Virus record (IMG/VR): IMGVR_UViG_3300044613_000607
Span: 1-20,212 of that record
DNA length: 20,212 nucleotides
Source of the DNA: a virus
Reading direction: 5' to 3' (one strand)
Part shown: piece by piece, positions 1 through 20,212 of the stretch
Layout of the letters: each line of letters starts with the position of its first letter
Numbering within the stretch: the first letter of the stretch is position 1
Notes under the pieces: model-generated
Told to the model about the DNA's origin: nothing
Databases searched by the model: none
Seen by the model: the letters and a program-made list of their open reading frames with translations, nothing else
Program-made: the position numbers and the translations under genes

Positions 1-149
1 TTTTTGGGCGGTTTTGCCGTCTTAGCCGACTCAATAAAGTCTTGCTTGCTAGGAGCGTCTTTGCTACCAACCTTGTTCATCTTTTCGCCTGAACCCGCCT
101 TAATCCTAGCCCTTTTTCGATGAATATTGGCATATAGTCCGTCTTTCAT
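1..149 (-). CDS. Small basic phage protein, 3' end outside window
   Basis: A reading frame starts at the ATG at 149-147 and runs off the left edge after 49 codons without a stop. The visible protein begins MKDGLYANIHRKR and contains AGSGEKM, then a Lys-rich stretch. The YANIH...R(I)xAGSGEKM pattern recalls a recurrent family of very small basic phage proteins of unknown function. Its ATG overlaps the stop of the upstream gene as TAATG, the coupling used at many junctions here, which supports it being real. No catalytic motif is visible. Function unknown. Confidence 0.75.
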   Translation of the reverse strand, partial: MKDGLYANIHRKRARIKAGSGEKMNKVGSKDAPSKQDFIESAKTAKPPK

Positions 150-415
150 TAGCAACTCCATCTCGCTCTTGCTGCTTTTCCTCGTTCCCCAGTCCAGCCT
201 TTTGACCTTGCACAGAAACTATCATGGCGTGGCCCACTAGCTTGGGGGGCTTGTAAATTGGCGTTGTTCTTGCGGTTATAGGCAGCTCTGCCTTTTGCCG
301 TCATACCTGCACCTTCTTCAACCGATAAGTAATTACGACCTTTGCCTTTAGTAGTCTTAGGTATTGGCTTATCGTGCTTATCCATTGCAGCACGAATTTG
401 GTCTTGCCTACTCAT
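149..415 (-). CDS. DUF6321-like small basic phage protein
   Basis: This 88-residue protein has a central block reading YLSVEEGAGMTAKGRAAYNR, then a C-terminal SFCARSKGWTGERG segment ending in a Cys. That arrangement matches my memory of the DUF6321 family of small phage proteins, which has no assigned function. It is strongly basic, so nucleic-acid binding is possible but unproven. The start overlaps the stop of the 597-412 gene by four bases (ATGA), and the stop overlaps the next start (TAATG), so the three small genes are probably translated together. Confidence 0.8.
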   Translation of the reverse strand: MSRQDQIRAAMDKHDKPIPKTTKGKGRNYLSVEEGAGMTAKGRAAYNRKNNANLQAPQASGPRHDSFCARSKGWTGERGKAARARWSC

Positions 416-597
416 GCTTTTTCTTCAATGTATTTGCCGTAGGCTTCTTCTAGCTTATTCTTGCGGTTGCCTTTGGCGTACTTACGCTCAGTTGCAAGAG
501 CAATAGCTACGGCTTGTTTCTTAGGTTTGCCAGCTTCCATCTCTTTTTTGATGTTCTTACCTACCGCTTCTTTGCTACCTGATTTGACTAATGGCAT
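412..597 (-). CDS. DUF6496-like small basic phage protein
   Basis: This is a 61-residue Lys-rich protein. Its N-terminal part, MPLVKSGSKEAVGKNIKKEM followed by AGKPKKQAVAIAL, fits the DUF6496 family as I remember it: short phage and bacterial proteins of unknown function. The rest is charged and helical, ending LEEAYGKYIEEKA. A GGATAAATT leader with a weak GGA lies before the ATG. It heads the trio of small basic genes and overlaps the next by ATGA. The family call is from motif memory only. Confidence 0.8.
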   Translation of the reverse strand: MPLVKSGSKEAVGKNIKKEMEAGKPKKQAVAIALATERKYAKGNRKNKLEEAYGKYIEEKA

Positions 598-613
598 AAT
601 TTATCCTTTTATT

Positions 614-1216
614 TCAAATGTTTAAACAATTATCTTTGTTTTTGCGTCTGCCAGCAAGTAAGGCAATTTTGTGTTCGTCTGTCATTTTTCTACCATGCGG
701 CACACCAGTTTTTACAATAGATAAATGTTCACGCATTTCTTTTGTTCTAACTTTACCTTTATTGGCTTGAGAAATTTTTGCTTTAGTTTCTTCGCTGCGT
801 GGTTTTCTTTTTTTACCGAGCATTTTTTGGCGTATTTTTTCTTTTGATTCTTCGCTTAATTTTCTGCCTTTGTGAGCTAATCCTATTTTTCTTTTATGTT
901 CAGCAGTTTTAGGTAATAACCCTATGTTTTGACTAATTGCTGTGCAGTTATAACCATGTTTATAAGCACCAAGTGTATCAATCCATTGCTGTTCTAATTG
1001 TTCTATATTTGAAAAATCAGATTTTTGTATAACAAAAAAATCAAAATTATTTTTGCCGTATTTATTCCAAGAATTTTGTAATTTTACGGAATGATGTTTG
1101 TTTTTATTTAAATCATCAATATGCCTAGTCCAACGCCTGTCAATATCAATAGATGAGCCAACATAGAATTTTTCTGAAATTCTGTTGCGAATCAAATAGA
1201 TACCGCAATTTTTCAT
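614..1216 (-). CDS. GIY-YIG homing endonuclease with NUMOD3 repeats
   Basis: The 200-residue protein carries a GIY-YIG nuclease core. GIY is at residues 5-7, YVG at 18-20, the catalytic Arg is probably R27 or R28 in DRRW, the metal-binding Glu lies among E72-E75, and YN is at 89-90. After about residue 103 come several NUMOD3-type DNA-binding units, such as HKRKIGLAHKGRKLS, KEKIRQKMLGKKR, KAKISQANKGK and MREHLSIVKTG. This is the layout of free-standing homing endonucleases such as the T4 Seg proteins. It is a single-gene mobile element with no intron around it. The start overlaps the upstream stop by ATGA, so it sits inside the operon without disturbing it. Confidence 0.92.
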   Translation of the reverse strand: MKNCGIYLIRNRISEKFYVGSSIDIDRRWTRHIDDLNKNKHHSVKLQNSWNKYGKNNFDFFVIQKSDFSNIEQLEQQWIDTLGAYKHGYNCTAISQNIGLLPKTAEHKRKIGLAHKGRKLSEESKEKIRQKMLGKKRKPRSEETKAKISQANKGKVRTKEMREHLSIVKTGVPHGRKMTDEHKIALLAGRRKNKDNCLNI

Positions 1217-1569
1217 CGTAAAAACTTTAATTTATAAGTCGTGGTGTTAATCAGGTCTGCAATTTCATCAATAATGTTCTGTAGTTCGCTATCTTGCGGT
1301 AAATCTTGGCGGGCATCTGCCACAAAGTTTTGTAGGGATTCTAAGTATTTAAGTGGGTCTTTGGGTTGATGGTACACGCTTGGAAATGCGGTAAATTTGC
1401 CATAAATGCCAGCGTGGGATTCAGCAAAGCTGTCAGTTAAATCTACAATGGCTTCGTAGTATTTTTGCAACGCTTTGTGGCGTGAATAGGAATCCGTTGT
1501 GAAATGGAAAAAATGCGTGTTAGTCGCAGAATGTAGTAATGTTGCTACGAATAATGCACAATTTTCCAT
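1213..1569 (-). CDS. DUF5856-like (ferritin-like helical) phage protein
   Basis: A 118-residue, largely helical protein beginning MENCALFVATLLHSATNTHFFH, then TDSYSRHKALQKYYE and IVDLTDSFAESHAG. The spacing of His and Glu in paired helices recalls the DUF5856 phage family, sometimes described as Dps/ferritin-like. I do not see a full di-iron site I could defend, so enzymatic function is unproven. A good Shine-Dalgarno (AAAGGAG) lies five bases before the ATG. It is first in the minus-strand operon that ends at the left edge, and its stop overlaps the GIY-YIG start (ATGA). Confidence 0.7.
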   Translation of the reverse strand: MENCALFVATLLHSATNTHFFHFTTDSYSRHKALQKYYEAIVDLTDSFAESHAGIYGKFTAFPSVYHQPKDPLKYLESLQNFVADARQDLPQDSELQNIIDEIADLINTTTYKLKFLR

Positions 1570-1574
1570 AGAAT

Positions 1575-1596
1575 CTCCTTTACATACCCAATTATA
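1575..1596 (-). promoter_or_regulatory. -10 box and ribosome binding site of the 1569 operon
   Basis: On the minus strand a perfect TATAAT (plus coordinates 1591-1596) is followed by AAAGGAG at 1581-1575, five bases before the ATG at 1569. No clear -35 box was found at 16-18 bases upstream, so the promoter is tentative. A second TATAAT on this strand lies at 1616-1611. Confidence 0.5.
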
Positions 1597-1620
1597 TTAG
1601 GTTTTTTGCTATTATAAGCC

Positions 1621-2601
1621 ATGACTGACCAAGAATTATTTGAAAAATTATTTGGATTGACAACAGGTTCAGGTCAGCCCAATTTTGCCAAGGTAGCAGA
1701 ACGATTAAGAAGCCTACCTGCTTTTTCCATCAATACCAAACTATTTGGGCATGAACTTGCCGAAAAATATTACCCTTGCGAGCGTAAGCCTACCAAAATG
1801 AGTAGGTTCATACCCAAATGGGGTGCGAGTATTTACGATGATTTTTGCGAACAATGGTTTTTTGATACTTGTGCCGAATTAAACATAAATCCTATATTGC
1901 ACCGCAAAGTGTGGGAAGAAGTCTATGTTGTAAATATCCTTAGACCGCATTTAAAGGCGGGTAGCAAGGGAATTGTATTTGGGGTAGGGGAAGAACGCCT
2001 ACCGTCTTATTTTGCGTCTAAAGGCTGTCAAATCCTAGCTACCGACCTTAATCCTAACGATGAAAATTCTAAAGGTTGGTCGGCTACTGAACAATTAGGT
2101 TCATTGGATAAGATTTATAAGCCTGATTTAATTGACAAGGCTAGTTTTGACCGTTTAGTGCAATTTGAATATGCAGATATGAATAATATTGGCGAGCATT
2201 TGCACGGTCAGTTTGATTTTGTGTGGACTGTATGTGCTTTTGAGCATCTTGGCTCAATTGAAAAAGGTCTGCAATTCATTGAAAATACAGGAAAATTACT
2301 CAAAAAAGGCGGTATTAGCGTACATACTACTGAGTTTAATTACAGTAAAGAAGAAACCATTGATAACTGGGGTACGGTGCTATTTCGCAAATCCGACTTT
2401 GAAGCTTTGCGGGGCAGATTAAGCCAATACAAATTACCGCTAGTTGATTATTCAGTAGGTAAAAACCCTGTGGATTCGTTTATTGATATGCCACCCTATG
2501 CTTGGCATGAAGGGCATAACGAAAGCCTTAACTTTTGTCATCTAAAGTTAATGGTTGATGGATTCCCAAGCACTTGTTTTGGTCTGTCATTTGAGGTCTA
2601 A
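1621..2601 (+). CDS. Class I SAM-dependent methyltransferase, substrate unknown
   Basis: The 326-residue protein has a Rossmann methyltransferase core. Motif I is the GIVFGVGEERLPSYFASKG segment (about 136-154), followed by the acidic end of strand 2 in ILATDLN. A motif IV-like FDFVWTVCAFEHL is near 198-210, and LLKKGGISVHTTE follows, as in small-molecule, lipid or glycan methyltransferases. There is no DPPY or PCQ motif, so it is not a DNA methyltransferase of the usual kind. The ATG has no Shine-Dalgarno, and TATTAT lies at 1610-1615, so the mRNA may be nearly leaderless. The 3' end overlaps the VRR-NUC gene tail-to-tail by 74 bases. It lies alone on its strand between minus-strand genes, which suggests a host-derived accessory gene (moron). 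Confidence 0.8.
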   Translation: MTDQELFEKLFGLTTGSGQPNFAKVAERLRSLPAFSINTKLFGHELAEKYYPCERKPTKMSRFIPKWGASIYDDFCEQWFFDTCAELNINPILHRKVWEEVYVVNILRPHLKAGSKGIVFGVGEERLPSYFASKGCQILATDLNPNDENSKGWSATEQLGSLDKIYKPDLIDKASFDRLVQFEYADMNNIGEHLHGQFDFVWTVCAFEHLGSIEKGLQFIENTGKLLKKGGISVHTTEFNYSKEETIDNWGTVLFRKSDFEALRGRLSQYKLPLVDYSVGKNPVDSFIDMPPYAWHEGHNESLNFCHLKLMVDGFPSTCFGLSFEV

Positions 2602-2872
2602 TTAAACCGATTGCTCGTAGCGCAGCTTCAGGTGAATCCACACGACTAAGTGGCCCACCCTTCCAGTTAGCTATAAATTTAAGTTGTTCTGCGGTGAACT
2701 TGGCTTTAGCGTCACGCTTAACTTCCATCAAGATTGTTTCTCCGTTAAAACATACCATCAAGTCAGGTATTCCACGCCCAACCATTGATAGAATATAAAC
2801 ATCTGCACCCGCATTTCTTAGGGTTTTTACTATTTCTGTTTGATTTTCATCGGTTCTCTTAGCGTATGCCAT
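2528..2872 (-). CDS. VRR-NUC domain nuclease
   Basis: The 114-residue protein fits a minimal VRR-NUC (PD-(D/E)XK superfamily) nuclease. An N-terminal helix contains E13, GRGIPDL at 32-38 gives the Asp (D37), LMEVKRD at 48-54 gives the E-x-K pair (E50, K52), and FTAEQ at 59-63 gives the conserved Gln. Stand-alone phage VRR-NUC proteins act on branched or flapped DNA and are thought to resolve replication or recombination intermediates. The gene is convergent with the methyltransferase and overlaps its last 74 bases. The C-terminal 30 residues lie beyond the domain and mostly coincide with that overlap. It is divergent from the phosphoesterase gene at 2929. Confidence 0.88.
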   Translation of the reverse strand: MAYAKRTDENQTEIVKTLRNAGADVYILSMVGRGIPDLMVCFNGETILMEVKRDAKAKFTAEQLKFIANWKGGPLSRVDSPEAALRAIGLIRPQMTDQNKCLGIHQPLTLDDKS

Positions 2873-2928
2873 TGTTTTTTAACAGTAATCGGTTAATATA
2901 TGCTAACTTTACCATCTAAAGGTATGCT

Positions 2929-3888
2929 ATGGCACGAAAAGCGTGTAGTGATGAGGAGTTTATAGCTCTTTGGAAAGAACATCAATCCCCTGACAAAATT
3001 GGCAAGATTATAGGTCTTAGCACTCGCAATACATTAAAAAGACGCAGAACCATAGAACACGAATATGACATAGTTTTAGATGCTTTAAAACCTAATGGGA
3101 TGCCTAAGATTTACATTCCCGATGAGCAAATGCAAGCAAATGTCACTATTGAAAATGGCGTTATTTTGGTTGGGTCAGATTGCCACTATAACCCGCAATA
3201 TGTAACTACAGCTCACCGAGGGTTTATTGAGTTTGTAAAGTATCTAAAACCAAAGATTGTGATTCTTAATGGGGATATTGCGGACTTTGCTAGTATTTCA
3301 GCCCATCATCGCATTGGTTGGCAAAAAGGCCCGACAGTCAAAGAAGAACTAGATGAGATACAAGAACGGCTTGGGGATATTGAGCGAGTACGACCAGCAG
3401 GTTGTAAGTTAATGATTACGATTGGCAATCACGATTTACGCTTTTCAGGCAAGTTATCCAATGTTTTACCCCAATACGAGGGCATCAAAGGGTTTGACAT
3501 TGCTGACCATACACCTCATTGGAAATGGTATTGGGCTATTATGGTTAATCAAACTTGTATGATTAAGCATCGGTGGCATAACGGCATCCATGCGGTCTAT
3601 AACAACACGATTAAATCAGGCACTAGCTTTGTTACGGGGCATCTACATTCTCTTAAAATTACGCCTTGGACTGACTATACGGGCACTAGGTACGGAGTAG
3701 ATACTGGCACTATGGCTTGTATTAAAGACAGCCAGTTCGCCTATACTGAACAAAATCCAGTCAACTGGAGAGCAGGTTTTGCAGTATTGACCTTTATTAA
3801 CGGCAAAATGATGCCACCTGAACTTGCAGAAGTTATTAATGAGGATGAGGGTTTAATTTACTTTCGGGGTCAGTTGCTAAAAGTATGA
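2929..3888 (+). CDS. Calcineurin-like metallophosphoesterase
   Basis: The 319-residue protein shows the calcineurin-like phosphoesterase motifs in order: D-x-H at 84-86 (SDCH), GDIAD at 115-119, GNHD at 166-169, H214 in IKH, and GHLH at 237-240. All expected metal ligands are present, so it should be a dinuclear metal hydrolase; nucleotide or DNA phosphodiesters are likely but unproven substrates. The first 50 residues look like a small helix-turn-helix (KIGKIIGLSTRNTLKRRR), which suggests DNA association. The start is set by AAAGG six bases before the ATG. Its stop overlaps the next start by ATGA, so it is coupled to the SprT-like gene. Confidence 0.9.
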   Translation: MARKACSDEEFIALWKEHQSPDKIGKIIGLSTRNTLKRRRTIEHEYDIVLDALKPNGMPKIYIPDEQMQANVTIENGVILVGSDCHYNPQYVTTAHRGFIEFVKYLKPKIVILNGDIADFASISAHHRIGWQKGPTVKEELDEIQERLGDIERVRPAGCKLMITIGNHDLRFSGKLSNVLPQYEGIKGFDIADHTPHWKWYWAIMVNQTCMIKHRWHNGIHAVYNNTIKSGTSFVTGHLHSLKITPWTDYTGTRYGVDTGTMACIKDSQFAYTEQNPVNWRAGFAVLTFINGKMMPPELAEVINEDEGLIYFRGQLLKV

Positions 3889-4238
3889 AGCTCACGCCTA
3901 AGATTATTGAAAACATCTATGCCATGCTGTATTGCTGCGAGCCGTTTGCGTCTTGGGATTTGCCATTGCCTGAAGAATGTAAATTTATAGTCGATAGCGA
4001 CTTTGACGCTATGGGTACTTATTTATATGACGACGGGGAAAAACACGCCCATACCATAACTATATCTGACGCTAGGTGTGGGCATTTAGACACAGTAATT
4101 AGGACTATGGCTCACGAGATGATTCATGCAAGCCGTTGGAATACTTCTACCCAAGCGTGGACTAAGCACGATAAAACCTTTAGAAATAGGGCTAAAGCTG
4201 TAGCTACAGAACTAGGCTTTGACCCGTTGGAGCTTTAA
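3885..4238 (+). CDS. SprT-like zinc metalloprotease
   Basis: The 117-residue protein has the zincin signature HEMIH at 77-81, with E78 as catalytic base, and a downstream H95 in WTKHDKTFR as likely third zinc ligand. This is the SprT-like layout. SprT/Spartan proteases in cells cut proteins crosslinked to DNA; the role of short phage versions is not established. The usual C-terminal zinc-ribbon cysteines are missing, so this is the minimal protease domain. The gene is coupled to the phosphoesterase by ATGA. Its stop overlaps the stop of the convergent methyltransferase (3 bases shared in TTTAAA). Confidence 0.85.
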   Translation: MKLTPKIIENIYAMLYCCEPFASWDLPLPEECKFIVDSDFDAMGTYLYDDGEKHAHTITISDARCGHLDTVIRTMAHEMIHASRWNTSTQAWTKHDKTFRNRAKAVATELGFDPLEL

Positions 4239-4861
4239 ATAAACATATCCCCTTGTGCGTAGGCTTGTTCTATACGCTTACAAGCTACATCAAAGTATTT
4301 TTGTTCCCTTTCAATACCTACAAAAGTTTTGCCCATTTTGACACAAGCAACCCCTGTGCTTCCGCTACCCATGAATGGGTCTAATATGGTAATTCCATCA
4401 ACTTTATCAATACACCATTGCATAAGGCGTATAGGTTTTTGTGTTGGATGTTCTTTGCCTTTGTAATCACCATTAGCCAATGGGTCATATAAAAAAACTC
4501 TTACATTTGCATCTAAAGAAGTCCATGCTAATTCTGCTTCTGCATAAGTTCTGTTTTTAAATCCAGCGCCTTTGTCCCATACTAACCAACATCTTGATGC
4601 TGGCAAATTAAAATAATTACCACCCCAAAATATAGATTGTTTTCCTTTTGTTATACAAAGTTGCAACAATTCTTGATTTGGCGGTAATTTATCCCACCCT
4701 AGTTTTTCAAAATTATTAAATCCTTTGTATCCAACATTCCCACCATCCATTCCAATGCCGTAAGGCGGGTCTGTGACTACAGCATCAAATTGCCCTAATG
4801 TTGGCAATATTTCAGCACAATCTCCCAAATACAGCGTTGCGTTACCTATTTGTTGTTTCAC
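4235..4861 (-). CDS. DNA methyltransferase, DPPY type (N6-adenine or N4-cytosine)
   Basis: The 208-residue enzyme has catalytic motif IV DPPYG at 31-35 near the N-terminus and the SAM-binding motif DPFMGSGSTG at 161-170 near the C-terminus, the beta-class order. HPTQKP at 138-143 is the usual motif X region. Between them there is little room for a target recognition domain, so the site is probably short. No restriction enzyme gene is adjacent, so this is an orphan phage methyltransferase, plausibly for evasion of host restriction. It starts at GTG and overlaps the preceding Ref-like gene by 20 bases. It is last in the long minus operon starting at 8210. Confidence 0.92.
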   Translation of the reverse strand: MKQQIGNATLYLGDCAEILPTLGQFDAVVTDPPYGIGMDGGNVGYKGFNNFEKLGWDKLPPNQELLQLCITKGKQSIFWGGNYFNLPASRCWLVWDKGAGFKNRTYAEAELAWTSLDANVRVFLYDPLANGDYKGKEHPTQKPIRLMQWCIDKVDGITILDPFMGSGSTGVACVKMGKTFVGIEREQKYFDVACKRIEQAYAQGDMFI

Positions 4862-5126
4862 TTAGCTTTCTTTCTACTATACCTAGTAAGGTATCGAACT
4901 CAACTTCGTGGTATCTCTCAAAAGCCTTTGCTCCGAGTCCATGCACACCTGTAGCACCTCTGTGATGCTCGGTACATAAGGGGAGAATTGGTGCGTTTGC
5001 CCGTTTACCCCCGAATCGTCTGACATGGTGAAGCTCTGCGGGGGTGTCATTAAAGCCCAAGTGGTAGCATAAGACGCAACCAAGTCTTGCAATATTGTCA
5101 TTTAGTTTTCTTTCTTTTTTATTCAT
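4842..5126 (-). CDS. Ref-like HNH nuclease (phage recombination enhancement type)
   Basis: From the ATG at 5126 the protein is 94 residues. Zinc and HNH-type residues are CVLC (C17, C20), ELHHVRRFGGKR (H33, H34), PLCTEHH (C51, H54, H55) and GVHGLG (H62). This pattern, ending AFERYH, is that of the P1 Ref / DUF968-like group, in which P1 Ref makes RecA-dependent cuts. A longer form from TTG at 5171 is open, but ATG 5126 overlaps the upstream stop as ATGAATAA, and family members usually begin with the basic helix just before the first Cys. The gene lies between a PD-(D/E)XK-like nuclease and a DNA methyltransferase. Confidence 0.85.
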   Translation of the reverse strand: MNKKERKLNDNIARLGCVLCYHLGFNDTPAELHHVRRFGGKRANAPILPLCTEHHRGATGVHGLGAKAFERYHEVEFDTLLGIVERKLSETTNR

Positions 5127-5511
5127 TGGCGTATTCGTACCACATTGTATAAAAGGCTTTAAAGTCATCAACCCCTGTGCCGAGTTTAACGCATGACCCG
5201 TAGGATTGGACTTGCCAGTAGTCTTGGATAACTAGCCCGTCATCTGTGTTGCCTTGCACAATAACAACTGTAAAGTTAGGCGTTTTAGCAAAGGCTTGCA
5301 ATAATCTGCGTTGACCCTCGCTAACCTTTTCATTGGGGCGTTTCCATTCCATCACCAAAAACTTGCCTTTACGCTCTGCAATCCCATCTATGTTACTGGG
5401 GCAAAAATGTGGATTTGTAGGCAATAGCCCTAAGAACGCACCATAATCAATGTGTGATGCGAAAGCATTACGCATTATCTTATTGAATGTTTGCATCTTT
5501 TTGCAGTACAT
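5119..5511 (-). CDS. PD-(D/E)XK-like nuclease
   Basis: The 130-residue protein contains a restriction-endonuclease-like core: IDGIAERKG supplies D42, KFLVMEWKRP supplies E55 and K57 (E-x-K), and VSEGQRRLL supplies a Gln as in VRR-NUC-like enzymes. It therefore probably cuts DNA, but the substrate is unknown. Two starts are possible: ATG 5511, which sits directly after AGAGG, and ATG 5496 (MQTFNK), which shortens the overlap with the upstream gene from 32 to 17 bases. I cannot choose firmly. The stop overlaps the Ref-like start. Confidence 0.7.
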   Translation of the reverse strand: MYCKKMQTFNKIMRNAFASHIDYGAFLGLLPTNPHFCPSNIDGIAERKGKFLVMEWKRPNEKVSEGQRRLLQAFAKTPNFTVVIVQGNTDDGLVIQDYWQVQSYGSCVKLGTGVDDFKAFYTMWYEYANE

Positions 5512-5647
5512 CCTCTAGTTCTTGAGCTAAATCGGTTACATCACAGCTTTTTAAATAGGCTTCAGTTGCCTGATTTTTTAGGCAAAATTCATGCACTTTT
5601 TTGATGGCTTGGTTTAGTTCTAACATTACTTCTGCGTAATCTCTCAT
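5480..5647 (-). CDS. Small hypothetical phage protein (55 aa)
   Basis: An unbroken 55-codon frame starts at ATG 5647, which overlaps the stop of the upstream gene as ATGA. It ends at TAA 5482-5480, inside the start of the nuclease gene. The product begins MRDYAEVMLELNQAIKKVHE and ends DANIQ; it is acidic and helical with two Cys residues and no recognised domain. Coupling and gap filling (no other frame covers 5512-5643) are the evidence. Confidence 0.7.
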   Translation of the reverse strand: MRDYAEVMLELNQAIKKVHEFCLKNQATEAYLKSCDVTDLAQELEDVLQKDANIQ

Positions 5648-5973
5648 TTGGTTAGCCTTTCTATATTTCTGTCATTAGCTTGTTGGGTACGCCATGCCTC
5701 AAAACGCATCTTGGCGGCTTCTAATTGCCATCTAAGGGCTTCTTTTTGCTCTACCGCTACACCTATGGCTTTGCATAAATCTTGATACTCTTGACTGCGG
5801 TAGGCTTCCCGTTCTTGAGCACCAAGGCTTTGTTCGTCAGTTTGCGACATCTTGATGGCTTTAAGACTGTGCCTAAAGTTCTCAAGCTGGGCCAACTCGC
5901 CTGACGCTTTAGCGTATTGCGGTGCTGTTTTAAATATAAAGTCTATTGCTTCGTGTGGGTCATACTCTTTCAT
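5644..5973 (-). CDS. Conserved helical phage protein, function unknown
   Basis: The 109-residue protein is mainly amphipathic helix with probable coiled-coil stretches. Blocks that look conserved in phage relatives I remember are FRHSLKAI, GAQEREAYRSQEYQDL and EALRWQLEAAKMRFEAWR. Such proteins recur among early/recombination genes of proteobacterial phages, but I know no function. The ATG at 5973 follows directly on the TAG (5976-5974) of the second-frame ORF in the methyltransferase gene, with AAGGAAG upstream as ribosome binding site. The stop overlaps the next start as ATGA. Confidence 0.75.
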   Translation of the reverse strand: MKEYDPHEAIDFIFKTAPQYAKASGELAQLENFRHSLKAIKMSQTDEQSLGAQEREAYRSQEYQDLCKAIGVAVEQKEALRWQLEAAKMRFEAWRTQQANDRNIERLTK

Positions 5974-6943
5974 CTAATCTTCCTTTAAGCACATTCCATG
6001 CTGTTCTTGCCACTTCTGAAACTTGTCCATTGCCAATGGATTTAAGTCTGTCCATCCCAGCGGCCACCCCATTAGCCACTCTACCCACATCGGGTTCAAC
6101 TTCCCACCAGCTTGTGTGCTTAATGCTGTTCCACCCTGTGCGTATTTTTTCTTTCTGTGGCTTGTATCGCTGGCTACTGGAGTACTCCAAATTTTCATCG
6201 AATCCCTGACCGCCTGATTGATTGTGTATTGAGCTGGTTGTCCGCTCGGTCTTACTGGCAACCAAGTTTCTTGTGTTCCCCTGTTCCCGCAATTCGCATC
6301 GGGTGTCGGCCACCTTTGTATCTGTGTTTTGCCTTCTACTAGTTCTTTTAATCCCCTGCCGTATCCCACCGAAGTCCTTGCTGGTTCTTGCGCTCTTGGA
6401 GTGGGCCAAAATCCATATTCTTTCTCTGAGGTGATTTGCACCAACATCGGCTGCCGATAACACTCCCCATTCCGCATCGAACCCCATCTTGGCCAAGTCT
6501 GCAAGGACTGTTCCGAGTCCTCTAGTAGTGAGCATTGGGCTGTTTTCCACAAAAGCGTATTGGGGTCTAACTTCCCCAATAATTCTTGCCATCTCTTTCC
6601 ACATTCCACTTCTTTCTCCGTCAATCCCTGCTCCTTTGCCTGCGGCAGAGATGTCTTGGCATGGAAAGCCGCCCGATACAACATCAACAATTCCTCGCCA
6701 AGCGTTTCCGTCAAAGGTTTGAACATCATCCCAAATCGGGAAAGGCGAGAGTATTCCGTCATTTTGTCGGGCAAGCAATACGCTTGCTGGATATGATTCC
6801 CATTCGACTGCACAGACTGTTCGCCATCCGAGCAAATGTCCCCCAAGTATTCCTCCACCAGCACCTGCGAAAAGAGCCAACTCATTCAATCCATTCCCCC
6901 TGATTACCTTTGTTACCTTTTGTCCATTGGTCTGCAAAGCCAT
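5960..6943 (-). CDS. C5-cytosine DNA methyltransferase (Dcm type)
   Basis: This frame encodes up to 327 residues with all main C5-methyltransferase motifs: FAGAGGG (25-31, motif I), the acidic CAVEWE (44-49), GGFPCQDIS (91-99, catalytic C95), FVENS (131-135, motif VI, with Ser for the common Val), HLRERIW (171-177, motif VIII) and SIGNGQV (302-308, motif X). The variable target-recognition region is about 180-280. No restriction partner is adjacent. The start is uncertain: ATG 6943 overlaps the upstream small gene by 62 bases, whereas in-frame TTG 6889 has AGGGGG six bases upstream and still retains motif I. The 3' end overlaps the next gene by 14 bases. A second long frame on the same strand lies wholly inside it (5974-6885). 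Confidence 0.93.
   Translation of the reverse strand: MALQTNGQKVTKVIRGNGLNELALFAGAGGGILGGHLLGWRTVCAVEWESYPASVLLARQNDGILSPFPIWDDVQTFDGNAWRGIVDVVSGGFPCQDISAAGKGAGIDGERSGMWKEMARIIGEVRPQYAFVENSPMLTTRGLGTVLADLAKMGFDAEWGVLSAADVGANHLRERIWILAHSKSARTSKDFGGIRQGIKRTSRRQNTDTKVADTRCELREQGNTRNLVASKTERTTSSIHNQSGGQGFDENLEYSSSQRYKPQKEKIRTGWNSIKHTSWWEVEPDVGRVANGVAAGMDRLKSIGNGQVSEVARTAWNVLKGRLDERV
5974..6885 (-). CDS. Overprinted ORF inside the C5 methyltransferase gene (303 aa)
   Basis: A same-strand frame shifted by one base is open for 303 codons. It begins MSWLFSQVLVEEY, has LQTWPRWGSMRNGEC (128-142), three spaced WPTPxA/WSTPxA units (160-165, 192-197, 233-238) and ends with LNPMWVEWLMGWPLGWTDL (263-281). 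I remember very similar sequences as hypothetical phage proteins, but could not search. Its ATG overlaps the upstream small gene's stop as ATGA, AGGGGG lies ten bases upstream, and its TAG directly abuts the next ATG, so it fits the operon better than the methyltransferase frame. The alternative is that it is only a conserved shadow of the methyltransferase code. Function unknown; possibly a second product. Confidence 0.55.
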   Translation of the reverse strand: MSWLFSQVLVEEYLGDICSDGEQSVQSNGNHIQQAYCLPDKMTEYSRLSRFGMMFKPLTETLGEELLMLYRAAFHAKTSLPQAKEQGLTEKEVECGKRWQELLGKLDPNTLLWKTAQCSLLEDSEQSLQTWPRWGSMRNGECYRQPMLVQITSEKEYGFWPTPRAQEPARTSVGYGRGLKELVEGKTQIQRWPTPDANCGNRGTQETWLPVRPSGQPAQYTINQAVRDSMKIWSTPVASDTSHRKKKYAQGGTALSTQAGGKLNPMWVEWLMGWPLGWTDLNPLAMDKFQKWQEQHGMCLKED

Positions 6944-7061
6944 TTAGTAAATTACTATCAAGTTTATATTTTGATAGATATTCTCTAAACTTTGCTAACC
7001 CCCATTGATTACGCCATTTACATAACTGCCGTACTGCACATTGGTATTGGTGTTCAATCAA
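6882..7061 (-). CDS. Small conserved phage protein (59 aa)
   Basis: The frame opens at TTG 7061 (LIEHQYQCAVRQLCKWR) and ends FADQWTKGN...GEWIE at TGA 6884-6882. No ATG lies before it in frame, and a stop lies seven codons upstream, so TTG is the only likely start; GGAG sits just one base before it, which is poor spacing. The HQYQCAVRQ...W and QWTKGN pieces recall small proteins in betaproteobacterial phages (possibly a DUF7696-type group, unsure). It fills the gap between the replication-type gene, which it overlaps by 8 bases, and the second-frame ORF, which it overlaps by ATGA. Confidence 0.65.
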   Translation of the reverse strand: MIEHQYQCAVRQLCKWRNQWGLAKFREYLSKYKLDSNLLNGFADQWTKGNKGNQGEWIE

Positions 7062-7428
7062 TCTCCATACCCATTCGCATCATACATTTCTTCTTTAAAG
7101 TATCGTAGCTATCGTAGCCGTTACCTAAGACTCCTAGTTCTTTAGCTTTGTTCTCAATACCTTGTTGGCTAAACATCCATGACCTATCTACCTTTTCTTT
7201 AACTGGAGTCATGTCTAAAACATCTTCCCATCGTGCAGCGTTTAACCAACTAGCAGGGTATGGGATATAGTCTATTTCGGTGCGTTTAAGTTGCCAATGT
7301 CTAAGGTGTTTAGGCAAGGCTTCTAAGGCTTCACGCTTTTCAAGGTCAGTCAATCGTTTCCAAGCAATCTCAGCTTTTTTCTTGGCGACCTTTTTGGGCC
7401 AATTCATCCAAAACTTTTCAAAATCCAC
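7054..7428 (-). CDS. Phage replication-type protein (DnaT/replisome organiser C-terminal-like)
   Basis: The 124-residue protein begins with FEKFWMNWPKKVAKKKAE.AWKRL and has YIPYPASWLNAARWED at about 54-69. The pair FWxxWP...AxxAWxKL and IPxPxxWLNxxRWED is found at the C-terminus of many phage replication initiators and in DnaT/DnaD-like helicase-loading proteins. Here it stands alone without an N-terminal origin-binding domain, so it may be a split or minimal form. The start is GTG 7428, five bases after GGGGG. A role in replication is inference from this motif. Confidence 0.6.
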   Translation of the reverse strand: MDFEKFWMNWPKKVAKKKAEIAWKRLTDLEKREALEALPKHLRHWQLKRTEIDYIPYPASWLNAARWEDVLDMTPVKEKVDRSWMFSQQGIENKAKELGVLGNGYDSYDTLKKKCMMRMGMEID

Positions 7429-7437
7429 ACTATCCCC

Positions 7438-7584
7438 CTATTTTGTTGCAAGTATATAAAGTCCTACATTACTAAACGCATAACCGCTATATACAACTGC
7501 CATAGCTGTATTACCTTTAAAGCCTTGTTCTATACCTATATAGGCATAAATAAGCCCCGTTACAATAATTAACCAAGAACTCAT
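7438..7584 (-). CDS. Small membrane protein (48 aa, two predicted helices)
   Basis: ATG 7584 overlaps the upstream stop as ATGA and the frame runs to TAG 7440-7438. The product starts MSSWLIIVTGLIYAYIGIEQ, then GFKGNTAMAV and a second hydrophobic stretch ending GLYILATK. Two short transmembrane helices with a central GNT(A/G)M loop recall small membrane proteins in other proteobacterial phages; no function is known. The next gene follows after a GGGGG ribosome binding site that overlaps this stop region. Confidence 0.75.
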   Translation of the reverse strand: MSSWLIIVTGLIYAYIGIEQGFKGNTAMAVVYSGYAFSNVGLYILATK

Positions 7585-8210
7585 AATGCGTCAAAGTTAT
7601 AAAACCATTCATCTTTAGCACTCCATTTAGCGTGGTTCTCTACGCTATAGACCTCGGTAGGTATTTTAAAGTCGGGAGTCTTTAATACAGCAGGCACAAG
7701 CGATACATCGTACCAAAGGCATCTGTTATTGGGCTGGCAAGCAAACTGCCCGTTGTCTAATTTAATAAAGTTATACGACTTATGTTCCTCGACCCCCTCG
7801 CTAAAGCTGGTATCCAAGCGGTTAGCTTCAGGGCTGGCAAAGTCAATCGTGAACAGGTAGTTACCAAAATGAAACTGTTTGTCCTTACCAAAAAACTTCA
7901 CTTTAAGACCTCGTAAATTAGACTTCTCAATTACCGCCATGTCATACGATAGGCAATCCCATATCTGTAGGTGGTCTAAGGGTAGCGGGGATTCTACGGC
8001 TTTCCACACATAAGCATGAATTGGCAGTTTGTCGTACAAAGCCCCGTAATTTGTAAGCATAGACTCGATACGAAATGCTTGACCCTTAATAGCCTTGGCG
8101 GTCATCCATACACAGGGTTCTAGTTCTCCTTGTCCTTGCTCGTGGTTATAAAGAAACTCTCTGCGTACAAAGCATTTAACTGGCGGTATGTTAGCTACTA
8201 AAAATGTCAT
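7581..8210 (-). CDS. Conserved early phage protein, function unknown
   Basis: The 209-residue protein begins MTFLVANIPPVKCFVRREFLY and has WMTAKAIKGQAFRIESML, YGALYDKLPIHAYVWK and a Trp-rich C-terminus (WSAKDEWFYNFDAL). I recall similar early proteins in proteobacterial phages but no function; no nuclease, kinase or DNA-binding motif is evident. AAGGGGGAT lies just before ATG 8210, a strong site of the type used throughout this genome. It is first in the ten-gene minus early operon, with a -10 box and a palindrome immediately upstream. Confidence 0.8.
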   Translation of the reverse strand: MTFLVANIPPVKCFVRREFLYNHEQGQGELEPCVWMTAKAIKGQAFRIESMLTNYGALYDKLPIHAYVWKAVESPLPLDHLQIWDCLSYDMAVIEKSNLRGLKVKFFGKDKQFHFGNYLFTIDFASPEANRLDTSFSEGVEEHKSYNFIKLDNGQFACQPNNRCLWYDVSLVPAVLKTPDFKIPTEVYSVENHAKWSAKDEWFYNFDAL

Positions 8211-8234
8211 TGAATCCCCCTTAAAGACTGTAGG

Positions 8235-8248
8235 TTAAGTAAACTTAA
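8235..8248. promoter_or_regulatory. 14-bp palindrome, candidate operator for the minus early operon
   Basis: TTAAGTAAACTTAA has perfect 6-bp arms around AA. It lies 25 bases upstream of the 8210 start codon and touches a minus-strand TATAAT (8253-8248), so a protein bound here would cover the transcription start. It differs at one position from the palindrome at 11191-11204. Confidence 0.55.
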
Positions 8249-8387
8249 TTATAAGGTATATAAGTACTTTCCCTTATATATGTTACATAAAGTCATTTAA
8301 TGTAATGTTTATATACCTTTATGTATAGATTTTGGCTTTATTTATATACTTACAAGTTAATGTGTATATAACTTATATATAATTTTT
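8249..8387. repeat. AT-rich segment with inverted and direct repeats
   Basis: This stretch is almost entirely A and T and has no credible ORF. AAGGTATATAA (8253-8263) is the exact reverse complement of TTATATACCTT (8309-8319). TTACAT (8283-8288) and ATGTAA (8300-8305) form another inverted repeat. TTATATAC recurs near 8342. It could be a promoter region, an unwinding element of a replication origin, or both; nothing seen decides between them. Confidence 0.55.
8378..8383 (+). promoter_or_regulatory. Candidate -10 box before the structured RNA
   Basis: A perfect TATAAT lies on the plus strand about seven bases before the point where base composition changes and complementary segments begin. 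There is no good -35 hexamer (AGTTAA at 17 bases spacing), so the call relies on the -10 box and on position. Confidence 0.35.
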
Positions 8388-8389
8388 CG

Positions 8390-8817
8390 TATGCGAATCG
8401 GTTTGTGAGGATTAAGGGCGTAATACTCCTATCCGTAGATAGGATGAATTATGCGACTTCGGATGTTTCGGACATCAGTCGTAAATAAATGATGGGTTGT
8501 TTTGCTTGTTCAGGTCTATGTATTACCAAGGCTACCCAGTTTCCCCTGCCGTTAGGCAATAGGACAGTTCCATAATTTTTGCTCATTTATCCGCAAAATA
8601 TGGGGCATTGCTGCCGTTTCGCTTCTGAAGTATTTACGGCCTTTACCGCATCATCACGCTTGTGTGCGGGCTAGACAGAAAGAGAAAACCCCATAAGGTA
8701 GCTCTAAGTTGATACCACTTAACAAAAGAATCCACGACTTTTGCTAAATGCTCAAAGCTACCCTATAGGGTCTTGTGGATTGCAACAAACAGGTATCAAT
8801 CTGCCCCTACAGTATAC
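8390..8817 (+). ncRNA. Candidate large structured non-coding RNA, two domains with pseudoknot
   Basis: About 420 bases without a credible protein gene contain many complementary segments. Domain I (8402-8597) is closed by TTTG..GGATTAA with TTTATCC.CAAA, and holds hairpins 8427-8433/8438-8444 (7 bp, loop CGTA), 8452-8457/8478-8483 enclosing 8462-8466/8472-8476, 8493-8508/8527-8538, and 8547-8550/8555-8558. Domain II (8602-8807) is closed by GGGGCA/TGCCCC and holds 8613-8617/8636-8640 and 8646-8650+8655-8657/8662-8669. Three long helices then interleave: 8690-8703/8756-8770, 8709-8716/8792-8799 and 8729-8737/8773-8781. Two G-U pairs favour the plus strand, while one A-C mismatch would be G-U on minus. 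It resembles the large ornate RNAs of phages (GOLLD, ROOL) in kind, but I cannot assign it to a class. Confidence 0.55.
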
Positions 8818-8824
8818 AACAAAA

Positions 8825-9061
8825 TCAACGCAACTCAGGCCATATCAACTGGTAACTTTCAGGGAATAGGTCTTTGCGGCTTACTAATCCTTTGGATTCT
8901 TGTTCTAACAAAGCCCCCAAATACACCATTTTATCGGCTGGAATACCTGAGTTTTTCCACATGGACACCGCAGGTACGCTAATTTTGCAGATTTTGGCTA
9001 TTTTGGTAGGCCCACCCAGTAACTCGATAATTTGGCTATCGGTAAACATTTTCTTCTTCAT
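8825..9061 (-). CDS. Cro/YdaS-like helix-turn-helix repressor
   Basis: This 78-residue protein has a single helix-turn-helix: QIIELLGGPTKIAKICKIS, then VPAVSMWKNSGIPADKM as turn and recognition helix. That is the pattern of small Cro and YdaS-like phage regulators. The C-terminus ends DLFPESYQLIWPEL, a familiar ending in such proteins. It is transcribed divergently from the recombination genes, as cro or repressor genes usually are. No strong ribosome binding site precedes ATG 9061 or internal ATG 9049. The nearby inverted repeat at 9149 is a plausible binding site. Whether it acts as Cro or as lysogeny repressor cannot be told. Confidence 0.85.
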   Translation of the reverse strand: MKKKMFTDSQIIELLGGPTKIAKICKISVPAVSMWKNSGIPADKMVYLGALLEQESKGLVSRKDLFPESYQLIWPELR

Positions 9062-9113
9062 TCAATTATCTTAACATTAAATAGTCCCATTTATCCAACA
9101 CTTACAAATAAAT

Positions 9114-9142
9114 TTGCACAAACGCTTAAATTGCCTTAATAT
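9114..9142 (+). promoter_or_regulatory. Early promoter for the plus-strand recombination operon
   Basis: TTGCAC (9114-9119) and TAATAT (9137-9142) are separated by 17 bases, a good sigma70-type promoter. The expected start is near 9149, about 30 bases before the ATG at 9181. The same pattern, TTGCA(C/G)-N17-TAATATGG, recurs at 11179. A weaker minus promoter for the repressor (TTGTAA about 18 bases before TATTTA) lies in 9080-9110. Confidence 0.65.
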
Positions 9143-9148
9143 GGTGGT

Positions 9149-9162
9149 ACAGCATAAGCTGT
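9149..9162. promoter_or_regulatory. Inverted repeat at the early transcription start, candidate operator
   Basis: ACAGC and GCTGT are exact reverse complements around ATAA. The site begins at the predicted start point of the 9114 promoter and ends 18 bases before the start codon, so it could bind the Cro-like protein or form a small hairpin in the leader. Confidence 0.4.
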
Positions 9163-9180
9163 TTACTTTTGGAGATGATT

Positions 9181-9393
9181 ATGGATGACTTACAGGAATT
9201 ACATAACGAACAGTTGCAAGACCAAGAACGCCTTGAGATAGCACTTGATAAGGCAGAGGATGGTGATATGTTGACATTGGCAGAAATTGACCTAATCAGG
9301 TTTCATTGTGGACTCCCTAACAAGCGTAGGGTTAATCCATTATTGACTGCTATTGTGGATGATTTTTCTAATATTTTTGGGGGGAAACAATGA
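9181..9393 (+). CDS. Small acidic early protein (70 aa), function unknown
   Basis: From ATG 9181 the product is 70 residues, beginning MDDLQELHNEQLQDQERLE and ending NIFGGKQ. The GGAG at 9171-9174 lies six bases before this ATG, whereas in-frame TTG 9169 and ATG 9175 overlap or touch it, so 9181 is the likely start. The N-terminal half is an acidic helix; ALDKAEDGDMLTLAEIDLIRFHCGLP resembles a small helical domain. It is the first gene of the plus-strand early operon, coupled by ATGA to the SSB-like gene. Confidence 0.75.
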   Translation: MDDLQELHNEQLQDQERLEIALDKAEDGDMLTLAEIDLIRFHCGLPNKRRVNPLLTAIVDDFSNIFGGKQ

Positions 9394-10019
9394 TTGTGAC
9401 AGGCACAACTACAGAAAAGAAAGAGTTTAAGGTAGCCCCAGTAGGGTCGCACCTAGCTCGTTTATACCGAATTATTGACTTAGGTACACAGAAGTCCGAG
9501 TACATGGGTCAAGTCAAAATGCTACGCAAGGTCAAGTTCTTTTGGGAATTGCATGGGGATGACTTATTAATTGAGGGCAAACCCCTTATCCAAACACGCA
9601 ACTACACGCTGTCCCTTGGTGACAAGGCTTCGTTACGGAAGGACTTGGAATCTTGGCGTGGCAAATCATTTACCGATGATGAGTTGCGTGGCTTTGACTT
9701 ACGCAATTTGTTAGATAAATGGTGCATGGTTACTGTTCAACACAGGACTGCCAATAACGGCAATACCTACGCTGATGCGGTTGCAGTAACACCAGTACCC
9801 GCCATTGTGCAAAAGGCAGGACTACCACAGGGCGTAAACCCATGCGTATTGTTTGACTTGCAGAAGTTTGACCAAGAAGTTTTTGACAGCTTATCGCAAG
9901 GTTTAAAAGACCAAATCATGCTGTCAGCCGAGTACCGCAACACTTTTAATAAGCCTGATGTTAATCGGATGCTAAAAGATGCTGCGATTGAAGATGATGA
10001 TTTAAGTGTACCTTTTTAG
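9390..10019 (+). CDS. Single-stranded-DNA-binding-like phage protein
   Basis: The 209-residue protein has a beta-rich first part (FKVAPVGSHLARLYRIIDLGTQ, KVKFFWELHGD, RNYTLSLGDKASLR) with later CMVTVQHRTANNGNTYADAVAV, the kind of strand pattern seen in phage OB-fold binding proteins. The C-terminus is AAIEDDDLSVPF: an acidic run ending in Pro-Phe, like the DDDIPF tip through which bacterial SSB recruits partner proteins. It is immediately upstream of an exonuclease in the same operon, a common recombination pair. AGGGGGG-type spacing (GGGGGGAAACA) precedes the ATG. The family name is not certain. Confidence 0.7.
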   Translation: MIVTGTTTEKKEFKVAPVGSHLARLYRIIDLGTQKSEYMGQVKMLRKVKFFWELHGDDLLIEGKPLIQTRNYTLSLGDKASLRKDLESWRGKSFTDDELRGFDLRNLLDKWCMVTVQHRTANNGNTYADAVAVTPVPAIVQKAGLPQGVNPCVLFDLQKFDQEVFDSLSQGLKDQIMLSAEYRNTFNKPDVNRMLKDAAIEDDDLSVPF

Positions 10020-10042
10020 GGGGTAACCTTTAGGAGCGAGCT

Positions 10043-10240
10043 ATGAACCACATGATTAAAGACTTTATTGACCAAAAATATACAGTCAAGACCTTTCAAG
10101 AACGGGGCTACGATGAAGAAGTACCCATCATTGGATTTGCCCAAGATGATTTGGAAACTGTCATTAAGACTGTGGTTCAGGCTTGTGCCGACAGGGTTAA
10201 AAACTCCGATGATAGAATTGCTGTGCTACAGTTAATGTAA
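10043..10240 (+). CDS. Small hypothetical early protein (65 aa)
   Basis: A 65-residue protein, MNHMIKDFIDQKYTVKTFQE to VLQLM, with AGGAG six or seven bases before the ATG. The middle (VPIIGFAQDDLETVIKTVVQACADRV) looks like a helix-rich accessory domain. No family is recognised. It lies between the SSB-like protein and the exonuclease, so a part in recombination is a guess by position only. Confidence 0.7.
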   Translation: MNHMIKDFIDQKYTVKTFQERGYDEEVPIIGFAQDDLETVIKTVVQACADRVKNSDDRIAVLQLM

Positions 10241-10258
10241 TGTTTAACAGGGGGAATT

Positions 10259-10999
10259 ATGTTAGTGAAAGAAAATACAAGTGAGAGCGGTCATTGGTAC
10301 TTACCCGATGGCAGTCCAGCCTATCGCATCGTTGGCAAAAACGGGAAAGAAAGAAACTCAACTGTCAAAGACGCAAGAGAACATGGCTTACTGCCCTCAG
10401 TTACCACAATTATTGGTTGTGCGTCAAAACCCGCATTGGATGTATGGAAACAACAACAAGCCATACTGTCCGCTCTTACATTACCTCGCTTAGAGGGTGA
10501 ATCTGAGGAAGATTGGTTAAGTCGGGTTGTATCGGATTCTAAAGAAACTGCCAAGCAAGCAGCGGAACGGGGAACGCAGATACATGGGGTCATAGAAGCC
10601 TTCTACGAGGGTGTTTACATCCCTGAGCTACCAACCTATGTCCGAGCCGTAGAAACCGCTATAAACGAGCATTTTGGCTCACAGCTATGGGTTTCTGAGA
10701 AGTCCTTTGCTCGTGGTGGGTATGGTGGTAAATGCGACTTAATCGCTAAGAACTGCGTAATCGACTTTAAAACGACTGAAAAAGACTTAGACAAGCTCGA
10801 CTATTACTTTGACCACCAAATGCAACTGGCGGCTTATAGACAGGGTTTTGAGATGCCTACGGCTAGGTGTGCGATTGTTTATGTCAATGCCCTACAAAAT
10901 AAGGCTAAACTAGTTGAGATACCTGAAGATGACCTGCGAATCGGGTGGGATTGTTTTACGCATCTTTTGGCGTTTTATCGGGCAAAGAATAAACTATAA
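10259..10999 (+). CDS. Cas4/RecB-like PD-(D/E)XK exonuclease
   Basis: The 246-residue protein carries the RecB-type nuclease signature: an N-terminal helix with RGTQIHGVIEAF (H109), D160 in GGKCDLI, D169-F-K171 in CVIDFKTT, and QMQLAAY at 187-193 (the QxxxY motif). Phage proteins of this kind trim double-stranded DNA ends and act with an ssDNA-binding or annealing protein in recombination or replication; the SSB-like gene lies just upstream. The Fe-S cysteine set of true Cas4 is not apparent, so it is RecB-like rather than Cas4 proper. AGGGGG lies six bases before the ATG. Confidence 0.88.
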   Translation: MLVKENTSESGHWYLPDGSPAYRIVGKNGKERNSTVKDAREHGLLPSVTTIIGCASKPALDVWKQQQAILSALTLPRLEGESEEDWLSRVVSDSKETAKQAAERGTQIHGVIEAFYEGVYIPELPTYVRAVETAINEHFGSQLWVSEKSFARGGYGGKCDLIAKNCVIDFKTTEKDLDKLDYYFDHQMQLAAYRQGFEMPTARCAIVYVNALQNKAKLVEIPEDDLRIGWDCFTHLLAFYRAKNKL

Positions 11000-11006
11000 T
11001 GATTAC

Positions 11007-11058
11007 GGGGTGGCGGCAATCCCCCTGCCACAATCTCCTTCACACAGAGGGCCACCCC
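11007..11058. repeat. Nested inverted repeat after the exonuclease gene
   Basis: GGGGTGGC (11007-11014) is the exact reverse complement of GCCACCCC (11051-11058). GGCA (11015-11018) pairs with TGCC (11026-11029) inside, and GTGGC can alternatively pair with GCCAC at 11027-11031. No T-run follows, so it is not a classical terminator. It may be an RNA element that protects or ends the exonuclease message. The remaining bases to 11231 hold no gene. Confidence 0.5.
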
Positions 11059-11152
11059 ACCTTATTACGGGCAAACGCTTTGTATATAGAAAGGCCAGTA
11101 AGTATGCTTTCTCAAGCTAGTAGCCCACCTTTTATACTGTATATCCATACAT

Positions 11153-11167
11153 TAGGGAAAGTCCCTA
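11153..11167. repeat. Short perfect inverted repeat upstream of the 11179 promoter
   Basis: TAGGGA and TCCCTA flank AAG. The repeat ends 12 bases before the -35 box of the next promoter and has no T-run on either side, so an upstream regulatory site is more likely than a terminator. An 11-bp inverted repeat TATAC-T-GTATA lies at 11133-11143. Confidence 0.35.
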
Positions 11168-11178
11168 GTAAATAATCC

Positions 11179-11207
11179 TTGCAGACAATGTTAAGTTAAC
11201 TTAATAT
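11179..11207 (+). promoter_or_regulatory. Promoter with palindromic operator for the small-gene operon
   Basis: TTGCAG (11179-11184) and TAATAT (11202-11207) are 17 bases apart. Between them TTAAGTTAACTTAA (11191-11204) is a perfect 14-bp palindrome overlapping the -10 box, an ideal repressor position. The palindrome matches the one at 8235-8248 at 13 of 14 positions. The ATG of the next gene is at 11232 after GGGGG. Confidence 0.65.
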
Positions 11208-11231
11208 GGAGTCATTAACACAGGGGGAATT

Positions 11232-11588
11232 ATGAAACGACTCAACTACAAAGCAATATGTTTTTCATGCAAACAAGGTGAAATTAACAACATTCCAGCA
11301 CAATGGTATGTAACAGGTCACGATGGCAACAAACCTTTTAATGGTTATGTTTGTGATGACCACTACGAAATGCTTGCAACTGATGAAATGATTAAATCAG
11401 AACAAAACATTAACTTAGATTCTATTGTTGCTTATCACACAGGTTTTAAGACTTTTGATGCAATGGTTAAAAGTGCAAATTATTGCTACACACCAACACT
11501 TAGAACCGATGTAGTGCCTGAACTTAAAATTGTTCGCCAAGCATTTAATGACAAAATGGCTGAACTAGGTTTAGAAAACAGAGCTTAA
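11232..11588 (+). CDS. Hypothetical protein with possible zinc site
   Basis: The 118-residue protein begins with CFSCKQGE (C11, C14) and has YVCDDHYEML around 40-48, giving a possible C-x2-C...C-x2-H zinc site, as in small treble-clef or ribbon proteins. The remainder is helical. I do not recognise a family. The gene has its own promoter at 11179, AGGGGG seven bases before the ATG, and a terminator immediately after the stop, so it may be expressed partly on its own. Confidence 0.75.
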   Translation: MKRLNYKAICFSCKQGEINNIPAQWYVTGHDGNKPFNGYVCDDHYEMLATDEMIKSEQNINLDSIVAYHTGFKTFDAMVKSANYCYTPTLRTDVVPELKIVRQAFNDKMAELGLENRA

Positions 11589-11594
11589 TTAACC

Positions 11595-11616
11595 AGCCCC
11601 TACGGGGGCTTTTCTT
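11595..11616 (+). terminator. Rho-independent terminator
   Basis: AGCCCC (11595-11600) and GGGGCT (11605-11610) form a 6-bp GC-rich stem with loop TACG, followed by TTTCTT. It lies seven bases after the stop of the 11588 gene. The T-run is interrupted, so some read-through into the following small genes is likely. Confidence 0.75.
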
Positions 11617-11626
11617 GGGGGAAACT

Positions 11627-11719
11627 ATGAAAGACTATTTATTAGGTATCGTTGCAGGTCTATTAGCATTTGGAGTGCCTGCTATTGTTTATGTTTTAAA
11701 AACAGGGGGAATATCATGA
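11627..11719 (+). CDS. Tiny single-helix membrane protein (30 aa)
   Basis: ATG 11627 follows TTGGGGGAAACT and the frame ends at TGA 11717-11719, overlapping the next ATG (ATGA). The product, MKDYLLGIVAGLLAFGVPAI then VYVLKTGGIS, is one transmembrane helix. Good ribosome binding site, coupling and hydrophobicity support it in spite of its size. Function unknown. Confidence 0.65.
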   Translation: MKDYLLGIVAGLLAFGVPAIVYVLKTGGIS

Positions 11720-11967
11720 AATACGCAATCGCACTATTAACCGCATTATTAGGGGCTTGTTCATCGTTTGAGCCACCTAACGCTAGTCTTGAAACTGATA
11801 AGACTGTTTTTCACATGACTCGTAGTCAGGTTATCTTGGGTATTAATGAGTGTGAGTCAGCCAACACAAGACCAGTAGTCATAGAGGCTAGGCGTAAGAT
11901 TAACGGGGTTACTACGACTGTACCCGTTGAGGTGACTTGCCATCCACGCTATAAAATCTTTTACTAG
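11716..11967 (+). CDS. Small lipoprotein
   Basis: The 83-residue protein has a signal peptide and lipobox (MKYAIALLTALLGAC, Cys15), so it should be lipid-anchored in the envelope after cleavage. The mature part, SSFEPPNASLETDKTVFH to a C-terminal VTCHPRYKIFY, contains two further Cys that could form a disulfide. It is not Pro-rich as Rz1 outer-membrane spanins usually are. Superinfection exclusion or a lysis accessory role is possible but unproven. It overlaps the upstream small membrane gene by ATGA, with AGGGGG upstream. Confidence 0.75.
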   Translation: MKYAIALLTALLGACSSFEPPNASLETDKTVFHMTRSQVILGINECESANTRPVVIEARRKINGVTTTVPVEVTCHPRYKIFY

Positions 11968-11976
11968 GGGGTAATT

Positions 11977-12150
11977 ATGACCCGCCAAGAAATGATTGAT
12001 AAGCTATACCAAGCCTATCAGCTAGTCCAAGAAGTGCATACGGCTATTGAGCATATACCTGAAATGGCTAAGAAACACATTCATGTAGATAGTGAAGTCA
12101 TGGCGTTTATTTACGATGTTGAAGATTTAGAAAGTGAGGAATTTGAATGA
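11977..12150 (+). CDS. Small acidic protein (57 aa)
   Basis: The frame starts at ATG 11977, seven bases after GGGGG, and ends at TGA 12148-12150. The product begins MTRQEMIDKLYQAYQLVQEV and ends DLESEEFE; it is acidic and helical with no recognised motif. Its stop overlaps the next start as ATGA. Confidence 0.7.
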   Translation: MTRQEMIDKLYQAYQLVQEVHTAIEHIPEMAKKHIHVDSEVMAFIYDVEDLESEEFE

Positions 12151-12233
12151 ATCCATTTATAGCTACAATTCTATTTGTGTTATTTGCAGTAGCGTGTACA
12201 ACTCTAGGTTATATTTTAGGAGGGTATTTATGA
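12147..12233 (+). CDS. Tiny single-helix membrane protein (28 aa)
   Basis: The frame begins at ATG 12147 (ATGA with the previous stop) and ends at TGA 12231-12233 (ATGA with the next start). The product begins MNPFIATILFVLFAVACTTLG and ends YILGGYL: one transmembrane helix with a Gly-rich end. Overlaps on both sides are the main evidence; function unknown. Confidence 0.55.
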   Translation: MNPFIATILFVLFAVACTTLGYILGGYL

Positions 12234-12433
12234 ACATTCCCTATAACAACGGCAAAGTCAGTATTGGTAAGTATTATGTGCCACCTAAGTATGTCGAGAA
12301 AGACACCGATATGCTTGAGCTTCAGTCTTATTTAATTCACGACCCAGCCCGTCTTAACAGGGTTTATTGGACAGAAAAAGCCTTATTAGTGCTAAGTCTG
12401 TTTGTCGTTATGGTTGTGTTCCTCAAGAGCTAG
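12230..12433 (+). CDS. Small protein with C-terminal membrane helix (67 aa)
   Basis: The likely start is ATG 12230, seven bases after AGGAGG and overlapping the previous stop; a longer frame open from 12134 is only a shadow of the two preceding genes. The protein has a soluble part (MNIPYNNGKVSIGKYYVPPK...DPARLNRVYW) and a C-terminal helix ALLVLSLFVVMVVFLKS, as in tail-anchored proteins. No family is recognised. It ends the plus-strand operon and overlaps the convergent endolysin gene by 42 bases. Confidence 0.7.
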   Translation: MNIPYNNGKVSIGKYYVPPKYVEKDTDMLELQSYLIHDPARLNRVYWTEKALLVLSLFVVMVVFLKS

Positions 12434-12931
12434 TTTTCTAGCATCCTCAACCCGATTAAGCCAGCCTTTAATAAAGCGAGTTTGGTCGGGTTTTCTTGCC
12501 ACTATGCCTTGGTAGAAATCTGCCCTAGCGTCTGAAAACTTTGTAATAAGGTCTTTAGGGTTTGCATTGTTAATTGCTGCCATAGTCCGAGGCCCGATAA
12601 CTCCATCACTAACGCATCCGATTGCCGATTGAAGCGTCTTAACGCTTCTGCCTGTTCCTGCATTAACGGCAAAATCGAATACCACATAATCTAAACCTTT
12701 CGGTAGGACTGCACAGTAACTGGGATTCCAGTATTTAATCTTGTACATGGGTGCGACCTTTTGGGGGGTCAAGGCACGCATATCCGCTTCGGATACAGGA
12801 TGCCCCACAAATTCTTCCCAAACCCGTTGGGTAACTCCTAAATTGGTTCTACCGCCTGAATCTAATGGGTCGTTTACATAACCGCCTTCGTGCTTTAAAA
12901 CACGAGCCAAACACTCCTCAAATCGGCTCAT
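12392..12931 (-). CDS. Endolysin, GH108 N-acetylmuramidase with peptidoglycan-binding C-terminus
   Basis: The 179-residue enzyme has the GH108 signature near its N-terminus, HEGGYVNDPLDSGGRTNLGVT (residues 14-34), with E15 as catalytic acid. The C-terminal half, TLQSAIGCVSDGVIGPRTMAAI, fits the PG_binding_3 domain usually fused to GH108. Such enzymes cleave the glycan backbone of peptidoglycan at lysis. No signal peptide is visible, so export depends on the holin encoded just upstream. It is the last late gene and overlaps the convergent 12433 gene by 42 bases. Confidence 0.95.
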   Translation of the reverse strand: MSRFEECLARVLKHEGGYVNDPLDSGGRTNLGVTQRVWEEFVGHPVSEADMRALTPQKVAPMYKIKYWNPSYCAVLPKGLDYVVFDFAVNAGTGRSVKTLQSAIGCVSDGVIGPRTMAAINNANPKDLITKFSDARADFYQGIVARKPDQTRFIKGWLNRVEDARKLALEEHNHNDKQT

Positions 12932-12947
12932 AGCCTAACCATGCGGT

Positions 12948-13316
12948 TCATTTTTTAAGGTTTGCCATAATCCGACTACCAAATAAGAATCCAAAGGCGA
13001 TGTTGGCGGCTTCCAAGCCTATGCGTTGTATGTATTGGTCAACAGGTAGAAATAAAGTAGCAAGCCCCACCAAAATGACTGTTAACGCCCCTAAATAACG
13101 ACTAGAAGCTCTTAAATCTATAACCCATTGACTAGGTTGTCCAAACGGGTTATCGAGCTTTGCAAGGGCTTCTAAACGAGCAATTTCGCTGTTATCAAGC
13201 TGAATCTGCTCTGCAATGGTGGTTGGGCGAACTCCACCATTAAAACGCCCTATAAGCTGTTTAATGCCTTCTACGCCTACTGGGACTAAAGCCCCTATGA
13301 TAGTTTCGAGAATCAC
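12948..13316 (-). CDS. Holin, three-transmembrane (Holin_3TM) family
   Basis: The 122-residue protein begins with a hydrophobic MILETIIGALVPVGVEGIKQ and has a basic linker, then NPFGQPSQWVIDLRASSRYLGALTVILV and a last hydrophobic segment IAFGFLFGSRIMANLKK. The PSxWVxxLRASxRY block before the second helix is what I remember of the Holin_3TM family. Holins permeabilise the inner membrane and set lysis timing. It starts at GTG 13316 (GTGA with the upstream stop) and lies 16 bases before the endolysin. Confidence 0.88.
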   Translation of the reverse strand: MILETIIGALVPVGVEGIKQLIGRFNGGVRPTTIAEQIQLDNSEIARLEALAKLDNPFGQPSQWVIDLRASSRYLGALTVILVGLATLFLPVDQYIQRIGLEAANIAFGFLFGSRIMANLKK

Positions 13317-13483
13317 TTAGGTATCGACCATCCATGAGTTGTTAGGTATGCGTAGCCTAAACCAGCCACAAAGACATAAAACAATGTTCGTAGAGAAAAC
13401 CAACCAAATTGGGTTACTTTCTCATTTAACCATTCTTTAATGGCTTCTTTAACAATTTCTTTTTCAATTTCGTTAGCCATCAT
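13313..13483 (-). CDS. Small membrane protein of the lysis cluster (56 aa)
   Basis: The frame begins at ATG 13483, overlapping the preceding stop as TAATG, with AAGG upstream; a second ATG at 13480 gives a 55-residue form with better spacing. The product has an amphipathic start (MMANEIEKEIVKEAIKEWL) and one transmembrane helix (RTLFYVFVAGLGYAYL), ending HGWSIPK. Coupled to the holin by GTGA, it could be an antiholin or spanin-like accessory, which is inference from position. Confidence 0.75.
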   Translation of the reverse strand: MMANEIEKEIVKEAIKEWLNEKVTQFGWFSLRTLFYVFVAGLGYAYLTTHGWSIPK

Positions 13484-13644
13484 TACACCTTTTTTGTTCG
13501 GCTCTGCGACTTTTTTGCAGGACTTTTCCGTTTAGTCGCGACTTTTTTAACGGGTTTTGGGTTTTCCCAAGAATTAAGTAGAGTTAGCCAATGCACCTTT
13601 TTGGTATAGCCCATCTTATCAAATACCCAGTCAATGATAAACAT
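13483..13644 (-). CDS. Small protein with Lys-rich tail (53 aa)
   Basis: ATG 13644 overlaps the previous stop (TAATG) and the frame ends at TAA 13485-13483, again as TAATG. The N-terminal part is MFIIDWVFDKMGYTKKVHWL; from residue 30 it becomes histone-tail-like (KPVKKVATKRK, PAKKSQSRTKKV). The basic tail suggests nucleic-acid or phospholipid contact. No family recognised. Confidence 0.7.
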   Translation of the reverse strand: MFIIDWVFDKMGYTKKVHWLTLLNSWENPKPVKKVATKRKSPAKKSQSRTKKV

Positions 13645-13727
13645 TATGGCAACTCCTTAATAAACGCATTAGCCTGTTCTTGTGTCATCACATTCCCATC
13701 GGCATCTTGCAGTTCTGCACCAAGCAT
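13644..13727 (-). CDS. Tiny protein downstream of the tail fibre (27 aa)
   Basis: ATG 13727 overlaps the fibre stop as TAATG, and the frame ends at TAA 13646-13644, overlapping the next ATG. The product begins MLGAELQDADGNVMTQEQAN and ends AFIKELP. It fits the DxDGN...TxEQA(N)xFI pattern that I have seen in small proteins after phage tail genes; function unknown. AAGGAG near its 3' end serves the next gene. Confidence 0.6.
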   Translation of the reverse strand: MLGAELQDADGNVMTQEQANAFIKELP

Positions 13728-14905
13728 TATTTTGCTCTTTCTAATTCAGCGATACGGACTGCTTGTGCGCCTACTTTAGCGTTTAGTTCTTGAAGTGCTT
13801 TTATTAGCATTGGTACAAAAACAGAATACTTTACCGATTTTGTAGTTGTTCCTAACAATTCATCGCCTAAACCCCTGTCTTGGGTTTCTTCAATCAAGCT
13901 TGGGAATATTGTTTCAAGTTCTTGGGCAATTACACCAATCTGCTTGTGTTGGTCGTATTCACCTTTTAAATTGTAATTACGCACTTTAACTTGCATTAAC
14001 TTATCAAGTTTTGGTGTTGCATCAACAATGTTTTCTTTTACTTTAATGTCAGAAATAGCACCATAGCTATTATTAGCATTTTCAATATTTCCATTGCCGT
14101 AAATAAATATGTTGTTTACTGAACCGCCACTAGACGAACCATATAAGTGATACCATCCTGTGCCTGAAGTTGCGGCAGAATCACTACGAAATGCTGTGGC
14201 GGCATAAGAAGCTGGGCTAGAAGCAGTAATAGTTCTAGCATTTATATCGGTTTGATTTATGGTAACTTTTCCATTAGCACTTGTAGTACCAATCATTGCA
14301 TCACCATTAGAGTCAATACGCATTGATTCCGCACCACCCTCAGCGAACGCAATCGTATCTGCTGCTGGGAAGAAAATACCTGTATTGGTATCGCCTGTAG
14401 TAGTAATAGCTGGTGCTGATACTGTGCCAGCTTGTACTGTAGTTACGCCTGTAGCTTCTAGCGTGGTAAATTTACCTGCTGCGGCTGTATTAGCACCAAC
14501 AATACCATCAAAGTTAGCAGCGTTTATTCTTCCGCTAACTCCAAGTCCACCCGTAATAACGGCTGTTCCTGTAGTTGTAGAAGTAGATGCTGTGTTTGCT
14601 GTAAATGTTGTAGCACCACTACTTGTTAAAGTAGTAAATGAACCAGCACCACCAACCAAAGCGTCTGCATATGCCTTAGTAACTGCGTCTGTAGATAAAG
14701 TAGGGGTAGCTAAGTTAACAATTTTGTTACTGTTTAAATTTAAGTTACCCGTCATTGCGGTTTGACCATCTGCGGCAACCGAGTCGGTCATAGCAGAAGC
14801 CAAATCATTCATGGTGTTATTAGCCCATGTGCTTGCAATGGTTGTGCCTGTAACTACGGGATTACCCGCAGGTAGTGTATATGTGCCTGACCCGTTTCTA
14901 CTCAT
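13727..14905 (-). CDS. Tail fibre with C-terminal S74 intramolecular chaperone
   Basis: The 392-residue protein opens with SRNGSGTYTLPAGNPVVTGT, an N-terminus common in phage tail fibres, followed by SSTWANNT-like sequence (about 25-31) and a Thr/Ala/Gly-rich shaft of repeats (about 85-280). The C-terminal domain from about 283 is Peptidase_S74: SDIKVKENI (S285, K288, K290) and GVIAQELE (324-331). S74 domains help the beta-helical trimer fold and then cut themselves off; S285 is the likely nucleophile. AGGAG lies seven bases before ATG 14905, which overlaps the previous stop by 8 bases. It probably binds the host surface. Confidence 0.93.
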   Translation of the reverse strand: MSRNGSGTYTLPAGNPVVTGTTIASTWANNTMNDLASAMTDSVAADGQTAMTGNLNLNSNKIVNLATPTLSTDAVTKAYADALVGGAGSFTTLTSSGATTFTANTASTSTTTGTAVITGGLGVSGRINAANFDGIVGANTAAAGKFTTLEATGVTTVQAGTVSAPAITTTGDTNTGIFFPAADTIAFAEGGAESMRIDSNGDAMIGTTSANGKVTINQTDINARTITASSPASYAATAFRSDSAATSGTGWYHLYGSSSGGSVNNIFIYGNGNIENANNSYGAISDIKVKENIVDATPKLDKLMQVKVRNYNLKGEYDQHKQIGVIAQELETIFPSLIEETQDRGLGDELLGTTTKSVKYSVFVPMLIKALQELNAKVGAQAVRIAELERAK

Positions 14906-16544
14906 TTATTGCTCCTTGTACGCCTTGTGTAGTCAACATACGAGCCATGTTTCTTAGCTCTGCGTCTGTTAATTGTGGAATATTGCGTGTAGCTCTGCCT
15001 ACACCATAAGCACCCATACCAACTAAACGGGGGCTAGTTAATGGTAATGCGGCTAATGCTATAGGGTTTACAGTTAAAGCACCGCCAGCACCAATACCTA
15101 AAGCTGCACCTTGCCCTGCCAATCCTCTAGGTGTAAACGAACTTAATGCTTGACCAGCCAATGCTGGCATTAAGTCTTGACCGCCTTGTTCTTGTAAAGC
15201 CTTAGCCAATTCCATGCGATAGCCATAATTAGTGTTGGCGTTATTGCGAGTTAAAGACTGTAGTTTACGAATAGCGGTGTCGGCTGCACTTCTGTTGTTT
15301 AATGACAACGCTCTTTCAATTTCACGCTCAAGGCTTAAAGATTCTTCATACGCTTTCATTGTTTTAGCGTAGTTTTTGTCTTGAGCCACAATCGTATCTT
15401 TAACAGTATTACGAACAGAAGTTACTGCTCGTTGTACTTGCTTTTGCATTGGGCTGTCAGGATATAAAGCATCTAAACGCTGTTTAAGGGCATCTAAACC
15501 TTCGGCAGTATGCAAAGTGGGGTTTTTACGCCATGTATTAACAACATCTTCTAATTCGCCAATTTTATTAATTTCAGCAGAACCAATCTTAAATTCGCTA
15601 CCTACTGGCGTTTTAACTTTAAGACTTTCTACAACCTCATCTAATTTGCCCGTAATAGGTGCAAAGTCTAATTTAGGTGGCATTTTAGGTAAAGGTTTGC
15701 CAGCACGAATTTCAAGGTCAGGCATTGTGCTAGTAATACCTTGACGATAAGCTTGACTTCTAGCAGAACGCATATTAGCCAAAGCATCTTTAGCTTGGTC
15801 TAATACATCCATAGCAGAAACATCACCACGAATATTTTGCAAGAACGCTTGGTTGCCTTCACGCCCTGCTCGTAATGCTTGTGATATAGATTCTTCGCCA
15901 GCACCCGTAGTTAAGCCTAAACCTCTACGAATAGCCCCACCTGTGGCTTGTATGCCACGACCAATAACAGGTATAGCCGTACCGATTGCACCGCCTGTCG
16001 CTACATTTTGACCCATTTGTTCGTACATTTGTGGGCCAGTAGCACCTGTTTCTACGGGGGTCATAGCACCTGTAATAGCACCTACGCCAGCACCTTGAAC
16101 ATAAGGATTAGCCCTAGCAAAACTAGGAATCATGCCAACGCCTTTAGCTACGCCAGCAGCAGGCAATATTGCACCACCTACACGCCCACCAATATATGAC
16201 GCTGGGTTGGCTTCTTCATATTGGGCAGATTCTTGGGCTAAACGCTTTACAGCATCGCTAACGCCACCACGCCCACCTGTAACGCCTTGAGCTACAGCTA
16301 ACAATGGGTCAATAGCAGAACGGGTAGCACCAGCCATAAACGACTCTAATGGCCTAGGTTCAGGTTGCACATTTAGACGCACACCACGCATCGGTCTGCC
16401 AACAGCCGCACCACCACCTGTTTCAGCAAACTGAGACTGAGTAGGCTGTGGTTGCAAAGACATTAAACCTTCGTTAGAAAGTTTAGTTAAGTTGCCGCCT
16501 TTAAGGGCTAATAAATCGGCATCAGAAAGTTTGGATAAATCCAT
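14898..16544 (-). CDS. Large Ala/Gly-rich virion protein, probable ejection protein
   Basis: The 548-residue protein starts MDLSKLSDADLLALKGG, then has low-complexity and Gly/Ala-rich hydrophobic stretches (GGRVGGAILPAAGVAKGVGM, GAGVGAITGAMTP, GLAGQGAALGIGAGGALTV) that could insert in membranes, and long charged helices (about 300-440). This make-up is typical of internal virion proteins that are ejected with phage DNA. No enzymatic motif was seen. Its start overlaps the previous stop by one base (TAATG), and it is placed between another internal protein and the fibre. Role inferred from composition and position. Confidence 0.65.
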   Translation of the reverse strand: MDLSKLSDADLLALKGGNLTKLSNEGLMSLQPQPTQSQFAETGGGAAVGRPMRGVRLNVQPEPRPLESFMAGATRSAIDPLLAVAQGVTGGRGGVSDAVKRLAQESAQYEEANPASYIGGRVGGAILPAAGVAKGVGMIPSFARANPYVQGAGVGAITGAMTPVETGATGPQMYEQMGQNVATGGAIGTAIPVIGRGIQATGGAIRRGLGLTTGAGEESISQALRAGREGNQAFLQNIRGDVSAMDVLDQAKDALANMRSARSQAYRQGITSTMPDLEIRAGKPLPKMPPKLDFAPITGKLDEVVESLKVKTPVGSEFKIGSAEINKIGELEDVVNTWRKNPTLHTAEGLDALKQRLDALYPDSPMQKQVQRAVTSVRNTVKDTIVAQDKNYAKTMKAYEESLSLEREIERALSLNNRSAADTAIRKLQSLTRNNANTNYGYRMELAKALQEQGGQDLMPALAGQALSSFTPRGLAGQGAALGIGAGGALTVNPIALAALPLTSPRLVGMGAYGVGRATRNIPQLTDAELRNMARMLTTQGVQGAINE

Positions 16545-17602
16545 TACCTTAACCCTCTGCGTTTCATTTCTGCATCAATAGCGGATTGACTAGGCAAACC
16601 AGTAGGTTTTTCTTCTTTAGGTGCTTTGGGTTGCTGTCCAATCGCTTGTGCGCCTAGATTAGCTCCACGCCCTGCGGCAATACCAATATCCCGTTCTGCT
16701 TGTTCCCTAGCGGCAGCTTTTTGAGCAATTTGTTCAGGCTTATCACCAAATATAGGAAAGAATGTTCTATTGTTTCTAATAACTTCAGGCTCAGTAGCGG
16801 CAGCACCCGTTTTAAAGCGCAGATAGGCTTCTGACCATTGGTCTTGTGCTTGTTTATATTGCTGTGCAGCAACAGGTATAACTGGGTTAGCAACACCACC
16901 AGCAAGACGAACAGCAGTCTGTGATTTAAACGATGTTGGGTCAAAACCTTGCTTTTCTAAGGTGTTAACTGCGTTACTAGCAGAAACCATTTGGCTTTGG
17001 AAAGCAGATGCTTTGCCTTGAGATTCAGTTAAATCTTTTCCAGTTGCTTTATTAATTTTATCAAACTCAAACTTTTCACGTTCCATACCTAATTGTGCTT
17101 GTTGATATGGTGTCATTTGGTTTTTAAAGTCATTAAATGAACCTTTAAAACCAGTAGATTTAGCAAACTCAAAATTTTGCATATCGGTTGTAGGTTTAGT
17201 TGGTTCAGGCAAAGCATTTTTCATAATTGCAGGTAACAAAGCACGACCATAAGGGCCTGCCGTTGTCGCTTGTGCTAATGCTAATTGTGGGTTTTTTTGA
17301 TAAGCACTTAATATATTAGCAACTTCCGATGCACCTTGTTCACGAACAGCCTTAGCTAAATTTAATTGTTCTGCCTCTGCTTTTTCTAATTGTTTTTTAC
17401 CTACATAGCCTTGCAATAAAGGGGCTGCGTATTGAAAGAAACTAGGTGCAACAAAACGATTGCCTACCATTTGCCCTTGGGGCGTTTGTTGGCCTTGTTG
17501 CATCAACAACTCTGCCATCTTTTGTTGACGAGCAATTTGTTGCTGTTGTAAGGCTTGTTCAGGGGTTAAATCGCCACCTAAGTTTAACATTGGTTGAGCC
17601 AT
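16544..17602 (-). CDS. Gln-rich helical virion protein, probable internal/ejection protein
   Basis: The 352-residue protein begins with a Gln-rich region (MAQPMLNLGGDLTPEQALQQ and QQQIARQQKMAELL), has many charged helices, and contains WSEAYLRFKTGAAATEPEV.RNNRTFFPIFGD near 260-295, a block I recall from internal virion proteins of podovirus-like phages. No enzyme motif is apparent. AGGA lies seven bases before ATG 17602. It precedes the larger probable ejection protein and is likely part of the same complex. Confidence 0.6.
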   Translation of the reverse strand: MAQPMLNLGGDLTPEQALQQQQIARQQKMAELLMQQGQQTPQGQMVGNRFVAPSFFQYAAPLLQGYVGKKQLEKAEAEQLNLAKAVREQGASEVANILSAYQKNPQLALAQATTAGPYGRALLPAIMKNALPEPTKPTTDMQNFEFAKSTGFKGSFNDFKNQMTPYQQAQLGMEREKFEFDKINKATGKDLTESQGKASAFQSQMVSASNAVNTLEKQGFDPTSFKSQTAVRLAGGVANPVIPVAAQQYKQAQDQWSEAYLRFKTGAAATEPEVIRNNRTFFPIFGDKPEQIAQKAAAREQAERDIGIAAGRGANLGAQAIGQQPKAPKEEKPTGLPSQSAIDAEMKRRGLR

Positions 17603-17603
17603 A

Positions 17604-17891
17604 TTAATATCCTGCTTGCATATACGCTGGGTCTAAATACTGTGGCATTGGTTGGCTGTAATCAGTCACAGGTGCTGGCTTTTGGTCTTTTTTACGCAAC
17701 ATTTGAGCCATCATCATAGGATTCATGCCACCTTGAGCAGTTTGACCTGCTTGCTGAGTTAACCCTTGACCTTGTTGCATAGCTTGTTGTTGCATAGCTT
17801 GTTGCTGTGCAATATTTTGAAAGTATGGACTTAACCCACCTAAATCTTGGGTTTGGGGCATTTGTTGAATGTAAGGGTTGTACATATTCAT
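17604..17891 (-). CDS. Small Gln/Met-rich virion-cluster protein
   Basis: The 95-residue protein is extremely rich in Gln and Met (QQAMQQQAMQQGQGLTQQAG, GGMNPMMMAQMLRKK) and ends with Tyr/Pro-rich DYSQPMPQYLDPAYMQAGY. Low complexity prevents a domain call. Its start overlaps the preceding stop by ATGA and its stop ends one base before the next ATG, so it belongs to the structural operon. It could be a scaffold-like or ejected component. Confidence 0.65.
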   Translation of the reverse strand: MNMYNPYIQQMPQTQDLGGLSPYFQNIAQQQAMQQQAMQQGQGLTQQAGQTAQGGMNPMMMAQMLRKKDQKPAPVTDYSQPMPQYLDPAYMQAGY

Positions 17892-18946
17892 GGTAATAGT
17901 CCGTAATCTACGACTTTATAGCCGTCATCTAGGGTTTTAACTGCGTAGGGAAATACTTGTTCTACTTCTTGTGCCATGACACCAACATGAACTCCCTCGC
18001 CTGCTAATGGATGAGATTTGACCTCATCAACATATTCAAAACTATATAGGGTTAAGCCGTTAGGCATTACGCCTACAGGTTTAATGTTTTCTTTCAATCT
18101 AACATCCGAAAACGCCATAATTCCAGCACCACCTAATCCCATTAATCCTTGATTAAGGTTAGCTTGGGCGGCTTGACGGGCGTTAAAGTCACCCATTTGA
18201 GCGTTGTATTGCATACCTGCAGCACCTAATATATCAGGGCCAGCAGTCGTAGCTTGTTGGGCAGAATTAACAAATTGTGGGCCTTGTACCTGAGCACCTG
18301 TACGCACCGCAGAAAGGGTGTTTAATGGCTCGTTTCTAAGGTAGGCTTGTTCCTGCAATGCAGTCTGACGAGCTTGCTGACCCACACCAAAGCCTTGAGT
18401 TGTGGCGGCAGCCAATAGGTCATTTTCACGCTGGGCTTGTTGCATCATAGCTCGGTCATACGCTTCAGAGCCAATATCAATACCTTGATTAGCTAAACGC
18501 TGTTGTAGCCGTTCTTGCCCTTGCTGTATCTGTGGGGCAAGGCGTTGCATATAGGCTTCTTGGTAAGTCTGACTAGGATTAAACCCTGTGCTTGGTAAAG
18601 CAGCCGTATTAAACGGGGTTTGTAGCATATTTTCTACATAGCCTAAACCTTGACCTGCAAGTTTGCCCAATCCAAGACTAGCTTGGTTTTGATAGTCAAG
18701 CAGTTGTTGTTGGGCGGGGCTTAAGGTCTGAGTAGCAGTCCATGTAGGATTGCCATAAGGGTCAGCACCAGTAACAGCGTAGTTAAGGTTGCCATAAGGC
18801 GTGACTTGATTAACTCGGTTAGCCGCAGTTGCGACTCGTGCCGCTTCAATATTGCCTTGTGCTGTCTGTTGTGCCGCCCCCGCATAATCAGGGGGTGCAG
18901 GTGCGCTTGGCGCAGGCCCTAATCCTAAAAATCCACCACCACCCAT
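17888..18946 (-). CDS. Virion protein with C-terminal S74 chaperone domain
   Basis: The 352-residue protein has a Gly/Pro/Ala-rich start (MGGGGFLGLGPAPSAPAPP), a helical Gln/Ala-rich middle (about 20-270), then a Peptidase_S74 domain: FSDVRLKENI (279-288, S280 nucleophile candidate) and GVMAQEVE (322-329). The body is helical rather than fibre-like, and the gene sits with ejection-type genes, so it is probably a tail or injection component carrying the self-cleaving chaperone. The S74 domain is short, ending soon after DYGLLP. GGGAG lies six bases before the ATG. Confidence 0.8.
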   Translation of the reverse strand: MGGGGFLGLGPAPSAPAPPDYAGAAQQTAQGNIEAARVATAANRVNQVTPYGNLNYAVTGADPYGNPTWTATQTLSPAQQQLLDYQNQASLGLGKLAGQGLGYVENMLQTPFNTAALPSTGFNPSQTYQEAYMQRLAPQIQQGQERLQQRLANQGIDIGSEAYDRAMMQQAQRENDLLAAATTQGFGVGQQARQTALQEQAYLRNEPLNTLSAVRTGAQVQGPQFVNSAQQATTAGPDILGAAGMQYNAQMGDFNARQAAQANLNQGLMGLGGAGIMAFSDVRLKENIKPVGVMPNGLTLYSFEYVDEVKSHPLAGEGVHVGVMAQEVEQVFPYAVKTLDDGYKVVDYGLLP

Positions 18947-18947
18947 A

Positions 18948-19385
18948 CTATTCTCCCTTGTTTAAAGAGCATCGGATGTTAAGAAACCGACACTCCTCTT
19001 TTCTCATAGCCATAATTACTAAATCACCACTCATGTGGGCATCAGGTATTTCAGCTACAACCTTAAAGCCCAAATGTCGGTTTAACTTTAGGGCATCTGT
19101 GTTATCAGCACAGATTTGCCCTAGTATAACGCTAACTCCTAGTTTATTAAAGGGGTAATCAAAAGCAGCCCATAATAAATCTCTACTCATCCAGTTCGTT
19201 TCAGCCAATGCCCCAATGTGCATTTCACAAGCTTTTGGCATGAAATTACAATATCCAACTACAGCTACTAAATTACCATCTTGCATCTGACCGATACATT
19301 GGGTGGTTTCAGGTAGGGGAAAGTTAAGTATTCGAACCAGCCATTCCCCCAAATATTGCTGATTTTCAGTAGTAACTGTCCTCAC
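18948..19385 (-). CDS. GNAT-family N-acetyltransferase
   Basis: The 145-residue protein fits the GNAT fold: GYCNFMPKACEMHIGAL for strands 3-4, then LGQICADNTDALKLNRHLGF, in which NxxALKLNRxLGF is the typical acceptor-side helix and loop of GNAT enzymes. The classical Q/R-x-x-G-x-G/A acetyl-CoA loop is weak here (around LAETNWMSRDLL), as in several phage versions. Such genes lie among structural genes of podoviruses; the target is unknown. It starts at GTG 19385, directly after the preceding stop, with GGAG eight bases upstream. Confidence 0.82.
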   Translation of the reverse strand: MRTVTTENQQYLGEWLVRILNFPLPETTQCIGQMQDGNLVAVVGYCNFMPKACEMHIGALAETNWMSRDLLWAAFDYPFNKLGVSVILGQICADNTDALKLNRHLGFKVVAEIPDAHMSGDLVIMAMRKEECRFLNIRCSLNKGE

Positions 19386-20212
19386 CTATAAGACTCCACC
19401 CGCTTCCATGACAAAATCGGTACTTGCCCAATGAAAGTCAATGCCTTGGCTTGCCACATTCATACTAATTGAGCCTGCATAGCCTATTCCTGTTACGCCT
19501 TGCCAAAACTTTGTCACAATTAGATTTCCACCCCAATTAGTGTCATCCCATGAAGATACATCCCAAACGCCAATATCAAGGGTTGAGGGATTAAACGATA
19601 TTTGGCTAGTTAAAGGTACTGTATCAAAATCGGTACTGACACCGCATAAAACAGTCGGTAAGCCGTTATCGGTCTGTAGGATAGGGCGTACCATAGTAAA
19701 GCGTTTTTGTTGCCCTCTGCGGTCAAAATACGAGTAGGCTTGTTGTACAAATCCGTTAATGTTGTCGGTATCGTCAGAAAATGAGTCATAAAAACGAGCT
19801 ACATAGCCGTTGCCACCAAAATACATATCGTCATTACTAAGTTCCCAACAATTTGCTGAAATATTGGTAAACCTAGCCCATGACTTTGTGATGTTGTGCA
19901 TGACATATTGTTCTGACCCGCCAGTTACGGGGATATTTAACAACAACATATTGTATTTGGCTAGGTAATTAATTTGCCAGCCAAAATTAGCAGAATATAG
20001 GTCTGCCGCTTGGCTAATAGCAAAGAAAATCTTGTCTGTAATGTTAACTCTTGGGTCTAAACGGGTGGATTGAAGTCCTGCGGATAGGGGAACTAAGCCT
20101 TGTTGGGTCAATAATAGGATGTCACCGCCATATTTAAACACGCATTTACGGGCAAAAGTCTGTCCAATGTTCCAAATACCCACCAAAGCCCAATCATCAA
20201 CATCGGATGGGT
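19386..20212 (-). CDS. Tail/DNA-stabilisation type structural protein, 5' end outside window
   Basis: The frame is open to the right edge; the visible part is the last 274 residues, starting before DDWALVGIWNIGQTFARKC. A Trp/Asp-rich beta pattern (SKSWARFTNISANCWEL, GVWDVSSWDDTNWGG) suggests a beta-propeller or beta-barrel of the tail, as in tail tubular or P22 gp10-like stabilisation proteins. The DPSxxxDWALVGIW-type sequence recurs in podoviral structural proteins that I remember. The start is not in the window. It is immediately followed by the GNAT gene. Confidence 0.7.
   Translation of the reverse strand, partial: PSDVDDWALVGIWNIGQTFARKCVFKYGGDILLLTQQGLVPLSAGLQSTRLDPRVNITDKIFFAISQAADLYSANFGWQINYLAKYNMLLLNIPVTGGSEQYVMHNITKSWARFTNISANCWELSNDDMYFGGNGYVARFYDSFSDDTDNINGFVQQAYSYFDRRGQQKRFTMVRPILQTDNGLPTVLCGVSTDFDTVPLTSQISFNPSTLDIGVWDVSSWDDTNWGGNLIVTKFWQGVTGIGYAGSISMNVASQGIDFHWASTDFVMEAGGVL

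Follow-up and report, generated by a model that had tools for sequence, protein, structure and literature searches.

A phage gene with two overlapping reading frames is likely to specify a split cytosine-5 DNA methyltransferase

C5-methyltransferases are built from a large domain, which holds most of the conserved motifs, and a small domain, to which the variable region and motif IX belong (PMC3404938). M.EcoHK31I (YGGCCR) is a natural two-chain enzyme of this type, whose large chain carries motifs I-VIII and X and whose small chain carries motif IX (PMC3404938, PMC3439449), the predicted TRD being placed on the large chain (PMC3404938). The second two-chain enzyme considered here, M.AquI (CYCGRG), is split after motif VIII, with both motif IX and motif X on the small chain (PMC3404938; PMC3439449). 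In the Cluster O paper, coding potential was noted in the overlap of Corndog gp6 and gp7, and the choice between two products, a frameshift and a hop was left open (PMC4351075). Owing to the M.EcoHK31I, M.AquI and Corndog precedents, the kind of enzyme described below is already known. The out-of-frame HNH endonuclease reported for ShiLan in actinophage methylases (PMC11855218) was also considered and is a different insertion.

The window analysed here is the whole 20,212-base virus record IMGVR_UViG_3300044613_000607 (positions 1 to 20,212), in which a C5-cytosine methyltransferase frame, hereafter the outer frame, overlaps a second long frame in +1, the inner frame. Both frames were located exactly where the sequence-only reading had placed them, and the junction signals described there were also recovered, namely the ATGA joining the inner frame to the upstream ORF, the AGGGGG ten nucleotides before the inner start and the inner TAG touching the next ATG (Table 1). 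The outer frame matched PF00145 (1e-31) and phrog_363 (3e-68), and the inner frame matched phrog_1008 (1.7e-27), a family named 'DNA methyltransferase' by PHROGs and matched by 91 of 91 aligned inner-family members. The label of phrog_363 is the same, and neither label reveals that the two families are read from one gene in two frames. On the sequence evidence set out below, we consider it likely that this is one gene whose two overlapping frames together specify one split cytosine-5 DNA methyltransferase.

Table 1. Features of the two-frame locus in window coordinates.
Feature	Position	Strand	Remarks
Outer frame ORF, ATG version	5960-6943	-	327 codons; C5-cytosine methyltransferase
Outer chain, probable form	5960..6889	-	TTG start 6889; 309 aa; motifs I-VIII and X, large domain
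Inner +1 frame ORF	5974-6885	-	303 codons; proposed small-domain/motif IX subunit
Upstream small ORF	6882..7061	-	59 codons, TTG start; its TGA overlaps the inner ATG as ATGA
Downstream gene	5644..5973	-	ATG (5973) adjoins the inner stop TAG
Twin start codons TTGAATG	6883..6889	-	outer TTG 6889-6887; inner ATG 6885-6883
AGGGGG, Shine-Dalgarno-like, common to both starts	6896..6901	-	sequence; 6 nt 5' of TTG, 10 nt 5' of ATG
Outer linker, motif VIII to X	6104..6388	-	about 95 codons; no recognisable TRD; same bases as the inner WPTP-repeat region
Inner motif-IX-like element NPMWVEWLMGWPLGWTDL	6043..6096	-	third-base constraint; single-chain methyltransferase counterpart before motif X
Outer motif X, GNGQV	6020..6034	-	present in 93/96 outer chains

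Relatives were gathered twice, once with the inner protein and separately with the outer protein alone, and counts were made on 96 non-redundant genes (97 for start positions). The outer chains showed the PCQ of motif IV in 95 cases out of 96 and the ENx of motif VI in all 96, and the outer frame of the window carries the PF00145 motifs I, IV, VI, VIII and X. The outer profile aligned with M.HhaI and canonical C5-methyltransferases over motifs I-VIII only. Canonical motif IX was found in none of the 96 outer chains as against 29 of 30 canonical chains, and no outer chain united a TRD with motif IX. The linker between motifs VIII and X varies from 48 to 164 aa among relatives. An AlphaFold2 model of the outer chain had a pLDDT of 53.9, and over residues 172-244 the linker was modelled at low confidence (pLDDT <50) and without secondary structure. 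The best structural match was M.HhaI (Z 9.1, 127 residues aligned at 4.2 Å), which provides weak support, and VIA-align paired the C-terminus of this low-confidence model with that of M.HhaI. By its motif content the outer chain is identified as a large catalytic domain with neither motif IX nor a conserved TRD.

The inner frame returned no useful match from Pfam, NCBIfam and PADLOC and no significant match among PDB sequences. Its AlphaFold2 model, calculated for the chain alone (91 sequences), was poor, and the fold search was set aside because a pLDDT of 54.8 was too weak. Profile comparison by hhalign aligned inner residues 159-284 with the VIII-X segment of single-chain actinophage methyltransferases (probability 96.3, E 1.9e-9), a segment which consists of PTP repeats, then EWMMGWPAGWVT, then motif X, so that a motif-IX-like element precedes motif X in the single-chain enzymes too. 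The inner element is unlike the canonical motif IX consensus RExxRxQGFP and no alignment was found between the inner profile and canonical C5-methyltransferases; for this reason, its assignment as motif IX rests on the single-chain actinophage relatives and on the HHpred result in PMC4351075. According to the profile alignment, the C-terminal half of the inner chain is homologous to the VIII-X segment of the single-chain enzymes. The inner chain very probably supplies the part missing from the outer chain, positioning the enzyme on DNA, and it may determine the target sequence. Alternatively, it may bring motif IX without setting the target, since the predicted TRD of M.EcoHK31I sits on the large chain (PMC3404938). 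Two short families, phrog_26627 and phrog_35493 (about 70 aa each; window 5974-6120), correspond to the inner C-terminal motif-IX-like element only; they are either small proteins made of motif IX or incomplete gene calls.

The position of motif X was then compared among relatives. At 198 loci, some of them redundant, motif X lies on the outer frame and the outer linker is free of stops; besides these, two loci have a stop in the outer linker and five have no detectable motif X pattern. Two genes assigned to the family by both profiles (L274 and L276) show the reverse arrangement, as their outer frame ends just past motif VIII, with 10 and 6 stops beyond it, respectively, and the inner frame reads on through the WPTP repeats, the motif-IX-like element and motif X. 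The Corndog-type locus L161 likewise has motif X on the second ORF, and the inner profile matched Corndog-type gp6 at 1.5e-18. In Mycobacterium phage Camperdownii (L366), the large-domain ORF and the ORF with motifs IX and X are in different frames. There, gp76 (motifs I-VIII) and gp75 (RNG, PTP repeats, IX, X) overlap within 1372-2518; a phmmer search of gp75 against the PDB returned noise only. ORF pairs of this kind, both called 'DNA methyltransferase', are entered in many mycobacteriophage records. In single-chain genes such as that of Batiatus (L170) and those of L301-L352, RNG and the first PTP units are in +1 and the further PTP units, IX and X are in frame 0; in the single-chain actinophage methyltransferases it looks as if repeat units crossed frames within one gene. 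The occurrence of motif X on one chain or the other therefore fits two chains that build one enzyme.

These observations bear on the most durable of the alternatives, namely that the inner frame encodes a real protein whose function is unrelated to methylation, for instance a de novo overprinted anti-restriction or regulatory protein. The empty Pfam, PDB and PADLOC results would agree with such an origin, as would the first 95 inner residues, which have no counterpart in known methyltransferases. It is nevertheless made unlikely by the homology of the C-terminal half to a methyltransferase segment, by the transfer of motif X to the inner frame or its equivalent in L274, L276, L161 and L366, and by the lack of motif IX in the outer chain.

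In 97 genes examined for the arrangement of their start codons, the outer start precedes the inner ATG by 4 nt in 85 and follows it by 5 nt in 10, so that the two starts are 4-5 nt apart in 95 genes, and a Shine-Dalgarno-like tetramer occurs within 20 nt upstream of the start pair in 88 of 96 relatives, with a background of 33%. The sequence-only reading had given the outer frame as 5960-6943; the extent of the ORF was correct, and the TTG at 6889 is a more probable start than the ATG at 6943 because 85 of the 97 relatives share a start codon in this position. The true outer product is thus probably the 309-aa form beginning at the TTG. In five genes (L137, L102, L145, L115, L150) the inner start motif M[SA]WL[IM]S lies further upstream, over unrelated outer residues, having shifted as a unit.

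Programmed frameshifting from the outer frame into the inner C-terminus, giving a fused single-chain enzyme and leaving the inner start unused, was mooted for Corndog gp6/gp7 (PMC4351075) and could draw on the existence of single-chain relatives such as L170. We regard it as quite improbable, since the inner N-terminal region (outer codons 0-80) is under strong constraint (SN/SS 0.25), the inner ATG and the common Shine-Dalgarno sequence are conserved, and the inner start motif relocates as a unit in the five genes mentioned above.

The coding status of the inner frame was evaluated by counting stops. No inner stop was present in any of the 96 non-redundant relatives, as compared with 5.2 expected per gene from synonymous permutation. 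At no scorable locus did the inner frame contain a stop in the stretch from motif I to motif X, whereas 10-28 stops were counted in the other sense frame; in 30 non-redundant canonical phage C5-methyltransferases, used as a family-level control, the +1 frame held 10-25 stops per gene. The sequence-only reading had named freely occurring inner stops in close relatives as evidence against a second protein, and none was seen, including at the loci collected through the outer frame alone. When 399 genomes were drawn and screened with the outer profile, 5 gave matches, and the loci inspected comprised two open in both frames and one apparent frameshifted copy. The copy in one bacterial genome (L371, G340:C10) changes reading frames in mid-gene, which seems to disrupt the two chains together.

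Substitution patterns were compared with those of an ordinary gene located elsewhere in the window (4235-4861). At an outer amino acid identity of 0.60-0.65, outer four-fold third positions were identical at a fraction of 0.70 in the family, as against 0.35 in the control gene and 0.42 in canonical C5-methyltransferases. A simple overlapping-gene count returned an inner SN/SS of 0.36 versus 1.01 in the control and an inner NN/NS of 0.52 versus 0.75; the bootstrap intervals on such values are too narrow because sequence pairs are not independent, but the differences are nonetheless large. Inner substitutions, whose neutrality had been raised as a further argument against the second frame, consequently do not behave as neutral. 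In the linker the outer frame looks unconstrained (NN/SN 0.87, NS/SS 1.33; amino acid identity 0.14-0.29), whereas the inner frame is constrained there (NN/NS 0.55). The inner NPxWVEWLMGWP element showed the lowest NN/NS of the five regions (0.32), with an outer third-base identity of 0.98. In this family the second frame is thus open more often than expected and synonymous change is reduced, the two signs that define an overlapping pair, and these counts indicate that each frame encodes protein and is subject to purifying selection.

As had been pointed out from the sequence, several inner motifs are one-base-shifted readings of methyltransferase motifs, GSMRNGE being the shifted GFDAEWG; because inner motifs shadow outer ones, their conservation is by itself no proof. 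The evidence that decides for inner coding lies instead in the stops, the third bases, the five moved N-termini and the two genes in which the inner frame alone runs through IX and X, and by these measures the inner frame is a real coding sequence. That only the outer frame codes, with the inner one kept open by amino-acid or codon bias or by nucleotide-level constraint, is scarcely credible: shifted motifs and the +1 ORFs of canonical C5-methyltransferases (longest per gene, median 161 codons) speak for it, and it is contradicted by the missing stops, by a linker constrained in the inner frame only and by L274 and L276, where the inner frame is open and the outer closed. The sequence-only reading had left a choice between a widespread hidden second protein and a set of spurious database proteins; stop and third-base evidence support the former and contradict the latter.

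In the mechanism that we propose for the split methyltransferase, a single Shine-Dalgarno site would load ribosomes, which would initiate at either of two starts 4 nt apart. The outer frame would yield the large catalytic domain with motifs I-VIII and the motif X helix, and the +1 frame a small domain that contains motif IX and probably recognises the target sequence through WPTP units, which vary in number; both chains would then assemble. A likely role is the shielding of phage DNA from host restriction. More broadly, and with less assurance, we favour the view that the family forms a widespread phage and prophage class of fully overprinted genes, in which one ribosome binding site and twin starts serve a catalytic chain and a separate target-recognition chain, and in which the domain boundary is fluid, motif X and WPTP units moving between frames and between split and single-chain forms.

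When published motif layouts are compared, the outer chain matches the large chain of M.EcoHK31I, with motifs I-VIII and X and no IX. The small chain of M.EcoHK31I is reportedly encoded in another frame inside the large-chain gene. The window gene differs from it in that the overlap covers nearly the whole gene, the twin starts are 4-5 nt apart and the inner frame carries WPTP repeats; moreover, M.EcoHK31I is part of a restriction-modification system, and no such partner could be recognised in the neighbourhood of the window gene. It differs from M.AquI in having motif X on the large chain, small-chain motif X being confined to L274, L276 and the Corndog/Camperdownii type. Corndog gp6/gp7 and Camperdownii gp75/gp76 share with the window gene a large-domain ORF and an overlapping other-frame ORF with an RNG-PTP-motif IX module, but their second ORF also carries motif X and their overlap covers only part of the gene. 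No description of the family as a two-frame gene was found in the literature searched, within which the near-complete overprinting, the twin starts, the breadth, the selection evidence and the switching of motif X appear to be new. To our knowledge, dsDNA phages and bacteria very rarely contain overlaps on one strand that span about 300 codons and keep both frames conserved in many bacterial groups. The present family offers a large natural data set that ties both frames to one enzyme, so that dual-coding constraints and the choice of initiation at twin starts become directly testable.

The overprinted pair was found in prophage or chromosomal contigs of proteobacteria, Desulforhopalus, Verrucomicrobia, Spirochaetia, Planctomycetota and others, and a diverged pair in phages of Mycobacterium, Paenibacillus, Synechococcus, Microcystis, Stenotrophomonas, Vibrio and others, the inner frame being +1 relative to the outer in 93 of 94 such loci. 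The annotated frame differs among records, being the outer one in Acinetobacter ABMM1 and E. coli PT62 and the inner one in Pseudomonas phPA-G; in Paenibacillus Jacopo both are annotated as methyltransferases. Annotators usually enter only one of the two proteins. With many phage methyltransferases annotated as one of two chains, cloning of the annotated gene with altered codons would probably destroy the second chain and give an inactive enzyme. On the Leptospira interrogans plasmids NZ_CP043879.1 and NZ_CP092671.1, an inner-frame relative underlies a gene whose sole annotation is DNA cytosine methyltransferase.

Finally, other features of the window were recorded. Just downstream of the two-frame gene, 4235-4861 on the minus strand is a second DNA methyltransferase gene (N6_N4_Mtase, GTG start), beside which lies a RecA-dependent nuclease-like gene (4842-5171), and 5119-5511 gave a weak VRR-NUC match. 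The gene at 614-1216 on the minus strand encodes a GIY-YIG endonuclease that bears a NUMOD3 motif and is probably of the homing type. A 168-codon ORF at 14259-14765 on the plus strand runs antisense to the 13727-14905 gene and is probably a by-product of repetitive composition.

Follow-up and report, generated by a model that had tools for sequence, protein, structure and literature searches.

Our analysis of a 20,212-nt stretch of viral DNA (positions 1 to 20,212 of IMG/VR record IMGVR_UViG_3300044613_000607, hereafter the window) identified a gene for a structured non-coding RNA at approximately 8805–8395 on the minus strand, behind a Cro-like gene. Comparison with homologues shows two structured domains on this strand, here called D1 (5') and D2 (3'), with three pseudoknots, the third in the window's sub-type only; the modular organisation of this phage RNA is unusual, and both of its domains are absent from Rfam. 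With somewhat better than even confidence, we read it as an early, independently transcribed RNA of ~410 nt whose D2 would act in trans on the host and whose D1 would serve as a terminator-shaped 5' module with pseudoknots.

The analysis confirmed that 8211–8824 is free of protein genes, as a sequence-only reading of this DNA had claimed for the gap. The stretch is flanked by two leftward genes, one encoding a 209-aa phrog_3704 protein (7581–8210, minus strand) and the other a small regulator:

8825 to 9061, minus strand: Cro/YdaS-like HTH gene (PF15943 E 4e-7, phrog_35 E 1e-13), immediately upstream of the RNA.

Of the 72 loci with sufficient sequence, 66 have D1 behind the HTH gene, and of the other six, four or more carry a different 5' domain. 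A replication-initiation gene lies downstream of the RNA, and the DNA at 8211–8395 is AT-rich.

The earlier reading had favoured the plus strand, on which its region folds barely better than shuffled sequence (z -1.8); the minus strand folds far better than shuffles (z -5.1, and -6.6 for the 5' domain alone). Among the homologues, G-U pairs on the minus strand stand against A-C by 276:22 in D1 and by 77:5 in D2 of the window's type (type 2, see below), and the D1 covariance model scores 137.6 bits on the minus strand versus 21.5 bits on the plus strand. The D1 ratio and the model scores fix the minus strand, and a plus-strand RNA is ruled out, with folding, pair ratios and model scores all favouring minus. 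The interleaved helices described before are nevertheless there (13 bp, 8716–8728/8738–8750; 8 bp, 8709–8716/8792–8799), accompanied by a 24-nt inverted repeat (8685–8708/8751–8774), and in homologues they are conserved and pseudoknotted. Covariation in many homologues likewise supports the idea of a large, ornate, two-domain pseudoknotted phage RNA. Its two domains hold up and their borders do not, the evolutionary units being 8805–8674 and ~8673–8395 rather than 8602–8807 and 8402–8597.

The flanking proteins, used as queries, led to about 140 IMG/VR loci, and blastn of the intergenic region revealed modular conservation, with the HTH-side part (~8824–8676, including D1) kept where D2 is absent. 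Pattern scans for D1 returned at least 120 stretches each, and nhmmer over all loci found at least 130 distinct full-length D1 relatives in IMG/VR phages, most of which, judging from the collection and from one named relative, would be freshwater phages. A pattern search of bacterial genomes yielded a single genuine D1; the 3.5-kb contig that carries it belongs to a Bacteroidota MAG and is probably phage DNA within the bin.

From 5' to 3', D1 runs through GCAGA (P1), UUGAUAC (P2), AAUCCAC (P3), the 5' arms of P4 and P5, GUGGAUU (P3'), P5', GUAUCAA (P2'), P4' with a U-tract, and UCUGU (P1'). A long P4/P5 hairpin is thereby followed by a U-tract, and P2 and P3 join its bulge and its apical loop to the 5' strand; as P2 crosses P4 and P3 crosses P5, D1 contains two pseudoknots. 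Its elements are as follows:

8674 to 8805, minus strand: D1, the 5' domain, a double pseudoknot of ~132 nt, from covariation in 130 distinct homologues and the covariance-model score.
8675 to 8804, minus strand: P1, GCAGA 8804–8800 with UCUGU 8679–8675, closing D1; a few sequences have GCGGA/UUCCGC.
8709 to 8799, minus strand: P2, UUGAUAC 8799–8793 with GUAUCAA 8715–8709, crossing P4 (pseudoknot 1), from covariation.
8729 to 8781, minus strand: P3, AAUCCAC 8781–8775 with GUGGAUU 8735–8729 in the P5 loop (pseudoknot 2), in many versions.
8687 to 8772, minus strand: P4, a 22-bp helix of 8772–8751 with 8708–8687, the terminator-shaped stem, from covariation.
8716 to 8750, minus strand: P5, a 13-bp helix of 8750–8738 with 8728–8716, from covariation.
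8685 to 8688, minus strand: U-tract at the 3' foot of P4.

In an alignment of 44 distinct sequences covering 42 pairs of P2, P4 and P5, the pairs are formed in 98.6% of cells and 20 of them show two-sided changes. The covariation score is 0.387 versus 0.139 for shuffled alignments (0 of 500 as good), and helices slid out of register reach at most 0.066. Taken singly, P2 is 99.4% paired with two-sided changes at six of its seven pairs, P4 99% and P5 97.6%, each of the latter with such changes at seven pairs; among all D1 homologues P2 occurs in 31 distinct versions. P3 was left unaligned by MAFFT because of its variable distance from P4 and was tested sequence by sequence: its 69 distinct versions contain 712 Watson-Crick and 56 G-U pairs, and in 109 of 130 sequences the native pairing scores above the 95th percentile of pairings with mismatched partners, a few of the failures being parsing errors. 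P1 is less well supported than P2–P5, and GCAG can alternatively pair locally with CUGU; the 3' C of UUCCGC was seen only together with the 5' strand GCGGA. The U-tract has 4–7 U, with at least four in all 130 homologues and five in 113 of them, and D1 combines it with a GC-rich stem in the manner of an intrinsic terminator, the GACCC/GGGGU foot being invariant in the 44 aligned sequences.

By the sequence that follows D1, the loci divide into five groups: type 0 (41 loci), type 1 (29), type 2 (26, including the window), type 3 (25) and type 4 (4). Alignments made for types 0, 2 and 3 revealed compensatory changes in each. Type 4 is CU-rich, with an HNH gene next in some of its loci; such an HNH endonuclease-like gene stands behind D1 where a structured D2 is missing in L014 (4268–4894), L006 and L177. 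For the window's type, the elements are:

8395 to 8673, minus strand: D2 (type 2), the 3' structured domain, ~280 nt with a provisional 3' end, from 26 homologues.
8646 to 8669, minus strand: first hairpin of D2, 8669–8665 with 8650–8646, 100% paired, with two-sided changes at three pairs.
8509 to 8629, minus strand: helix of 8629–8625 with 8513–8509, continued by 8565–8559 with 8519–8514, from covariation.
8484 to 8591, minus strand: helix of 8591–8584 with 8491–8484, a third putative pseudoknot, found by search in the window's sub-type only.

Over the 26 type-2 sequences, the 30 predicted pairs are formed in 99.1% of cells, a figure biased upward by prediction on the same alignment, and covariation is 0.326 versus 0.203 for shuffled alignments (0 of 500 as good); prediction on the same alignment does not explain the strand ratio and the two-sided changes. 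The helix 8629–8625/8513–8509 and its continuation contain three pairs with two-sided changes in 9–10 of the 26 sequences. It is crossed by 8591–8584/8491–8484, in which three of eight pairs show two-sided changes within the window's sub-type.

Type 3 proved to be the Betaproteobacteria-1 RNA (Rfam RF02932; 95–102 bits in the four type-3 loci scanned), reportedly from Weinberg 2017. This sibling domain occupies, in its 25 loci, the same slot behind the same kind of D1, with the Rfam model starting within 1–2 bases of the D1 end; the model covers 120 nt and does not include D1, whereas the conserved type-3 domain is ~200 nt long. The window's D2 does not match RF02932 (gathering score 49.4 bits), even at relaxed thresholds. 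We also noted that the type-3 sequence GGUGGCGAAG...ACGAA.GACUG (L050, 1763–1972, minus strand, and others) resembles E. coli 16S h22–h23, in the S15/S6:S18 region, and it is possible that the Betaproteobacteria-1 RNA acts as a ribosomal-protein mimic. Mimicry of 16S/23S gains little from this comparison, in which single alignments reach only z 1.7–3.

Two candidate control elements flank the RNA:

8811 to 8816, minus strand: candidate -10 element TATACT; in homologues TANNNT stands at a fixed distance.
8235 to 8248, no strand assigned: operator-like palindrome TTAAGTAAACTTAA ahead of the downstream operon; TTAAGN3-5CTTAA is conserved in the loci.

In 120 of 129 homologues TANNNT starts 11–15 nt ahead of GCAGA, versus 149 of 1290 control windows (12%), which shows a -10-like element at a fixed distance from the predicted 5' end of the RNA. 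This spacing would suit a transcript that begins with the RNA's very first nucleotides, with the start expected near 8805–8803. No consistent -35 element was found among the D1 homologues, and standard sigma-70 and terminator scans of the window gave nothing at the RNA ends and did not list TATACT at 8816–8811. In 71 of 119 loci the palindrome TTAAGN3-5CTTAA lies 180–480 nt beyond D1, as against 45 of 1954 control windows, and in none does it lie within 300 nt upstream of the RNA; in several loci it is flanked by TTGACA and a TATACT-like hexamer. The presence of an operator before the next operon and its absence upstream of the RNA suggest two transcription units. At the same time, no consistent intrinsic terminator follows D2 (one was found in 8 of 104 loci and in 1 of 104 shuffled ones, against 15 of 104 on the opposite strand), and read-through into the downstream operon is therefore possible, making the 3' end of the RNA and the separation of the units only provisional.

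Several early genes of the window are preceded by operator-like TTAAGN4CTTAA palindromes (8235–8248, 11191–11204 and, in relaxed form, 9126–9139), probably the binding site of a phage regulator. A second small dyad, AGGGNNNNNCCCT, was noted in 75 of 119 loci (L012, L017, L019, L050 and others), where A-rich sequence surrounds it and D2 and the next promoter lie on either side; it could be either a DNA operator or an RNA hairpin. Elsewhere in the window, two minus-strand reading frames, 5960–6943 and 5974–6885, share ~910 bases in different frames, and both have phage relatives: one is a C5 cytosine methyltransferase (PF00145 E 1e-31, phrog_363 E 3e-68), the other a phrog_1008 'DNA methyltransferase' protein (E 2e-27) that ends KLNPMWVEWLMGWPLGWTDL. 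The pair looks like extensive dual coding. The window also carries a GIY-YIG/NUMOD3 homing endonuclease gene at 614–1216 on the minus strand (PF01541 E 1e-13).

D1 and D2 are each exchanged between phages. One exact version of D1 is combined with three D2 types (1, 2 and 3) and a second one with two (0 and 1), so the two domains recombine as modules; moreover, phages whose HTH flanks are at least 95% identical can still differ in their D1 versions. In five loci, the window's D2 stands, at 93–98% identity, behind an unrelated 5' sequence of the same plan, in which a -10-like TATACT is followed by a 5' hairpin with the loop GGUCUGGAAA; this loop pairs with UUUCCAGACC, which directly precedes the 3' arm of a long hairpin that runs into UUUUU. 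In a scan for type-2 and type-3 D2, the 5' flanks lacking D1 formed 48 clusters, ten of which contain a strong hairpin ending in a T-run (0 of 480 shuffled sequences). As the search required the T-run, its presence in these ten 5' domains is not independent evidence, although in D1 it is. In six of the ten, the crossing helix does better than 95% of mismatched partners. These ten domains are unrelated in sequence, yet the hairpin and U-tract are kept in all, and the pseudoknot in most.

D2 also occurs with no such 5' domain. In some phages Betaproteobacteria-1 lies directly behind a -10-like element after the HTH gene, and among 398 Pseudomonadota genomes sampled, four have it without D1, three of them above the cut-off. 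Two bacterial copies examined closely begin with TATAGT or TATACA and a short hairpin. One bacterial genome (G324) holds three matches (L309, L313 and L314), one of them below the cut-off; the two better ones have a -10-like hexamer and a short 5' hairpin ahead and no D1. D2 can therefore stand alone, with D1 as an optional 5' module. The comparison thus shows D2 exchanged between phages for unrelated structured domains, and D1 for unrelated sequences that retain a hairpin of terminator shape with its U-tract.

No Rfam family matches the window RNA at gathering scores, and relaxed thresholds produced only chance-level hits, mostly microRNA-like and on the long hairpin; nor did either threshold give a family for D1 or for types 0, 1 and 2. 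Membership of GOLLD, ROOL, raiA, tmRNA or group I introns, raised before as a possibility, finds no Rfam match, while the suggestion of a new class is supported, given that D1 and the window's D2 match no family, even though a sibling 3' domain is the known Betaproteobacteria-1. ARAGORN found no tRNA and no tmRNA in the 20-kb window and, with Rfam also negative, a tmRNA is not supported. Nor is a group I intron, in view of the missing Rfam match and the position between intact genes. GOLLD and ROOL are large structured phage RNAs of obscure function, often near tRNA islands, many GOLLD exceeding 800 nt and the ROOL studied measuring 659 nt (PMC12286853). The window RNA, by comparison, is ~410 nt long, has no tRNA in the window and matches no Rfam covariance model, so membership of either class is not supported. 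A literature search, for which subscription journals were mostly outside its scope, gave no description of this RNA.

Blastn against GenBank phages found no match for the window RNA or for type 1 and type 3 loci, and type 0 matched a single phage, ctn9Y15 (MW202674.1), a podovirus from Manatee Spring whose region carries no RNA annotation. It has a type-0-like 3' domain (76% identity over 108 nt), rather than type 2, and a terminator-shaped 5' domain with the crossing helix UUGGCGG/CCGCCAA but a different 5' sequence (20 bits with the D1 model). D1 itself resembles an intrinsic terminator in that a strong stem, P4, is directly followed by 4–7 U, and differs in that the stem encloses a further helix, that its bulge and loop pair with the 5' strand and that a conserved structured domain follows. 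The conservation of that downstream domain implies at least partial read-through of the U-tract.

The main rival to an independently transcribed RNA is a cis-acting leader, in which the structure would be the 5' end of the downstream early/replication operon and D1 an attenuator or a put-like antitermination element. We consider this fairly unlikely. The location corresponds to that between cro and cII-O in lambda, with a Cro-like gene shortly before the RNA and a replication-initiation gene after it, and a leader would fit both a terminator-shaped D1 with its U-tract right at the promoter and the lack of a terminator after D2. The put RNA of phage HK022 binds the zinc-binding domain of the RNA polymerase beta' subunit and suppresses termination. 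It is ~70 nt long, with two stem-loops and a triplex in stem I, and the two HK022 put RNAs resemble each other in sequence (PMC9378689). Like put, D1 is structured and lies close behind an early promoter of the phage; unlike put, it does not have the ~70-nt, two-stem-loop form, being ~132 nt long with P2/P3 crossing P4/P5, and its unrelated counterparts share no sequence, whereas the two put RNAs do. Against a leader also speak the occurrence of D2 types without D1 and the downstream operon's own operator-like palindrome, in several loci with a TTGACA promoter-like element.

An RNA for superinfection immunity or incompatibility, with the hypervariable P2 and P3 strands as specificity determinants and a resident RNA pairing with a like phage's nascent RNA and terminating it at the U-tract, would account for the dozens of P2 and P3 versions on a conserved frame and for differing D1 versions beside nearly identical HTH flanks (at least 95%). 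Free drift of helices whose sequence is unconstrained explains this variability equally well, however, and a tyrosine integrase match is absent from 13 of 14 related phage records (most of them 33–37 kb), which makes lysogeny doubtful; we hold this explanation to be improbable. The compact fold with several pseudoknots might recall a catalytic RNA or an intron, but Rfam gave neither an intron nor a ribozyme apart from a single hit to a plastid intron model, which at 13 bits is chance-level, and the site lies between two intact genes with no interrupted reading frame; we regard this as very improbable. Least credible of all is that the pattern is not RNA but DNA-level inverted repeats (an origin or cruciform) or chance, as the adjacent AT-rich DNA might suggest: crossing helices with compensatory changes, and G-U allowed while A-C is avoided on one strand only, both argue against it.

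Under our preferred reading, that of an early modular RNA, transcription would start at GGCAGA beside the cro-like gene early in infection, and D1 would fold first, its hairpin forming and the bulge and loop being captured by the 5' strand. D1 might then protect the transcript, or partly terminate it at the U-tract and so set the yield of full-length RNA. D2 would be the working part, acting in trans, probably through contact with some protein or machine of the host soon after infection, with a role in host takeover or counter-defence. Action of D2 in trans is argued from modularity: D2 types would be exchanged because the target, such as host factors or defences, changes, and phage mosaicism is common enough that exchange is no proof. 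A U-tract terminator in mid-RNA would sit oddly with an RNA whose full-length form is the product. More tentatively, and at slightly less than even confidence, these RNAs may form a superfamily in which a 5' domain conserved in topology and not in sequence, a pseudoknotted hairpin with a U-tract immediately behind the promoter, gates or protects exchangeable 3' effectors, including Betaproteobacteria-1.

The RNA adds a widespread class for freshwater phages, with unusually clear covariation in its pseudoknots, and gives the orphan Betaproteobacteria-1 RNA a setting, as one interchangeable 3' module in a conserved early-region slot. It shows that phages swap RNA domains as protein domains are swapped. 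With unrelated 5' domains of one topology, the effect of a pseudoknotted, terminator-shaped hairpin behind a promoter can be tested cleanly, and the D2 types could bring to light takeover or counter-defence by RNA among environmental phages.
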